From Dyella telluris (GTDB lineage: Bacteria > Pseudomonadota > Gammaproteobacteria > Xanthomonadales > Rhodanobacteraceae), in NCBI RefSeq assembly GCF_014297575.1, contig NZ_CP060412.1:4030001-4094000 (forward strand): 64,000 bases of DNA, given 5' to 3'. A program made the position numbers and the translations under genes. Of the stretch, positions 1-64,000 are shown one piece after another. Under the pieces are notes generated by a model that was not told where the DNA came from, did no database searches, and saw nothing but the letters and a program-made list of their open reading frames with translations. Numbering within the stretch: position 1 is the stretch's first letter; the number at the start of each line of letters is the position of its first letter.

Positions 1-495
1 GTACACCTTCTTCAGTCGGGCCAGCAGGTCGCGCAGCTTCATGCGCTGGCCGCCACCGGCAAAGTTGCCGCAATCGAACTCGGTGTCCAGGTCGGCGTCG
101 GACAGACCGTGGAACGAAGGTTCCAGATCCGGAGCCGGCAGCTTCTCGGCCAGGCCGAGCGGGTCGAGGTTCGAGGCCAGGTGGCCGCGCGAACGGTAGG
201 CGGTAAGGATGCGCAGCACGCCGGCCTGTTTGCGGGCGTGGGCGTCGTCTACGGGGCCGGCGACGGCAACACCGTTACGGCGCTGCTTTTGCGCGGCCTC
301 TATACGCGCAATGGCCGCAGAGTGGGGCACGTCCCCCGACTCGCGGCCTTTGAAAGTCTCGAAGTATTTGCTCCAGGTGGCATCGACCGACGAAGGGTCT
401 GCCAACCACGATTCATAGAGCTGTTCAACGTAATCGGCGTTGCCGCCGGCGAGTTGGGAGGATTCGAAAAACTCGCGGATCAGATTAGTGCTCAC
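1..495 (-). CDS. sucA: 2-oxoglutarate dehydrogenase E1 component, N-terminal part (cut by window edge)
   Basis: The reverse strand encodes 165 residues beginning VSTNLIREFFESSQLAGGN and running off the window edge. The N-terminal pattern (SSQLAGGNADYVEQLYESW, then SVDATWSKYF) is that of the thiamine-diphosphate-dependent E1 subunit of the 2-oxoglutarate dehydrogenase complex, which decarboxylates 2-oxoglutarate in the TCA cycle. The full protein is normally about 930-950 residues, so only the first sixth is here and no catalytic residue is visible. The start is GTG at 495, preceded by a GGTGG stretch; no in-frame ATG fits better. sucB and lpd would be expected beyond the left edge. Confidence 0.93.
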   Translation of the reverse strand, partial: MSTNLIREFFESSQLAGGNADYVEQLYESWLADPSSVDATWSKYFETFKGRESGDVPHSAAIARIEAAQKQRRNGVAVAGPVDDAHARKQAGVLRILTAYRSRGHLASNLDPLGLAEKLPAPDLEPSFHGLSDADLDTEFDCGNFAGGGQRMKLRDLLARLKKVY

Positions 496-571
496 GTCAC
501 CACCGGTGAGGAAGGGAGGCTTGCAGCCGTTCCGACCGGGGTTGGTCGGATGGCTGGGAAAAATCCCGTTA

Positions 572-602
572 ATTATAGCCTTGGGCTGCTGCGACGCGGC
601 AA
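572..602 (-). promoter_or_regulatory. Possible sucA promoter
   Basis: On the minus strand a perfect TATAAT hexamer (572-577) lies about 77 bases upstream of the sucA GTG, with TTGCCG (597-602) 19 bases further upstream as a weak -35. The position suits a sigma-70 promoter for the sucA transcript. The -35 is poor and the spacing long, so only the -10 is convincing. Confidence 0.4.
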
Positions 603-756
603 CCCAAAAGACTCACTTCAGATGGGGTCATCGGACGATATTTCGAGTTTTTGGGTACCGACCATCGTCGTAGGTGGCGGATTTGCACGGTGAACCAAGC
701 GTTTCGATGCGAAGTGACCGTGCCTTGCGCGTCCCGGCCACCCGTTCAGCCAGTGG

Positions 757-1287
757 CTAAAGATCGAGCGGCTGCCAGGCCGTGGCGCGGGCCGATCGCT
801 CCCACACCTCATTGAAGTGTTGCAGCAGGGGGGCCTGCGCGGCGCGATCGGCCGTGGAGGCACGGCCTTCGGGGCGGCGTGCGTCCGGCAGGAACAGGTA
901 GCCGCCCTGGTCGGTGAGCAGGTAGGACGAGGCATAGGCCAGGTCCAGTTCCTCCAGCGGTACGCGGACCAGCACGACGCTGGGCAGGCGCTGGGCCAGC
1001 GCCACCAGCCGGTGGTCATCCCGCAGGGCGCCGGCGGGGTCGTGCAGGATCAGGCGGATCTCCGCCCCGCGCCCGGAGGTGCCGATGCGGCGAAGCTCGG
1101 CCAGTTCGGGTGGGGTGCCATAGGTGTCCTCGGGGAGCACCGGCTGGTAAATGGCTACCCGCCGACGGGCGCCGGCAAGCAGCTGGGCGCGGGCGGCGGC
1201 CACATCGACCCGGCTGCCGGCGGGCAGCGGCGGTCGGGCCGGGGCCTGACCGCTTTCCGCCGGACCGCTGGCGCCGGGGTCGCTCAT
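757..1287 (-). CDS. Conserved hypothetical protein, 176 aa, coupled to roxA
   Basis: No function can be assigned with confidence. The first ~35 residues are Ala/Pro/Gly-rich and probably disordered. Residues ~40-176 form a compact domain: a strand with RVAIYQP, then EIRLILHDP, a stretch resembling DHRLVALAQRLPS, a strand VVLVRVP, YLLTDQGGYLFLP and a C-terminal FNEVWERS. This matches the general pattern of a proteobacterial family often labelled acyltransferase or HPA2-like without experimental support; the strand order also recalls phospholipase-D-like folds, but no HKD motif is present. The start codon overlaps the roxA stop (ATGA), so the two are translationally coupled. Confidence 0.75.
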   Translation of the reverse strand: MSDPGASGPAESGQAPARPPLPAGSRVDVAAARAQLLAGARRRVAIYQPVLPEDTYGTPPELAELRRIGTSGRGAEIRLILHDPAGALRDDHRLVALAQRLPSVVLVRVPLEELDLAYASSYLLTDQGGYLFLPDARRPEGRASTADRAAQAPLLQHFNEVWERSARATAWQPLDL

Positions 1288-2477
1288 CGGCGACGCGGCT
1301 TGTGCACGACCAGGTGGCCGTCGTTGACCAGGTGGAGCAGCACGGCCCGGCCGGCTTCGTCCAGCGAAGCGTCTGGCACCAGGTCCCGCGTTTCACAGAG
1401 CTGCGCGGCCAGATCCACGGTGGTCGGCCAGGCGTGGCCGTTGACGAACAGGGTGGCGCCTCGCTTGTCGCGCGCCCAGGCCATGCGCGCCCACGGGTGC
1501 CGCATCAGGTGGGCGCCGCCGTCCAACTGCTTGCCCAGCGCAGCCTCGGTCAGTTCCTTCTCCGGCGGCACCGGCATCTGCGCACTGCGATAGCGGGTGA
1601 TGAAGCGGCCGAACCAGTCCGTGAGGGTGGCATCGTCCAGCGCGGCGGCGAAGGGCAGGGCCTGGCGGAGGCGGGCGAGCGCGGCCCGGTCGATCTCGCC
1701 GACGGACTTGGCCGGGGCCAGGTCGGGGTCGGTGTAGCGCAGCTCGTCGGGCAGGCGTTCGGCGAGGTAATCCGCCAGGTCGCCGGTCAGCTCGGCCTGC
1801 GACGGCGCGCGCATGCCCACCGAGATGGTCAGGCAGGGGCCGCCGAAGGCCACGCCGTCATGCGGCACGCCCGGCGGCAGGTAAAGCATGTCACCCGGTT
1901 CCAGCAGCCATTCGTGGTCCGGCTCGAACACGCTCAGCTGTTTGAGCTCCACGTCGGGACGAAAGCCCTTGGGCGCGTCCGGGTTGGTGTCGATGGCCCA
2001 GTGGCGCTGGCCCAGGCCCTGCAGCAGGAACACGTCGTACTGGTCCACGTGCGCACCCACGCCGCCGCCCGGCTCGGCGTACGAAATCATGATGTCGTCC
2101 AGGCGCCAGCTGGGCAGGAAGCGGAACTCCTGCAGCAGGGCGGCCACGTCGGCATCCCACTTGTCCACGTCCTGCACCAGCAGGGTCCAGTTCTTGTTGG
2201 GGGTGCTGGCGAAATCCTGCTCAGTCAGCGGGCCAGTCTTCACCTTCCAGCGGTCGCGGTTCTCGTCATGGATGATCAGGCGCGACAGCGCCGTTTCTTC
2301 CAGCGCGAGGCCGGCCAGGTCATCCGGCTCGATGGGCGAGACGAAGTCGGGGAAGGCCTGGCGGATCAGCAGCGGGCGCTTCTGCCAGTAATCGCGCAGG
2401 AACTGGGCCGGGCTCATGCCCAGCGGCTGCCTGGCGGTGCCGCGGACTTCGATGGGGAGGTCGTGGGTCTTGGTCAT
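1284..2477 (-). CDS. roxA: Ribosomal protein uL16 3-hydroxylase (JmjC/cupin oxygenase)
   Basis: This 397-residue protein belongs to the YcfD/RoxA family of Fe(II)/2-oxoglutarate-dependent oxygenases, which hydroxylate an arginine of ribosomal protein uL16. The N-terminal PAQFLRDYWQKRPLLIRQAF is characteristic. The metal triad is visible: H143 and D145 in GAHVDQYDVF, and H206 in PPGVPHDGV. The C-terminal third, with a winged-helix region, has family length. It is 44 bases downstream of the tauE-like gene and its stop overlaps the start of the following hypothetical (ATGA). The cofactor 2-oxoglutarate is also the substrate of the neighbouring SucA, although that may be coincidental. Confidence 0.92.
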   Translation of the reverse strand: MTKTHDLPIEVRGTARQPLGMSPAQFLRDYWQKRPLLIRQAFPDFVSPIEPDDLAGLALEETALSRLIIHDENRDRWKVKTGPLTEQDFASTPNKNWTLLVQDVDKWDADVAALLQEFRFLPSWRLDDIMISYAEPGGGVGAHVDQYDVFLLQGLGQRHWAIDTNPDAPKGFRPDVELKQLSVFEPDHEWLLEPGDMLYLPPGVPHDGVAFGGPCLTISVGMRAPSQAELTGDLADYLAERLPDELRYTDPDLAPAKSVGEIDRAALARLRQALPFAAALDDATLTDWFGRFITRYRSAQMPVPPEKELTEAALGKQLDGGAHLMRHPWARMAWARDKRGATLFVNGHAWPTTVDLAAQLCETRDLVPDASLDEAGRAVLLHLVNDGHLVVHKPRRR

Positions 2478-2521
2478 CGCGCCATTCTATGCGAATGCGA
2501 TGACGGTCCCGTTGATCGCCG

Positions 2522-3271
2522 TCAGTGGGCGAGCAGGGTATGGGCGATGTTGTTGATGCCGATGGCCAGCACGGCCAGCGCGGCCAGGATGGTCGCCACG
2601 CGGGGAGGCATGCGGCGGGCAAGCACGGCGCTGAGCGGGGCGGCCACCACGCCGCCAACGATCAGCCCGGCCACGGATGCGCCGTGCGGAAAGCCCACAT
2701 GTACGAAGAAGCTGATGCTGGCCACCGCGCTCACCACGCACTTGGCCAGGTGCACCGTGCCGATGACCATGCGGGGACGCACCCCGCGGGCCACCAGCGT
2801 GGGGACGGTCAGCGCGCTCCAGCCGCCGCCCGCCACGGCATCGGCGAAACCGGCGACCAGGCCCAGGGGGCGGCTCAGGGACGGTGTGTCCTCATGCAAC
2901 CGCTGGCGGCGGTGCGGGCGGAACAGCAGGAACAGGCCCATGCCGATCAGGTAGGGCGTCAGCACCATCTTCATCCAGACCGCCGGGACATGGCTGACCA
3001 GGTAGGCGCCGATGGTGGCGCCGATGGCACCCGGCACCACCAACGCCCAGAACAACCGCTTGAGCACGTTGCCGGCCATCACGTGGCTGATGCCCGATGC
3101 CCCGCAGGTCAGCGTTTCGGCGTAGTGCACGCTGGCGCTGGCCATGGCGGGCGGAATGCCCAGGGCCAGCAGCATGGCCGCCGAAGTCACGCCATAGGCC
3201 ATGCCCAGCGCGCCGTCGACCAGCTGGGCCAGCACGCCGATGGCGGCGGAGGTGAGGAAATCCGTAGGCAT
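2522..3271 (-). CDS. TauE/SafE-family anion exporter
   Basis: A 249-residue polytopic inner-membrane protein with about seven or eight hydrophobic segments. The repeat typical of TauE/SafE (Pfam family name) is visible: an N-terminal GVLAQLVDGALGMAYGVTS and a second GFADAVAGGGWSALTVP in the middle. Members export sulfite, sulfoacetate or other small organic or sulfur anions. The gene starts 158 bases from, and divergent to, cysJIH, which suggests a role in sulfite or sulfur-anion export when sulfide production is out of balance. That role is inferred from context only. The start at 3271 gives the full first transmembrane segment. Confidence 0.9.
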   Translation of the reverse strand: MPTDFLTSAAIGVLAQLVDGALGMAYGVTSAAMLLALGIPPAMASASVHYAETLTCGASGISHVMAGNVLKRLFWALVVPGAIGATIGAYLVSHVPAVWMKMVLTPYLIGMGLFLLFRPHRRQRLHEDTPSLSRPLGLVAGFADAVAGGGWSALTVPTLVARGVRPRMVIGTVHLAKCVVSAVASISFFVHVGFPHGASVAGLIVGGVVAAPLSAVLARRMPPRVATILAALAVLAIGINNIAHTLLAH

Positions 3272-3341
3272 GAACCTGAACGTGGTGAAGACGGGGCCAG
3301 TTTACGCGGTGGGTGTCACACAAGGGAAATAAGCCCGGGGA

Positions 3342-3428
3342 CATAACGTTATGACAACACGTCCTTTCACATGACAAAACGTGATGACTACTTTGGGAGT
3401 CCAGATGTCTGGACGTCCAAAGGTGGAC
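3342..3428 (+). promoter_or_regulatory. cysJ regulatory region: palindrome, direct repeats and GTCCA/TGGAC arms
   Basis: Three layers of repeats lie between the divergent tauE-like gene and cysJ. First, a perfect 12-base palindrome CATAACGTTATG (3342-3353). Second, direct repeats ATGACAACACGT (3351-3362) and ATGACAAAACGT (3371-3382), 20 bases apart, i.e. two helical turns. Third, four pentamer arms: GTCCA at 3399, TGGAC at 3410, GTCCA at 3415 and TGGAC at 3424, placing the AAGG ribosome-binding sequence (3420-3423) in the loop between the last two arms, just before the GTG start. Within this, AGATGTCT and GGACGTCC (3403-3418) are adjacent octamers resembling the met box AGACGTCT. CysB and a met-box repressor are the obvious candidate ligands; neither is shown. 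Confidence 0.6.
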
Positions 3429-3429
3429 A

Positions 3430-5232
3430 GTGAACGCCGTCGTCGCAACGCAAACCGGGCTGGCCTCCATCGATAGCGAAAAGCTGTCGGCACTGGAGCG
3501 ACTGACCCAGGGACTCGGGCCCGCCGAGCTTTACTGGATCGCCGCGTGGAGCGCCACGCGCGCCGGGCAGGTACAGCGCGGCCTCGTGCCGCTGCAGCCC
3601 GCCAAGGCCACCGGCGATCGCCTCACCATTCTCTACGGCAGCCAGACCGGCCAGGCCAAGCGGCTGGCCACCCAGCTGAGCGCCCGGGCCGAGGCCGCCG
3701 GGCTGGCGGTTCGCCTGGTGCGGGCCGACAGCTACCCGCAGCGCGACCTGGCCAAGGAAACGCATCTGGTCGTGGTGATCAGCACGCAGGGTGATGCGGA
3801 GCCGCCGGACGATGCGCGCGGGCTGGTGGAATTCATCCTGGGCAAGCGCGCGCCGAAGCTACCGGGCCTGAAGTTCGCCGTGCTTGGGCTGGGCGATTCC
3901 AGCTACCCGCAGTTCTGCGCCATCGGGCGTCAGCTTGACGCACGCCTGGCCGAACTGGGTGCGTCGCGCTTCGCGCCGCTGGGCGAGGCTGATGTGGACA
4001 TCGACGCGGTGGCCACGCCCTGGGCCGAACAAGCCCTCGACCAGGCGCGCAAAGTGTTGGGCGCCACGCAGCCCGTTGCACGCGTAACCAACCTGCAGCC
4101 GGTGCCTACGCGCGTCAGCCACACCCGTGAACATCCTTTTGCGGCCAGCGTGCTCGACAACCAGGGCATCGTGGCTCGTGATGCGGGTCGCGACATTCGT
4201 CATGTCGAACTGTCACTGGAAGGCTCGGGCCTGAGTTACGAACCGGGCGACGCCATCGGCGTGTGGCCGGAGAACCCGCCCGCGCTGGTCGATCAGTGGC
4301 TGACACTGCTGAAGCTCGATGGCGAGCAGCAGGTGCATCACGAGGGCAGGGAGCTTCCGCTGCGCCGCTGGCTGTCGCATGAGCGCGAACTGACGCGCCT
4401 GAGCCGTCCGCTGATCGCCGCCGTGGCCGATGCCAGTGGTGACGAAAAGCTCGCGGGCCTCTTGCGTCCGGACCGTTCGGCCAGCCTCGCAGCGCTGCTG
4501 GCGGAGGAGCAGCCCATCGATCTTTGGCGCAGCCATCCCGCGCACTGGTCGGCCGATGAACTGGTCGCCGCGCTGCGGCCGCAAACACCACGCCTGTACT
4601 CCATCGCCTCCAGCCAGAAGGCGGTAGGTGACGAAGTGCACCTCACCGTGGCCGTGGTGGATTACGAAGCGTACGGCGAGCGTCACTGGGGTGCGGCGTC
4701 CTCGTTCCTTGCCGCGGCGGGCGACGATCATCGCGTGCCGGTATTCATTGAAGAGAACGAGCGCTTCCGCCTGCCGAAGGACAGCGCCCGCGACATCATC
4801 ATGATCGGACCCGGCACCGGCGTGGCCCCGTTCCGCGCCTTCGTGCAAGAGCGACGCGAAATCGCCGCTGGCGGACGCAACTGGCTGTTCTTCGGTAACC
4901 GCCATTTCAGCCGCGATTTCCTCTACCAGATCGAATGGCAGGCGGCCTTGCGCGACGGTTCGCTCGACCGGCTGGACCTGGCGTTTTCCCGCGACGGCGA
5001 TGCCAAGGTGTACGTGCAGCAGCGCATCCGCGAACAGGGCCGTGACCTGTATGCGTGGCTGCAGGAGGGTGCGCACATCTACGTGTGCGGCGATGCCAAT
5101 TTCATGGCCAAGGACGTGCATGCCGCACTGCTCGACGTGGCGGTGACCCACGGTGGCCAGTCACCGGATCAGGCCCGGGAATGGCTGTCCGACCTTCTGC
5201 AGCAAGGGCGTTACGCCCGCGACGTGTACTGA
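3430..5232 (+). CDS. cysJ: NADPH-sulfite reductase flavoprotein subunit
   Basis: This 600-residue protein carries electrons from NADPH through FAD and FMN to the CysI hemoprotein for six-electron reduction of sulfite to sulfide. An N-terminal ~60-residue linker is followed by a flavodoxin domain (YGSQTGQAKRLATQL at ~70, then VISTQGDAEPPDDA, LGLGDSSYPQFC), an FAD-binding domain with RLYSIASS (~390) and an NADPH-binding domain with IGPGTGVAPFRAF (~460) and YVCGDANFM near the end, finishing in the typical GRYARDVY. Length matches E. coli CysJ. The start is GTG at 3430, with AAGG six bases upstream; no nearby ATG is in frame. One base separates it from cysI. Confidence 0.97.
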   Translation: MNAVVATQTGLASIDSEKLSALERLTQGLGPAELYWIAAWSATRAGQVQRGLVPLQPAKATGDRLTILYGSQTGQAKRLATQLSARAEAAGLAVRLVRADSYPQRDLAKETHLVVVISTQGDAEPPDDARGLVEFILGKRAPKLPGLKFAVLGLGDSSYPQFCAIGRQLDARLAELGASRFAPLGEADVDIDAVATPWAEQALDQARKVLGATQPVARVTNLQPVPTRVSHTREHPFAASVLDNQGIVARDAGRDIRHVELSLEGSGLSYEPGDAIGVWPENPPALVDQWLTLLKLDGEQQVHHEGRELPLRRWLSHERELTRLSRPLIAAVADASGDEKLAGLLRPDRSASLAALLAEEQPIDLWRSHPAHWSADELVAALRPQTPRLYSIASSQKAVGDEVHLTVAVVDYEAYGERHWGAASSFLAAAGDDHRVPVFIEENERFRLPKDSARDIIMIGPGTGVAPFRAFVQERREIAAGGRNWLFFGNRHFSRDFLYQIEWQAALRDGSLDRLDLAFSRDGDAKVYVQQRIREQGRDLYAWLQEGAHIYVCGDANFMAKDVHAALLDVAVTHGGQSPDQAREWLSDLLQQGRYARDVY

Positions 5233-5233
5233 C

Positions 5234-6928
5234 ATGACGACACCGCTTTCCGATCTCGAACGCATCAAGGACGCCAGCCGGCAGTTGCGCGGCACCATCG
5301 CCGAAGGCCTGCGTGATCCGGTGACCAACGCCATCAGCGACGACGACAACAAGTTGCTGAAGTTTCATGGCAGTTATCTGCAGGATGACCGCGACCTGCG
5401 TGAGGAACGCCGCAAGCAGAAGCTGGAGCCTGCGTATTCCTTCATGCTGCGCGCGCGCCTGCCTTCGGGCGTGGTCACTCCGGCGCAATGGCTGGTGTTC
5501 GACCGGCTGGCCCGCGAGTACGCCAACGGCACGTTGCGCATCACCACGCGCCAGACCTTCCAGTGGCACGGCATCATCAAGCACCACCTCAAGCCGACCA
5601 TCGCCGCCATCCACGATGCGCTGGCCAGCACCATCGCCGCCTGCGGCGACGTGGTGCGCAACGTGGTCAGCACGCCCAATCCGGTGGAATCGTCAGCACA
5701 TGCGCTCGCCTACGAGTGGGCCACGCGGCTGTCCGAAGAGCTTGCGCCGCGCACGGGCGCGTATCACGAGATCTGGCTGGATGGCGAAGCACTGGTCGGC
5801 GAGCCGAAGGAGGAAGAGCCGCTGTACGGCCGCACCTACCTGCCGCGCAAGTTCAAGATCGGCCTGGCCATTCCGCCGCTCAATGACATCGATGTGTTTG
5901 CGCAGGATCTCGGCCTGATCGCCGTCATCGAGCAGGGCGAACTGAAGGGCTTCAACGTGGCCATAGGCGGCGGCATGGGCGCGACGCACGGCGATGCCAG
6001 CACCTATCCGCGGCTTGCCAGCGTCGTCGGGTTCACCACGCCGGATCGCCTGTTCACGGTGGCCGAGACCATCGTGGCCATCCAGCGCGACTGGGGCAAC
6101 CGCGTCGAGCGCAAGCACGCGCGGTTGAAGTACACGCTGGATCATCGTGGCCTGGATGCGTTCAAGGCAGAGCTGGAGCATCGGCTGGGTTTCGCGCTGG
6201 AACCGGCACGCGCTTATCGCTTCGACCACAACGGCGACCGTTACGGCTGGATCGAAGGTGACGACGGCCGCTGGCACCTCACGCTGCAGATCGAATCCGG
6301 TCGGCTTGCCGATGTGGGTGAGCACCGCTGGCTCACCGGGCTGCGCGAACTGGCCAAGGTGCACCACGGCGATTTCCGCATGACCTGCAACCAGAACGTG
6401 ATCGTGGCGAACGTTGCGCCCAGTGAAAGGGCGCGCATCGACGCGATCGTGGCGGCGCATGGCCTGGATGGCTACCGCTCGCACAGCGGCATCCGCCGCC
6501 ATGCCGTGGCCTGCGTGGCCTTGCCGACCTGCGGCCTCGCCATGGCGGAGAGCGAACGCTACCTGCCGCAGCTTCTGCCCCGGCTGGAAGCGCTGCTGGA
6601 TGAGCATGGCTTGCGTGATGCCCCCATCCTGTTGCGCCTCTCCGGCTGCCCCAACGGCTGCTCGCGTCCGTACCTGGGCGAGATCGCGCTGGTCGGCCGC
6701 GGGCCGGGTCGTTACGACCTGCGCCTCGGTGCAGATTTCCGCGGTGAGCGACTGAATCAGGTCTATCGGGAGAACGTGGACGAACCGGCCATTCTCGAAG
6801 CGCTGTCACCGTTGGTTGCCGGTTACGCGTCCGATCGGCTGGACGGCGAAGGCTTTGGCGATTTCCTGGTGCGCACGGGCGTGCTTGCCGCGAACACGCG
6901 GCGGATTCCCGCGGAGGTCGTGGCATGA
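5234..6928 (+). CDS. cysI: Sulfite reductase hemoprotein beta subunit
   Basis: The 564-residue siroheme and 4Fe-4S subunit of assimilatory sulfite reductase. The cluster ligands are present as C427-X5-C433 (CVALPTC) and C472-X3-C476 (CPNGC), with the same spacing as in E. coli CysI. The N-terminal [19 protein letters not shown] and [12 protein letters not shown] are the substrate and siroheme-binding arm. The ATG at 5234 is one base after the cysJ stop and gives the usual N-terminus; upstream in-frame codons lie inside cysJ. The last four bases overlap cysH (ATGA), so cysJ, cysI and cysH form one translationally coupled set. Confidence 0.97.
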
Positions 6929-7647
6929 AGCAGGCCCTGCTCGATGACGCCCGGCATGATGCCCGCGCACGAAACGAACTGAATACATGGCTCGGCACGC
7001 TGGATGCGGAGCAGCGCGTGCTCTGGGCACTGGCCTATGCGCCGGGCGCGCACGTGCTGTCGTCCAGCTTCGGGGCGCAGGCGGCCGTGTCCCTGCACCT
7101 GCTGACGCGTCAGCGCCCGGACCTGCCGGTGGTGCTGATCGATACCGGCTATCTCTTTCCCGAAACCTACTGCTTCATTGACGAACTGCGTGACCGCCTG
7201 TCGCTGAACCTGAAAATTTACAGCGCCGCCGAAAGCCCCGCGTGGTTCGAGGCGAGGGAAGGGCGGCTGTGGGAGCAGGGCGTGGCGGGTATCGACCGCT
7301 ACAACCAGCTGCGCAAGGTGGAACCCATGCAACGCGCACTGAGCGAACTGGGTGCCGGATCGTGGTTTGCCGGCCTGCGCCGCAGCCAGGCGCGTACCCG
7401 CGCCGCGATTCCCTTCGCCGAGCGACGCGATGACCGCTGGAAATTTCATCCCATCGCCGACTGGAGCGACCGCGACGTGGGCATGTACCTGCGCAAGCAC
7501 GGCCTGCCGTACCACCCGCTGTGGGACCAGGGCTACATCTCCATCGGCGACGTGCACACCACGCATCGCTGGGAACCGGGCACCGATGTCGATGCCACCC
7601 GATTCTTTGGCCTGAAGCGCGAATGCGGGCTTCACGGCCTGGCCTGA
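6925..7647 (+). CDS. cysH: Phosphoadenosine phosphosulfate (PAPS) reductase
   Basis: This 240-residue protein reduces PAPS to sulfite with thioredoxin. It has the PP-loop [15 protein letters not shown] (~50-65), [14 protein letters not shown], a [13 protein letters not shown] arginine-rich substrate region and the C-terminal KRECGLH motif with the catalytic cysteine. It lacks the CC/CxxC cysteines that bind an iron-sulfur cluster in APS reductases, so it should use PAPS rather than APS. That agrees with the active-looking APS kinase domain encoded immediately downstream. The start overlaps the cysI stop. Confidence 0.96.
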
Positions 7648-7717
7648 CCGAACCACACAAGAACCGATCCGGCGCACGTCGCCGGCTGCCGCCCCCGACC
7701 GAACAAAGACACACATC

Positions 7718-9484
7718 ATGAGCCAGACAGCACTTGCCCAGTCCGACGTTGCCGTCTTCGACGACGAAGCGCCCGCGTTGATTCCGCCGCACGGCGGCGT
7801 CTTGAAAGAGTTGTACCTGCCGGCCGACGAAGCCGCCGCACTCAAACAGCACAGCGCCGGTCTGCCGGGCGTGGATCTGGATACGCGCCAGTTGTGTGAC
7901 CTCGAGTTGCTGCTGAGCGGCGCGTTCTCCCCGCTGGAAGGGTTTCTCACCCAGCGCGATTACGACCGTGTGGTCGAAGAATATCGCCTGGCCGACGGCA
8001 CGCTCTGGCCCATCCCGATCTCGCTGGACGTCAGCGAGGCATTTGCCGAACGCCTGGCGCCAGGCAGCGAAGTGGCACTGCGCGATTCGCAGGGTGTACC
8101 GCTGGCGGTGCTGGAAGTGGAGGACATCTATCGACCGGATCGTCTCCACGAGGCGCAGAAAGTCTTCGGCACCACCGACCGAGCGCACCCCGGCGTCGCC
8201 GAGCTGCTGGATCGCTATCGACCGGTCAACCTGGGTGGCCGCGTGCGCGGCATCCAGCAACCGTCGCACTACGATTTCACCGCACTGCGCGATACGCCGC
8301 GCAGCCTGCGTGCGTGGTTCGAGTCCCAGGGCTGGCACCGCATCGTGGCCTTCCAGACCCGCAACCCCATGCATCGCGCGCATCGCGAACTGACCCTGCG
8401 CGCTGCAGAGCAGGTCGGTGCGAAGCTGCTGGTACAGCCATCGGTAGGCCGCACCAAGCCGGGCGATATCGACCACTACACCCGCGTGCGTTGCTATCAG
8501 GCCCTGCTGTCGCAGTACCCCGCGGACAGCGCCCATCTGTCGCTGCTGCCGCTGGCGATGCGCATGGGTGGCCCGCGTGAAGCGCTGTGGCACGCCATCA
8601 TCCGCAAGAACTATGGCGCCAGTCACTTCATCGTAGGCCGCGACCATGCCGGTCCGGGCAAGGATTCCCACGGCAACCCGTTCTATGGACCGTTCGATGC
8701 GCAGCACCTGCTGGAGCGCCACCAGGACGAACTGGGCATCCGCATCGTGCCGTTCCCCGCCATGGTCTACGTGGCCAACCGCGACACCTACCTGCCGTCG
8801 AACGAAGTGCTGCCTGATGATGAGGTGCGCGACATCTCGGGCACCCAGCTGCGCAGGCATCTGCACGAGGGCAGCGAGATCCCTTCGTGGTTCTCCTTCC
8901 CCGAGGTGGTGAAGATCCTGCGCGAGCGCCATCCCGCGCAGGCCGCGCGAGGCTTCGCCCTGTTCTTCACCGGCCTGTCCGGCGCAGGCAAGTCGACCAT
9001 CGCCCAGGCGGTGGTGGCGCAGCTGCTGGAACGCACCAGCCGTGCAGTGACCGTGCTGGATGGTGACGAAGTGCGCAAGCACCTGTCCCGTGGACTGGGT
9101 TTCTCGCGCGAGGATCGCAATGCCAACGTGACCCGCATCGGTTACGTCGCCAGCGAGATCGTGCGGCATGGGGGCGTGGCCGTGTGCGCGCCCATTGCGC
9201 CTTATGCCGATGCACGCGCTGAGGCCCGTGAGTTGGTGGAGGCCCATGGCGACTTCATCGAGATTCATGTGGCGACGGCGCTGGAGGTGTGCGAGGCACG
9301 CGACCGCAAGGGGCTGTACGCACAGGCGCGAGCCGGCACGATTGCGCACTTCACCGGGATCAGTGATCCGTATGAGGAGCCGGTGACGCCGGAGTTGCGG
9401 ATTGATGGGAATGGTGGCGATCCGCTGGTGTTGGCGGGGCGGATTCTTGATGTGTTGGAGGAGAGGGGGTTGTTGGGGGGCTGA
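7718..9484 (+). CDS. Bifunctional sulfate adenylyltransferase / adenylylsulfate kinase
   Basis: A 588-residue fusion that makes APS from sulfate and ATP and then phosphorylates it to PAPS. Residues ~1-390 are a single-chain (Sat/Met3-type) ATP sulfurylase with QTRNPMHRAHRELT (~210), GRDHAGPGKD and SGTQLRRHL. Residues ~405-588 are APS kinase (CysC) with an intact P-loop GLSGAGKST, then LDGDEVRKHLSRGLGFSREDR and CAPIAPYADAR. The P-loop is complete, unlike the degenerate allosteric domain of fungal enzymes. It replaces the CysD plus CysN(C) heterodimer of E. coli and Xanthomonas, neither of which is seen here. It follows cysH by 70 bases. The last ~80 bases are unusually rich in G and T. Confidence 0.95.
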   Translation: MSQTALAQSDVAVFDDEAPALIPPHGGVLKELYLPADEAAALKQHSAGLPGVDLDTRQLCDLELLLSGAFSPLEGFLTQRDYDRVVEEYRLADGTLWPIPISLDVSEAFAERLAPGSEVALRDSQGVPLAVLEVEDIYRPDRLHEAQKVFGTTDRAHPGVAELLDRYRPVNLGGRVRGIQQPSHYDFTALRDTPRSLRAWFESQGWHRIVAFQTRNPMHRAHRELTLRAAEQVGAKLLVQPSVGRTKPGDIDHYTRVRCYQALLSQYPADSAHLSLLPLAMRMGGPREALWHAIIRKNYGASHFIVGRDHAGPGKDSHGNPFYGPFDAQHLLERHQDELGIRIVPFPAMVYVANRDTYLPSNEVLPDDEVRDISGTQLRRHLHEGSEIPSWFSFPEVVKILRERHPAQAARGFALFFTGLSGAGKSTIAQAVVAQLLERTSRAVTVLDGDEVRKHLSRGLGFSREDRNANVTRIGYVASEIVRHGGVAVCAPIAPYADARAEARELVEAHGDFIEIHVATALEVCEARDRKGLYAQARAGTIAHFTGISDPYEEPVTPELRIDGNGGDPLVLAGRILDVLEERGLLGG

Positions 9485-9543
9485 TGCTCTCTGGATTCAT
9501 CTTCATTCGGGTGCGCGGGATCGTTTGTAGTGCGGCGCGCTAT

Positions 9544-10066
9544 CTCCCTCTTCCCGCCGGGGAGATGGTTGGGGTGAGGGGCGGGTGCTCGCCTCAGACT
9601 TTATTTCCCTCACCGTCATCCCAGCGAAGGCTGAGGTTCAGTGCCTTTGCTCTCGGCCTTCGGTAGTCATGCAGGCGCCAGGTTGCCGCTTACGCAGCGG
9701 GGGCGTTTCGACCTCCTGCCGGAGGCCGAGTCACTTTTCTTTTGCTGGCCCAAAAGAAAAGTAACCCAAAGAAAATGGCCTTAAGAGCTGGCAGCATTCC
9801 GTAGGGATAAGCCCGAACGGCTGAGGAACGTTGCTGCTTGGCAACCTTCGCCTCTACACAGCGGGTACATCAAAGCGCTTCGCAACGCGCCGATGCTAAG
9901 AGGACTTAACGCGGAGCGTCGTGCCGCTGTGCGGCACATCCTTCCTTGCCACTAGGGCGTTCACGTTGAACATCACCTGTCGCTCGTCCTCTCCCGTTCG
10001 GGAGAGGACTGGGGTGAGCACTGAGGCGAGAGAGGAACGGGCTTCACACGGTGCGAGACAGCCCCT
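9544..10066 (+). repeat. Dispersed repeat module R, copy 1
   Basis: Part of the 1.2 kb gene-free gap between the sat/cysC fusion and cysB. Copies of this module also occur at 14512-15060 (same orientation) and 19325-19850 (opposite orientation). In order it holds a CTCCCTC..GGGGTGAGGGG end, a GTCATCCC-GCGAA hairpin remnant, CCTCCTGCCGGAGG, a strong inverted repeat CTTTTCTTTTG/CAAAAGAAAAG around 9741-9769, GGGATAAGCCCGA, CTCTACACAGCGGGTA, CTTAACGCGGAGCG and GTCCTCTCCCGTTCGGGAGAGGAC. Many short inverted repeats and no plausible reading frame suggest a non-coding, non-autonomous dispersed element. Confidence 0.85.
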
Positions 10067-10147
10067 GTAGGAGCGCACCTTGTGCGCGACCGCAGCGTCG
10101 TGTCGATACCGCTCCGTCAGGTGGTCGCGCACAGGGTGCGCTCCTAC
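10067..10147. repeat. REP-like inverted pair (GTAGGAGCGCAC family)
   Basis: An 81-base unit with GTAGGAGCGCACC at one end and GGTGCGCTCCTAC at the other, each followed inward by a GCGCGAC/GTCGCGC arm and a variable centre containing GCTCCGTCAGG. It can fold into one long hairpin. The same unit occurs at 19244-19324, 21363-21439, partly at 15031-15060 and as a tandem array at 55780-56252. It sits between modules R and S of the composite repeat. Confidence 0.85.
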
Positions 10148-10530
10148 AGACAAGCTAAGCCGGCACGCGATGCACCTCCGCGCCATGCGACGCGATGTGC
10201 AGCTCCGCTGCACGAGCCTTTTGCTCTTGACCTACCCGACCCCTTGAGCGGCGGTGAGGGGCGGACGACAGGCCCGCAGGGGGATCGGCAAGGATGCCGA
10301 TCCCTTTTCGACAGGACATGGAAGTCCTGTCGAAAAGCCCGGCCGACCCTCACGGACTGGCCGGCTTCACCGGCCAGCGCCGCGATGGGGTGCTCTTTCT
10401 TTTGGTTACTTTTCTTTGAGCAAGCAAAGAAAAGTGACCCGGCCTCCGGCAGGAGGCCGGAACGCCCGCTGCGTAAGCGGCCCGATCGCGGAAGCGCTAG
10501 AACCCGAAGGCCCAGAGCAAAGTCACTGGA
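10148..10530 (-). repeat. Dispersed repeat module S, copy 1
   Basis: Closely matches 18850-19243 in inverted orientation. Two back-to-back hairpins stand out on the plus strand: arms GGGATCGGCA/TGCCGATCCC around an AGGA loop (10281-10304), then arms TTTTCGACAGGACA/AGTCCTGTCGAAAA around a TGGA loop (10305-10336). Further on are CTGGCCGG/CCGGCCAG and the CTTTTCTTTG/CAAAGAAAAG inverted repeat with AAGTAACCAAAAG-type flanks that module R also carries. Together R, the REP-like unit and S form a ~0.99 kb composite. The rest of the gap to cysB (10531-10686) shows nothing recognisable. Confidence 0.83.
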
Positions 10531-10686
10531 AGTCCAGCCATGCGGCTGTTGAAAAGCGCCTCCGGCCTGCGCCGGAATGAGGAGCAGGAAGGGGCACACA
10601 ACGCTGGCAGGTGTCTACGGTTCTCACATCCCGAGAGCAGTGTGTCGCATCGCCGTATGCATCACCGCCAGGCAATACCCGGGGCG

Positions 10687-11706
10687 CTACTGCGCCTCCA
10701 CCATCGGCTCCGCCACTTTCAGCGGCACCTGCCGATCCCGCCAATGCGGCACCCCCGGCCATTGCGACGTCCCCGCACCACCGGACGTCAGCGCACGACT
10801 CACCGCACGCCGCTCCAGATGCGGCGCAAACACGCTGATGAAGTCGAGGGCGTATTCGCGCAACACGCTTTCCCTGCGCAGCACGATCCAGGTGGTGCAC
10901 CCCGCAAACAGGTTGTCGGCGCCCAGCTGGCGAAGGTCGGTGTCGACGCTGGGCTGGAAGGCCATCTCGGCGAGTACTCCGACACCCAGCCCCTCGCGTA
11001 CATAGGTCTTGATGAGGTCGGCATCGCTGGCAGTCATCACGATTTGCGGATCCAGACCCGCGCTCTGGAAAGCACGGATCAGCGAGGACTCCGGCTTCAG
11101 CGATGAGTCGTAGCTGATCAGCGGGTGCGCGGCCAGTTGTTCCAGCGTCGGCGCCTGCTTCTGCTTGGCCAGGGGGTGATTCTTCGGCACCACCACCGTG
11201 CGGCTCCAGCGGTAAGCGGGCAGGGCGATGCCGTTTGGCGGCGGCGCGCCGGCCGCTGTGCTGACAATGGCAAGGTCCACAAGACCGCCATCCAGCAGGG
11301 ACATTACATCGGAATCGCTCACCGGCTGCAGGTGCACGCTGACTTGCGGGTAGCTGCGGCTGAGCGCGGCCACGGCGGAAGGCAGGGCAAAGCGCGCCTG
11401 CGTGTGCGTGGTGGCGATGCGCAGCGTGCCGCGCGATTCGTTGCGCAGGTTCGCGGCGATCGAGCGGATGTTGGCCGCTTCGGCCAGGATGACGCGCGCG
11501 CGTTCGAGCACGTGGCTGCCAGCATGGGTAATCGCGTGCAGGCTGCGGCCCTTGCGATGGAATAGCTGGAAGCCGAGTTCGTCTTCCAGCTGACGCAGCA
11601 GTTTGCTCAGCCCCGGCTGGGTGGCGTGCACCCGCTCGGCGGCCAGCGTGATGTTCAGGCCGGCATCAGCGATGGCGACGAGATAGCGAAGTTGGGTCAG
11701 CGTCAT
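10687..11706 (-). CDS. cysB: CysB-like LysR-family regulator of sulfur assimilation
   Basis: A 339-residue LysR-type regulator. The N-terminal helix-turn-helix (MTLTQLRYLVAIADAGLNITLAAERVHATQPGLSKLLRQLE, given here only as the region 1-40) has the CysB arrangement LRY..N...AAE....QPG.SK, and the effector domain carries TTHTQARFALP and LDLAIVST-type segments typical of CysB/Cbl. CysB activates sulfate-assimilation genes with O- or N-acetylserine. The ATG at 11706 is chosen because the homologous region starts there; an upstream in-frame ATG at 11778 would add 24 residues with no family match. It lies among its likely targets, divergent from cysG. Confidence 0.9.
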   Translation of the reverse strand: MTLTQLRYLVAIADAGLNITLAAERVHATQPGLSKLLRQLEDELGFQLFHRKGRSLHAITHAGSHVLERARVILAEAANIRSIAANLRNESRGTLRIATTHTQARFALPSAVAALSRSYPQVSVHLQPVSDSDVMSLLDGGLVDLAIVSTAAGAPPPNGIALPAYRWSRTVVVPKNHPLAKQKQAPTLEQLAAHPLISYDSSLKPESSLIRAFQSAGLDPQIVMTASDADLIKTYVREGLGVGVLAEMAFQPSVDTDLRQLGADNLFAGCTTWIVLRRESVLREYALDFISVFAPHLERRAVSRALTSGGAGTSQWPGVPHWRDRQVPLKVAEPMVEAQ

Positions 11707-11869
11707 GGCTCGGGTTCCACAGGCAATCGAGAAGGTGAGGGCTCGGTGTCGCGCTGCGGATACATCGCGCAAGCGCACACACCGAAGCCGTGCGTTTGCC
11801 GGCGGTCGGGGTGGTGTTCAGCGATTGGCGACGGTGGTCCATGGATTACCGTAACGGGTGTGCTCAATT

Positions 11870-11885
11870 AGACGTCTATACAGCC
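11870..11885 (+). promoter_or_regulatory. Met-box-like octamer in the cysB-cysG divergent region
   Basis: The 332-base gap between cysB and cysG contains an exact AGACGTCT (11870-11877), the core octamer bound by MetJ-type repressors, within the palindrome TAGACGTCTA and followed by ATACAGCC, a 4-of-8 match. A TTATAAC sequence near 11932-11938 could be the -10 of the cysG promoter. Functional MetJ operators normally need two adjacent octamers, and the second here is weak, so this is only a candidate. Nothing else stands out in the gap. Confidence 0.4.
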
Positions 11886-12038
11886 ACTGCTGCGCTGCGT
11901 CAATACGTTGGCTTCGCTGACGGGGATCGGGCTTATAACGGCCCGTCATGTCGCCCCGCCCAGAAATCATTTGTAGGGACGAAGGTGGCTGTCTAGCGTG
12001 GGAAGCTGGCCATTGCCCCCTTGGGAGCCCGAGGTTTC

Positions 12039-13475
12039 ATGAAGCTCTACCCCTTGTTTGCCGATCTTTCCGGCCGCCAGGTACTGGTGGTGGGCGGCGG
12101 CGTGGTGGGCGAGCGTAAGGCTGCCGTATTGCTGGAAGCCGGCGCGCGGGTGGCGGTGGGGGCGCCCGACCTCACCCCCGCGTTGCTGGTCTGGGCGGAA
12201 CAAGGCCGCGTGCAATGGTTGCGCGGTGCGTTCGACGAGAGCTGGCTGGACGAGGCATGGCTGGTCGTGGCGGCCACCTCTGACCAGGCACTGCATCAGC
12301 GCATTGCCGCGCTGGCCGAGGCGCGGCGTGTGTTTGTCAACGTGGTGGACGATGCGGAGCAATCGAGCTTCCACGTGCCTGCCGTGATTGATCGCTCCCC
12401 CGTCACCATCGCCATTTCCAGTGGCGGTCACGCCCCGATGCTCGCGCGCCTGCTGCGCGAGCGGCTGGAAACCCTGATCGATCCGGTGGTTGGCCCCGTG
12501 GCTACTTTGCTGGCGCAGATGCGCCACCGCATCCGCGCGCGCCTGCCGGATATGGCCTTGCGGCGCCGGTTCTACGAGCGCCTGTTGAATGGCCCCGTGC
12601 AGAGCCTGCTGCGTCGCGGCCAGTGGGCCCTGGCGGAAGCATCGACCGAGCGCCTGCTGGATGCCACGGAAGCAAAGCCTGCAGGTTCGGTGGTACTGCT
12701 GGGTGCGGGTCCGGGCGATCCGGGCCTGCTCACGTTGCGCGGACTGCGTGCGCTGAACGAGGCCGACGTGATACTGCACGATCGCCTGGTCAGCGTGGAG
12801 GTGCTGGCGCTGGCACGCCGCGATGCCGAGCGCATCGAGGTGGCCAAACAGGCCGGTAACCATCACACCACGCAGGCGCAGATCAACGCACTGATGCTTG
12901 AACACGCCAGCGCCGGGCGTCGCGTGGTGCGCCTGAAGGGCGGTGATCCGTTCGTGTTCGGGCGGGGCGGCGAAGAGCTGGAGTTCCTGCGCAGCCACGG
13001 CATTCCCTATGAGGTGGTGCCAGGCATCACGGCCGCCCTGGCCTGCGCCGCGTATGCAGGCATCCCGCTGACCCATCGCGAGTACGCCCAATCCGTGCGG
13101 CTGGTGACGGCCCATTGCCAGAACTCCAACGACACGCTGGACTGGCGCGCGCTGGCACAGGAGCGCCAGACCCTGGCCGTCTACATGGGCACCAGCGAGC
13201 TGCCGGTGATCCGTAGCCGACTGCTGGAACACGGTCGTTCGGCCGGCACCCCGTTTGCGCTGGTGGAAAACGGCTCACGCCCGGAGCAGCGGGTGGTGAC
13301 CGGCACGCTGGCCAACCTGGTGGAACAGGCCAGCCTGCACGATGTCAGGTCGCCCGCGCTACTGATCATCGGTGAAGTGGCCAGCCTGGCGTCCACTCTG
13401 TCATGGTTCGGCAGCCCGCCCGTGGGCACCGTGCCGGGGCAGCCGCCCGCGCAGTCGAAGGCGGCCGCGGCTTGA
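12039..13475 (+). CDS. cysG: Siroheme synthase (trifunctional CysG)
   Basis: A 478-residue fusion that makes siroheme, the CysI cofactor, from uroporphyrinogen III. Residues 1-~200 are the dehydrogenase/ferrochelatase module ([53 protein letters not shown]). Residues ~215-460 are the SAM-dependent uroporphyrinogen methyltransferase ([52 protein letters not shown]). The ATG at 12039 follows a GAGG four bases upstream and gives the normal [10 protein letters not shown] start; a TTG at 12021 would add six residues. It probably forms a transcript with cysK, 75 bases downstream. Confidence 0.96.
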
Positions 13476-13550
13476 CACAACCTTTCCCCTGACGGGCGCA
13501 CCATCGCGCCCTCTGTCTTTCTTATCCACGCCGAGTTCCGGAGCCACGCC

Positions 13551-14492
13551 ATGATTTACGACAGCATCCTCGACACCATTGGCAACACGCCCATCGTGCG
13601 CCTGCATCGCCTGGCGCCGAAGCACGTGACGGTGTATGCCAAGGTGGAGGCGTTCAACCCGGCGGGTTCGGTCAAGGATCGTCTGGCTTACGCCATCATC
13701 ATCGATGCCGAACAGCGCGGCGTGCTCAAGCCGGGCCAGACGGTGGTGGAAGCCACCTCCGGCAACACCGGCGTGGCCCTGGCGGCAGTCTGTGCCGCGC
13801 GTGGCTATCCTTTCGTGGCCGTGATGACGGAAACCTTCTCCATCGAGCGCCGCAAGCTGATGCGCGCCTACGGCGCCAAGGTGGTGCTGACGGCGGCAGC
13901 CGAGCGTGGCACCGGCATGGTGCGCAAGGCGAAGGAGCTGGCCGACAAGCACGGCTGGTTCCTGGCCAGCCAGTTCGAGAACCCGGCCAACCCTGCGTAT
14001 CACCGCAATACCACCGCACCGGAAATCCTGCGTGATTTCGCCGGCAAGCGACTGGATTATTTCGTCACCGGCTGGGGCACGGGCGGCACGCTCACCGGTG
14101 TGGGCGAGGTGCTTAAGGTGGCGCGCCCGGAAGTGAAGATCATCGCCAGTGAACCGGCCGGTGCGTCGTTGCTGTCGGGCAAGGAGTGGGCGCCGCACAA
14201 GATCCAGGGCTGGACGCCGGATTTCGTGCCGGGCGTGCTCAATCGCGCGGTGGCCGACCAGATCGTGCCGGTGGACGATGTGCTGGCGCGCGATACGTCG
14301 CGGGCGCTGGCGCAGAAGGAAGGCATTTTCGTGGGTATTTCGGCGGGTGCCACGGTGGCGGCAGCGCTGCAGGTGGCCAAGGATGCGCCGGAGGGGGCGG
14401 TGTTGCTGGCGATGTTGCCGGATACGGGTGAGCGGTATCTGTCGACGTTCTTGCTTGAGGGTGTGAATGAGGGTTCGGACGAGGTGGAGTGA
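13551..14492 (+). CDS. cysK: Cysteine synthase (O-acetylserine sulfhydrylase)
   Basis: A 313-residue PLP enzyme joining sulfide to O-acetylserine to make cysteine, the last step of the pathway encoded upstream. The PLP lysine lies in NPAGSVKDR (~residue 42), the acetylserine loop in EATSGNTGVALA (~70), the phosphate loop in GTGGTLTGVG (~178) and the final serine in GISAGATVAAA (~265). It has family length. The last ~100 bases use many codons ending in G or T, like the 3' end of the sat/cysC fusion, and both gene ends abut a copy of repeat module R. Confidence 0.95.
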   Translation: MIYDSILDTIGNTPIVRLHRLAPKHVTVYAKVEAFNPAGSVKDRLAYAIIIDAEQRGVLKPGQTVVEATSGNTGVALAAVCAARGYPFVAVMTETFSIERRKLMRAYGAKVVLTAAAERGTGMVRKAKELADKHGWFLASQFENPANPAYHRNTTAPEILRDFAGKRLDYFVTGWGTGGTLTGVGEVLKVARPEVKIIASEPAGASLLSGKEWAPHKIQGWTPDFVPGVLNRAVADQIVPVDDVLARDTSRALAQKEGIFVGISAGATVAAALQVAKDAPEGAVLLAMLPDTGERYLSTFLLEGVNEGSDEVE

Positions 14493-14511
14493 GTCCTCGT
14501 CGGTTTGTTTT

Positions 14512-15060
14512 CTCCCTCTCCCCTTGTGGGAGAGGGTTGGGGTGAGGGGTGGGTGCTCGCCTCAGACTTTATTTCCCTCACTGTCATCCCAGCGAAAGCT
14601 GGGATCAAGTGCCTCTGCTCTTGGTCTCCGGTCTCGCGCGTTTCCGCGATCTGGCCGCTTACGCCGCGGAGGCGTTTCGACCTCCTGCCGGAGGCCGAGT
14701 CACTTTTCTTTGCTGGCCCAAAGAAAAGTAACCCAAAGAAATGGCCTTAAAGGCTGGCAGCATGCCGATGGGATAAGCCCGAACGGCTGAGGAACGGTGT
14801 TGCTTGGCAACCTCCGCCTCTACACAGCGGGTACTTCCAAGCGCTTCGCAACGCGCCGAAGCGGAGAGGACTTAACGCGGAGCGTCGTGCAGCTTTGCGG
14901 CACCTCCTTCCTTGCCACTAGGGTGTTCACGTTGAACATGACCTGTCGCTCGTCCTCTCCCGTTCGGGAGAGGACTGGGGTGAGCACTGAGGCAAGCTAG
15001 GAACGCGCTTCACACGGTGCGAGTCCCCCTGTAGGAGCGCACTTTGTGCGCGACCGCAGC
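14512..15060 (+). repeat. Dispersed repeat module R, copy 2, with a truncated REP-like unit
   Basis: Fills most of the 620-base gap between cysK and the HxlR-type gene. It repeats the R module of 9544-10066 in the same orientation: CTCCCTCTCCCC..GGGGTGAGGGG, a CCCAGC-GAAA-GCTGGG hairpin (~14587-14602), CCTCCTGCCGGAGG, CTTTTCTTTG/CAAAGAAAAG, GGGATAAGCCCGA, CTTAACGCGGAGCG and GTCCTCTCCCGTTCGGGAGAGGAC. A GTAGGAGCGCAC/GTGCGCGAC arm starts at 15031, but its partner arm is degenerate and module S is absent. Short reading frames inside are by-products of the repeat. Confidence 0.85.
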
Positions 15061-15112
15061 GCAACGTCGTTACCCGCTCCTCACGATGGTCGCGAAATAT
15101 CGCTCCGCAGAC

Positions 15113-15532
15113 TCAACGCGAAGCGTCGATTTCGCCCCTGGCATCGCGGGTCGTTCTCGCTGATCTGCGCGACACTTTCCGCTGACTCGCCTCCCACTCA
15201 TCCAGCAACTTTTTCCCCACGCACGCCAGCGAATCAATGGCCGGCAACAGCTCGCGGCCCAGCGGTGTCAATGAGTACTCGGCAGACGGCGGTGACGTAT
15301 CGAGCACGCGTCGCATCACCAGTCCACGCGTTTCCAGTTCGCGCAGGCGTGCACTCAGCACGCGTGCGGAGATGCGGGGGATATCGTGACGCAACTCGCC
15401 GAAGCGGCGGGGTTCGCCGCTGAGCTGCCAGATGACGTTGGGTGCCCAGGCACCACGCAACAGGCCCAGGACTTCGCTGAGAGGGCAGCCGGGAGGCGGG
15501 GCGACTTTGCTTTTGCGTACGGGCAGGCCCAT
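15113..15532 (-). CDS. HxlR-family transcriptional regulator
   Basis: A 139-residue winged-helix protein with the HxlR layout: CPLSEVLGLLRGAWAPNVIWQL, then RRFGELRHDIPRISARVLSARLRELETRGLV and a wing ending in EYSLTPLGRELLP. A cysteine at residue 16 sits at the position that is redox- or electrophile-sensitive in several HxlR/DUF24 regulators. It is divergent from a glutathione transferase across 159 bases with repeated GGTAAC half-sites, so it probably controls that gene and itself, perhaps in response to reactive electrophiles or quinones (inference). Confidence 0.9.
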   Translation of the reverse strand: MGLPVRKSKVAPPPGCPLSEVLGLLRGAWAPNVIWQLSGEPRRFGELRHDIPRISARVLSARLRELETRGLVMRRVLDTSPPSAEYSLTPLGRELLPAIDSLACVGKKLLDEWEASQRKVSRRSARTTRDARGEIDASR

Positions 15533-15558
15533 GGCGGTGGTTTCCTTCGGAGCCGTCC

Positions 15559-15621
15559 GGTAACCCGGCGGTTACCGCATTCTACGGGTTACGGGTGGTT
15601 AGGTGGTATCCAACAGTAACC
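15559..15621. promoter_or_regulatory. Repeated GGTAAC half-sites between the HxlR and GST genes
   Basis: The divergent region contains GGTAAC (15559-15564) and GTTACC (15571-15576), forming an inverted repeat with a 6-base centre CCGGCG, plus GGTTAC (15587-15592) and GTAACC (15616-15621). Four related half-sites within 63 bases in front of both genes are best explained as operators of the HxlR-type regulator. The binding assignment is inferred from position. Confidence 0.6.
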
Positions 15622-15691
15622 ATGAGGGCTAGCATCATTGGTCTGCGCGAGCCCGGGTCGCGTTGATCCCGTCCCCTATGGAGAAGCCATC

Positions 15692-16306
15692 ATGAAGCTC
15701 TATTACGCCGCGGGCGCCTGCTCGCTGTCGCCGCATATCGTTGCGCTGGAAGCAGGTATCCCGGTGGAACTGGAAAAGGTCGATACCAAGGCCAAGCGCA
15801 CGGCGAGTGGTGAGGACTACCTGAAGATCAACCCCAAAGGCTACGTGCCGGCACTGAAGCTCGACAACGGCGAGCTGCTGACCGAAGGCCCCGCCATCGT
15901 GCAGTACCTGGCGGATCTCAAGCCCGAAAGCAGCCTCGCGCCCGCCAATGGCACCACCGAGCGTTACCGCCTGCAGGAAGTGCTCGGCTACATCAACTCC
16001 GAATTGCACAAGACTTACTCGCCGCTGTTCAAGGCGGAAACGCCCGATGCGACGCGCGAGGAGCGCAAGGAATACCTGCGCAAGCGCTACGCCTTGCTCG
16101 ACCAGCACCTGGCCGCGCACGAGTGGCTGGTCGGCGATCATTTCACCGCGGCGGATGCCTATCTGTTCACGGTGACCAACTGGGCGCAGCACGTGAACGT
16201 CGATCTCTCCGGTTTCCCGGCGATCCTGGCGTTCCAGAAGCGCGTGGCCGAGCGCCCGAACGTGCAGGCGGCGCTGAAGGCGGAAGGCCTGCTCAAGGCT
16301 GCCTGA
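15692..16306 (+). CDS. Glutathione S-transferase, beta class
   Basis: A 204-residue cytosolic GST. The N-terminal thioredoxin-like domain starts MKLYYAAGACSLSPHIVALEAG, with the beta-class active cysteine at position 10, then KINPKGYVPAL with the cis-proline loop and LTEGPAIVQYLADL, which binds the gamma-glutamyl part of glutathione. The C-terminal helical domain includes EWLVGDHFTAADAYLFTV. The ATG at 15692 is chosen over an upstream in-frame start at 15638, which would add residues outside the fold. It is divergent from the HxlR gene and followed by a hairpin at 16317-16342. Confidence 0.94.
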   Translation: MKLYYAAGACSLSPHIVALEAGIPVELEKVDTKAKRTASGEDYLKINPKGYVPALKLDNGELLTEGPAIVQYLADLKPESSLAPANGTTERYRLQEVLGYINSELHKTYSPLFKAETPDATREERKEYLRKRYALLDQHLAAHEWLVGDHFTAADAYLFTVTNWAQHVNVDLSGFPAILAFQKRVAERPNVQAALKAEGLLKAA

Positions 16307-16316
16307 GGTGGCTTCG

Positions 16317-16342
16317 ATGTGCCCGGCGCCTGCCGGGCACAT
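16317..16342. terminator. Hairpin between convergent GST and hypothetical genes
   Basis: Perfect 11-base arms ATGTGCCCGGC (16317-16327) and GCCGGGCACAT (16332-16342) around a 4-base loop lie 11 bases after the GST stop. There is no T-run on either strand, so termination may be weak. Confidence 0.5.
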
Positions 16343-16426
16343 CACTTGGTGTGGCACTGGACCCCGCCGTCTGCCGGGACGGTGCCGCTGTCGCGGATGG
16401 TCCTGTTCGGCGACCCCGCAGTGCCT

Positions 16427-17251
16427 TCAGCGGCAGAGCATCTTCCGGTTGTCGGCGCCGGGAACATCGCTCTCGCATTTCTTCCTGACGGCGGCGAGGC
16501 AGTTTTCGATGGTCTTCTGGTCGTTCGGCAGGCGCTGGTGCGGGCGGCAGACGGGCAGGGGCGCGGTGACTTCCACGCAGCTGGCGATGAGGGTCAGGTT
16601 GAGTCCGCGCATGCCGTAGCTGCAGCTGTTCCACACCAGTGAACTGATGGCGGGCAACGGCTGCATCTGCTGCAGGCGCTCATAGGCGCGCTGGTTGCCC
16701 TTGCGGCAGGCATCGTTGTCGCAGGCGTCGAGTACTACCCGCCGTTGCGTGTCGCTGTACGGCTTTTTGGCCTCTTCGGCATCGACGGCCTGCAGCACGC
16801 CGAGCTGGATCAGTTGCCGCAGGGTCTCGCGGGTTTCCGCAGACAGGCCATCGTGCAATTCGACACGGACATTCGCGGCGAAACGGGCAGCGATGGTGCT
16901 GCGGATCTGCGCGGCCGTGGTGATGGCCTTGTCGTCTTGCGTACAGTCGATCTTGTCGCCACTGGGGGCGAGCGAGCCGTCCAGCGGCAGGGCCTGCCAG
17001 CCGCCTTGTTGGCGATACGCCACCCAGTTGTAGACGTCGATGGATTCATCGGTGCCGAGGACCGCACCGTCTTCCTGCTTGAGCGCGCACAGGTAGGCGA
17101 AATCGCCATCCTTGACCAGATCCTTCACCACGAAGCGCACGTTCTCGTCGCCGCGTGCGGCGTTGAGGATGGCGGCGCGATCAGGATCATTGCGGTCGAT
17201 GTCGGCCGCCGTGACGCTGAGCGAAGCCAGCGTCAACGGCAGCAGTGCCAT
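16427..17251 (-). CDS. Exported hypothetical protein, 274 aa
   Basis: Function unknown. The N-terminus MALLPLTLASLSVTAAD resembles the core of a signal peptide with an AxA-like cleavage site but lacks a basic n-region. In-frame codons immediately upstream would read RNALRRLAA, a good n-region, yet contain no ATG, GTG or TTG; a frame-shifted ATG lies 23 bases upstream. The start is therefore doubtful. The mature part has a domain with FVVKDLVKDGDFAYLCALKQEDG and a C-terminal half with at least seven cysteines (CDNDACRKG, NSCSYG, CRPHQ, CLAAVRKKC, CR), pointing to a disulfide-bonded periplasmic protein. It lies 61 bases after purB on the same strand. Confidence 0.7.
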   Translation of the reverse strand: MALLPLTLASLSVTAADIDRNDPDRAAILNAARGDENVRFVVKDLVKDGDFAYLCALKQEDGAVLGTDESIDVYNWVAYRQQGGWQALPLDGSLAPSGDKIDCTQDDKAITTAAQIRSTIAARFAANVRVELHDGLSAETRETLRQLIQLGVLQAVDAEEAKKPYSDTQRRVVLDACDNDACRKGNQRAYERLQQMQPLPAISSLVWNSCSYGMRGLNLTLIASCVEVTAPLPVCRPHQRLPNDQKTIENCLAAVRKKCESDVPGADNRKMLCR

Positions 17252-17312
17252 CGCCGCGAGGCGGCGAAGCGCATTCCTTTGTATTCGAGCGATCCTTGCC
17301 GTTGCTTGGGTA

Positions 17313-18827
<1,515 letters not shown>

Positions 18828-18849
18828 TCACCCCCTGCGGGGGCAGGGG

Positions 18850-19243
18850 TCCAGTGACTTTGTTCTTGGCCTTCGGTCTCGCGCGTTTCCGCCACCTGGT
18901 CGCCTACGCGGCGGGCGTTCCGACCTCCTGCCGGAGGCCGGGTCACTTTTCTTTGCTTGCCCAAAGAAAAGTAACCAAAAGAAAAGGCACCCCCATCGCG
19001 GCGCCGGCCGGTGGAGCCGGCCAGTCCGTGAGGGTCGGCCGGGCTTTTCGACAGGACATCCATGTCCTGTCGAAAAGGGATCGGCATCCCTGCCGATCCC
19101 CCTGCGGGCCTGTCGACCGCCCCTCACCGCCGCTCAAGGGGGCGGGTAGGTCAAGAGCTAGAGCCGGAGCCGAAGGCTCGTGCAGCTGCGCTGCACATCG
19201 CGTTGCGCTGCAATGGCCTATCGCGTGCCGGCTTAGCTTGTCT
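18850..19243 (+). repeat. Dispersed repeat module S, copy 2
   Basis: Inverted relative to 10148-10530 and closely matching along its length. The hairpin arms TTTTCGACAGGACA (19045-19058) and TGTCCTGTCGAAAA (19063-19076) surround TCCA, which reads TGGA on the other strand. GGGATCGGCA (19077-19086) and TGCCGATCCC (19091-19100) surround TCCC, which reads GGGA on the other strand. The CTTTTCTTTG/CAAAGAAAAG repeat lies near 18947-18971. The flanking 18681-18849 shows nothing recognisable apart from the purB upstream region. Confidence 0.83.
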
Positions 19244-19324
19244 GTAGGAGCGCACCCTGTGCGCGACCACCTGACGGAGCGGTATCGAAAGGACGCTGCG
19301 GTCGCGCACAAGGTGCGCTCCTAC
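19244..19324. repeat. REP-like inverted pair (GTAGGAGCGCAC family)
   Basis: GTAGGAGCGCACC at 19244 and GGTGCGCTCCTAC ending at 19324 frame the same 81-base unit seen at 10067-10147, here in the opposite arrangement, between modules S and R of the second composite. Confidence 0.85.
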
Positions 19325-19850
19325 AGGGGGTGTCTCGCACCGTGTGAAGCCCGATTTTCTCTTGCCTCAGTTCCCACCCCAGTCCTCTCCCGAACGGGAG
19401 AGGACGAGCGACAGGTGATGTTCAACGTGAACACCCGAGTGGCAAGGAAGAAGGTGCCGCGAAGCGGCACGACGCTCCGCGTTAAGTCCTTTCCGTGCCG
19501 GCGCGTTGCGAAGCGCCTGGAAGTACCCGCTGTGTAGAGGCGGAGGTTGCCAAGCAGCAACGTCCCTCAGCCGCTCGGGCTTATCCCACCGGCATGCTGC
19601 CAGCCTTTAAGGCCATTTTCTTTGGGTTACTTTTCTTTTGGGCCAGCAAAAGAAAAGTGACTCGGCCTCCGGCAGGAGGTCGAAACGCCTCCGCGGCGTA
19701 AGCGGCCGTCTAGCGGGAACGCGCGAGACCAAAGGCCAAGTGCAAAGGCGCTGGATTCCCGCTTTCGCGGGAATGACGGTGAGGGAAATGCAGCGTGAGG
19801 CGAGCACCCGCCCCTCACCCCAGCCCTCTCCCCGGAGGGGAGAGGGAGCC
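19325..19850 (-). repeat. Dispersed repeat module R, copy 3 (inverted)
   Basis: Reverse complement of the module at 9544-10066 and 14512-15060, sharing all its landmarks. Its GTCAT hairpin reads TTCCCGC-GAAA-GCGGGAA, whereas copy 2 reads CCCAGC-GAAA-GCTGGG: both arms have changed together, so the stem is kept. With 18850-19324 it forms a ~1.0 kb composite in inverted orientation to 9544-10530. The remaining 91 bases to fumC carry its GAAGGA ribosome-binding site. Confidence 0.85.
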
Positions 19851-19941
19851 AGAGCCGAAAGGCAGAGCGCCCCCCCCTTGGCGGCGCACTAACGCGCCCC
19901 GACCTATAGTCCCCGACATCCCCCGAAGGAATCGCCACACC

Positions 19942-21339
19942 ATGAGCCAGTTTCGCATCGAGCACGACAGCATGGGTGAACTCAAAGTGCCGTCCAAGGC
20001 GCTCTACGGCGCCCAGACGCAACGCGCCGTGGACAATTTCCCCATCTCCGGCATGCACCTGCCGCGTGCCTTCATCCGCGCCCTGGGCCTGATCAAGGCT
20101 GCGGCGGCGGACGCGAATTTCCTGCTGGGGTATCTGAAGAAAACCCAGGCGCATGCCATCCGCAAGGCGGCGCTGTCGGTGGCGCAGGGCGAGTATGACG
20201 ACCAGTTTCCCATCGACGTGTTCCAGACCGGTTCGGGCACCAGCACCAACATGAACGCGAACGAGGTGATTGCCCATCTCGCCAGTCGCGGGGGCGGCAA
20301 GGTGCATCCCAACGATCACGTCAATTACGGGCAGAGCTCCAATGACGTGATCCCCACGGCCATCCACGTGAGCGCCACGCTCACCACCAGCGAGCAGCTG
20401 CTGCCAGCGCTGAAGCACCTCAAGCGCACCATCGAGCGGCGCGCGCGTCAGTTGCGCAATGTGCCCAAGACGGGGCGCACGCACCTGATGGATGCCATGC
20501 CGGTGACGTTCGGGCAGGAGCTGTCGGGTTGGGCGGCGCAGATCGGCTCGGCCATCGAGCGCATCGAGGACAGCCTCACCCGCATGCGTCGCCTGCCGCT
20601 GGGCGGCACGGCCGTGGGCACGGGCATCAATGCCGACCCCAAGTTCGGTGCGTCGGTGGCGCTCGAACTGAAGAAGCTCACCGGCGTGCGCTTCGATTCG
20701 GCGGACAATTTCTTCGAAGGCATGGCCGGGCAGGACGCCGCGGTGGAGTTGTCGGGCCAGCTCAAGGCGCTTGCCGTGGCGCTGATGAAGATCGCCAACG
20801 ACCTTCGCTGGATGAATTCCGGTCCGCTTGCCGGGCTGGGCGAGATCGAGCTGCCGGCGCTGCAGCCGGGTTCGTCGATCATGCCGGGCAAGGTGAATCC
20901 GGTCATTCCGGAGGCGACTGCCATGGTCGCTGCGCAGGTCATCGGCAATGACGCGGCCATCACCATCGCCGGCCAGTCCGGCAACTTCCAGCTCAACGTG
21001 ATGCTGCCGCTGATCGCGCACAACCTGCTGCAGTCCATCGGCATCCTGTCCAATGTCAGTGTGCTGCTGGCCGACAAGGCCATCGCCGGTTTCAAGGTGA
21101 ACACGGCGCGGGTGAAAGAGGCGCTGGACAAGAACCCCATCCTGGTCACCGCGCTCAATCCGGTGATCGGTTACGAGAAGGGCGCGGCCACGGCCAAGCA
21201 GGCGTACAAGGAAAAGCGTCCGATCATGGACGTGGCGCTGGAAACGACCGGATTGCCGAAGGCCGACCTGCAGAAGCTGCTCGATCCGATGGCGCTCACC
21301 AAGGGCGGCATCCATGGTGGTGGAGGCGGTGGCGGCTAG
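19942..21339 (+). CDS. fumC: Fumarate hydratase, class II
   Basis: A 465-residue homotetrameric, iron-free fumarase interconverting fumarate and malate. Landmarks are GELKVPSKALYGAQTQRAVDNF at the N-terminus, GSGTSTNMNANEVIA (~100), GRTHLMDAMPVTFGQE (~188) with the catalytic histidine, and the GSSIMPGKVNPVIPE signature (~318). The ATG at 19942 follows GAAGGA and gives the family N-terminus; a longer frame from 19795 starts inside the repeat and is rejected. The C-terminus ends in an unusual run of glycines. A REP-like unit follows 23 bases after the stop. Confidence 0.96.
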   Translation: MSQFRIEHDSMGELKVPSKALYGAQTQRAVDNFPISGMHLPRAFIRALGLIKAAAADANFLLGYLKKTQAHAIRKAALSVAQGEYDDQFPIDVFQTGSGTSTNMNANEVIAHLASRGGGKVHPNDHVNYGQSSNDVIPTAIHVSATLTTSEQLLPALKHLKRTIERRARQLRNVPKTGRTHLMDAMPVTFGQELSGWAAQIGSAIERIEDSLTRMRRLPLGGTAVGTGINADPKFGASVALELKKLTGVRFDSADNFFEGMAGQDAAVELSGQLKALAVALMKIANDLRWMNSGPLAGLGEIELPALQPGSSIMPGKVNPVIPEATAMVAAQVIGNDAAITIAGQSGNFQLNVMLPLIAHNLLQSIGILSNVSVLLADKAIAGFKVNTARVKEALDKNPILVTALNPVIGYEKGAATAKQAYKEKRPIMDVALETTGLPKADLQKLLDPMALTKGGIHGGGGGGG

Positions 21340-21362
21340 AACGTCGCCACGCCGCTCTTCAT

Positions 21363-21439
21363 GTAGGAGCGCACTTGTACGCGACAAGACGGTCTGGCGA
21401 TACCCGCCAGGTCGCGGTCGCGCACACGTGCGCTCCTGC
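21363..21439. repeat. REP-like inverted pair after fumC
   Basis: GTAGGAGCGCACTTGTACGCGAC opens the unit (first 12 bases are the shared core) and GTGCGCTCCTGC closes it, with one base different from the usual CTCCTAC. It lies between the convergent fumC and lipoprotein genes and may act as a transcript-end hairpin. Confidence 0.8.
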
Positions 21440-21464
21440 AAGGGCCATGCAAAGCGGTTGCTTG

Positions 21465-22028
21465 TCAGTGCTTCGCACTGCTTCGGCACTTCTCGATGGT
21501 GGTGTCGGTCAACGCTTGCCCGTAGGGCTTGAACGCTTCCATCTGGCCGGACAGCTCGTCCTGCACCGACTTCATCTCGACCAGGTCATCGCAGATCTTC
21601 GATACGGCCAGGCGCACATCCGCGGCTGCGGCGTCCATCTTCTGCCGGGTTTCCTCGGAACTCTCCGCGCCGGTCATCTTGCCGGCAACGGTGCCCAGTG
21701 CCTTGGATGCGGTTTCGGCGCCGGCCTTGCCGACCGCCACGGCGTCCGCGTGCATTTTCAGCGCCGCGGCGTTGTAGCGCTGCAGCTGCGCGCGCTGGGC
21801 ATCGCTCACGGCAATCTCGTGGCCGTCCACGGCGAACTGACCCTGCGGGTTCACCGTGGCATGGGGTACGCCGTCTGCCTTGATGGTGACGACCTGGTCG
21901 TGCAGGGTGATGTGGCTGTTGATGATGTCGGTGTTGCCGCCAAACACCTGGGTGTCGTCCAGGGAGCCGTTGCATCCGGCGGTGAGCACGGCCAGCGCAA
22001 GCACGCAGGGGAGGTGGCGGAACGACAT
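21465..22028 (-). CDS. Putative lipoprotein, DUF2884/YggN-like
   Basis: A 187-residue protein with a lipoprotein signal peptide, MSFRHLPCVLALAVLTAGC, lipobox LTAG-C at position 19. The mature part has GGNTDIINSHITLHDQVVTIKADGVPHATVN, an acidic DGHEIAVSDAQRAQLQRYNAA strand-helix pattern and a long helical segment, then two C-terminal cysteines (ICDDL, KCRSS). This resembles the YggN/DUF2884 family of unknown function. The start at 22028 follows AGGAG. It is separated from the next upstream lipoprotein gene by a terminator (22150-22205), so it is probably its own unit. Confidence 0.82.
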   Translation of the reverse strand: MSFRHLPCVLALAVLTAGCNGSLDDTQVFGGNTDIINSHITLHDQVVTIKADGVPHATVNPQGQFAVDGHEIAVSDAQRAQLQRYNAAALKMHADAVAVGKAGAETASKALGTVAGKMTGAESSEETRQKMDAAAADVRLAVSKICDDLVEMKSVQDELSGQMEAFKPYGQALTDTTIEKCRSSAKH

Positions 22029-22149
22029 GGCGGGACTCCTTGGCAGTGGAGAGTCGGCGGGTGGATTCGCCGGTGACGCCCCATCGTAGACACGTCGATG
22101 GCGGTCCTGCCTGTCCCTATCGTCACGGCTCCGGGGCATCCGGCACGCC

Positions 22150-22205
22150 AAAAAGGATGTCCCGCCTGCACCCCCGCTTCCTTGCGGAAGATGCAGACGG
22201 GACAT
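22150..22205 (-). terminator. Rho-independent terminator of the GntR/ABC operon
   Basis: On the minus strand arms ATGTCCCG-T-CTGCA and TGCAG-G-CGGGACAT (22157-22205 overall) enclose a second small stem, followed by CC and five Ts (22150-22154). It lies 50 bases after the stop of the last operon gene (22255). Confidence 0.8.
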
Positions 22206-22254
22206 GACTGTCAACCGTGGTGTGGTCCCCGGCGATGCACCGGGCGAAGCGTGA

Positions 22255-22953
22255 TCAGTCGGAGGACACCGTGACGCCGGGCTTGCCGTTGTCGTCGCGG
22301 TCCTTGCCACAATCGTCCACTTCCTTCTGCGTCAACGTGGCGTAGGGCTGGAAGGCCGGCATGGCCGCCGCCAGTTTCTGCTGCGATGCCAGCAGGTCCG
22401 GCATGCGCGAGCACAACTTGAGGGCCGCGGCCTGGATCTTGTCAGTCTGTGGCTTGATGCTGGCCTCGATGGCCTTGTCGCTCTTGCCGGTCAGCGCACC
22501 GACGATGGCCTGCTTGGCGATATCCACGCCCATGCCGGCGCTGGCAGCGCCCACGTCCATACCGGCGCTGGCGATGCCGGTGATCTGCTGGCGGTAGTCC
22601 AGCAACAGGGCGTGCTGCTCGGGCGTTGCATCTTGCGTCTTGCCGGCGATCACCAGGTCGCCCTTCGGCGTGATCACGGCCTTCGGGCGGGTGTCCTTGT
22701 CATTGTGGGAGTGGTTTCTGAAATGCACGCCACTATTGACGTCGATGTCCTGGGTGGCCAGTTCGACCTTGGCCTGCTCGATGCCCTTCTGGACTTCGGC
22801 GGCGATCACCGACGGTGATGTCTGCTGGTCCACTTCCTTGGCGGCCTTGGCCATGTCGCTGTCGGCGTCATGGCCGGACTGACTGCAGGCCGCCAGAGGC
22901 ATCAGCAGGGCCAGTGCCATGGCGCGTCGGGCGAGTGCGTTGATCTTCATCAT
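22255..22953 (-). CDS. Putative lipoprotein, DUF2884/YggN-like, last gene of the ABC operon
   Basis: A 232-residue protein with signal peptide MMKINALARRAMALALLMPL and lipobox LAA-C at position 23. The mature part parallels the lipoprotein at 21465-22028: a segment DIDVNSGVHFRNHSHNDKDTRPKAVITPKGDLVIAGK, a TPEQHALLLDYRQQ helix, a Gly/Ala/Met-rich central region, and C-terminal LCSRMPDLLASQQ and DDCGKD cysteines. The two look like diverged paralogues. The gene starts 31 bases after the permease stop. Function is unknown; the context suggests a periplasmic or outer-membrane partner in an envelope-stress operon. Confidence 0.82.
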   Translation of the reverse strand: MMKINALARRAMALALLMPLAACSQSGHDADSDMAKAAKEVDQQTSPSVIAAEVQKGIEQAKVELATQDIDVNSGVHFRNHSHNDKDTRPKAVITPKGDLVIAGKTQDATPEQHALLLDYRQQITGIASAGMDVGAASAGMGVDIAKQAIVGALTGKSDKAIEASIKPQTDKIQAAALKLCSRMPDLLASQQKLAAAMPAFQPYATLTQKEVDDCGKDRDDNGKPGVTVSSD

Positions 22954-22983
22954 GTGTTCCCCCAGGGCGAATGCGGTTGGATG

Positions 22984-23949
22984 TCAGCTGTCGTCGCGGA
23001 CCCGGCGGAACCAGATGGCGCCAGCGATAAGCGCTGCACCGGCGACCACACCAATCCACAGGTTGGGCGAAGCGAGCAGGCCGTAGGTGTGGGCCGGGGA
23101 GATGGCGGCCAGCGGGTTGTTCTGCTCCAGGTCGCCCATGCTTTCCAGGCCGTGCTTGTCGAAAATCAGGGCCGAGCCGGGGAAGACGCTGAGCAGCACA
23201 CGCTGCACCACATTGCCCCAGAACCACGCCGTGGGACGGTTGAACTGACCCATGATGCCGAACCAGCTGACCAGCAGACCCAGCACCACCGGCACCGCCA
23301 CCGCCCACAGGAAGGGCTTGCTGCGTGCGCCGGACGAGCAGAGCATCAGCCAGCCGATGGCGGGCATCGCCCACAGGGCATACAGCGGTACGTTGCTGAT
23401 CAGCGAAACGATGGCGCGCAGGGGGTGGGCGAGGGTGAGCAGTTGCCAGGCGTTGACGCCGTGGAAGGACAGCACGATGGCGAACAGCATCAGTTGCAGC
23501 AGCCCGCAGATGACGCTGACCACCACGGCGATCACCGGTGCCACGAGCGCTGCGCTGGCTACCTTGGAGAGCACCGTGCTGGTGTTGGACACCGGCAGGG
23601 ACTTCCAGAAAAGCACGCTGCGGTCACGGCGGTCGTCATAGAGCGAGCCGAGGCAGTAGAACAGCACCACCATGCCCATGACGATGCCGATCAGGCCCAT
23701 CGAGGAAATCATGGCGACATCCGCCGCCGCGCCCACCTGTGCCCAGTCGCCGGCATCGGCGTGGCGCAACATCATGCCAATGTCGTTGCCGCCGATCTGC
23801 ACGCCGTGATTGGCGCTGAGCACCTCGGCCGCGATGATGGCCATGATGTTCAGGACCAGGAAGATGCCGCCGGTCACCACCGGCGCCCACAGGAAGCCAC
23901 CGCGGTGTTCCCAGAATTCACGCTTCATGAGCCAGTAGAAGGTTTTCAT
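22984..23949 (-). CDS. ABC transporter permease
   Basis: A 321-residue protein with about six transmembrane segments (FLWAPVVTGGIFLVLNIMAII, then GLIGIVMGMVVLFYCLGSLYDDR, VAPVIAVVVSVICGLLQLML, WAMPAIGWLMLCS, PFLWAVAVPVVLGLLVSWF and a final NLWIGVVAGAALIAGAIWF). GSLYDDRRDRSVLFWKSLPVS is the typical cytoplasmic loop of ABC-2 type permeases. The start at 23949 overlaps the ATPase stop (ATGA). It should pair as a homodimer with two copies of the ATPase. The substrate is unknown. Confidence 0.9.
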   Translation of the reverse strand: MKTFYWLMKREFWEHRGGFLWAPVVTGGIFLVLNIMAIIAAEVLSANHGVQIGGNDIGMMLRHADAGDWAQVGAAADVAMISSMGLIGIVMGMVVLFYCLGSLYDDRRDRSVLFWKSLPVSNTSTVLSKVASAALVAPVIAVVVSVICGLLQLMLFAIVLSFHGVNAWQLLTLAHPLRAIVSLISNVPLYALWAMPAIGWLMLCSSGARSKPFLWAVAVPVVLGLLVSWFGIMGQFNRPTAWFWGNVVQRVLLSVFPGSALIFDKHGLESMGDLEQNNPLAAISPAHTYGLLASPNLWIGVVAGAALIAGAIWFRRVRDDS

Positions 23950-24803
23950 GCGTAGGTCCCCTTCATGGTGGCGACAAACAGGTCGCTGACGGTCGGGCGA
24001 CGGACTTCGCCCATGCTTTCCAGCGTGGCGCGGTCCGCACCGTCGAACAGGAAGATGCTCTTGCCGAACACCTGGCGTTCGTCCAGCGGCTTGAGGCTGC
24101 GCGCTGCGGCTGCCTTGTCGGAACTCACCATCACTTCGGCGAATCGCTCGCCCACGGCGTCCATGTCGGCATCCAGCACGATCTTGCCGTCCCGGATGAA
24201 CATCAGGTCGGTAAGGATGTGTTCGATCTCTTCCACCTGGTGCGTGGTGACGATGATGGTCTTGTTCTCGTCGAAATAATCTTCCAGCAGGCTCTGGTAG
24301 AACTGCTTGCGATACAGGATGTCCAGGCCCAGCGTGGGTTCGTCCAGCACCAGCAGGCGGGCGTCGATCGCCATCACCAGCGCCAGGTGCAGCTGCACGA
24401 TCATGCCCTTGGACATCTGCTTCACGCGCTGGTTGGGCGTGAGCTTGGTACGGGCGAGGAAAGCCTCGCACTTGGCGCGATTGAAGCGCGGATGCACGTT
24501 GGCCACGAAATCGACGGCCTCGCTCACCCGGATCCAGCGGGGCAGCACCGCCACGTCGGCGATGAAGCACACCTGTTCCATCAGCTTGTCGCGCTGGGTG
24601 CGCGGGTCAAAGCCCAGCACGCTCAGGTCACCCTTGAAATCGGTCAGGCCCAGGATGGCCTTGAGCGCCGTGGTCTTGCCGGCGCCGTTGGGGCCAATCA
24701 GCCCCACGATGCGGCCGGACTCGATGCGGAAGCTCACGTCGTTCAGCGCCAGCGCATTCTTGTACGTCTTGGTGAGGCCATGGGCCGTCACAACCGCGTT
24801 CAT
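23946..24803 (-). CDS. ABC transporter ATP-binding protein
   Basis: A 285-residue ATPase: Walker A GPNGAGKTTALK (~38), Q-loop region, a variant signature near VKQMSKGMIVQLHLALVM with SKGM in place of SGGQ, Walker B ARLLVLDEPTLGLD, then H-loop IIVTTHQVEEIEH. The signature variant is common in the YtrB/CcmA-like group linked to GntR regulators. The C-terminal ~70 residues include SLKPLDERQVFGKSIFLFDGAD. The start at 24803 overlaps the GntR stop (ATGA) and the stop overlaps the permease start, so three genes are translationally coupled. Confidence 0.92.
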   Translation of the reverse strand: MNAVVTAHGLTKTYKNALALNDVSFRIESGRIVGLIGPNGAGKTTALKAILGLTDFKGDLSVLGFDPRTQRDKLMEQVCFIADVAVLPRWIRVSEAVDFVANVHPRFNRAKCEAFLARTKLTPNQRVKQMSKGMIVQLHLALVMAIDARLLVLDEPTLGLDILYRKQFYQSLLEDYFDENKTIIVTTHQVEEIEHILTDLMFIRDGKIVLDADMDAVGERFAEVMVSSDKAAAARSLKPLDERQVFGKSIFLFDGADRATLESMGEVRRPTVSDLFVATMKGTYA

Positions 24804-25186
24804 GATTGGCTCCCTTCCGGGCCGGCCGGGGATTCCGGTGCTTCGCGCAACAGGGTTTTCAGGTCCAGCCCGAGGCGCTGCAGCCTGGCGAACAGCGAAG
24901 GCCATTCTTCGCGCAGGAACCGCTCGCGCTCGGACTTGAGCAGTGCTTCCCTCGCTCCATCGATGACGAACATGCCCAACCCCCTCCTTTTCTCCACCAG
25001 TTGATCGTCGACCAGTTCCTGGTACGCCTTGGACACGGTGAGCGGATTGATCTGGAAATCCGCAGCAACCTGGCGTACTGACGGCAGCGGGTCGCCCTCG
25101 TTCAAGGCGCCGTCCAGAATCATCGCCACCACGCGTTCGCGGAGCTGGCGGTAGATCGGGACGCTGTCGTTCCAGGTGATGGTCAT
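24800..25186 (-). CDS. GntR-family regulator, YtrA type
   Basis: A 128-residue short GntR regulator: the N-terminal winged helix (WNDSVPIYRQLRERVVAMIL, EGDPLPSVRQVAADFQINPLTVSKAY) is followed by only ~50 residues of helical C-terminus, the hallmark of the YtrA subfamily, whose members usually repress their own ABC operon and respond to cell-wall antibiotics or other envelope stress. A 24-base near-palindrome overlapping the -10 of the operon promoter (25542-25565) is the likely operator. The start at 25186 is only four bases past the preceding stop, and the gene overlaps the ATPase. Confidence 0.92.
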   Translation of the reverse strand: MTITWNDSVPIYRQLRERVVAMILDGALNEGDPLPSVRQVAADFQINPLTVSKAYQELVDDQLVEKRRGLGMFVIDGAREALLKSERERFLREEWPSLFARLQRLGLDLKTLLREAPESPAGPEGSQS

Positions 25187-25190
25187 ACAT

Positions 25191-25511
25191 TTATTCCTTG
25201 CTGATACGGCCGAACTTGTTGCTGCCAAAAGAATAGTAGGGCATGGCCAGCGGGCTCCCGATGCGGGTGCTGGCGGCCTCGGGGGCCAGCAGCGGCAGCA
25301 TGGTGACGGTGGCAACACCGGCGTCGGCCAACAGGGCGGCGGCGCGCATGTCTTCAGCCGACGGGCGGACCACCACCGGAGCCAGGTCAATGACCTTGAC
25401 GCCGTTGATCTCACTGACGGGGAGACTGTAGACGTTGGAGTGGATGGCGGCCAGGCCTACCGTGGTGAACAGGGCAGCGGCGGTCAGAGCTAGCAGGTTG
25501 TTCGCTTTCAT
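25191..25511 (-). CDS. Small exported hypothetical protein, first gene of the GntR/ABC operon
   Basis: A 106-residue protein with a signal peptide (MKANNLLALTAAALFTTVGLAA) and a mature part containing VIDLAPVVVRPSAEDMRAAA, an Ala/Leu-rich stretch and SPLAMPYYSFGSNKFGRISKE. No function is recognised. It is translated from a GGAG site 7 bases upstream and its stop lies four bases before the GntR start. Being first in an autoregulated envelope operon suggests a periplasmic role linked to the transporter (inference). Confidence 0.75.
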   Translation of the reverse strand: MKANNLLALTAAALFTTVGLAAIHSNVYSLPVSEINGVKVIDLAPVVVRPSAEDMRAAALLADAGVATVTMLPLLAPEAASTRIGSPLAMPYYSFGSNKFGRISKE

Positions 25512-25541
25512 GGCGGGTCTCCTTTAGTGACCTCGTGGACC

Positions 25542-25582
25542 GGTGTTGTAGTGAACTATAACACCATATCCGAAACCGTCAA
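25542..25582 (-). promoter_or_regulatory. Promoter and putative YtrA operator of the GntR/ABC operon
   Basis: On the minus strand TTGACG (25577-25582) and TATAGT (25555-25560), 16 bases apart, form a good sigma-70 promoter. A 24-base near-palindrome covers the -10 (25542-25565): arms GGTGTT and AACACC outside, TAGT and ACTA inside, 10 of 12 pairs matching. An operator over the -10 fits autorepression by the operon's own GntR protein. The start codon of the first gene is 31 bases downstream of the palindrome. Confidence 0.75.
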
Positions 25583-25796
25583 TAGGACGGGCTGAAATTC
25601 GCAACATGACTGATGGCCTATAAGGCTGAACGAGATCCGGGGCAGGCCTGTGCCCGGAAGCCGGCGCTTATATTCGGGATGCGGGCCAGGCGCTGGCAGG
25701 GCCACCCATCAGGCATCGCAGGTGACAGCCATCACCCCGCGCCGGGCGGACGGGCCGCGTGCTTCAATGACGCCACCACCCCAAGGGGAGCGCCGT

Positions 25797-26582
25797 ATGG
25801 ATGTCGGTCTGGCCGGGAAGGTTGTCGTGGTCACCGGGGCGAGCAAGGGCATAGGCCTCGCCTGTGCCATGGCGTTCGCACGCGAGGGCGCCAAGGTGGT
25901 GGGCGTGTCGCGCGACATGGGGCACCTGCACGCCGCGCAACACGACCTGCAGCGCGAAGGGCTGCACATGGAGGTCGCCGCGGCCGACCTGCGCGAAAGC
26001 GTCGCGGCGCAGTTGGTGGCCGAATACATCGAGAACGCGTTCGGGCCGATCGAGGTGCTGGTGAATTGCGCCGGCGCCGCGAAGCGCACGCCGCCCGCCG
26101 AGCTTCACGCCGATGCCATGCATGCCGCCATGCAGGCGAAGTACTTCACGTACATGCACATCATCGATCCGGTGATCCGCCGCATGGCGGCGCATAACCA
26201 CGGCAGCATCGTGAACGTGGTCGGGCAGGGCGGGCGGCAGGCCAGCCCGCTGCATATCGGTGGCGGTGCGGCCAATGCGGCGCTGATGCTGGCCTCGGTG
26301 GGCTATGCGAAGGCATACGCATCCAAGGGCGTGCGCGTGAACGTGATCAATCCCGGCCTGACGCGCACGGGTCGCGTGCAGGAAGGGCTCGATGCGGAAT
26401 CGCGCGCCACCGGCCGCCCGGCGGACCAGATCCTTGCTGCGCAACTGGAAGAGATTCCGCTGGGTCGCATGGCCGAGCCGCGCGAGATCGCGAATGTGGC
26501 AGTGTTCCTGGCGTCGCCACTGGCCAGCTATGTCACCGGCGCCGTCATTCCCATGGACGGTGGCAAGACCAGCGTGAGCTGA
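25797..26582 (+). CDS. Short-chain dehydrogenase/reductase-like protein lacking the YxxxK motif
   Basis: A 261-residue Rossmann protein. Cofactor binding looks intact: VVVTGASKGIGLACA (~10-25), a basic SRDMGH after strand 2, AADLRE, VLVNCAGAAKR and the PG segment VINPGLTRTGR. At the active site, where most SDRs have Ser and YxxxK, this protein reads VVGQGGRQASPLHIGGGAANAALMLASVG: Ser, Tyr and Lys are all replaced (Gly and Asn at the YxxxK positions). A subset of proteobacterial SDRs shares such a GNAAL-like segment, so it may be a distinct subfamily rather than a decayed gene. The ATG at 25797 follows AGGGGAG. The substrate is unknown. Confidence 0.85.
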   Translation: MDVGLAGKVVVVTGASKGIGLACAMAFAREGAKVVGVSRDMGHLHAAQHDLQREGLHMEVAAADLRESVAAQLVAEYIENAFGPIEVLVNCAGAAKRTPPAELHADAMHAAMQAKYFTYMHIIDPVIRRMAAHNHGSIVNVVGQGGRQASPLHIGGGAANAALMLASVGYAKAYASKGVRVNVINPGLTRTGRVQEGLDAESRATGRPADQILAAQLEEIPLGRMAEPREIANVAVFLASPLASYVTGAVIPMDGGKTSVS

Positions 26583-26685
26583 CGCGCGGGCTCATGGTCA
26601 TGTACGGCACGGATGTGGCGAAGGCATCGCATGTCCCTGCGAAGGGCCGTGGCATCGTCGATGCCGGAAACGCGCATATGCGCAC

Positions 26686-26728
26686 CGTTTCACATTACTT
26701 TTATGCCTGTTTCTTTAATCGTTTCACA
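26686..26728 (+). promoter_or_regulatory. Direct repeats upstream of the cellulose operon
   Basis: The 439-base gap between the SDR gene and bcsB contains an AT-richer stretch with two copies of CGTTTCACA, at 26686-26694 and 26720-26728, 34 bases apart, and a TTTAAT (26714-26719) just before the second copy. This may hold the bcs promoter and activator sites. No c-di-GMP riboswitch core is recognisable and no protein in the gap is convincing. Confidence 0.35.
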
Positions 26729-27021
26729 CGAGTGACGATGTTTGTTGCGCTGATGCGCGAAGTGGGCGAGGCGTCTGCTCTGCATATCGCGTCGCGGCTT
26801 CACCGCAGTCCGTGGGAACGCCACGGATGCGAAGCGGCCTCATCGTCTGCAGGGGCATGAGCGTGGAGGCGTTGCAACGCGTCGGAGGTGGCAAGGCGTT
26901 GCGCCCGGGGTTTCCGCGGATCGTGTGGGTACGTTGATGAAGGCAGCAACGCGGGACAAGGATCTGCCCCTCCAGTCAGCCCGTCCGATGACGTTCCGTA
27001 ACTGACTCAAGGCAACATTCC

Positions 27022-29322
27022 ATGCGGCCATTTCGTTCTTTCCGGTTGGGCTTGTTGATGCTGGGGTGCTGGGTGATCGTCGGCGCCCATGCGTTTGCCG
27101 TCGACGACCTTGCCCGCGGCGCCACGACATCCACGCCAGCGCATGCGCAACCGGCATCCGCCGCGACCATCGCCGCTCCGGAAGACAGCACGTCCGTTGC
27201 TTCGCCCTCCGGCGTGGCGCGCGACCTCACGCTGAAGCAGATGGGTTCCTACGGCGCCATCAAGTTGCGCGGGCAGGACCCGAACGGCACCTTGAATGTT
27301 TCCGTGCGCAACGACGAAGTGGTGACGGGCGCAAAGCTGCATCTGGTCTATACGTATTCGCCGTCGCTGATCTACTCGCTGTCGCACATCAAGGTGTATC
27401 TCAACGGCGAAGTCGTGGCCACCTTGCCGATGGACAAGGAAACGGCAGGGCAGACCGTCAGCAAGGATGTCGTGCTCGATCCGCGCCTGTTCACTGATTT
27501 CAATCGCATTGGCCTGCAGATGATCGCGCACTACACGCTCGATCACTGCGAGGACCCGTATCACTCTTCCATGTGGACGGACATCAGCCCCGACACCACG
27601 TTGACCCTGACCACCTCCAACATCGGTCTGCCCAACAGCCTGGCGCTGCTGCCCGCACCGTTCTTCGATCGTCGCGACAACCGCGCGCTGGTGCTGCCGT
27701 TCGTGTTGCCCGCGCAGGCCGATGCACCAACCTTGCGCGCCGCGGGCGTGGTGTCGTCGTGGTTCGGTGCGCTGGCTGGCTGGCGTGGTGCGCGCTTCCC
27801 GGTGACACCGACGGCACCGGCCGATTCGCATGCCATCGCGTTTGCCTTGCCCAACGCCATGCCTGCCGGCGTGAAGCTTGATGAGATCAAGGGCCCCACG
27901 GTGATCGTGATGCCCAACCCGGCGAGCCCGCCGGAATCGGGCCGCAAGCTGCTGGTGCTGGCGGGGCGCGACACGAAGGAGCTGCAGGAAGCCGCCAATG
28001 CGCTGGTGCTTGGTCAGGTCGGCATGTCGGGTGACCGGGCCATCGTGAAGTCGGTGGATCTGGGGCCCGAACGCCGTCCCTATGACGCACCCAACTGGGC
28101 GCCGGTGGATCGCCAGGTGAGCTTCAAGGAGCTGGTCACCGACCCGGGCCAGCTGGAAGCGGCCGGCTTCAATCCATCGCCGATCCGCGTCGACGTACGC
28201 CTGCCGCCGGATCTGTTTGCATGGGCGCGCCACAGCGTGCCGTTGAACGTGAGCTACCGTTACACCGCGCCATCCAACTACAACGACTCGGTGCTCAACA
28301 TCGGCGTCAACGATCAGTTGCTGCGTTCGGTGCGCCTGCGGCCGGCCGATCCGTCGGGCGTGGAGCGCCAGTTCAACGTGCCGCTGATGTCGGGATCTGA
28401 AGCCCGTGGTTCGGAAGAGATCCGCGTGCCGGCGCTGCGCATCGGCAGCACCAACCAGTTCCAGTTCCAGTTCCACATGGATTCACAGAAGACGGGGCTG
28501 TGCGTTTCTGCCGCCACCGACAGTGCGCGTGCCGCGGTCGATCCGGATTCAACCATCGACTTCAGCCAGTTCGTGCACTACACGGCCATGCCGAACCTGG
28601 CGTTCTTCGCCACCAGCGGCTATCCGTTCACGCGCATGGCGGATCTTGCCGACAGCGCCGTGGTGATTCCGGATGCGCCGGACGTGCACGAGCAGGAAAC
28701 CATCCTTGCCCTGCTGGGCCAGATGGGGCGCTGGAGCGGCCTGCCTGCCTTGCGTGTGTCGCTGGTGCCCACCAGCGCCGTGGAATCCGTGCGCGACCGC
28801 GACCTGCTGGTGATCGGTACGGGTTCGGGCAGCAGCTTGATGGAGAAGTGGGGCAAGGGCCTTCCCATGCTGATCCAGCGCAGCGAGAACGACCTTGCAC
28901 TGCGCGAGCCGGCCGATCGCATGCGGGCCAATGCGCCGACCGGGCGAGCGGCGCTGAGCGTCAACGGCCCCACCGCGGCGTTCGTGGCATTCCAGTCGCC
29001 GTATACCAAGGGCAAGAGCGTGGTGGCGCTGGCAGCCAGTGCATCCGATCGCCTGGGCGACCTGCTGGATGTGCTCGGCGACGATGCGCGGGTGAATGAA
29101 GTACGCGGCGACCTTACCGTGGTGCGTCAGAAAGTCGTGGTGGGGCTCACCGTGGGCGACACCTACTACGTGGGCCACCTGCCGTGGTACGCGTGGGTGT
29201 GGGTGCATATTTCCAAGTACCCAGCGCTGATGGCGCTCGCCGGCATCCTGGCTGGCCTGTTCGTGGCCTTGACGGTGTTCTGGGCACTGGGCCGGCTCGC
29301 CGCGCGTCGCCTGGAACGGTGA
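27022..29322 (+). CDS. bcsB: Cellulose synthase periplasmic regulatory subunit
   Basis: A 766-residue periplasmic protein anchored by a C-terminal transmembrane helix (YPALMALAGILAGLFVALTVFW, near 735-757). It guides the nascent glucan from BcsA across the periplasm. It has a signal peptide (LGLLMLGCWVIVGAHAFA), a ~50-residue Ala/Thr-rich linker, then two pairs of carbohydrate-binding and flavodoxin-like domains; family landmarks include LTLKQMGSYGAIKLRG, HYTLDHCEDPYHSSMWTDIS and YAWVWVHISKYPALMAL. It is the first gene of the operon, although bcsA usually precedes bcsB. Three bases separate it from bcsZ. Confidence 0.96.
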   Translation: MRPFRSFRLGLLMLGCWVIVGAHAFAVDDLARGATTSTPAHAQPASAATIAAPEDSTSVASPSGVARDLTLKQMGSYGAIKLRGQDPNGTLNVSVRNDEVVTGAKLHLVYTYSPSLIYSLSHIKVYLNGEVVATLPMDKETAGQTVSKDVVLDPRLFTDFNRIGLQMIAHYTLDHCEDPYHSSMWTDISPDTTLTLTTSNIGLPNSLALLPAPFFDRRDNRALVLPFVLPAQADAPTLRAAGVVSSWFGALAGWRGARFPVTPTAPADSHAIAFALPNAMPAGVKLDEIKGPTVIVMPNPASPPESGRKLLVLAGRDTKELQEAANALVLGQVGMSGDRAIVKSVDLGPERRPYDAPNWAPVDRQVSFKELVTDPGQLEAAGFNPSPIRVDVRLPPDLFAWARHSVPLNVSYRYTAPSNYNDSVLNIGVNDQLLRSVRLRPADPSGVERQFNVPLMSGSEARGSEEIRVPALRIGSTNQFQFQFHMDSQKTGLCVSAATDSARAAVDPDSTIDFSQFVHYTAMPNLAFFATSGYPFTRMADLADSAVVIPDAPDVHEQETILALLGQMGRWSGLPALRVSLVPTSAVESVRDRDLLVIGTGSGSSLMEKWGKGLPMLIQRSENDLALREPADRMRANAPTGRAALSVNGPTAAFVAFQSPYTKGKSVVALAASASDRLGDLLDVLGDDARVNEVRGDLTVVRQKVVVGLTVGDTYYVGHLPWYAWVWVHISKYPALMALAGILAGLFVALTVFWALGRLAARRLER

Positions 29323-29325
29323 TCG

Positions 29326-30495
29326 ATGCGACGACTGCCGATGTCATTGCTGCGCGTGCTATGGGTCGCTACCGCGATGTTCGCCTCCGGTAGCGCCCTG
29401 GCGGCATCCTGCGCGTGGCCGGACTGGGACCACTTCAGGCAGAACACGGTGAGCGCGGACGGCCGTGTCATCGACGCCAGTACGCCCGAACAGGTCACCG
29501 TGTCCGAGGGGCAGGCGTATGCACTGTTCTTTGCCTTGGTGGCGAACGATCGCGCCACCTTCGATCGCCTGCTCAACTGGACGCAGAACAATCTGGCGCA
29601 GGGTGACCTTACGCAGCATCTGCCCGCATGGCACTGGGGCCGGCGCGAAGCCAAACCCGGCGACACGACACCGAGCTGGGGCGTGCTCGACAGCAACCCT
29701 GCGTCGGATGCCGACATCTGGATTGCCTACACGCTGCTCGAAGCCGGCCGCCTGTGGCACGAGCGCAGCTACACCGCGCTGGGCACGGTGTTGGCGCGCT
29801 CCATCGTGGCGAAAGAAACCGCCATGCTGCCGGGCCTTGGCCGCACCGTGTTGCCGGGGCCGGTGGGCTTTCATCCGCAGGACGATGCGTGGCGCCTCAA
29901 CCCGAGCTACGTGCCGTTGCAGGTCATGCATCACCTGGCGAGCGCATTGCCCGAGCAACCGGAATGGAAGGCCATGCTCGACAGCTCGGCGAAGCTGGTG
30001 ACCGGCACCGCCCCGCACGGTTATTCGCCGGACTGGGTGATCTACCGGAGCGGCAAGGGTTTCGGCCCGGACGAGGCCACCAAGGCCGAAAGCGCATACA
30101 ACGCCATCCGCGTTTACCTGTGGGCCGGCATGCTGGCCGCGGACGCGCCGGGTCGCGCGGCAGCGCTGGACGCCTTCCGGCCGCTGGCTGATTTCGTGGC
30201 CGCGCACGGCTTTCCGCCCGAGCGGGTGGATACGCAGACCGGCACGCCGGGCAGCAACGCCGGCAACGCGGGTTTTTCCGTCGCGGTGGCGCCGTATCTG
30301 GCGGCACTCGGCCGCAGCGACCTTGCACAGGCGCAAGTGCAACGTTCGCGTTCGCTGGCGACGCAGTCACCGCTGGGCTACTACAGCCAGGTGCTGGTGC
30401 TGTTCGGCCTTGGCTATCTGGATGGCCTGTATCGCTTCGATGCGGACGGCGCCGTTGTTCCAGCCTGGACATCCACGTGCCCCGCGCCGCGCTGA
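29326..30495 (+). CDS. bcsZ: Periplasmic endo-1,4-beta-glucanase, GH8
   Basis: A 389-residue family-8 glycoside hydrolase with signal peptide (LLRVLWVATAMFASGSALA). The acid region SEGQAYALFFALVAND (~62-77) and the WGVLDSNPASDADIWIAYTLLEAGRLW segment are family markers, and the latter carries residues of the cellulose cleft. It trims glucan in the periplasm and is required for normal cellulose output in characterised systems. The 3' end overlaps bcsC by 19 bases. Confidence 0.95.
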   Translation: MRRLPMSLLRVLWVATAMFASGSALAASCAWPDWDHFRQNTVSADGRVIDASTPEQVTVSEGQAYALFFALVANDRATFDRLLNWTQNNLAQGDLTQHLPAWHWGRREAKPGDTTPSWGVLDSNPASDADIWIAYTLLEAGRLWHERSYTALGTVLARSIVAKETAMLPGLGRTVLPGPVGFHPQDDAWRLNPSYVPLQVMHHLASALPEQPEWKAMLDSSAKLVTGTAPHGYSPDWVIYRSGKGFGPDEATKAESAYNAIRVYLWAGMLAADAPGRAAALDAFRPLADFVAAHGFPPERVDTQTGTPGSNAGNAGFSVAVAPYLAALGRSDLAQAQVQRSRSLATQSPLGYYSQVLVLFGLGYLDGLYRFDADGAVVPAWTSTCPAPR

Positions 30496-33400
30496 GCGAC
30501 CTGTTCGTGCCTGCCATCGTGCTGGTGCTGGCCGGCAGCGCCGCGGCCATGGCGCAGTCGGCGGCACCGACACCCAGCCCGCAGATGAAACAGCTGCTGG
30601 ATTCCGCGCGCGTGTGGCAAGCCAAGAACCGGCCGGACATGGCGCGCGGCATCGTGGAAAAGGCCTTGCTGATCGAGCCCAACCAGCCCGATGCCATGGC
30701 GTTGATGGGACAGATCGAGCTGACGTCGAACCGGCCCGCCGAAGCGGGGAAGTGGCTGCAGCAATTGCAGAAGCTTTATCCGACGCATCCCGCCACGCTG
30801 GAGCTGGCTGACGACTACCGGCTGGCCACCACCGACAAGACGGCGCTGGCCGAGGCGCGGCTGGATACGCGCGCGGGCAAGTCCGCCGAAGCCTGGCAGA
30901 AGATGCAGACCCTGTTTCCCCGTGGTGCACCCACCGGCCCGATGGCCCGCGACTACTATCGCGCCATGTCGGCCGCGGGCCAGCGCGACCGTGCCCTGAA
31001 CGAACTGCGCGAACGCATGCGGCAAAATCCCGATGATCTCGGGCAGGCCCTGATCCTGGCCGACATGCTGACCGACCGCGACAACACGCGCATCGAAGGC
31101 CTGGACATCATCTATCGCGTCTACCAGCGCCAGGATGCCAACCGGCCTGAAGCACTGGAGCTGTGGCGACGCGCACTCAACAGCGCGGGCGACAACGATC
31201 CCGCCTACTACGTGTGGTATCAGCGCTACCTCAAGGAAGTGCCTGACGACGCCAGTGCCAAGTCCGCGCTGGCGGCGCTGGCCAAGAAGGGCGGTGCTAC
31301 CTATGTGCCGCCGCCCAAGGGCGTCGCGGCTCCCAATACGCCGTCCTACAGCAGCGCACCATCGCCCACGGCGCGACAAGGTGCGGCGCTCGGTGAGCAA
31401 GGCCTGGCGAAGCTGCGTGACGGTCGCCACGACGAAGCGCGTGCCTTGTTCGCCCGTGCGCTGCAGCTTGATCCCGACAACGCCGGCAAGTGGCGCAGCC
31501 TGATGGCCACGGCCACGTTCTGGGGCACTCTGTCCAAAGCCCGCGCGGCCAATGACCAGGGGCATCCCGGGCAGGGCGAAGCGCTGGCGCGCGATGCGCT
31601 ACGGCAACAGCCGAACCAGGCCGATGCAAAGAAGGTGCTGGCCACTTCGCTGATCGCGCAGAAAAAGTGGCCGGAAGCCGAAGCCATCCTGCGGCCCATG
31701 GTCGAAGCCAAACAGCCGGATCTCGATGCGCTGGACATGCTGGCCAGGCTGTTGGTCGACACGCATCGCGCCGACGAAATCACTCCGCTGATCGCCCATG
31801 CCGAACAGAACACCAAGGGCTCCGGCGAGGCGATGGCCAAGCTGCGCGCGCAGTTGTTCTCCATCGAAGCGGACCAGCTCATTGCCGAAGGCAAGCGCGG
31901 TGCTGCCGTGTTGAAGCTGGAAGACGCCGTGCGCCTCACGCCGCAGGATGCATGGCTGCGCTACACGCTGGCGCGCCAGTATCGCGAGCTTGGACTCCCG
32001 GCGCTGGGGCGTTCGGTGATGGAGGATGGCGTGCGCTACGCCGCAACACCGGACATGCGCTACGCCACCGCCCTCTATCTCAACTCGCTGGACGACATCG
32101 ATACCGCGAGCACCGTGCTGGCAGCCGTGCCCGAAGGCCAGCGCACCGATGGCATGCGCGAACTCGCGGCGAACCTGAAGGCTCAGCGCGACCTGCGCGA
32201 GGTGCGTCAGCTCGAGGCGCAAGGGCGCAAGCAGGAGGCGGGTGCATTGCTGGATCGCATTGCCGGCGATGTGCATAACGATCCGCAGATGCTGGCCAGT
32301 GTGGGGCGCGAGTGGATTGCACTGGGTGAACCCGACAAGGGCCTGAAGCTGGTGCGCGACTGGCTCGATGCGCATCCGGGCGATCCCGCCATTGGCGTGC
32401 GCCTGCGTTATGGCGAACTGCTGGCGGCGGCCAATCGCGACGACGAGCTGCGTCCGTGGATTGCCGATGCTCGCGCAAGGCCCGGCGTGACGCCGGAGCA
32501 GCAGGCGCAGTTCGACGATCAGTTGCTGCGTCTGTCGCTGCGCACGGCCGGGCGCCAGATCGACGCCGGCGACCTGGCCGGCGCGCAACGTACGCTGGAT
32601 GATGTGCCGGAAGCCGGCAGGAAGGACAAGCGCTGGCTGCTGGCGCAGGCCGACCTGCGCGAGGCGCATCGCGATTATCGTGGTGCTGAGGAGTCCGCGC
32701 GCGCCGTGCTGGTCGATCATCCGGGCGACGCCGATGCACGACTTACCATCGCGCGCATGGAAGAACGCATGGGCCATCGCAAGGCCGCGCAGGACATCAT
32801 CGACCAGGTGCTGGCCGATACGCCGCCGGAGGACATCGATACCCGTCTTGCCATTGCGCGCCGCTACACCGCCATTGGTCGCAACGAACAGGCGCAGGCG
32901 ATTGTCGATCCGCTGCGGCAGCAGTATCCAGACCGCTCCGATGTGACCATGCAATCGGGCCGCGTCGCGCAGTCGCAGGGAAAGTACGACACGGCCGCGC
33001 AGCTGTATCGCACGGCCGCGTTGCAGGAGCAGGGCGAAGGCGACACGCCTAGTCCGGTGGATGGCCTCACCTCCGCGCAGCGCGCCCTGCAGGGGCTGGA
33101 CGACCGTCGGCAAGGGCAGGTGGCTACCGGGATCATCCAGTCCAACGAATCGGGCAGCAGCGGCATGTCGCGGCTGGATGCCACCGAGATCCCCGTCTAC
33201 GTGCGCATTCCGGACGGCTATACCGGCCACTACTTCTTCCACGCCGACAGCGTGCTGCTCAACGCGGGCACCTTGCCGGCCGACCGTTTCGACCCCGCCT
33301 ACAAGTTTGGCCAGATCGCCGCCTTCGGCAATGCCGGGCTGCGCCCCATCGACCAGACCGACAAGGGTGTGGCGCTGGCGGCGGGCTACGACTTCAACGG

Positions 33401-34262
33401 GGCGAACAACACCTGGCGCGCGGATATCGGCACCTCGCCGGTGGGCTTCACCGTCACCAACATCCTGGGCGGGTTCCTTTACCGGCACGACTTCTACGAT
33501 TCGTCCGTGAGCGTGGATGTGTCGCGCCGGCCGATCACCAGCAGCCTGGTGTCGTATGCCGGCGCGCGCGATCCGATGACCGGTGAAACCTGGGGTGGCG
33601 TGGTGCGCAGTGGTGCCACCGTGCGCGGCGCGCAGGACTGGGGGCGCACCACGCTGTTCATGTCGGTGGGCTATGGCGTGCTCACCGGCGAGAACACCGA
33701 AACCAACCACGAGTTCAAAGTGCGCACGGGCGTGGACTGGCCGGTCTACGTCGGCACCGACCAGCGCTTCTCCAGCGGGCTGGTGCTGAACTACTGGCAC
33801 TACGACAACAACCAGCATTTCTACACGTTCGGTAACGGCGGCTACTACAGCCCGGGCAAGTACGTGTCGGTGAGCATTCCGCTGGACTGGACCGGCCGCC
33901 ACAAGCGCTGGGCCTGGGAAGTGGAAGCCTCGGTGGGCAACTCGTGGACGCGCGAAGACGAGGCCCCTTATTTCCCCACGCGTCCAGACCTGCAGGCGCT
34001 GGCGGTAGCCCGCATGAAGGCGGCGGATCTGGGCTCGCCGTACTTCGGCACCGGTACCGGCGGCGGTTTCAGCTACACGGTGGCCGCGGCGGTGGAGTAC
34101 CGGCTCACGCCGCACTGGGTGATCGGCTCGCGCTTCAAGCTGGACCGTTCACATGACTACGCGCCCAACCTTGGCACGATCTACCTGCGCTATTTCTTCG
34201 ACCGGCAACGCATGCCGGTGCCGTACCCGCCTGATCCGGTCAAACCGTATTCCGCGTACTGA
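30477..34262 (+). CDS. bcsC: Cellulose synthase outer-membrane export protein
   Basis: A 1261-residue protein: signal peptide (LFVPAIVLVLAGSAAAMA), ~850 residues of TPR repeats (e.g. AVLKLEDAVRLTPQDAWLRYTLARQYRELG, ALFARALQLDPDNAGKWRSL) forming a periplasmic solenoid that contacts peptidoglycan and the synthase, then a C-terminal outer-membrane beta-barrel of ~350 residues (from ~DATEIPVYVRIPDG), ending in aromatic strands such as HDYAPNLGTIYLRYFF. It is slightly longer than E. coli BcsC (1157). Translation starts at GTG 30477, inside the bcsZ 3' end, so the two are coupled. Confidence 0.95.
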   Translation: MPRAALSDLFVPAIVLVLAGSAAAMAQSAAPTPSPQMKQLLDSARVWQAKNRPDMARGIVEKALLIEPNQPDAMALMGQIELTSNRPAEAGKWLQQLQKLYPTHPATLELADDYRLATTDKTALAEARLDTRAGKSAEAWQKMQTLFPRGAPTGPMARDYYRAMSAAGQRDRALNELRERMRQNPDDLGQALILADMLTDRDNTRIEGLDIIYRVYQRQDANRPEALELWRRALNSAGDNDPAYYVWYQRYLKEVPDDASAKSALAALAKKGGATYVPPPKGVAAPNTPSYSSAPSPTARQGAALGEQGLAKLRDGRHDEARALFARALQLDPDNAGKWRSLMATATFWGTLSKARAANDQGHPGQGEALARDALRQQPNQADAKKVLATSLIAQKKWPEAEAILRPMVEAKQPDLDALDMLARLLVDTHRADEITPLIAHAEQNTKGSGEAMAKLRAQLFSIEADQLIAEGKRGAAVLKLEDAVRLTPQDAWLRYTLARQYRELGLPALGRSVMEDGVRYAATPDMRYATALYLNSLDDIDTASTVLAAVPEGQRTDGMRELAANLKAQRDLREVRQLEAQGRKQEAGALLDRIAGDVHNDPQMLASVGREWIALGEPDKGLKLVRDWLDAHPGDPAIGVRLRYGELLAAANRDDELRPWIADARARPGVTPEQQAQFDDQLLRLSLRTAGRQIDAGDLAGAQRTLDDVPEAGRKDKRWLLAQADLREAHRDYRGAEESARAVLVDHPGDADARLTIARMEERMGHRKAAQDIIDQVLADTPPEDIDTRLAIARRYTAIGRNEQAQAIVDPLRQQYPDRSDVTMQSGRVAQSQGKYDTAAQLYRTAALQEQGEGDTPSPVDGLTSAQRALQGLDDRRQGQVATGIIQSNESGSSGMSRLDATEIPVYVRIPDGYTGHYFFHADSVLLNAGTLPADRFDPAYKFGQIAAFGNAGLRPIDQTDKGVALAAGYDFNGANNTWRADIGTSPVGFTVTNILGGFLYRHDFYDSSVSVDVSRRPITSSLVSYAGARDPMTGETWGGVVRSGATVRGAQDWGRTTLFMSVGYGVLTGENTETNHEFKVRTGVDWPVYVGTDQRFSSGLVLNYWHYDNNQHFYTFGNGGYYSPGKYVSVSIPLDWTGRHKRWAWEVEASVGNSWTREDEAPYFPTRPDLQALAVARMKAADLGSPYFGTGTGGGFSYTVAAAVEYRLTPHWVIGSRFKLDRSHDYAPNLGTIYLRYFFDRQRMPVPYPPDPVKPYSAY

Positions 34263-34293
34263 AACAGCGCACTGAACCCCTGGGACGAGAAAC

Positions 34294-36048
34294 GTGGCGA
34301 ATCCTCCTCCACAACCTTCCGAAGCGAACGACCGGTCGATATCGCGGGCGCGCCTGCGCCTGAACCAGTCGCTGGCCATCGAAGGCTTGCCCTCGTCGCT
34401 GGCGGCACTGGCGACGGGCGGTGTGTATGCGGCGTACGCGAGCCGCTCGCCCGCGCGTGACGCCTTGTTCTGGAAGACCGCAGCCAATGCACTGGCCACG
34501 CCGGTGACGGTGCTTTCCACGCGCTCCGCCGACGACATGGTCGTGGCCCTGCGCCAGCATGGTTTGGATATTGACCAGGCGGGCGCGGTGCATCCGCGTT
34601 CCAACGTGTGCTCGCTGCGCCTGCCGCAGAACCGCGATGGTTGTGACGTGCTGATGGAGGCCCTGCAATCGCTGTCCGAGCAATGCGCCACGCCGGCCAG
34701 CCAGTTCCTGATCGAAGGCGTGGCCACGTGCTTTGCGTGGCACGATCGCGCGGCGCTGATCCGCCAGGGCGCCGCGCTCGCGGGCTGGTGCGCCCAGACA
34801 CGCCACACGGTGCTGCTGGTGATGCTGCCGCCGCTGGTGGAGCAGAGCGGTGATTTCCGGCCACTCACCGATTTCCAGATCCAGTTCGCCGGCGCGGCCC
34901 AGCTGGTGCACGTGCAGGGTGAGTTCCGCTGGGAGGTGGCGTTCTGGCGCGACAACCGCGGCACGTTGTCGGCCAGTGAATCCCTTCCGCTGCGCTTCTC
35001 CGTCAACGACCATCGCCTGATCGCGGTGATGGACCCTGACACCGACGCCAGGGAAGGCATCGGCATGCTGGCGCCTGACGAATCGCAGGTGATGGTGTCG
35101 CAGGATGCCGTGGCGCACGAGCGCGCGGTGCCCAAGCCCTGGCAGGTGCTGGCGGACAACGAGGCGCTGGTGTCGGCGGCGAGCCGCGCGGTGGCCGCCA
35201 CGGTGATCCTGCATTACGGCATCGACGTGAGCCTGGCGACGCTGGCCAAGCAGGTGAACTTCCTGCGCCGGCAGTGCGGCAAGGCGCTGAAGATCCTCAT
35301 CCGCGAGGACAACGTAAGCATCCGCTACGAGCTGTTGATGCTCACCCTTGGCGCCAACGCCATCCTGCCGCGCAACATGCCGATGGCGCAGGTGGAGATC
35401 GCCGTGGATGGCGTGCAGGGCCAGCTGTTCTCGCGCCCCGTGCCGGAGGATTACCGCAGCGCGCTTTCCGCCGCGATGCGCGATACCACCACGGGTTACG
35501 TGCCCGCACACCGTTTCATCGAGCTGGTGCGCGAAGCGGTGGAACGCAGTCGCCCGATCCGCCTGCCCAACGTGTTGCTGCGCCTGCCACTTGAGCACGA
35601 CGTGGCCGCCATCGATGCACTGAAGGCCTGCCATATCCGCCGTGCCGGCGATTTGTGCACGGCCAGCGGCGACAGCTTGTACGTGTTCTTCTTCGCCTGC
35701 CACGTGGACTATGCCGGCAAGGCGATGGACCGCGCTTTCGATATTCCGCTGGCCGACCTGTTTCGTGGCGAGCTGCGTTGCGGTGACCGCGAGAGCATCT
35801 ACGGCTCGCTCAACGAGCTGGAGGACGAGATTGCCGAGCTGCCACCGCCGGATTACACCGGATTGATCGAGCCGGTGGATCCGTTGGCGCCGGCGGCTGC
35901 CGACGAGGCATCGACGGCCACGGCGAGTGAGGAAGCGAAGCCGGTCGACCTGCCGATCCTGGGTACCGCGCCGGTTCCCGGCGAGCCGACCGGTGTCGCC
36001 CGGCGCAGTGCGCAGCAGGCGTCGTTACCGCTGAAGGTGAGGGGATAA
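34294..36048 (+). CDS. bcsE: Cellulose biosynthesis c-di-GMP-binding protein
   Basis: A 584-residue cytosolic protein of the BcsE (GIL-domain) family. The GIL c-di-GMP-binding RxGD motif appears as R-A-G-D in CHIRRAGDLC (~448), followed by DSLYVFFFACHVDYAGKAMDRAFD. Upstream regions (FLIEGVATCFAWHDRAALIRQG, LADNEALVSAASRAVAATVILHYG) match the degenerate receiver-like and NTPase-like domains. In enteric bacteria BcsE recruits BcsF and BcsG and boosts cellulose output and phosphoethanolamine modification. It starts with GTG. The Ala/Glu-rich C-terminal ~60 residues are probably disordered. Confidence 0.92.
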   Translation: MANPPPQPSEANDRSISRARLRLNQSLAIEGLPSSLAALATGGVYAAYASRSPARDALFWKTAANALATPVTVLSTRSADDMVVALRQHGLDIDQAGAVHPRSNVCSLRLPQNRDGCDVLMEALQSLSEQCATPASQFLIEGVATCFAWHDRAALIRQGAALAGWCAQTRHTVLLVMLPPLVEQSGDFRPLTDFQIQFAGAAQLVHVQGEFRWEVAFWRDNRGTLSASESLPLRFSVNDHRLIAVMDPDTDAREGIGMLAPDESQVMVSQDAVAHERAVPKPWQVLADNEALVSAASRAVAATVILHYGIDVSLATLAKQVNFLRRQCGKALKILIREDNVSIRYELLMLTLGANAILPRNMPMAQVEIAVDGVQGQLFSRPVPEDYRSALSAAMRDTTTGYVPAHRFIELVREAVERSRPIRLPNVLLRLPLEHDVAAIDALKACHIRRAGDLCTASGDSLYVFFFACHVDYAGKAMDRAFDIPLADLFRGELRCGDRESIYGSLNELEDEIAELPPPDYTGLIEPVDPLAPAAADEASTATASEEAKPVDLPILGTAPVPGEPTGVARRSAQQASLPLKVRG

Positions 36049-36055
36049 GTCGGCG

Positions 36056-36256
36056 ATGAATACCTTCATCAACTTCTTCCTCTGGGGCCTGATTCTTGCC
36101 GCACCGCTGTGGTGGCTGGCGTGGCGCTTCCGGCTGGGTTACTGGCTGGCGCGCGGGCGTTCGCTGTTCCGTCGTCAAACCATCCAGTTGCCCTCGTCGC
36201 TGGAAGGGCTGGTGATCCGTGGCAAGCGCGTGGGCGGCCCGGGGAGGAAGGCATGA
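36056..36256 (+). CDS. bcsF: Small membrane protein of cellulose synthesis, BcsF-like
   Basis: A 66-residue protein with one N-terminal transmembrane helix (FINFFLWGLILAAPLWWLAW) and a basic cytoplasmic tail (RLGYWLARGRSLFRR..). Size, topology and position directly after bcsE match BcsF, which anchors BcsE at the membrane and links it to BcsG. Sequence identity to E. coli BcsF is low, so the name rests mainly on synteny and topology. Its stop overlaps the bcsQ start (ATGA). Confidence 0.8.
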   Translation: MNTFINFFLWGLILAAPLWWLAWRFRLGYWLARGRSLFRRQTIQLPSSLEGLVIRGKRVGGPGRKA

Positions 36257-37059
36257 AGACCATTGCCGTCGTGTCCTCCGTAGGCGGTGCCGGGCGCACC
36301 ATGCTCACCGTGTCGCTGGCGGGCTTGCTGATGGCGCGCAAGCATCCGGCGCTGGCGGTGGAGTGCGATCCGCGCAACGTGCTCACCTTTTACTGCGGCT
36401 CACGTGCACCGGCACGGCAGGGCCTGGTGTCACAGCTGCTCTCCTCCACCGATGACTGGAGCGATGCCGCGCTGCAGACCGAGGATGGCGTGCTGTGGCT
36501 GCCGTGGGGCGGTGCGCGCGGCGACGGCCGGGGGCCGGAGGCGACCTCGGCCGCAGCCATCGCGACGGCATTGCATGAACACCCCACGTGGTTGCGCGAC
36601 CTGCTTGCCCAGGTGGATCTGCCCGGCCATGGCGTGGCGCTGGTGGATACACCCACCTGGCCGTCCGTGCATGCCAGCCAGGCCATCGCCGCGGCGGACC
36701 TGGTGCTGGTGGTGTTGCCGCCGCAGCCCTTGGCCTGCGCTACGCTGCCGCGCCTGCGCAGCGAGTTGAAAACGCTGGGCAAGGAAGCGGTGTACGTGGC
36801 CAACGCCTTGTCGCCTGCCTCGCAGCTGCACACCGACATCATTGCCTTGCTGCGCGACACGCTGGGCAAGGAGCTTTCGGTGTACCGCGTGCACGCCGAC
36901 GCCGGTATTCCCGAAGCGCTGGCGCGCAACGAAAGCTTTGTGCAGAGCGCACCGCATTCGCAGGCAGCGCACGACATGCAGGGATTGGCGTCGTGGCTGT
37001 CGAACTGGATTCGCGCCGCCTCGCTGGCGGCCACGTCCGCACGCGGAGGCACCGCGTGA
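36253..37059 (+). CDS. bcsQ: Cellulose biosynthesis MinD/ParA-like ATPase
   Basis: A 268-residue SIMIBI-class ATPase. The P-loop SSVGGAGRTMLTVSLA is a deviant Walker A with Arg where ParA/MinD have Lys. Other landmarks are VECDPRNVLTFYCG, VALVDTPTWPSVHASQA (switch/Walker B) and NALSPASQLHTDI. BcsQ is essential for cellulose secretion in E. coli and forms a complex with the small protein BcsR, whose gene lies at the end of this operon. It overlaps bcsF at its start and bcsA at its end (GTGA). Confidence 0.92.
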   Translation: MKTIAVVSSVGGAGRTMLTVSLAGLLMARKHPALAVECDPRNVLTFYCGSRAPARQGLVSQLLSSTDDWSDAALQTEDGVLWLPWGGARGDGRGPEATSAAAIATALHEHPTWLRDLLAQVDLPGHGVALVDTPTWPSVHASQAIAAADLVLVVLPPQPLACATLPRLRSELKTLGKEAVYVANALSPASQLHTDIIALLRDTLGKELSVYRVHADAGIPEALARNESFVQSAPHSQAAHDMQGLASWLSNWIRAASLAATSARGGTA

Positions 37060-39623
37060 ACTCGCCGGTGACCGGGTCCAGTCCTTCGTGGTGGCGTCGC
37101 CTGCTGGCGCCGCGGCTCGATGTGGATGCCGATGCCGATGGCGGCACCTGGTTGCTGCGGCTGGTCTTTCGTCCGCCGCCGCCGGGCCGGCGCGACTGGC
37201 CCGCCCTGTGGGCTCGACGTTTGGCCGGGCATCTGCGCTTTGAGCTGGCGGTTGGGCGCGACGAGGGTTTCGCCACCTGGTGCAGGCGTCTGTTCTTCCG
37301 TCCGCGTCGTCGCCGCGTGCACCTGGCGGCCAATCTGCGCAGCGTGCGCTATCAGCGCGGCGTGCATCGTCGCTCCATGTTGCTGGGGCGCATCAGCCGG
37401 TGGCTGGCGCCGGTGCACGGCGTGGTGAGCAAGGCGGGGCATGCGGTGTCCTCGCGTCTGCCGGTGGTGCCCTGGGCGGGCATCGGCGCCAAGGTGGACC
37501 ACTGGTCATCCGGGATGGATCGCGTGCCCTATCTGAAGCAGGTGATCCTGCTGCTGGCCTTTGTGGTGGCGGTGGCGTTCTGGACCACGCCGTTGCCCAT
37601 CGGCGCGCAGTTCCGCCTGTTCCTGCTGGTGTGCGTGGTGATGATCGTGACGCGGCGCATCCCCGGGCGCTGGCCGACCATGCTGATGGTGTCGCTGTCG
37701 ATCCTGATGACGGGCCGCTACATGTGGTGGCGCCTCACCCAGACCCTCAATTTCCCCACGCCCATCGAAGCGGTGCTTGGCTACATCCTGCTGGCCGCCG
37801 AGGTCTATACGTGGATCGTGCTGTTCTTTGGCTACATCCAGACGGCATGGCCTTTGAACCGGCAACCCAAGCCGCTGCCGGAAGATACCGAAAGCTGGCC
37901 AACGGTGGATGTTTACATTCCCACCTACAACGAGCCGCTGTCAGTGGTGAGCCCAGCGGTGCTGGCAGCCAAGAGCATGGACTGGCCGCGCGACAAGCTG
38001 CGCGTCTACCTGCTGGACGACGGCAGCCGCGAGGAGTTCAACCGCTTCGCCAACGACGTGGGCGTGGGTTACGTCACGCGCGAGGAACACCGTTTCGCCA
38101 AGGCGGGCAACATCAACCACGCGCTGTCGATGACCAGCGGCGAGTTCGTCGCCATCTTCGATTGCGACCACATCCCCACGCGCTCGTTCCTGCAGACCAC
38201 GATGGGCGAGTTCATCGCCGACCCCAAGTGCGCGATGGTGCAGACACCGCACCACTTCTTCTCGCCGGACCCGTTCGAGCGCAACTACGACACTTTCCTG
38301 CGCATCCCCAACGAAGGCAGCCTGTTCTATGGCCTGATCCAGGACGGCAACGATTTCTGGAACGCCACGTTCTTCTGCGGCTCCTGCGCGGTGATCCGGC
38401 GTGCGCCGCTGATGGAAGTGGGTGGCATCGCCGTGGAAACGGTCACGGAAGACGCGCATACCTCGCTGAAGATCCATCGCCGCGGCTACCGCACCGCCTA
38501 CCTGCGCATCGTGCAGGCCGCCGGGCTGGCTACCGAGAGCCTGTCCGGCCATATCGGCCAGCGCATACGCTGGGCACGCGGCATGGCGCAGATCTTCCGC
38601 GTGGACAACCCATGGCTGCGCAAGGGCCTCACCTTCTTCCAGCGCATCTGCTACAGCAACGCGATGCTGCACTTCTTCTACGGCATACCGCGGCTGGTGT
38701 TTCTCTCCATGCCTTGCGCGTTCCTGTTCTTCGGCCTGCACGTGTTCGGTGCGGATGCCATCTCGGTGATGGCCTATGTGTTCCCGTACCTGTTCGTATC
38801 GGGCATGGCCAACTCGCGCATCCAGGGCCAGTACCGTCATTCGTTCTGGGCGGAGGTCTACGAATCGGTGCTGGCCTGGTACACGGTGCTGCCCACCACC
38901 ATTGCCTTCATCAACCCGAAGAAGGGCAAGTTCAACGTCACCGCGAAGGGCGGACTGATCGAGCAGGAATATCTCGACTGGTCCACCTCCAAGCCCTACG
39001 TGTGGCTGCTGGCGATCAACCTGGCGGCGCTGGTGGCGGGCATCGTGCGCATCTTCACCACGCAGCGCGACGAACCAGTCACCGTGCTGATGAACATGTT
39101 CTGGGCGCTGTTCAACGTGGCCATGCTGGGTGCCGCGGTGGGTGTGGCGAAGGAGGCCCGGCAGGTGCGTGTGTCGCACCACGTGCCGCTGCGCGTGCCG
39201 GCGACACTGGTGCTCGCCAATGGCAAGACCATCGCCTGCCATACGGAAAACTATTCCACCGGCGGCCTTGGCCTGGTGCTGCCGGAGGAATTGAAGCTGG
39301 AGCGCGGCGACGCGCTGGGCGTGGCGCTGTCGCGTGGCGACGTGGACTACTACTTTTCCGGTGCAGTGGCGCGCCTCAGTGGCGTGCACCTGGGCCTGAA
39401 GTTCGAGGACTGGTCGTACGAAAAGGAAACGCAACTGATCCAGTGCACGTTCGGTCGTGCCGACGCGTGGGTGCGCTGGGAAGAAGAGCTGGTGCCGGAC
39501 AAGCCGCTGCACAGCTTCGTGGAAGTGATCGAGATGGGCTACCAGGGCGTGCTGAGGCTGTTCGATGCCGGCCTCGATGCCGTGGAAGCTGCCGTGGTGC
39601 GCAAGCCGCGCCAGTCGGGTTAA
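37056..39623 (+). CDS. bcsA: Cellulose synthase catalytic subunit (UDP-forming)
   Basis: An 855-residue family-2 glycosyltransferase that polymerises UDP-glucose and translocates the chain. Catalytic motifs are complete: LLDDG (D321), FDCDH (DxD, 369-371), TED (~464) and QRIRW (~502). About eight transmembrane helices flank the GT domain and a PilZ domain follows (~700-800). In PilZ the NxSxGG element is intact (N732), but the RxxxR motif reads R705-V-S-H-H709, the second Arg being His. A ~150-residue Arg-rich N-terminal extension precedes the first helix. The start is GTG 37056, overlapping the bcsQ stop, with CGGAGG upstream. Confidence 0.96.
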   Translation: MNSPVTGSSPSWWRRLLAPRLDVDADADGGTWLLRLVFRPPPPGRRDWPALWARRLAGHLRFELAVGRDEGFATWCRRLFFRPRRRRVHLAANLRSVRYQRGVHRRSMLLGRISRWLAPVHGVVSKAGHAVSSRLPVVPWAGIGAKVDHWSSGMDRVPYLKQVILLLAFVVAVAFWTTPLPIGAQFRLFLLVCVVMIVTRRIPGRWPTMLMVSLSILMTGRYMWWRLTQTLNFPTPIEAVLGYILLAAEVYTWIVLFFGYIQTAWPLNRQPKPLPEDTESWPTVDVYIPTYNEPLSVVSPAVLAAKSMDWPRDKLRVYLLDDGSREEFNRFANDVGVGYVTREEHRFAKAGNINHALSMTSGEFVAIFDCDHIPTRSFLQTTMGEFIADPKCAMVQTPHHFFSPDPFERNYDTFLRIPNEGSLFYGLIQDGNDFWNATFFCGSCAVIRRAPLMEVGGIAVETVTEDAHTSLKIHRRGYRTAYLRIVQAAGLATESLSGHIGQRIRWARGMAQIFRVDNPWLRKGLTFFQRICYSNAMLHFFYGIPRLVFLSMPCAFLFFGLHVFGADAISVMAYVFPYLFVSGMANSRIQGQYRHSFWAEVYESVLAWYTVLPTTIAFINPKKGKFNVTAKGGLIEQEYLDWSTSKPYVWLLAINLAALVAGIVRIFTTQRDEPVTVLMNMFWALFNVAMLGAAVGVAKEARQVRVSHHVPLRVPATLVLANGKTIACHTENYSTGGLGLVLPEELKLERGDALGVALSRGDVDYYFSGAVARLSGVHLGLKFEDWSYEKETQLIQCTFGRADAWVRWEEELVPDKPLHSFVEVIEMGYQGVLRLFDAGLDAVEAAVVRKPRQSG

Positions 39624-39634
39624 CGGGGTAAGGC

Positions 39635-41218
39635 ATGGGTTTCTGGAATCTCTACTTCATCGCGGTGCTCTACCTGGCCTGGTCAGGCAGCCTGAAGCCG
39701 GTCTGGTGGCTCAACCTGCTGTTCGCGGCGGGCTTGCTGGTGCCGCTGCACAAGCGCTGGCAGCGGGTGACGCGGCAGGTGCTGGCGGTGATCGCCGGTG
39801 CCGCGCTGTTGTATTACCAGTCCAACCTGCCGCCCTTCAGTTACGTGCTGAAGCAGATTCCCGGGCTCGCCTCGTTCTCGCCCACGTACATGATGGAACT
39901 GGCGCGTCGCGCGTTTCATCCGGCCATGGTCTACATCCCGATCCTCGCGGTGGTGGTCTACGCCATCGTCAACCGCTGGGTGCGCGTGACCACCTTCGTG
40001 CTGATGGCGTTGGTCATCTTCCCGCTGTGGCAGGGCATGGGCACGCTGATCGCCAAGTCGGGCCAGGGCCCGGCCCTGGCGGCGAACCCACGTGCGGACG
40101 CGAACGCCGCCAACGCGGGCGCCGATGGCGCTACCGGCAGCTACGACGAACAGCTGGCCGCGTTCCATCATGCGGAGAAGAGCCGTCGCGTGTCGTTCTT
40201 CCCACAGGCCGCCGACGCCGAAGCGCAGTTCGACATCATCATCATCCACATCTGCTCGCTGTCGTGGGATGACCTGGAAGTGGCCAACCTGCGCGACAAC
40301 CCGCTGTTCGGCAAGTTCGACTACGTGTTCAAGCATTTCAGCAGCGCCGCCAGCTACAGCGGCCCGGCCGCGATCCGCCTGTTGCGTGCCTCGTGCGGGC
40401 AGGAGGCCCATCAAGAGCTGTACAGCGCCGACGCGCAGGAATGCCACGTGTTCGCCGACCTGGCCGCAGCCGGTTACGACGTGCAGTTCATGCTGAACCA
40501 CAACGGTCGCTTCGACGATTTCATCGGCGTGGTGCAGCGCGAGATCGGCCGCCCCGGCATCCAGCCGCAATCCACGGATGGGCTGCCGCCCTTCATGAAG
40601 GAGTTCGATGGCTCCGAGCTCGTCGACGATTACGACGCGCTCGCACGCTGGTACCAGCAGCGCGCCGCGAAGGGCGGTGGCCCGGTGGCGCTCTACTACA
40701 ACACGGTGACCATGCACGACGGCAACCGTCTGCCGGGCAGTAACCTCACCAGCCTGCAGTCCTACCCCATCCGCCTGAGCCGTCTGCTGAGCGACATCGA
40801 TCGCTTCACCGATGTCATCGCGCACTCCGGCCGCAAGGCCATGGTGATCTTCGTGCCCGAGCACGGTGCCGCCCTGCGCGGCGACGCTGGGCAGATGTCC
40901 GGCCTGCGCGAAATTCCCACGCCGCGCATCGTGAACGTGCCGGTGGGCGTGAAGCTGATCGGCCTTCCGGCGGGCAAAGCACCGGCGGGCCACCCCATCA
41001 CCATCGACACGCCCACCAGCTATCTCGCGCTGGCGCAGTTGATGTCGAACCTGGTGGCCAACAGTCCTTTCAAGGAGGGTTCGCCGGCGCTGGAACAGTA
41101 CTCGCACGACCTGCCGCAGACGCGCCTGGTGGGCGAGAACGACACCACCGTCACCATGGGTACCGCCAGTGGCTATGTAATCCACACCCCCGATGGCGTT
41201 TGGATGGAGGGCAAGTGA
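39635..41218 (+). CDS. bcsG: Cellulose phosphoethanolamine transferase
   Basis: A 527-residue inner-membrane enzyme that transfers phosphoethanolamine from lipid to glucose units of cellulose. It has about five N-terminal transmembrane helices (to ~140), a linker rich in Ala, then an alkaline-phosphatase-fold periplasmic domain. The residues important in E. coli BcsG are present in context: Cys207 in HICSLSWDD, nucleophile Ser242 in ASYSGPAAIRLLRASCGQ, His in VTMHDGNRL and Glu-His in FVPEHGAALRGD. The stop overlaps the start of bcsR (TGATG). Confidence 0.95.
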   Translation: MGFWNLYFIAVLYLAWSGSLKPVWWLNLLFAAGLLVPLHKRWQRVTRQVLAVIAGAALLYYQSNLPPFSYVLKQIPGLASFSPTYMMELARRAFHPAMVYIPILAVVVYAIVNRWVRVTTFVLMALVIFPLWQGMGTLIAKSGQGPALAANPRADANAANAGADGATGSYDEQLAAFHHAEKSRRVSFFPQAADAEAQFDIIIIHICSLSWDDLEVANLRDNPLFGKFDYVFKHFSSAASYSGPAAIRLLRASCGQEAHQELYSADAQECHVFADLAAAGYDVQFMLNHNGRFDDFIGVVQREIGRPGIQPQSTDGLPPFMKEFDGSELVDDYDALARWYQQRAAKGGGPVALYYNTVTMHDGNRLPGSNLTSLQSYPIRLSRLLSDIDRFTDVIAHSGRKAMVIFVPEHGAALRGDAGQMSGLREIPTPRIVNVPVGVKLIGLPAGKAPAGHPITIDTPTSYLALAQLMSNLVANSPFKEGSPALEQYSHDLPQTRLVGENDTTVTMGTASGYVIHTPDGVWMEGK

Positions 41219-41403
41219 TGACCAGCCCCAAAGAGCCGCATGCGCGGATGACGCCCAACGATATCGAGACCTACGCCAGCTATGTCGAGGGCATCGACCC
41301 GGCGCGCTACTACGACAGTCAGGTGGAAGAGGTAAAGGCGGCGGCCCGCAAGCGCTGGCCCTTGCTGGCCGACGTGTTGTTGCCGCCGGACCCGGAGCGC
41401 TAA
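41218..41403 (+). CDS. bcsR: Small cellulose-biosynthesis protein, BcsR-like
   Basis: A 61-residue protein of almost the same length as E. coli BcsR (62). The C-terminal ARKRWPLLADVLLPP mirrors the ALKRWPLLAEF ending of BcsR, and the preceding DIETYASYVEGIDPARYYDS resembles its acidic helix. BcsR binds and stabilises BcsQ. In enterics the gene is upstream of bcsQ; here it is last in the operon, overlapping the bcsG stop by one base. Only four bases separate it from the convergent diguanylate cyclase gene. Confidence 0.82.
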   Translation: MTSPKEPHARMTPNDIETYASYVEGIDPARYYDSQVEEVKAAARKRWPLLADVLLPPDPER

Positions 41404-41407
41404 GGCC

Positions 41408-43159
41408 TCACGCCGCGGCGGATTCAACGCGATCGCGGCCGCCTTCCTTGGCGCGGTAGAGCAGGGCATCCGCATCGCGCATCAGTTCGTCGATGTCGAT
41501 GGCCACGCCGTCGGCATGCCGCGCAAAGGCCACGCCAATGCTGATGGTGACGCTGAAGCTCTGGCCATCGGCCGCGACCATCGTTTCGCCCCGGATGCGC
41601 AGGCGTAGCCGTTCGGCCAGCGCACGCGCCTGGTCCGCCGTCTGCACGCGCAGCAGTATCACGAACTCCTCGCCGCCGAAGCGGGCGACGATGTCGTCCG
41701 TGCGCACCGTGTCGCGGCAGACCCCTGCTAGCGCCACCAGCGCCTTGTCACCGCTGTCGTGGCCATAGGTATCGTTGACGCGCTTGAAATGGTCGATATC
41801 CAGCAGCATCAGCGCGATCACCGGATCGCTGTGGCGCTGGTCGGCGAACAGCACGCGGGCGCGGCTCTCCAGTGCACGCCGGTTGAACAGGCCGGTGAGC
41901 GCGTCGGTTTCGGCCATCACCTGCAGCTCGCCGATCAGGCGCTTGCGTTCCTGCTCGAGCTGCATGCGTTTGTCGTCGTTTTTCTTCAGAATGTTCAGGG
42001 CGCTGAAGAGCTCCTGCATCTCGTTGCTGTAGTTGTTTGGCGGCAATGCGGCGGACGCATGACCCGAGGCCATGGCCAGAATGAAGCGGCGCGCTTCGGC
42101 TACGGGTTCGATGATCTTTTCCCGGAACCGCCACATGATCAGCAGCAGCATGCCGGTGAGCAGGGCGGCGAAGATGCCACTGGCAATCAGGTAGATCAGG
42201 TGCGCGTGCAGGCTGTGGTCGATGGTCTTGCCGGCTAGTGCCAGGGCGTCGTCGCGAAACTGGTTGATGGGTGCGACCAGCGGCGCGTACTCCTCGCTGA
42301 GCTGAAGCGGCAAGGCATCCACGCCGCCGGGACGCACCGCCTGCTGGCGGACGCGGTCGATCAGGGCGAGCCCGTCGCCGAAGTAGCGCCGATCGAGTTC
42401 GGTGAAGTCGGACTGCAGACTGGGTGGCAGCACCCGGATGCTCGGGTGCAGCAGCTGATGCAGCTGGTCGATCTCGCCGATGGTCCGCGCCACCTCGAAC
42501 AACTCTTTGTCGGTCATGGCGCGACGCGACACCACCGCCGGCGTGAACAGCGACACGATCATGCCCGCGCGTTCGCGCAGCAGGCCCGAAAGACGCGCCA
42601 CCAGCAGATAGCTCTGCACATCGGCGTTCTCGCGCACGATGCCCAGCGAACCGATTTCGGTGATGGACGAAAGTTGCGGCACCACCGTGGACAGGCGGGC
42701 GAACGCGTCGATGATGTCGTCGTCGGTGTGGGTCTGGTGGCTGAGGGTGTCGATGTTCCGGCGTGCGCTCACCAGCTGTGCGTTGGCGCCTTCCCAGATG
42801 GGCACGAACAGCGGGCAGTTCCTGCAGTCGCGGTCATGCAGCGCTGCCACCAGCTGGTCCATGCGCTGATCCGTGGCCAGCCGGGCAGCCCGTTTCGCTG
42901 CCAGCCACTCTTGTGGCGCGGGTTCCTGCAGCACGGCTACGGCGTAGGACGGCCGGCGTTCGCTGGACACGTCAGCCATGGCGCCCAGCACGGCATGCAG
43001 TACGTTGAACTCCTTCTTCGCCTCATAGGCGTCGCGGTAGCCGCGCCATTGCAGCACGAACAAGGCAAGCACCAGCGCCACCACCATCAGGTAGATGGCC
43101 ATGGCAGCCAAACGGAAACGGCGGCTGATCGATTCGCCTGCGGGCGCGGTGGATGGCAT
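41408..43159 (-). CDS. Membrane-bound diguanylate cyclase (GGDEF)
   Basis: A 583-residue protein: transmembrane helix at ~20-40 (LAAMAIYLMVVALVLALFVL), a ~270-residue periplasmic sensor region that is mostly helical, a second helix (LIYLIASGIFAALLTGMLLLIMW, ~315-337), a short HAMP-like and coiled-coil linker (NILKKNDDKRMQLEQERKRL) and a C-terminal GGDEF domain. The active loop is RFGGEEF and the product-inhibition I-site RxxD (RTDD) is present five residues before it, so it should be an active, feedback-inhibited cyclase. Convergent with the bcs operon, it is a likely local source of c-di-GMP for BcsA and BcsE (inference). Confidence 0.93.
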   Translation of the reverse strand: MPSTAPAGESISRRFRLAAMAIYLMVVALVLALFVLQWRGYRDAYEAKKEFNVLHAVLGAMADVSSERRPSYAVAVLQEPAPQEWLAAKRAARLATDQRMDQLVAALHDRDCRNCPLFVPIWEGANAQLVSARRNIDTLSHQTHTDDDIIDAFARLSTVVPQLSSITEIGSLGIVRENADVQSYLLVARLSGLLRERAGMIVSLFTPAVVSRRAMTDKELFEVARTIGEIDQLHQLLHPSIRVLPPSLQSDFTELDRRYFGDGLALIDRVRQQAVRPGGVDALPLQLSEEYAPLVAPINQFRDDALALAGKTIDHSLHAHLIYLIASGIFAALLTGMLLLIMWRFREKIIEPVAEARRFILAMASGHASAALPPNNYSNEMQELFSALNILKKNDDKRMQLEQERKRLIGELQVMAETDALTGLFNRRALESRARVLFADQRHSDPVIALMLLDIDHFKRVNDTYGHDSGDKALVALAGVCRDTVRTDDIVARFGGEEFVILLRVQTADQARALAERLRLRIRGETMVAADGQSFSVTISIGVAFARHADGVAIDIDELMRDADALLYRAKEGGRDRVESAAA

Positions 43160-43391
43160 GCGTCGCTTTCGCCTCGTAAACGGTGATCGGGCGGGGAAGC
43201 ACGCGTGGCAAAGGCCAGCGCCATGCCGTCATGGTGGCGCATGGCTGCCTGTCCCGGCGTCGCTCCCCCTGTCCTGTGCGGCCCAGTCTCCCGGGGTGAC
43301 CGTGATGACCTTGTCGGCGCGGCAAGGCAGGGGCGTGGCGACCCCGCCGCCATGGGTTCCCGCGACCGATCCCGGTGAGAAGGCCGCCGGA

Positions 43392-44156
43392 TCAGCTGTG
43401 CGGCAGGGTGGCCAGCAGGGCTTGCAGGTTCTGCGGCGCCACGCGGATAAACCCGCCGCGAGGGCTGTCGATATCCGCGATAAGCATGAATGACACCGCC
43501 ACGACCAGCGGTAGCACCAGCATCAGCCCGGGACCGGACGTCAGCTTGCTCGACCCCATGCCCACCAGCAGGTTGCTGCCCAGCGCGATGGCCCACATCA
43601 GTGCCCACGCTGCGATGGGGATGCGGTTCCACCACGCGGCCTGCGTATAGCCTTCTGCATTGAGCACATCGTTCATACCCGACACCACCAGTGCAGTGAT
43701 CGGCGTGGGTTGCTGGCTGGCTGGCACGGTCACTGCGTTCCACAGGCTCGATTGCACGGCGTTCTTGCGTTTGATGAGCTGGGGCAGCTGGCTGCGGTCG
43801 GTGGTTTCGTAGAAGGTGATGCGCAGCTCCAGGTAGTTCACCAGCAGGGGGCGTAGCTTGGTGGCGTCATCCGGTGCCAGCAGGTCCAGCCGCACGTACT
43901 CGGTGCCGATGGCGTTGGCTTCGGCTTCCTCGTAATTCTTGCGCAGGTCATAGCGGCTGATGGCCATGGAAAAGCTGAAGCCGATGATCAGCCCGAGCAG
44001 GGTCAGGGTGGCGCCCTGCACCACGTTGAAGATATCCCGCTCGGACGCCACGGGCGGCCTGCGTCGACTCCACCAGGCGCCCACGCGCCCTGCGATCCAC
44101 ATGCCCGCGAGCGAGAGCACAAACACCACGAACGGATGGTTGAACGCGTACGTCAT
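43392..44156 (-). CDS. DUF4239-like membrane protein
   Basis: A 254-residue inner-membrane protein with two N-terminal helices (HPFVVFVLSLAGMWIAGRVG, GATLTLLGLIIGFSFSMAIS), a ~130-residue soluble part containing RYDLRKNYEEAEANAIGTEYVR and PLLVNYLELRI, and two C-terminal helices (AAWALMWAIALGSNLLVGM, GLMLVLPLVVAVSFMLIADIDSPRGG). This is the DUF4239/bestrophin-like layout, of unknown function. It is followed by 232 bases without features before the diguanylate cyclase gene. Confidence 0.85.
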   Translation of the reverse strand: MTYAFNHPFVVFVLSLAGMWIAGRVGAWWSRRRPPVASERDIFNVVQGATLTLLGLIIGFSFSMAISRYDLRKNYEEAEANAIGTEYVRLDLLAPDDATKLRPLLVNYLELRITFYETTDRSQLPQLIKRKNAVQSSLWNAVTVPASQQPTPITALVVSGMNDVLNAEGYTQAAWWNRIPIAAWALMWAIALGSNLLVGMGSSKLTSGPGLMLVLPLVVAVSFMLIADIDSPRGGFIRVAPQNLQALLATLPHS

Positions 44157-44338
44157 GTAGCGCCCCCGGGGCAGATGACATCAGGCGTGGCGACACTGTC
44201 GGGGCGCTCGCGAAGCAGATGTGAAGGTGTGGCGATCCTGCGGTTTTCGCAGCGCAGATGAAGCAGGCTGTGGAATCCGGGGGAGGCGCGGCCCGGTGGC
44301 GCCTTTGGTCGGCCCGCGATGGACCTGTGGCCCTCCGC

Positions 44339-44476
44339 TTACCGCGACAGCTCTACCGGATGACCGTGCTCCGCCGACAACGATGCGTCATGCCGTCGCT
44401 GCCGATGTTGCATCCAGAGAATGGCCGCGACGAGCAGCGCGATACCAACGAGGGCGACGATGCGGGTAGGGCTCAT
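44339..44476 (-). CDS. Possible small membrane protein, 45 aa
   Basis: MSPTRIVALVGIALLVAAILWMQHRQRRHD.. gives a single transmembrane helix followed by a basic stretch, a typical small membrane protein layout. The ribosome-binding site is weak (AAAGCGAG about 12 bases upstream). No family is recognised. It could be chance in GC-rich DNA, but the hydrophobic-then-basic pattern favours a real gene. Confidence 0.4.
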   Translation of the reverse strand: MSPTRIVALVGIALLVAAILWMQHRQRRHDASLSAEHGHPVELSR

Positions 44477-44591
44477 GCGGGTGACTCGCTTTGATGCGGG
44501 GGGCGATGCATCGTAACCCACGTGTGGACCATGGGTTGGCCGGAGAATCGTACTGCCGTTGGCGGGGCATCCCGGCTTATTCCGTGGCGCG

Positions 44592-44800
44592 ATGCTGCCC
44601 CGAAGGCATGGGGCAGCGTCCGGGCCTGAGCGGAGGGTAGGGCGCCTGCAACGATAACGTTGGCCTGCGCTGGCACGGGTGAGCCACGGGCAAGCGAATC
44701 CGCACGCATGAGCTTGCACTCATCCGCGTAGGCATGTGCCTAATTTCGATGTGCGTGATCGTCCAGGTGTGGCGCATCGGTTCGAACGCCGATGCGCCAC
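44592..44800. other. Gene-free stretch with two strong hairpins
   Basis: The 346-base gap 44477-44822 holds no convincing gene. It carries two stable inverted repeats: GATGCTGCCCC/GGGGCAGCGTC (44592-44621, one G-T pair) and a perfect 12-base GTGGCGCATCGG/CCGATGCGCCAC with an 8-base loop (44769-44800). The second lies 23 bases after the stop of the minus-strand gene at 44823 and may end its transcript, although there is no T-run. Confidence 0.45.
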
Positions 44801-44822
44801 GGGGAGCGATCAACGGACGGAA

Positions 44823-45152
44823 TCAGGCGTTCAAAGTGGGCTCGTGACCGGGCCCGTACACCGCGTGCTCAAGACAGTGGATGGCTATCGAGAGTGCGGT
44901 GATCACCTCGGCGGAAAACGGAAACTCCAGCGCCTTCGCCGGCAAACCCCATGCCTTCGACTTGCGGAAACGTTCGCTGTCGCAGCGCAGGCGCACCAAC
45001 GCCAGTATCGCGATGGCGACGTCCAGCCGGTCGTAGGCAAGGAGTGCCGGTGCGGCCGAACCCCTGTCGGGTGGGTCGCCGGGTGAAGCCTTGAGGGTGT
45101 CGTCGTCGGGAAACGACGGGCGAAAGCGTGCCGTATGATCGCGGCTAGCCAT
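44823..45152 (-). CDS. Hypothetical protein, 109 aa
   Basis: No recognised family. A polar N-terminus (MASRDHTARFRPSFPDDDT..) precedes a more regular region LLAYDRLDVAIAILALVRLRCDSERFRKS and FPFSAEVITALSIAIHCLEHAVYGPG, which could be two amphipathic helices. The ATG at 45152 has GGAG seven bases upstream; a TTG two codons earlier is less likely. A clean ribosome-binding site supports a real gene. Confidence 0.6.
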   Translation of the reverse strand: MASRDHTARFRPSFPDDDTLKASPGDPPDRGSAAPALLAYDRLDVAIAILALVRLRCDSERFRKSKAWGLPAKALEFPFSAEVITALSIAIHCLEHAVYGPGHEPTLNA

Positions 45153-45409
45153 GATCAACTCCGTTTCAGTTGGTGATGGTCAGCGGGTCGTAGGTGCGCT
45201 AACACCTGCGGCCCGCGCCTCATGACATTGCTGCCACGGCCACCCGCGAAGCGCATCGAAAAGACCACGCGGGCGACCAGTACACGCTAGCAACCGCCCT
45301 ACAAGAGCGTCTGTCAGGCTTGGATGTGATGGATGTGCGGGCAGGGGAGTGTCGCTGTCGCCAACTCCGCGCTACGTTGTCGGAACAAACCACACCCGGA
45401 GGCCCAACG

Positions 45410-45847
45410 ATGGCACTCAAGCGGATGGACAACGTAGGCATCGTGGTTGAGAACCTCGACCACGCCATCGCCTTCTTTCAGGACCTTGGCCTTGAACTGG
45501 ACGGCCGCGCCATGATCGAAGGCGAATGGGCCGGCCGCGTTACCGGGCTGGGCGATCAACAGGTCGAAATCGCCATGATGCGTACTCCCGACGGGCACAG
45601 CCGGTTGGAACTCTCGCGCTTCCTTGCACCTGCACCCGTTGAGGACCACCGCCATGCGCCGGTAAATGCCCTGGGCTATCTGCGTGTGATGTTCGCCGTG
45701 GACGATATCGACGCGACGCTGGAGAAACTGCAGAAGCGTGGCGCGCAGCTGGTGGGTGACGTCGTGAACTACAAGGATGTTTACCGGCTTTGCTATATCC
45801 GTGGGCCGGAAGGACTGCTGATCGGGCTTGCGCAGGAGCTTGGTTAG
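45410..45847 (+). CDS. VOC-family (glyoxalase/bleomycin-resistance fold) protein
   Basis: A 145-residue vicinal-oxygen-chelate protein with two beta-alpha-beta-beta-beta modules: RMDNVGIVVENLDHAIAFFQDLGLEL..RLELSRF and NALGYLRVMFAVDDIDATLEKLQKRG..YRLCYIRGPEGLLIGLAQELG. The usual metal positions are only partly kept, with Glu of LELSR and no His in the first NVGIVV strand, so substrate and metal are uncertain. The ATG at 45410 follows CGGAGG. It is convergent with the mscS-type gene, 21 bases away. Confidence 0.85.
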   Translation: MALKRMDNVGIVVENLDHAIAFFQDLGLELDGRAMIEGEWAGRVTGLGDQQVEIAMMRTPDGHSRLELSRFLAPAPVEDHRHAPVNALGYLRVMFAVDDIDATLEKLQKRGAQLVGDVVNYKDVYRLCYIRGPEGLLIGLAQELG

Positions 45848-45868
45848 GCCCGGCTATCGCAGGGCGCA

Positions 45869-47506
45869 TCAGCCATTCCAGTGATCCGGGGGCACCACCT
45901 TGGCTTCCTTGGGGTCACCCACGTAATGGGGTGACATGATCTGCACGCCGGCGGTGTTGAAGTTGTCCTGGATGCGGGAATGCAGCTCGTGGAGGATATC
46001 CAGGCGCAGGCTGTTGTCGGCGATGCGCGCGTGGAGCAGGTACTCGACGTAGAAATCGGACAGCGCCGTCTGCAAGACGAAGGGTGCCGGATCGGCATGT
46101 ACGTGCGCGGTCGCCTTGGCGGCATCCACCAGCATCTGCTGCACCTGACGCCAGGGCGCGTCGTACCCGATGGTGACCGTGGTGGTGAGCCACATGCCCG
46201 GGCCCTCCGGGTTTCGCGAGTAGTTCTGCAACTGGCTGGCAAGTACGACATTGTTGGGGATGCTCACCTCGACACCCGTCAGCGTGCGCAACCGCGTGGT
46301 GAACATGCCGATCTGCAGCACGGCGCCCTCGGTGTTTCCGCTTTTGATCACGTCACCGACCTTCATGGTGCGGGCATAAAGGATGGTGAAGCCCGCGGCG
46401 GCCTGCCCGATGATGCCGGACGCGCCCAGTGACACCATCAGGCCAACGAGCACGCTCAGGCCCTTGAATGCTTCCGTCTGCGCGCCGGGCAGGTACGGAT
46501 AAGCCATGGCCACCGCAAAAAGCCAGATCACTGCCACCACGATCTTGCGCGTGGGTTCGGCCAGTTCCGAATCAATCGCCAGCAACTTGAAGCGTCCGCT
46601 TTGCACGCCCCGAAACGTGATGCTCACCGCCTGCGCAATGACGCGCGCCACCAACAGGATGACGATGGCCGTGACGATGCCGGGCAGGGCATCGGCAATG
46701 GATTCGCCCCAATGCCTCAGGGTTCCCAGCACCCAGCCCCGCATGACCCGCGCCCACGGCTGGGTATAGGGAAACTGGGCCAGTACGAAGCGCACCCATG
46801 CGGCAAACGCGGCCAAGCCCACGATCCAGATAACGACCCGGAGAATCCAGGACGCGATCATGCGCGTGCTCAGGGCAAACTGCCTCGCCGACTCATTGCG
46901 TATGGCCAGCAAACGCCGTTCCAGCCAGCGCTGCAGCGCGCTATCGATATGTCGTCCCAGCCATCGAAGCATCAGCAGGAACGTCGCCACGATGAGGGTG
47001 GCCAGGGCAGACCACGAGACGGCTTGTATCAGGCGCTTGGGTGAATTGGAGTCATCAGAGGCTTGCACTGCCTCGGTCAGGGTCTGCGATACCCGCGCCC
47101 GCACGGAAGCCATCGTTTCGCTGTTCAGGGTGTCCAGGTCATCCGGCGTAATGATGCAGACAAACTCGTTATCCAGCATGACCAGCATCCCTTGCGGGAC
47201 GTCATTGAAGGTGACCTGATCGGCGTGGCTGTGCGCCGAAATACGGTCGATGTTCGCCGCGCCGGCCGCTGCACGGAGTTCGGGCGAGCGACCGAGGAAA
47301 TCGGCGCGGAACGTCACGATGTCCCGGTTGAAGTAGCGCAGCGTCGCTTCCGGACTGGAGGCGGTTGGCTTCGGCGCGGAGGGCGTCGCCGTGGGTGGCG
47401 ACTGATCCGCGTGGGCCTGCATAGGCGCCATCGTCCAGAGCAGCAGCAATGCGGCGACCTGCCAGAGTGTGACAAGCCGTGACCAGCCATTCCGCGTGCT
47501 CTCCAT
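45869..47506 (-). CDS. MscS-family mechanosensitive ion channel
   Basis: A 545-residue protein with signal peptide (LWQVAALLLLWTMAPMQAHA), a ~130-residue periplasmic domain, four to five transmembrane helices and a typical MscS core: the pore helix GASGIIGQAAAGFTILYARTMKVGDVI with small residues, followed by the beta domain (GAVLQIGMFTTRLRTLTGVEVSIPNNVV) and a cytosolic cage (FVLQTALSDFYVEYLLHARIADN). It opens on membrane tension and protects against hypo-osmotic shock. The extended N-terminus places it among the larger MscS-like channels. Confidence 0.93.
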   Translation of the reverse strand: MESTRNGWSRLVTLWQVAALLLLWTMAPMQAHADQSPPTATPSAPKPTASSPEATLRYFNRDIVTFRADFLGRSPELRAAAGAANIDRISAHSHADQVTFNDVPQGMLVMLDNEFVCIITPDDLDTLNSETMASVRARVSQTLTEAVQASDDSNSPKRLIQAVSWSALATLIVATFLLMLRWLGRHIDSALQRWLERRLLAIRNESARQFALSTRMIASWILRVVIWIVGLAAFAAWVRFVLAQFPYTQPWARVMRGWVLGTLRHWGESIADALPGIVTAIVILLVARVIAQAVSITFRGVQSGRFKLLAIDSELAEPTRKIVVAVIWLFAVAMAYPYLPGAQTEAFKGLSVLVGLMVSLGASGIIGQAAAGFTILYARTMKVGDVIKSGNTEGAVLQIGMFTTRLRTLTGVEVSIPNNVVLASQLQNYSRNPEGPGMWLTTTVTIGYDAPWRQVQQMLVDAAKATAHVHADPAPFVLQTALSDFYVEYLLHARIADNSLRLDILHELHSRIQDNFNTAGVQIMSPHYVGDPKEAKVVPPDHWNG

Positions 47507-47691
47507 GGCGCAACCCTTATGGTGGAGTCATGCATCAGGAGGGTCGGTGCTGGAGGGGCATCCGGCAATTCGAAAAATTACCGGAGCAGGTGCAGAAAAA
47601 CTACGGGTTTTTCATGGTGCCCGGTGATTCGGGCGCTGCGAAAGACGGTGTTTGGCAGGCGCGGAAGAGTCGGAACGGACTACCGCTGTCT

Positions 47692-48021
47692 TCACTTGAG
47701 TGAATGCGCAACCACGCCGTAGTAAACCAGCGCTCCCAGAAACATCAGGAAGGCCATCGCGCTGAGAAACGTGGCAACCACCCGCGCGAGCGTTGCATCC
47801 TCCGCCTCGGGATCCGCTTCATTCTTCCAGCACGTATTGACCAGAACCCCTGAGTAGATCGTCAGCAGCACAAACACGCCGATCGATACGAGGCTGGACT
47901 GCACGACGGCAGGCAGCTGTCCATCCTGCGCCACCGAGAACACGGTGAGGGCAGCAGTGCAGAACATGATGGCGGCGATGACCACCTTGGAGACGGTGCG
48001 CGGGAGCGAGTAGGCGGGCAT
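47692..48021 (-). CDS. Small membrane protein, 109 aa
   Basis: Three predicted hydrophobic segments: VVIAAIMFCTAALTVFSVA, SSLVSIGVFVLLTIYSGVLV and VVATFLSAMAFLMFLGALVYYGVV, with an acidic loop (KNEADPEAEDATLA). No family is recognised. The ATG at 48021 follows AAGGTGG; a longer frame begins at 48078. The gap to mscS (47507-47691) shows nothing convincing. Confidence 0.7.
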   Translation of the reverse strand: MPAYSLPRTVSKVVIAAIMFCTAALTVFSVAQDGQLPAVVQSSLVSIGVFVLLTIYSGVLVNTCWKNEADPEAEDATLARVVATFLSAMAFLMFLGALVYYGVVAHSLK

Positions 48022-48095
48022 GGCTTGGGATCCACCTTGGCTGGCGATCAGGAAGGCACTCTGAACCCTTATTCTCACCCCATATGCTGCAGGAG

Positions 48096-48120
48096 AACGA
48101 GGGGCCAGAGGCCCCTCGTT
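48096..48120. terminator. Hairpin downstream of the VOC gene
   Basis: Perfect 11-base arms AACGAGGGGCC and GGCCCCTCGTT with a 3-base loop, 12 bases after the stop of the minus-strand VOC gene at 48133. The T-run is short on both strands. Confidence 0.6.
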
Positions 48121-48132
48121 TCCTACTTACGT

Positions 48133-48540
48133 TTACGCCCGACCAAAACTGGCCCGGAAGGCTTCCGCCGCATCCTCCCGCGTGTTGATCTCCACGCCGA
48201 CCCCGCCCGGAATCTGGCAGAAGAAGCGTGAGCCACGCACGTGCTGGATCACCTCGGTTTCGAACACGACACCCGCCGCCTTGAATGCTTCGTACAGGGC
48301 AAGGACATCGGCCGCACTGGGTAACTCGAAGCCGATATGGAAGTTCTCCGGCCAATGCACAACGCGGTCCTCGGCGTCTTCGACGACGATATCGAAATCG
48401 TGTCGCTTGAGGATCTGTGTGGTGCCAAAGGCCGAGGCAGTGCAGCCGAGATGACGGACAAAGAAAGACGCCGTCGCGTCCACATCACACGAAGGAAAAC
48501 TGATGTGGTTGAACTTCATGGTGCTGGAAACGTTGAGCAT
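48133..48540 (-). CDS. VOC-family (glyoxalase-like) protein
   Basis: A 135-residue vicinal-oxygen-chelate protein. It reads MKFNHISFPSCDVDATASFFVRHLG at the first module, with His in the metal position, HIGFELPSAADVLALYEAFKAAGVVFE at the second, again His, and GVGVEINTRE with Glu at the end, so three of the usual metal ligands are in place. The ATG at 48540 follows GGAG; the longer frame from 48630 has no support. The upstream region contains an inverted repeat CGTAA/TTACG near 48673-48686. Confidence 0.85.
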   Translation of the reverse strand: MLNVSSTMKFNHISFPSCDVDATASFFVRHLGCTASAFGTTQILKRHDFDIVVEDAEDRVVHWPENFHIGFELPSAADVLALYEAFKAAGVVFETEVIQHVRGSRFFCQIPGGVGVEINTREDAAEAFRASFGRA

Positions 48541-48796
48541 GATTGACTCCAAAAGCGAGGGAGCCGCGTCATCAACGAAAGGAGTCACCGGGGATGCATC
48601 GCGTTGACAGCGACAACCAAGACCCAGCAACCATTGCTCGAAGAAGCAGCGGCTGAAATGGGCGTTGGTTGACGTAAACGCTTACGACTGCCGGACGGCA
48701 GCGGAGTGGACTTTAGCAGCGGGGAGGGGGATGGGCAAAGGGAGGAAAAGTGCTCTGACTCCTTTTCCGCTTTTCCGAATGTTTTCGACGGCAGCG

Positions 48797-49333
48797 CTAC
48801 GGGCGCGGAGGCGTCCCTTCAAAGGACAGTACGCGGATGCCGTAGGGTGTCACTTTGACGGTGATCTCACCGGTTCCCTCGCCTGGAACAGAGCCAATGG
48901 AGCTCTTGCTTACACAGAGGTGCACAGTCCCGTCCACAGTGAAATCCCAGAAGGCAATTTGGGGTGAGCACCCCTTGGAGACGGTGTAACTGGAGTACTT
49001 GATGGTGCTGGTGATCTCCGCGCCATCCGCGTATCGGGAAGGGAGGTCAAAGGCCGAATGAAATGCAAAGATGAGAGGCAGTGCCCAATATGCGCATACA
49101 AGCTTCAGGCGTTCCAGAAAGGGTGTGTCATCCATTGACAGCGGAATGTTGCTGAGTGCGCAACACAGACACGTTATCAACGTTGCGACTATTGACCAGA
49201 ATGTGGCGTGATAACTGGTCTTTGCATAGCTGCCGACGGCAAGCCGGAAGAGCACGGCCATCCCGATCCATGGGGCAAATATTCTCAGGTAAATCCAGCG
49301 TGGCTCTTTGATTATCCCGTTGCACCTACCCAT
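48797..49333 (-). CDS. Hypothetical membrane protein, 178 aa
   Basis: Three hydrophobic segments (YLRIFAPWIGMAVLFRLAVG, WSIVATLITCLCCALSNIPL, LVCAYWALPLIFAFHSAF) are followed by a ~75-residue polar C-terminal domain with CSPQIAFWDFTVDGTVHLCVS, probably beta-rich. No family is recognised. The sequence is visibly less GC-rich than its neighbours, with more rare codons, and it lies next to the 3' end of the tmRNA gene, a common integration site, so it may have been acquired. Confidence 0.6.
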   Translation of the reverse strand: MGRCNGIIKEPRWIYLRIFAPWIGMAVLFRLAVGSYAKTSYHATFWSIVATLITCLCCALSNIPLSMDDTPFLERLKLVCAYWALPLIFAFHSAFDLPSRYADGAEITSTIKYSSYTVSKGCSPQIAFWDFTVDGTVHLCVSKSSIGSVPGEGTGEITVKVTPYGIRVLSFEGTPPRP

Positions 49334-49540
49334 GACCTATCCATGTCGCGCGTGCTGAGTGGGAAATTTTACGGGAGCGGCTACTGATGGTGGGGCGTGG
49401 TTATCGCCAGGGAGGCTGGAGAGGACTTGTGACTACCCACATGACTCAAAGGCTACTGTCCCGTCGGTTTGATGTCCTGGCCGTCATTGGAAGACATGCA
49501 AAACGAAATGCTGCCAGACGTGCGATTCCTGGCAAACAAA

Positions 49541-49572
49541 AAAATCCCGGCGATTTCTCGCCGGGATTTTTT
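49541..49572. terminator. Bidirectional rho-independent terminator after ssrA
   Basis: Perfect 10-base arms ATCCCGGCGA (49544-49553) and TCGCCGGGAT (49558-49567) around TTTC, with an A-run on one side and a T-run on the other, so it can stop transcription from both strands. It lies 11 bases past the tmRNA 3' CCA. Confidence 0.9.
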
Positions 49573-49577
49573 CTTAT

Positions 49578-49930
<353 letters not shown>

Positions 49931-49958
49931 GGGGAAACTGGTTTGAAGCTGGTCAGTC

Positions 49959-49988
49959 AGTATATGTAGGCAATGGGGCTTTCATCAA
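49959..49988 (-). promoter_or_regulatory. ssrA promoter
   Basis: On the minus strand TTGATG (49983-49988), an 18-base spacer and TATACT (49959-49964) form a sigma-70 promoter about 29 bases upstream of the mature tmRNA 5' end. Confidence 0.7.
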
Positions 49989-50042
49989 GGCGGCAGGACG
50001 CCGCTATTGTTTGCGCGAACCACCACCCTATAGGGACCGACC

Positions 50043-50555
50043 ATGGTGCGGATACGTCAGGCAGGGCTGCATGATGCGGGTGTGTTGACGGATTTGCGTT
50101 GCGCGTTTCTGGAGGAGGAGCTGCAGCAGCAGCTTCCCGAGGGGTTTGCCGACCACCTGCGCGGCTGGATCGAGGACGCCCTCCCGGAGGGTCGCCTGCT
50201 GGCCTGGCTGGCTGAGCTGGAGGGCAGGGCGGCGGGCTGCGTGATGGTGCACCCGTATACACACCTTCCATCGGTCTATTTTCAGCGGGGCGTGGGTTGG
50301 TACGTGCTGAACATGTACGTGAAGCCGACCCATCGCCGCCAGGGTGTGGCGGCGGGTTTGCTGGCGGCGCTGGGCGCGGCGGCGCGGGAGCAGGAGGTGG
50401 ATTCGCTCAACCTGCATTCCACCGCGTCGGCCCACACGCTGTACGAGCGCTTCGGCTTTGGCACCTCGGTGGATGCCATGAACATGACGCTGGTGGAGGG
50501 CGTCAGTGGCCTGTCGGAGGGTGAGCCTGGCTCGTGGCGACGCGTGGCGGGCTGA
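50043..50555 (+). CDS. GNAT-family N-acetyltransferase
   Basis: A 170-residue acetyltransferase with the acetyl-CoA-binding motif A: LNMYVKPTHRRQGVAAGLLAALGAAAREQ (~80-110, Q/RxxGxG/A as RRQGVA), an N-terminal IRQAGLHDAGVLTDLRCAFLEEE and the motif B region LNLHSTASAHTLYERFGFG. The substrate cannot be inferred. Its stop is six bases from that of the convergent smpB. Confidence 0.9.
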   Translation: MVRIRQAGLHDAGVLTDLRCAFLEEELQQQLPEGFADHLRGWIEDALPEGRLLAWLAELEGRAAGCVMVHPYTHLPSVYFQRGVGWYVLNMYVKPTHRRQGVAAGLLAALGAAAREQEVDSLNLHSTASAHTLYERFGFGTSVDAMNMTLVEGVSGLSEGEPGSWRRVAG

Positions 50556-50561
50556 GCGGGC

Positions 50562-51053
50562 TCAGGCGTGCTTGTTGTGGGCACGCATGGTGCGCTGCTT
50601 TTCGCGCTGCCAGTCGCGTTCCTTCTCGGTTTCGCGCTTGTCGTGGGCCTGCTTGCCCTTGGCCAGGCCAATTTCCACCTTCACCTTGTTGCCCTTCCAG
50701 TAGAGGGCCATGGGGATGAGGGTGTAGCCCTTGCGCTCGACGGCGCCGATCAGCGTGTCGATTTCCTCACGGTGCAGCAGCACCTTGCGGGTGCGGCGGT
50801 CGTTGGCCACCACGTGGGTGCTGGCGCTGATCAGCGGCGGAATGGAGGTGCCCACAAGGAAGATTTCGCCCTGGATCACCATGGCGTAGCTGTCGCCGAA
50901 ATTGATGCGGCCGGCGCGCAGCGACTTCACTTCCCAGCCCTGCAGTTCAAGGCCGGCTTCGAAGCGCTGGTCGATGTGGTACTCGTGGCGTGCACGCTTG
51001 TTCAGTGCAATGGTGCCGCCCGTGTTTTTGTCTTTGTCCTTAGGCTTGGCCAT
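50562..51053 (-). CDS. smpB: SsrA-binding protein
   Basis: A 163-residue protein with the SmpB oligonucleotide-binding barrel: [35 protein letters not shown], then [21 protein letters not shown] and [30 protein letters not shown]. The basic C-terminal tail, ending near [19 protein letters not shown], enters the mRNA channel during tmRNA-mediated rescue. It lies near ssrA and is divergent from ratA. Confidence 0.96.
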
Positions 51054-51136
51054 GTCCGTTAAACTTCGGGCTTAATGCCCTGATGACGGTCCCGTCCGTG
51101 GAGGGACCTGAAGGTGATGCTTACGATGAGGCTGAA

Positions 51137-51568
51137 GTGATCGAGATCCGCCGCAGCGCCCTGGTGCGATATTCGCCTGCCCAGATGTTCGATCTGGTCA
51201 ATGACGTGGAAGCATACCCAAAGCGCTTCCCGTGGTGTGTCGCCGCCCACGTGCTGGAGAAGACAGGCGATGTGCTGGTGGCGAAGCTGGATCTCAAGTA
51301 CGCCGGCTTCCGCCAGAGCTTTACCACGCGCAACACCACCACACCGCCGAGCCGCCTGCACATGAGCCTGGTGGATGGCCCGTTCCGTAGTCTGGATGGC
51401 GTGTGGAACTTCATTGCACTGGGTGACGCCGGTTGCAAGGTGGCGTTCGAGCTGGATTTCGAATACGCCGGCCGTCTGGTGGGCTCCGCGTTGAAACTGG
51501 GTTTCCAGGGGCTGGCCGGTCGCATGGTGGACGATTTCTGCCGCGAGGCGGAACGCACCTATGGCTGA
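51137..51568 (+). CDS. ratA: RatA/Coq10-like START-domain protein
   Basis: A 143-residue protein starting VIEIRRSALVRYSPAQMFDLVNDVEAYPKRFPWC and containing SFTTRNTTTPPSRLHMSLVDGPFRSLDGVWNF, typical of the RatA/Coq10 group. The family is linked to ubiquinone binding in respiratory chains; in E. coli RatA was reported to bind the 50S subunit. The GTG at 51137 has GAGG six bases upstream and gives the family length; an ATG at 51083 would add 18 unrelated residues and has no ribosome-binding site. It overlaps rnfH by eight bases. Confidence 0.88.
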   Translation: MIEIRRSALVRYSPAQMFDLVNDVEAYPKRFPWCVAAHVLEKTGDVLVAKLDLKYAGFRQSFTTRNTTTPPSRLHMSLVDGPFRSLDGVWNFIALGDAGCKVAFELDFEYAGRLVGSALKLGFQGLAGRMVDDFCREAERTYG

Positions 51569-51842
51569 CCGGATGACCGTGGAAGTGGTCTACGCCACCC
51601 CTGCGCAGCGCTGGCTGCGTGAAGTGTCGCTGCCGGTGGGTAGCACCGTGGCCGAGGCCATCGAGGCGTCAGGCCTTGCCCGCGAGGTACCGGGGCTGGT
51701 GGTGGATCCGGCGCGGCTGGGCGTTTTTTCCCGCAAGGTGACGCCGGACCAGTTGGTGGGCGAGGGCGACCGGGTGGAAATCTACCGGCCGCTCATGCTC
51801 GATCCGAAGGAAGCACGTCGGCGCCGCGCCCACGAGGGCTGA
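51561..51842 (+). CDS. rnfH: RnfH-family ubiquitin-like protein
   Basis: A 93-residue beta-grasp protein of the UPF0125/RnfH family: MTVEVVYATPAQRWLREVSLPVGSTVAEAIEASGL, VFSRKVTPDQLVGEGDRVEIYRPLMLDPKEARRRRA. The YRPL..DPKE.RR ending is diagnostic. The cellular role is unclear; pairing with ratA is conserved across many proteobacteria. Confidence 0.93.
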   Translation: MADRMTVEVVYATPAQRWLREVSLPVGSTVAEAIEASGLAREVPGLVVDPARLGVFSRKVTPDQLVGEGDRVEIYRPLMLDPKEARRRRAHEG

Positions 51843-51858
51843 CGCCGGCCAGAAGGCA

Positions 51859-52335
51859 TCAGTGGCCGTCGTTGCCGCCGCCGTTGTCGCCACCACCGCC
51901 GCCGCCGTTGTCACCACCCTTGTCGCCGCCGGAACCCGTGTTCTTGTCGCCCTTGGTTTCGTCGACCGGGTAGCTGGCGTGGTACTTCTTGGTGTCGTTG
52001 ACGAGCTTTTGTGCGTCTTCCGCGAAGAAGTCACCCTCGGTGCGCACGAGCACATCGTTGTTGAAGGTGAGCTTGAGCGCGCGAACCTTGATGTCGCCGC
52101 CACGATGCTGCTGGGTGGAGACGTAATCCCACTCGTTCTGGCTGAAGGGCGAGTTCACCGACGGGGAGCCCATGAGCACCAGCACCTGGCGCTTGGTCAT
52201 GCCCGGCTGCAGCTGATCCACGGTTTTCTTGTCCAGCAGGTTGCCCTGCGACACGTCTGGGGTGTAGATGAGACGGCAGCTGGCGAGCGACAGTGCCAGC
52301 ATGGCGAAACCCAGCGTGCGAATCAGCTTGTGCAT
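51859..52335 (-). CDS. bamE: Outer-membrane assembly lipoprotein BamE with glycine-rich tail
   Basis: A 158-residue lipoprotein (lipobox LAS-C at 20) of the BAM complex, which inserts outer-membrane barrels. The SmpA/OmlA fold is clear: DVSQGNLLDKKTVDQLQPGMTKRQVLVLMGSPSVNSPFSQNEWDYVSTQQHRGG. After residue ~118 a ~35-residue tail rich in Gly, Asp and Asn (GSGGDKGG.., then a run of Gly) has no counterpart in E. coli BamE. It is divergent from fur, an arrangement typical of Xanthomonadales. Confidence 0.93.
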   Translation of the reverse strand: MHKLIRTLGFAMLALSLASCRLIYTPDVSQGNLLDKKTVDQLQPGMTKRQVLVLMGSPSVNSPFSQNEWDYVSTQQHRGGDIKVRALKLTFNNDVLVRTEGDFFAEDAQKLVNDTKKYHASYPVDETKGDKNTGSGGDKGGDNGGGGGGDNGGGNDGH

Positions 52336-52411
52336 GCGTGTTGCGTCCGGATCGTAAAGGTGTCGGATGATACACTAACGGCCTTGTGGCGCCGCGTGCG
52401 TGGAGTTGGCA

Positions 52412-52828
52412 ATGGAACAGGAAACCAAAGAACTGCGCAAAGCCGGGTTGAAGGTCACCCACCCCCGCATGCGCATTCTGCAGATCTTCGAAGACGAGGA
52501 GGCTCATCACCTCACCGCCGAGGACATCTACAAACGCCTTTTGGCCCACCAGGAAGACATCGGGCTGGCCACCGTTTACCGGGTGCTGACCCAGTTCGAG
52601 GCCGCCGGCATCGTGGTCAAGCACAACTTCGAGGGCGGCCAGGCCGTCTACGAACTGGACCGTGGCAAGCACCATGACCACATGATCGATGTGGACAGCG
52701 GAAAGGTCATTGAGTTCGTCAGCGAGGAGATCGAGCGCCTCCAGCACGAAATTGCGGCCCGCCATGGGTACGTCATCGAAGACCACAGCCTGGTGCTGTA
52801 CGTGCGGCCCAAGAAGGGCCACAAGTAA
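52412..52828 (+). CDS. fur: Ferric uptake regulator
   Basis: A 138-residue Fur: the N-terminal DNA-binding domain (LRKAGLKVTHPRMRILQIFE, LATVYRVLTQFEAAGIV) and the dimer domain with metal ligands HHDHMIDVDSGKVIEF. The CxxC pair of E. coli Fur is replaced by non-cysteine residues (DVDSG), so the structural zinc site is absent or different, as in related Xanthomonads. The ATG at 52412 has GGAG six bases upstream; a GTG at 52400 is less likely. It represses iron-uptake genes when Fe(II) is available. Confidence 0.95.
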   Translation: MEQETKELRKAGLKVTHPRMRILQIFEDEEAHHLTAEDIYKRLLAHQEDIGLATVYRVLTQFEAAGIVVKHNFEGGQAVYELDRGKHHDHMIDVDSGKVIEFVSEEIERLQHEIAARHGYVIEDHSLVLYVRPKKGHK

Positions 52829-52941
52829 GGTCAGGTTCCCGCAGGTACCCCGGGGCCGGTGGCGGAGACGCTGCCGGCCTTTTGGTTTTTTGGGCGGGGG
52901 GAGTTGCGGTGGTGGCCTGGCGGCTGGTGCCGGAAGGCGAA

Positions 52942-53058
52942 AGGCGCTGGATCCCCGCTTTCGCGGGGATGACGATCGGAGGGCCCAAAGGTACGTGGGC
53001 TCGACACGCCGCCTCAGCTTTGTCCGTCATCCCCGCGAAAGCGGGGATCCAGCGCCTT
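52942..53058. repeat. Inverted pair of short interspersed repeats after fur
   Basis: AGGCGCTGGATCCCCGC..GGGGATGAC (52942-52973) is repeated in inverted orientation at 53026-53058, 52 bases apart. Each copy also contains its own CCCCGC-(TTTC or GAAA)-GCGGGG hairpin, the same motif embedded in repeat module R. The pair lies in the 564-base gap between fur and the sensor kinase gene and may end fur transcription. 53059-53136 shows nothing else. Confidence 0.8.
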
Positions 53059-53136
53059 CAGGCGGGCCGGAGCAACAAGCGGGTCGGCCGACAGGCCAGA
53101 AAGCAGGCGAAGCAGGGCAACCCGAAAAGCGCCCAT

Positions 53137-53345
53137 AAAAAAAGCCGCGGGAGGACTCCTGTCCACCCAGCGGCTTATCCGTTATCGAATGGCTCCAGAG
53201 AAAGGCGAGTTGCTCGCGTAGCCTGGTGATGCCATCGACTCCGGCGGAACGGCATCCTGCCGTTCTTCATGTCCACCGTCCCCACGGTTGACATGGCTCA
53301 CCATCTTGCGATGGTGGCTCCCCCACATCGATGGATCCAGCGTAA
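53137..53345 (-). ncRNA. Candidate structured small RNA with GGA-loop hairpins
   Basis: The minus strand of this gap can fold into consecutive hairpins: CACCATC-GCAA-GATGGTG (53299-53316); CATGTC-A-ACCGT-GGGG-ACGGT-G-GACATG (53268-53295); GAACGGC-AGGAT-GCCGTTC (53247-53265); and a terminator GCCGC..GGG..GGAC-AGGA-GTCC..CCC..GCGGC followed by seven Ts (53137-53174). Ten GGA trinucleotides occur in about 205 bases, two of them in apical AGGA loops, as in CsrA/RsmA-sequestering RNAs. The 5' end is a guess; an AT-rich patch (53365-53395) could hold the promoter, or it could be a processed 3' UTR of the kinase mRNA. It is not recognised as tmRNA, 6S, SRP or RNase P RNA. Confidence 0.5.
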
Positions 53346-53392
53346 CGAAGCCTTCACACGTCGGGTATCAGAAAATTTCCTATGTAACGTTC

Positions 53393-54988
53393 CTAAGTGC
53401 GTGCTGCGTCACTAGTTTGCGTGCTGCTACGCAGCAATATCCTTAAGTGAACGCCCTGCGCTTCGGGGCGGACCCTGAACAGGCCGCCCAGGGACGTGAC
53501 CCGGTCCCGCATGCCCTGCATGCCCCGGCCGCCGCGCGGCATGCGGGCGGGCAGGCCGATGCCGTTGTCGCGGATGTCCAGCAAGGCCAGCGCTACGCCT
53601 TGGCGCTCGCCAATGCGCAGGCGCAGCTGGAAGGTGTCGGCGTGGGCGTGTTTCACGGCGTTGGTGGCGCTTTCCTGCACCAGGCGATAGACCACGGTGC
53701 GGGTGTCGTCGTCCAGCAGGCGCGGGTCACCGTGCAGGTCGGTGCGGTAGGCCACGCCGGCGGCGTTGAGCAGGTCGCGGATGGGGCCCTCGTCCAGGGC
53801 GCGAAGCAGGCCGAATTCGTCCAGTACGGCCGGGCGCAGGTCATCCAGCAGGCGGTGCAGGGCGCGGCGCATGTGGCCGAGGATGGCGTTGATCGACACC
53901 CCGATGTCGTCCATGCCGGCCTGGGCCAGGCGGGACTGGGCCAGCTTCAGGTGGGTCTGGATGGCGGTGAGGTTCTGGCCCAGCTCGTCGTGCAGCTCGG
54001 CGGCCATGTGGCGGCGCTGGTTTTCCTCGGTCTGCAGGTTGCCGCGGGCGGCGTCGCGCAGCTGGCGGGCCAGGTGGTCCAGGCGGCGATTCACGGCGGC
54101 CAGGTAGACATTCTGCTCGGCCACGCGCTCGCTGCTGCGGCGCAGGGCATCCGTGGCCGAACCCAGCATGAGCGCGCCGGTGCCCGCCACGGCCAGGAAC
54201 AGCTCACCCGCGGCGCCGGGTGCGCCGTGGCCGGACAGGTGATCCACCAGGGTCATGCCCAGACTGGAAATGAGCATGGAAAGGCTGGCGCCGCGCCAGC
54301 CATGCCGGAAGGCGAAGAACAGCACCGGTGCCAGCGACAGCACGCGAGCGAACTGGGGCTGTGGTGCCTCATGGGAGGACAGCACCAGCAGGATCGCCAG
54401 CGAAGGCAGCAGCACCAGCAGGCCGTCCATCAGCAGGCGGCCGAGGGCGCGCTTGTTCAGCGGTGCGCGCAACATCATCACCAGCAGGGGCACCACCAGC
54501 AGGACGCCGACGTAGTTGCCCAGCAGGTCCTGTCCCAGCGCCTGCATCATCATGTCCGCGCCGGGCGCGGCGTGGATCAGCGCCAGCATCACGGCATCGG
54601 CCGCGGTGGTGGCCGCCACGGTGAAGGCCGCCGACAGCAGCAGGCGGGCGACGTCTTCCGGGTCGCGCAGGCTGGCGTGCAGGTTGGCGCGGCGCATCAG
54701 CCACAGGCAGATGGCCGATACCAGCGGCTCGGGCAGTGCGCCCAGCAGGTAGCCGCGCCAGCCCAGCAGCAGCGGATGGAACGAGGCGATCAGTGCGCTG
54801 GCGGCGAATTCCGCACCGAGCAGCCATGGCCACATACGCCAAGGCGCCAGCAGCAGGGCGCCGAAGCGCAGGCCATAGGGAAGCATCCAGTAGGGTTGTT
54901 CCGTTGGCCACAGCAACAGCCAGAGCAGAAAGTAGCCAACGCCAAAGAGCAGGTCAGAGCCTGGCAGTGCAGAAGATTTCGATCGCAT
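53393..54988 (-). CDS. Membrane sensor histidine kinase (MASE1-like sensor, HisKA_3)
   Basis: A 531-residue kinase. Residues ~10-290 contain about eight transmembrane helices in MASE1-like order (WLLLWPTEQPYWMLPYGLRFGALLLAPWRMWPWLLGAEFAAS at the start). A short coiled coil is followed by the HisKA_3 box RRHMAAELHDELGQNLTAIQTH, with the phospho-acceptor His, and a C-terminal ATPase domain with VQESATNAVKHA (N box), LDIRDNGIGLP and GRGMQGMRDRV. The ligand is unknown. The ATG at 54988 gives a natural N-terminus. It is divergent from a NarL-type response regulator and is presumably its partner. Confidence 0.92.
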   Translation of the reverse strand: MRSKSSALPGSDLLFGVGYFLLWLLLWPTEQPYWMLPYGLRFGALLLAPWRMWPWLLGAEFAASALIASFHPLLLGWRGYLLGALPEPLVSAICLWLMRRANLHASLRDPEDVARLLLSAAFTVAATTAADAVMLALIHAAPGADMMMQALGQDLLGNYVGVLLVVPLLVMMLRAPLNKRALGRLLMDGLLVLLPSLAILLVLSSHEAPQPQFARVLSLAPVLFFAFRHGWRGASLSMLISSLGMTLVDHLSGHGAPGAAGELFLAVAGTGALMLGSATDALRRSSERVAEQNVYLAAVNRRLDHLARQLRDAARGNLQTEENQRRHMAAELHDELGQNLTAIQTHLKLAQSRLAQAGMDDIGVSINAILGHMRRALHRLLDDLRPAVLDEFGLLRALDEGPIRDLLNAAGVAYRTDLHGDPRLLDDDTRTVVYRLVQESATNAVKHAHADTFQLRLRIGERQGVALALLDIRDNGIGLPARMPRGGRGMQGMRDRVTSLGGLFRVRPEAQGVHLRILLRSSTQTSDAART

Positions 54989-55114
54989 GCGCCCGATGTT
55001 ACATGGCCCCGGGCGGCGGTATGGGCGGCCATCTGACAGCGTGTCGGCTGTCTCCCTTCCGATGCGAGGCAGGGGGTGATCGTCAAGCGGCGCCTGGCCT
55101 GCTATACATGGGGC

Positions 55115-55750
55115 ATGTACAGCATTGTCCTGGTTGATGACCATGCCATCGTACGAGAGGGGTTCAAGCGGCTGATCGAAATGGAACCGGATCTGGAGGT
55201 CGTTGCGGAGTGCCGCAGCGCTGACGATGCGGTGGAAGCGGTTGGCCTGCGTCGTCCCGATCTCGTGGCACTCGATCTCTCACTGCCCGATGGCAGCGGG
55301 CTACCGTTGATCGAGCATCTGCGCAGCGTTGCCTCGGACACGCGCATCGTGGTGCTGAGCATGCACGACGGCGAACCCTACGTTTCCGAAGCGCTGCGCC
55401 GTGGCGCCAGCGGTTACGTGACCAAGGGCGTAGCACCGGAAGAACTGGTGGCCGGCCTGCGCGCGGTGATGCAGGGCGAGTGCTTCCTGAGTTCCGACCT
55501 GCGCAAGCGCCGCGCCGAACGCCCGAGCGAATCGCGCGACCCCATCCACCGACTCACCGCCCGCGAGCGCGAAGTGTTCCTGCTGCTGGCGGCAGGCCGG
55601 GCGCCAAAGCAGGTGGCCGGCGAGCTGGGTATCGGTCAGAAGACCGTCTACATCCACCGGGCGAGCCTGATGGGCAAGCTGGGGGCGGGCTCGGAACTGG
55701 ATCTCTACCGCATGGCGGCGGAGCGCGGGTTGTTGCCGCGGAAGAACTGA
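55115..55750 (+). CDS. NarL/FixJ-family response regulator
   Basis: A 211-residue regulator: receiver domain with acidic pair DDHAIVREG (D9, D10), phospho-acceptor DLSLPDGSGLPL (~residue 54), LSMHDGEPYVSEALRRGASGYVTKG (Thr/Lys switch), then a LuxR-type helix-turn-helix HRLTAREREVFLLLAAGRAPKQVAGELGIGQKTVYIHRASLMGKLG. Close relatives include UhpA/UvrY-type regulators. The ATG at 55115 gives the family start. It is divergent from the sensor kinase across 126 bases. Confidence 0.93.
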   Translation: MYSIVLVDDHAIVREGFKRLIEMEPDLEVVAECRSADDAVEAVGLRRPDLVALDLSLPDGSGLPLIEHLRSVASDTRIVVLSMHDGEPYVSEALRRGASGYVTKGVAPEELVAGLRAVMQGECFLSSDLRKRRAERPSESRDPIHRLTAREREVFLLLAAGRAPKQVAGELGIGQKTVYIHRASLMGKLGAGSELDLYRMAAERGLLPRKN

Positions 55751-55779
55751 GCGGGCATCGACATATCCGCTGCAGCTCT

Positions 55780-56252
55780 GTAGGAGCGCACTTGCGCGCG
55801 ACAAACCTGCGGAGCGGCAGCGCCCTGATGCTGCGGTCGCGCCCAAGGGCGCTCCTACAAGGAGCCGGCTGATGCCTCTCCATGCCACTGGTTTTCTGTA
55901 GGAGCGCACTTGTGCGCGACAAACCTGCGGAGCGGCAACGCCCTGATGCTGCGGTTGCGCCCAAGGACGCTCCTACAAGGAGCCGGCTGGTGCCTCTTCA
56001 TGCCACTGGTTTTCTGTAGGAGCGCACTTGTGCGCGACAGGCCTACGGAGCGGTGACGTCGTGACGCTGCGGTCGCGCCCAAGTGCGCTCCTACAAAGGG
56101 CCCGGGGGCCCTCAGCGTCTCTCGTTTGTGGGAGCGCACCCTGTGCGCGACAAGCCTACGGAGCGGTGACGTCGTGACGCTGCGGTCGCGCCCAGGTGCG
56201 CTCCTACAAAGGGCCCGGGAGCCCTCAACGTCGCTCTTTTGTGGGAGCAGTT
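55780..56252. repeat. Tandem array of REP-like inverted pairs
   Basis: Four complete units and a fragment of a fifth fill the 513-base gap between the response regulator and recN. Units begin with GTAGGAGCGCAC (or GTGGGAGCGCAC) at 55780, 55898, 56016, 56128 and 56241, giving spacings of 118, 118, 112 and 113 bases. Each unit is an inverted pair closing with GCGCTCCTAC, ~80 bases long, separated by ~35-base spacers. Spacers of units 1-2 (AAGGAGCCGGCTG..) differ from those of units 3-4 (AAAGGGCCCGGG..), indicating stepwise duplication. Confidence 0.9.
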
Positions 56253-56263
56253 GAGGAGTTACC

Positions 56264-57934
56264 TCACACCTGCGCTCGCTCCAGCATCTGCTTCGCATGC
56301 GCCTTCGTTTCGCGGGTGATTTCCACGCCGCCCAGCATGCGCGCCAGTTCATCGCGGCGACCGTTGGCGTCGAGTTTCTCGATGCGTGTGCGGGTGGATT
56401 CGCCGTCGCTGGCCTTGCTCACCCGCAGATGCGCGTGGCCCTGCGCGGCCACCTGCGGCAGGTGGGTGACGCACAGCACCTGACGCTGTGCGCCCAGGGC
56501 GCGCAGCTTCTGGCCGACCACCTCGGCCACGGCGCCGCCGATGCCGGTGTCTACTTCGTCGAACACCATGGTGCCGATGGTGTCCTTGCCCAGCGTGGCC
56601 ACTTCAATGGCCAGGCTGATGCGGGCGAGTTCGCCGCCGGAGGCCACCTTGCGCAGGGCGCGCGGCGGCTGGCCGGGGTTGGCGCTGACCAGCAGTTCGC
56701 AGCGTTCGCGGCCCTGGGCATCCGGATCGGTGTCGCTGGTGGCTTCCAGTTCCACCACCAGGCGGCCGCCGCTCATGCCCAGCTCGGCCATCAGAGCGCT
56801 GACTTCGCTGCCCAGTTTCTCGGCCGACTGCTGGCGCGCGGCGCTGAGTTTCGCCGACTGTTCGTCGTACTGCTGCTGCAGGCGCGTGCGCTGGCTGGCG
56901 AGTTTCTCCAGCGCGTCGCCGGCACCTTCCAGTTCGTCCAGCTCCTGGCGTAGGGTGGCGGCCTTGTCGTGCAGTTCGGCCACGGGCACGCGGTGGCGGC
57001 GCGAGAGTTCGTGCAGGCGGGTGAGGTGGGTGTCCACCTCGGCGTAGCGATCCGGGTCCAGATCCACGTCGAGCGCGTAGCGGCCCAGGCCGTCGGCGGC
57101 TTCGCTGAGCTGGATGGAGGCGTTGTCGAGCAGGTCGAGCAGCGGCGCCAGCCGATCATCCAATGCGGCGAGCTTGCTCATCTCCAGCTGGGCACGACCC
57201 AGCGCGCGGCGCAGGGCGAATTCGCTGTCGCCATCGAGCAGTTCGACCACGCCGCCCGCGCCTTCGGCCAGGCGGCCGGCGTTGGCCAGGCGCTTGTGGC
57301 TGGCTTCCAGCTCGGTGAGTTCGGTGGCAGGCAGGGCCCACTTTTCCAGCTCGGCCAGCTCGTGGCTGAGCAGTTCAATGCGTTGCTCGCGGTCGTCGCC
57401 GCCGCTGAGCTTGCGGATGCGGTTGCCCAGCTCGCGCCATTGCTGGGCCAGTTCGCGCACCTGGGCCACCAGATCCTCGTTGCCGGCGTAGGCGTCGAGC
57501 AGTTCCATCTGGTGGGCGCGCGAGAGCAGGGCCTGGTGTTCGTGCTGGCCGTGGATTTCCACCAGCAGCGTGGCCAGTTCGCCAAGCTGGCTGGCATTGG
57601 CCGGGCGGCCATTGATCCAGGCGCGCGAGCTGCCTTCGGCGCGGATCACGCGGCGCAGCTGGCAGGCGTCTTCTTCGTCCAGCTCCTCGCGGCGCAGCCA
57701 GTCGCGGGCTTCGGGCAGGTGAGTCAGGTCGAATTCGGCGGTGAGTTCGGCGCGGTCACTGCCGGCACGCACCATGCCGCTGTCCGCGCGGGCGCCGGCC
57801 AGCAGCATCAGGGCGTCCACCAGCAGGGACTTGCCTGCGCCGGTCTCGCCGCTGACAACGGTGAGGCCGGGGCCGAAGGCGATCTCGGCTTCTTCGACGA
57901 CGGCGAAATGACGAACGTAGAGCGAGGTGAGCAT
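56264..57934 (-). CDS. recN: DNA repair protein RecN
   Basis: A 556-residue SMC-like ATPase acting in double-strand break repair. Walker A is GETGAGKSLLVDALMLL (~30-45); a coiled-coil arm spans ~160-360 (long stretches such as LRQELDELEGAGDALEKLASQRTRLQQQYDEQ); the C-terminal ATPase half has the signature VASGGELARISLAIE and Walker B TMVFDEVDTGIGG, followed by QVLCVTHLPQVAAQGH. No SOS box is obvious upstream. It is divergent from hrcA across 194 bases. Confidence 0.96.
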   Translation of the reverse strand: MLTSLYVRHFAVVEEAEIAFGPGLTVVSGETGAGKSLLVDALMLLAGARADSGMVRAGSDRAELTAEFDLTHLPEARDWLRREELDEEDACQLRRVIRAEGSSRAWINGRPANASQLGELATLLVEIHGQHEHQALLSRAHQMELLDAYAGNEDLVAQVRELAQQWRELGNRIRKLSGGDDREQRIELLSHELAELEKWALPATELTELEASHKRLANAGRLAEGAGGVVELLDGDSEFALRRALGRAQLEMSKLAALDDRLAPLLDLLDNASIQLSEAADGLGRYALDVDLDPDRYAEVDTHLTRLHELSRRHRVPVAELHDKAATLRQELDELEGAGDALEKLASQRTRLQQQYDEQSAKLSAARQQSAEKLGSEVSALMAELGMSGGRLVVELEATSDTDPDAQGRERCELLVSANPGQPPRALRKVASGGELARISLAIEVATLGKDTIGTMVFDEVDTGIGGAVAEVVGQKLRALGAQRQVLCVTHLPQVAAQGHAHLRVSKASDGESTRTRIEKLDANGRRDELARMLGGVEITRETKAHAKQMLERAQV

Positions 57935-58072
57935 GGATGGCGACGTGGTGAAGTCGGTGGATTGTAAGGGGGAGGGGATGGGGCACGGCTAGAGGGGTGC
58001 CAACCAGGGTGACGACGTGCCGTCGCCACACCCGTTTTTTTTGTTGCCACCGCCCCCGGCCTTGCCCCGTTT

Positions 58073-58101
58073 CTTGCAAACTTTGCCGCCAGACCTTATT
58101 T
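58073..58101 (+). promoter_or_regulatory. Sigma-32-like promoter of hrcA
   Basis: CTTGCAA (58073-58079), 14 bases, then CCTTATTT (58094-58101) resembles the heat-shock consensus CTTGAAA / CCCCATNT at 6 of 7 and about 6 of 8 positions, 27 bases upstream of the hrcA ATG. Confidence 0.55.
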
Positions 58102-58128
58102 CTTTCCTGTCTCACGGATTGCTACAGC

Positions 58129-59181
58129 ATGCCTGCCGCCCAACTCGATGCCCGCGCACGACGCCTGTTGCGCACATTGATTGCCCAGTACCTCGCCGAC
58201 GGCGAGCCGGTAGGGTCGCGCACGCTTTCGCGCTCGTCCGGGCTGGATGTGAGCCCGGCCACCATCCGTAACATCATGTCTGACCTGGAAGAAGCCGGCC
58301 TGGTGGCATCGCCGCACACCTCGGCCGGGCGCGTGCCCACGCCGCGCGGCCTGCGCCTGTTCGTGGACAGCCTGATTGAACTGCAGCCGCTGCCGCTGGA
58401 CGAAATGGCACGCCTGCGCCGCGAGCTGCCGCCCGGGCTCACCACCACCCGCGACCTGCTGGGCAATGTCTCGACCTTGCTGTCGGCCATGACCCAGTTC
58501 GCCGGCGTGGTCACGGTGCCGCGGCAGGCTGACTTCCCGCTGCGCCATATCGATTTCGTGCCGCTGCCCGATGCCCGGGTGCTGGTGATCCTGGTGTTTT
58601 CGGACAACCAGGTGCAGAACCGCATCGTGCAGCTGGCCAAGCCGCTGGACAGCCGCGAGCTGGAGCAGGCGGCCAACTACCTCAACTCGCAGTTCGCCGG
58701 GCTGCGCCTGGACGACATCCGCGGTCACCTGCTGCGTGAGCTGCGCGAAGCCAGCAGCGAGCTCAACCAGCTGATGTCCAGTGCGGTGGAGCTGGCGGCG
58801 GCCTCGTTCGCCCCGCAGGGCGACAGCGACGACGTGCTGGTCAGCGGCCAGACCAACCTGATGGGTTACTCGGAACTGGCCAACCTGGACCGCCTTCGCG
58901 AGCTGTTCGAGGCGTTCCAGAAGAAAAGCGAGCTGCTGCAGCTCATGGAAGTGTGCGCGAAAGCCCCTGGCGTGCGCCTGTTCATCGGCGAAGAATCGGG
59001 CTTTACGGCGCTGGATGGCTGCAGCGTGGTCACGGCCAGCTACGGCGCCCAGGGGAGGGTGCTGGGCGCGGTCGGGGTGATTGGCCCCACCCGCATGGCC
59101 TATGAACGGGTCATCCCGGTGGTTCAGGCGACGGCCGGTTTGCTCAGCGACGCCTTGAATCGCGTCGCAACGACCTTATAA
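58129..59181 (+). CDS. hrcA: Heat-inducible transcription repressor HrcA
   Basis: A 350-residue repressor that binds CIRCE operators and is assisted by GroEL. It has the winged-helix N-terminus (RRLLRTLIAQYLADGEPVGSRTLSRSSGLDVSPATIRNIMSDLEEAGLV..HTSAGRVPTPRGLRLFVD), a central GAF-like region (QFAGVVTVP..HIDFVPL) and a dimerisation segment ending VIGPTRMAYERVIPVV. The ATG at 58129 gives the family start. No CIRCE inverted repeat is visible in this window, so its target is presumably groESL elsewhere. Confidence 0.95.
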   Translation: MPAAQLDARARRLLRTLIAQYLADGEPVGSRTLSRSSGLDVSPATIRNIMSDLEEAGLVASPHTSAGRVPTPRGLRLFVDSLIELQPLPLDEMARLRRELPPGLTTTRDLLGNVSTLLSAMTQFAGVVTVPRQADFPLRHIDFVPLPDARVLVILVFSDNQVQNRIVQLAKPLDSRELEQAANYLNSQFAGLRLDDIRGHLLRELREASSELNQLMSSAVELAAASFAPQGDSDDVLVSGQTNLMGYSELANLDRLRELFEAFQKKSELLQLMEVCAKAPGVRLFIGEESGFTALDGCSVVTASYGAQGRVLGAVGVIGPTRMAYERVIPVVQATAGLLSDALNRVATTL

Positions 59182-59265
59182 CGCGCTCGGGAGGCGGGGT
59201 TTACCCGCAAGTGATTGACGGTTGGTGCCAGGGGCACCGGCCACGGACAAGGCTTGGAGTAATTC

Positions 59266-59799
59266 ATGCAGAGCAACGATCCAACGGCGTCCAGCGGGAC
59301 GCAGGGCCCTGGCGGACAGGATGAAGCAGCCCACGCGGAGCTGGAGGCGCTGAAGGCGCGCATCGCTGAACTTGAAGCGAGCAACGTCGACCTGCGCGAC
59401 ACCGTGCTGCGCGAAAAGGCGGAAATCGAGAACCAGCGCCGTCGCCTGCACCGCGACGTGGAGCAGGCCCGCCGCTTCGCCAACGAAAAGCTGCTGAACG
59501 AGCTGCTGCCGGTCTATGACGGCCTTGAGATGGGCCTGCAGGCGGAAGGCGGCGACGTGGCCAGCGTGCGCGAGGGCATCGCGCTGACGCTGAAGTCGCT
59601 GCTGAAGATCGCCGAGAACAATGGCCTGGTGCAGGTCGATCCGGTGGGTCAGCCGCTGGATCCGGACAAGCACCACGCCGTCAGCATGGTGGAGGCCCCG
59701 GGCGCGGCCCCCAACACGGTGGTCAGCGTGCTCCAGAAGGGCTACGTGCTGAACGACCGTCTCCTGCGCCCCGCGTTGGTGGCGGTCGCCAAGGAATAA
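59266..59799 (+). CDS. grpE: Nucleotide exchange factor GrpE
   Basis: A 177-residue cochaperone that releases ADP from DnaK. The long N-terminal helix (ELEALKARIAELEASNVDLRDTVLREKAEIENQRRRLHRDVEQARRFA) forms the dimeric coiled coil, followed by a four-helix bundle (FANEKLLNELLPVYDGLEMGL) and a C-terminal beta domain (VDPVGQPLDPDKHHAVSMVE, VVSVLQKGYVLNDRLLRPALVAVAK). GGAG precedes the ATG. It follows hrcA by 84 bases. Confidence 0.96.
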   Translation: MQSNDPTASSGTQGPGGQDEAAHAELEALKARIAELEASNVDLRDTVLREKAEIENQRRRLHRDVEQARRFANEKLLNELLPVYDGLEMGLQAEGGDVASVREGIALTLKSLLKIAENNGLVQVDPVGQPLDPDKHHAVSMVEAPGAAPNTVVSVLQKGYVLNDRLLRPALVAVAKE

Positions 59800-59879
59800 C
59801 ACCCGCGCTGGCGGTAGCAGGCGCCTGAATGGCGCCCCCCGCCGGCCACGGTGACAAGGGCTTTGGGGTCTTGTCGGCA

Positions 59880-59907
59880 TTGAGATGAAACATGCCGAAC
59901 CCCATCT
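59880..59907 (+). promoter_or_regulatory. Sigma-32 promoter of dnaK
   Basis: TTGAGAT (59880-59886), 13 bases, then CCCCATCT (59900-59907) matches the heat-shock consensus closely; the -10 fits CCCCATNT exactly. It lies in the 160-base grpE-dnaK gap, 52 bases before the dnaK ATG, so dnaK can be induced independently of hrcA-grpE. Confidence 0.75.
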
Positions 59908-59959
59908 GACATACCAGTTGCGGCCGAGGGGTCGCTTAAAGAATTCGGGAGTAGACAAC

Positions 59960-61885
<1,926 letters not shown>

Positions 61886-61915
61886 TATTGGCCGGTCGGC
61901 ATTGCCGATCTGACG

Positions 61916-61951
61916 CAGCCCGCGTCCGGACAGAAGTCTGGTCGCGGGCTG
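61916..61951 (+). terminator. Hairpin between dnaK and dnaJ
   Basis: Arms CAGCCCGCG (61916-61924) and CGCGGGCTG (61943-61951) enclose a second stem CCGGAC-AGAA-GTCTGG and are followed by TTTGTT. It may act as a partial terminator or 3'-end stabiliser that makes dnaK more abundant than dnaJ. Confidence 0.6.
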
Positions 61952-62015
61952 TTTGTTGAGGAGACATGGATCGCTCGATTCATGTGGAAGTGAGCGGTCC
62001 ATGCCGGATGCAACG

Positions 62016-63140
62016 ATGAGCAAGCGTGATTACTACGAAGTCCTTGGGGTGGAACGCACCGTCACCGAGGTCGAACTGAAGAAGTCGTTCCGTCGACTGG
62101 CGATGAAGTACCACCCGGACCGCTGTCCGGATGATCCGCACGCGCAGGAGAAGTTCAAGGAGGCCAAGGAGGCCTACGAAGTGCTGTCCGACGGGCAGAA
62201 GCGCGCCATGTACGACCAGCACGGTCATGCGGCTTTCGAGCAGGGCATGGGCGGCGGTCGCGGTGGCTTTGGCGACATGGGCGACATCTTCGGCGATATC
62301 TTCGGCGACATTTTCGGCATGGGCGGTGGCGGGCGCGGGCGTTCGCGTCGCGGCTCCGACCTGCGTTACATCATGGAGCTCGATCTGGAAGAGGCCGTGT
62401 TCGGCGTCGAGAAGAAGATCGAGATTCCCACCCAGGTCAACTGCCACCACTGCAACGGCAGCGGTTCGGACGACGGCAAGACGGTGACCTGCAAGACCTG
62501 CGCAGGCCATGGCCGCGTGCGCATGCAGAACGGCATTTTCTCCATCCAGCAGGCCTGCCCGCATTGCGGCGGCAGCGGCCAGATGATCGAGAAACCCTGC
62601 AAGGAATGCGACGGCGAAGGCCGCCTGGAAGAAACCCGTTCGCTGTCGGTGAACATTCCCGCCGGCGTGGACAACGGTGACCGCATCCGCCTGACGGGGC
62701 AGGGCGAAGCCGGCCCGGCCGGTGGCGAAGCCGGTGACCTGTACGTGGAAGTGCGCGTGCGCGAGCACGGCATCTTCCAGCGCGAAGGCAACGACCTGCA
62801 TTGCGAACTGCCGATCCGCTTTGCCCAGGCGGCGCTGGGCGCGGAGTTGCTGGTGCCGACGCTGGAAGGCGAAGTGCCGATCAACATCCCGCCGGAAACG
62901 CAGACCGGCCAGATGTTCCGCCTGCGCGGGCGTGGCGTGAAATCCGTGCGCAGCGCGCGGACAGGCGACCTGATCTGCCGTGTGGTAGTGGAAACGCCGG
63001 TGCGCCTGACCAAGCAGCAGCGCGAATTGCTGGAACAGCTGGAGTCGACCTTTGCCAATGGCGAGGCGGACAAGCACACGCCGCGCGCCAAGACCTGGGT
63101 GGATGGCGTCAAGCAGTTCTGGTCGCGCGTCACCTCGTAA
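62016..63140 (+). CDS. dnaJ: Chaperone DnaJ (Hsp40)
   Basis: A 374-residue type I Hsp40: J domain ([38 protein letters not shown] with HPD), a Gly/Phe-rich linker including three near-repeats of GDIFGDIFG, a zinc domain with four CxxCxGxG motifs ([32 protein letters not shown]) and C-terminal substrate-binding domains. It stimulates DnaK. The ATG at 62016 is the family start; an alternative ATG at 62001 would add MPDAT and is preceded by a slightly better GAGCGG, so the start is not certain. Confidence 0.96.
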
Positions 63141-63165
63141 GTTCAGGCGATGCATGCAGCAATGG

Positions 63166-63192
63166 AAGCCCCGGTTTTCACCGGGGCTTTTT
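63166..63192 (+). terminator. Rho-independent terminator after dnaJ
   Basis: Arms AAGCCCCGGT (63166-63175) and ACCGGGGCTT (63180-63189) around TTTC, followed by TTT, 26 bases past the dnaJ stop. It closes the heat-shock cluster. Confidence 0.9.
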
Positions 63193-63283
63193 CATTTGGG
63201 TGGTTTGTTCATGGGCGATCGTGCATGGCGACGCCTTCAGGCGGTAGCATCGCCTCTCCCGTGCCATCCCCCAGGAAGCCCCC

Positions 63284-64000
63284 ATGTCCCAGCCCGTTCG
63301 CCTCGCCATCAATGGCGCCACCGGTCGCATGGGGCAGGCGTTGCTTGCACTGGTGAAGGACGATGCGCGCTTTGCGCTGGTGGCCGCCATCGCGTCGCCG
63401 TCGTCGTCGAAGCTGGGGCAGCCGGTGGATACCTGCGAGGGTGCACTGGCCTTCACGCATGAGTGGCCGTTGCCCGGCTCGCTGGACGTGGTGGTGGATT
63501 TCAGTGGCCCGGCCGGCCTGGCCGAGGCGCTGACCTATTGCGAGTCGCACAACGTGGCCCTGGTGACGGGTACCACCGGGTTGGATACCACCTTCGCGCA
63601 GCGCCTCAACGCGTCGGCGGCGCGCATTGCTTTGCTGCGTTCGGCCAATTTCAGCCTGGGCGTGGCCGTGCTGACGCGCCTGCTTCGCCAGGCCGCGGCA
63701 TCGCTGCCGGACTGGGACCTGGACATCATCGAGGCCCACCACAACCGCAAGGAAGACGCACCGTCGGGCACGGCACTGGCGCTGGGCGAGGCCGCTGCGG
63801 CGGCGCGCGGCACCTCCCTGCACGAAAGCGCGGTGTATGCGCGCGAAGGGCGCGTCGGTCCGCGCGAGCACGGCACCATTGGTTTTGCCGTGGTGCGTGG
63901 TGGCGACATCGTGGGCGAGCACGAAGTGTTGTTGATGGGGCAGGGCGAGCGCATTGAGCTCACCCACCGCGCCACGGATCGCTCGATCTTTGCCCGTGGC
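63284..64000 (+). CDS. dapB: 4-hydroxy-tetrahydrodipicolinate reductase, C-terminus missing
   Basis: The first 239 residues of DapB, which reduces the lysine/diaminopimelate precursor with NAD(P)H. Visible are the dinucleotide loop INGATGRMGQALLALV, VVVDFSGPAGLAEAL, VTGTTGLDT, SANFSLGV and the active-site IIEAHHNRKEDAPSGTALALG, with the catalytic His pair and Lys. The gene is cut by the window edge about 10-30 codons before its expected end. AGGAAG precedes the ATG. Confidence 0.95.
   Translation, partial: MSQPVRLAINGATGRMGQALLALVKDDARFALVAAIASPSSSKLGQPVDTCEGALAFTHEWPLPGSLDVVVDFSGPAGLAEALTYCESHNVALVTGTTGLDTTFAQRLNASAARIALLRSANFSLGVAVLTRLLRQAAASLPDWDLDIIEAHHNRKEDAPSGTALALGEAAAAARGTSLHESAVYAREGRVGPREHGTIGFAVVRGGDIVGEHEVLLMGQGERIELTHRATDRSIFARG

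Follow-up and report, generated by a model that had tools for sequence, protein, structure and literature searches.

Small RNAs that sequester CsrA or RsmA are usually, though not universally, driven by a response regulator of the GacA type; the activator palindrome in Pseudomonas is TGTAAG-N6-CTTACA, and the LetA site of Legionella is TNAGAAATTTCTNA. RsmX, RsmY and RsmZ together with CsrB and CsrC (RF00166 and RF00195) are organized as chains of hairpins with GGA in their loops, end in an intrinsic terminator with GGA in its own loop, and have a palindromic activator site upstream. The Legionella RsmX/Y/Z RNAs are described as CsrA decoys controlled by the LetA/LetS two-component system (PMC5338858), the preferred target of CsrA is given as A(N)GGA in short hairpins (PMC7366521), and several GGA motifs are reported to be required for the sequestration of RsmA (PMC2375449). 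In the order Xanthomonadales, RsmU of Xanthomonas campestris is an RsmA-sequestering RNA processed from the 3'-UTR of the comEA mRNA and reported in Xanthomonas only, and the same report states that the known CsrA/RsmA decoys have no homologue in any sequenced Xanthomonas genome (PMC7694677). Xanthomonas, Xanthomonadales, Stenotrophomonas and Rhodanobacter are absent from the main text of a prediction study of such RNAs (PMC5568370), and among the titles and abstract openings listed in a literature search none describes an RNA of this kind in Rhodanobacteraceae.

The window, a stretch of 64,000 nucleotides from the genome of Dyella telluris, contains an element that resembles these RNAs. It is a small RNA of about 196 nt (53137..53332, minus strand), defined by covariance-model matches, covariation and its fold, with a predicted start at 53332 and an end in a run of seven T residues. 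It lies about 60 bases past the stop codon of a sensor kinase gene (53393), ahead of fur, and is present in a single copy in its own genome; that it is a real, conserved structured RNA is near certain. The original prediction, of a CsrA/RsmA sponge on this strand, had taken the whole of 53137..53345 as RNA, of which 53137..53332 is retained and the first 13 bases on the minus strand are assigned to the promoter instead, because the predicted transcript start is 53332. The neighboring genes are as originally described: Pfam identifies a MASE1–HisKA_3–HATPase sensor kinase, UhpB-like, directly upstream of the RNA (53393..54988, minus strand; best NCBIfam model UhpB, 181.3 bits, under the cut-off of 408), divergent from it is a NarL/LuxR-type response regulator (55115..55750, plus strand), which scores below the cut-off for a GacA equivalog (126.8 of 280 bits), and the convergent neighbor on the other side is fur (52412..52828, plus strand; NCBIfam equivalog above cut-off).

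The RNA folds on the minus strand as five hairpins, the last of which is the terminator, and the hairpins, the loops and the T7 run lie where the original prediction placed them. The folding energy of 53137-53345 is -100 kcal/mol, compared with a mean of -74.6 kcal/mol for shuffled sequences (z = -5.28; none of 200 shuffles folds as well). Near the 5' end, the stretch GAUGUGGGGGAG (53318..53329, minus strand, as are all elements that follow) is only partly single-stranded in the ensemble. Hairpin 1 (53296..53318) has a covarying stem and a loop without GGA that reads GCAA in the window and differs among relatives, hairpin 2 (53268..53295) has a covarying helix and a GGGG loop closed by a U-A pair, giving the motif UGGGGAC, and hairpin 3, GGCAGGAUGCC (53247..53265), has an AGGA loop with its GGA at 53257-53255. 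A small hairpin, CGAGCAACUCG (53205..53217), is found within a loosely paired central region and is gapped in 11 of the 56 rows of the broader alignment. The terminator hairpin (53142..53176; top GGACAGGAGUCC) covaries and carries an AGGA loop at 53160-53157, and the T7 run (53137..53143) is read from the sequence. Both AGGA loops originally noted are present, as is the GGGG loop followed by A (53283-53279), although that A is predicted to be paired. The terminator is absent from the list produced by a simple terminator scan, although a stem-loop and a T7 run are present in the sequence and the stem covaries; its stem is interrupted, which probably explains the omission.

A blastn search of 61 genomes gave near full-length matches in all 20 genomes of the genus, the window genome included, and in 10 of 17 genomes of the same family outside the genus (L028-L037). 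A covariance model, R1, built from these 30 homologs (alignment A2), gave matches in 145 of the 233 family genomes, one copy in each, with 18 of 26 genera represented; the match in G020 (L094, 21.6 bits) is discounted as chance, leaving 144 genomes and 17 genera. A broader model, R2 (56 sequences), was run on 398 genomes of the order and matched 101, of which 98 belong to the same family as the window genome and the others (G285, G474 and G492; 21.5-23.1 bits) are discounted as chance. Divergent copies behind the kinase that had escaped R1 are picked up by R2 (L116 at 61.3 bits, L117-L120 at 35.9-45.7 bits), as is, weakly, the copy at L309 (21.1 bits). Scanning a GTDB set of one genome per species with the loop pattern yielded 101 stretches, 80 of which are listed, and record titles among the matches listed include Dyella, Luteibacter, Rhodanobacter, Frateuria, Fulvimonas, Oleiagrimonas and Pinirhizobacter. 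The oddly labelled MAG records from Thiobacillaceae (L203) and Eremiobacteraeota (L240) carry real copies by the model and are perhaps misbinned contigs, and a Dermatophilaceae MAG record (L239) has no real copy (8.9 bits by model). The RNA appears to be found in one family only, which the named records among the matches listed indicate to be Rhodanobacteraceae.

The stems covary extensively. In A2, 28 of 54 pairs are changed on both sides, compared with a mean of 8.8 in shuffles and with none of 500 shuffles reaching 28, and 98.4% of cells pair, falling to 32-46% when the partners are slid; A2 was aligned by sequence only, and the structure tested was RNAalifold's own on A2, which favors it on the proportion of cells paired. 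In the 56-row alignment A4, which was fitted to the covariance model and so is biased towards the model structure, 36 of 47 pairs are changed on both sides and 97.2% of cells pair. Related sequences may exceed such shuffles, and we therefore give more weight to how many pair types occur, and to change between genera, than to the shuffle count. In hairpin 3, four of the seven stem pairs are changed on both sides in A2. Covarying stems with GGA loops kept across Dyella, Luteibacter and Rhodanobacter were the pattern that the original prediction had named as support, and both alignments and the loop counts below display it, with the hairpins conserved in 144 of the 233 family genomes.

The original prediction also drew on the abundance of GGA. 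The count of ten in 209 bases is correct, but the expected three to four is too low, as base shuffles average 4.37 and dinucleotide-preserving shuffles 6.25; ten or more are reached by 3 of 2000 base shuffles and by 70 of 2000 dinucleotide-preserving shuffles, and given the average of the latter the raw count alone is only modestly unusual. The location of GGA within hairpin loops and its conservation are a stronger signal. In minimum-energy folds of 61 distinct homologs (the 56 of A4 and five divergent copies), GGA-bearing hairpin loops average 3.02 per homolog, compared with 0.64 in shuffles, with one, two, three, four and five such loops in 1, 2, 54, 3 and 1 homologs, respectively. The RNA thus exposes, in hairpin loops, the several GGA motifs expected of a CsrA-sequestering sRNA and reported as a requirement for sequestration (PMC2375449). 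Among the 56 homologs, the hairpin 3 pattern is present in all, with a mean probability of 0.97 that its GGA is unpaired (above 0.8 in 53), and the terminator-loop pattern is present in 54, with a probability of 1.00 in every one. The hairpin 2 pattern is likewise found in all 56, with a mean of 0.76 because its A closes the loop, and the 5' G-run in 55, with a mean of 0.50. Of the five g13 copies that were fetched, four (L077, L079, L080 and L081) have a mostly rewritten hairpin 3 stem with a loop that reads AGGGA or AAGGA, and the terminator loops of L077-L081 read ACAGGAGU, ACAAGGAGU or ACAUGGAGU, all of them A(N)GGA. Hairpin 3 is without GGA in the divergent L116, L117, L119 and L120 and keeps it in L118; in L309 hairpin 2 reads GGGGC.

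The most constant motif counted is UGGGGAC of hairpin 2, present in 61 of 61 homologs, compared with 56 for the hairpin 3 AGGA in a loose form, 54 for GGGGA or GGGGGA near the 5' end, and 52 for the terminator-loop pattern. This invariance is more than CsrA binding alone demands and counts against a decoy, as does the departure of two of the four conserved G-rich sites from A(N)GGA, with the A of hairpin 2 predicted to be paired. The same counts, and the presence of canonical A(N)GGA in only two loops of the window, would fit an sRNA acting mainly by base pairing, in which the 5' GUGGGGGAG and the hairpin 2 loop GUGGGGAC seed C-rich targets and the AGGA loops are secondary. We consider such a role unlikely as the main one, since the A(N)GGA loops are kept upon changed stem sequences, three GGA loops in 54 of 61 homologs are what a CsrA decoy requires, the G-rich sites likewise end in GGA, and hairpin 3 is at least as constant as the 5' site.

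Rfam reports no match at threshold in the window except for tmRNA (49578-49930, minus strand, 199.5 bits), and no CsrA-binding family in 20 homologs at E values up to 10; an unrelated family matching the RNA, which the original prediction had named as contrary evidence, is not seen at threshold in the window or the 20 homologs. PrrB_RsmZ (RF00166) scores 21.3 bits in the window, under its gathering threshold of 44, and the RsmZ match is unrepeated in the 20 homologs; Burkholderia ncS01 (20.5 of 58 bits) and ncS035 (17.5 of 79 bits), which fall on the RNA in the 20 homologs, are taken as chance. Between fur and the RNA terminator there are two facing copies of a REP-like element, TCATCCCCGCGAAAGCGGGGATC (window 52950-53049), with more copies at 14584 and 19754 that have two mismatches; sub-threshold miRNA-like Rfam matches at 52929-53063 are due to this inverted repeat and not to the RNA.

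The covarying stems and kept GGA loops, with no Rfam match at threshold, support the sponge-like architecture that was first proposed. The Dyella RNA shares with RsmX/RsmY/RsmZ and CsrB/CsrC the chain of GGA-loop hairpins, the terminator with GGA in its loop, and an upstream palindrome, with regulators of the NarL/GacA class encoded both adjacent to it and elsewhere in the genome, but it differs in having no near-threshold Rfam score and in that two of its conserved sites are G-runs followed by A. RsmU is similarly an RsmA-sequestering RNA in the same order as the candidate Dyella decoy, from which the latter is set apart by locus and by the published description, lying between fur and a kinase, with a conserved box of its own and in one family (PMC7694677).

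The promoter box, TAGGAAATTTTCTGATA (53366..53382, minus strand), is palindromic, with the consensus TAGGAAWTTTTCCRATA, and is centered at about -43 from the predicted start. A strict form of the pattern is found in 59 of 61 homologs, its center preceding the RNA by 43 nt in 44 of these and by 39-45 nt in all 59, and a looser palindrome pattern in 61 of 61; when the same loci are tiled in segments of 110 bases, 58 of 3732 segments contain the strict pattern, a background that may include true sites. In the 398 genomes of the order, TAGGAAWYTTTCYRATA has 92 matches, one per genome, all of them on the strand of the RNA and 32-34 nt upstream of it, whereas a reversed control has one match; the exact TAGGAAWYTTTCYRATA is missing from six of the 98 genomes with the RNA (G011, G025, G030, G125, G198 and G200). 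The only exact box match in the window genome is at the RNA promoter, and allowing up to two mismatches adds six sites, no excess over the seven of the reversed control. A general regulator site is not supported, exact matches being confined to the RNA promoter, so that, by sequence, the factor binding the box would have one target. The Dyella box reads TAGGAA-N3-TTCC, as opposed to TGTAAG-N6-CTTACA in Pseudomonas, which has no match at the RNA promoter with up to three mismatches. It resembles the Legionella LetA site, with palindrome spacing one base different, a likeness of the site alone.

The putative -10 hexamer is TACGCT (53339..53344, minus strand), which corresponds to TANNNT in relatives; 60 of 61 homologs have a TANNNT whose end lies 3-11 nt ahead of the model start, a count that comes without a chance rate. 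A simple promoter scan did not find a sigma-70 consensus pair at the RNA promoter, which dependence on an activator would explain. A second, weaker palindrome, TAGGAACGTTACATA (window 53381-53395, minus strand), overlaps the kinase stop codon; it has two mismatches, within chance for the window, and is apparently not conserved across genera. In G020 (L308, 328-582), a perfect palindrome, TAGGAAAAATTCCTA, lies behind the kinase, and hairpins whose loops read CAGGAAG and CAAGGACG come after it. This stretch has no covariance-model match, a fold z of -2.08, and as many GGA loops as 10 of 200 shuffles; it is possibly the same RNA diverged past recognition and as support for a decoy is suggestive only.

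Neighboring genes were inspected at 49 RNA loci (the 30 blastn homologs and 19 more, with L094 left out), and fur is beside the RNA in all 49 and a kinase orthologue in 46. The RNA and the kinase occur together in 142 of 144 RNA genomes, the exceptions being G193 and G194, and the kinase is found at E 1e-40 in 164 of the 233 family genomes. There are 22 kinase genomes without a true R1 match, in two of which (G204 and G215) the kinase is at a contig end. Eight more kinases (49-55% identity) were followed by reading the sequence behind them, and a box is present in G025, G158, G160, G161, G163, G167 and G020 and absent in G165, the contig of G166 ending before the position; there is likewise none behind the kinases of G090 and G097 (39-40% identity). 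This reading was made without G100, G156, G157, G162, G164, G169, G174, G240 and G247. Neither a box nor a model match is found in the fetched sequence behind seven kinase relatives (35-40% identity) checked in g39 and f2 (L311-L317). Because presence and absence follow genera, the co-occurrence of RNA and kinase may reflect few evolutionary events.

Three loci of genus g18, L083 (G194), L084 (G210) and L085 (G211), keep the RNA and the box TGGGAATTTTTCC, and the kinase pair is not alongside. The pair has another location in G210 and G211, and the 420 bases behind the moved kinases (L122 and L123) contain no box; G193 and G194 have no kinase at E 1e-40, and their best regulator match is 35% identical or none. 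We note that in G194 genes that by eye are copper-ATPase-like and MerR-like lie alongside the RNA.

These loci also bear on whether the RNA could lack a promoter of its own and be a stable 3'-UTR of the kinase mRNA. It is on the same strand, about 60 bases past the kinase stop codon with no terminator seen in between, and the 3'-UTR-derived RsmU of Xanthomonas is a precedent (PMC7694677). Against this, the box precedes the start by 39-45 nt in the 59 of 61 homologs measured, with TANNNT in between in 60 of 61, it is confined to the RNA promoter, and it stays with the RNA in L083-L085 rather than with the moved kinases; such an origin is highly improbable. A small protein, from a 40-codon frame that starts at an ATG in hairpin 1 and is open in the window and some close relatives, is rejected, as the frame is unconserved: 13 of 56 rows have a codon other than ATG or GTG at that position, and from genus to genus the frames are shifted or stopped at different points, while the base pairing persists.

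Control by the adjacent regulator is the weakest part of the first interpretation. The window genome also has a GacA orthologue at 4138631 (221 bits against a cut-off of 280), which by eye lies between an integrase-like gene and the apparent 3' end of an RNase E gene (L133, G000:C1:4138631). GacA relatives (46-85% identity) are present in 22 of 23 other genomes asked, RNA-less genomes included; the search gave no better than a 37% relative in G211 and a partial one in G194. This universal presence would make GacA possible as the activator, although it is not in itself positive evidence for GacA. The box was also considered as an autoregulatory site of the adjacent regulator and rejected, there being no full box in 21 of 21 kinase-regulator gaps (the window and 20 loci); the gap of L086 has one half-site. 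Because the RNA and box persist at three loci where the pair is not nearby, and a GacA orthologue exists, the choice of activator stays two-way, and the genomic evidence would give the GacA orthologue and the adjacent NarL-type regulator about equal odds. A more specific version, which we regard as doubtful, would have a CsrA decoy wired to the MASE1/UhpB-type kinase and the NarL-type regulator and not to GacS/GacA, with the RNA promoter as the regulator's sole genomic site, forming a one-switch, one-RNA circuit beside an ordinary GacA, and with UGGGGAC giving a second activity.

On the sequence evidence, the RNA is most probably a CsrA decoy, and a single CsrA gene is found in the window genome, where it was searched for (E 1.3e-25; 91.9 bits against a cut-off of 27). 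In the mechanism that we propose, a NarL/GacA-type response regulator, acting as a dedicated activator, would bind the palindromic box at about -43 and switch on transcription of a stand-alone RNA of about 196 nt. The RNA would present at least two canonical A(N)GGA hairpin loops, those of hairpin 3 and the terminator, as well as two G-rich GGGGA/GGGGGA sites; these four GGA sites could hold about two CsrA dimers, and titration of CsrA by the RNA would free CsrA-repressed mRNAs.

As a family the RNA is new, and as a kind it is ordinary; its promoter site is unusually specific, so that its input can be tested, and covariance models from the Dyella RNA homologs could be the starting point for a new entry among RNA families. 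The presence in seven named genera of a conserved candidate decoy that has a promoter site of its own would be an entry point to CsrA release in the order and, as the box pattern occurs once per genome where present, a clean test of the sensor system that feeds the Csr switch.
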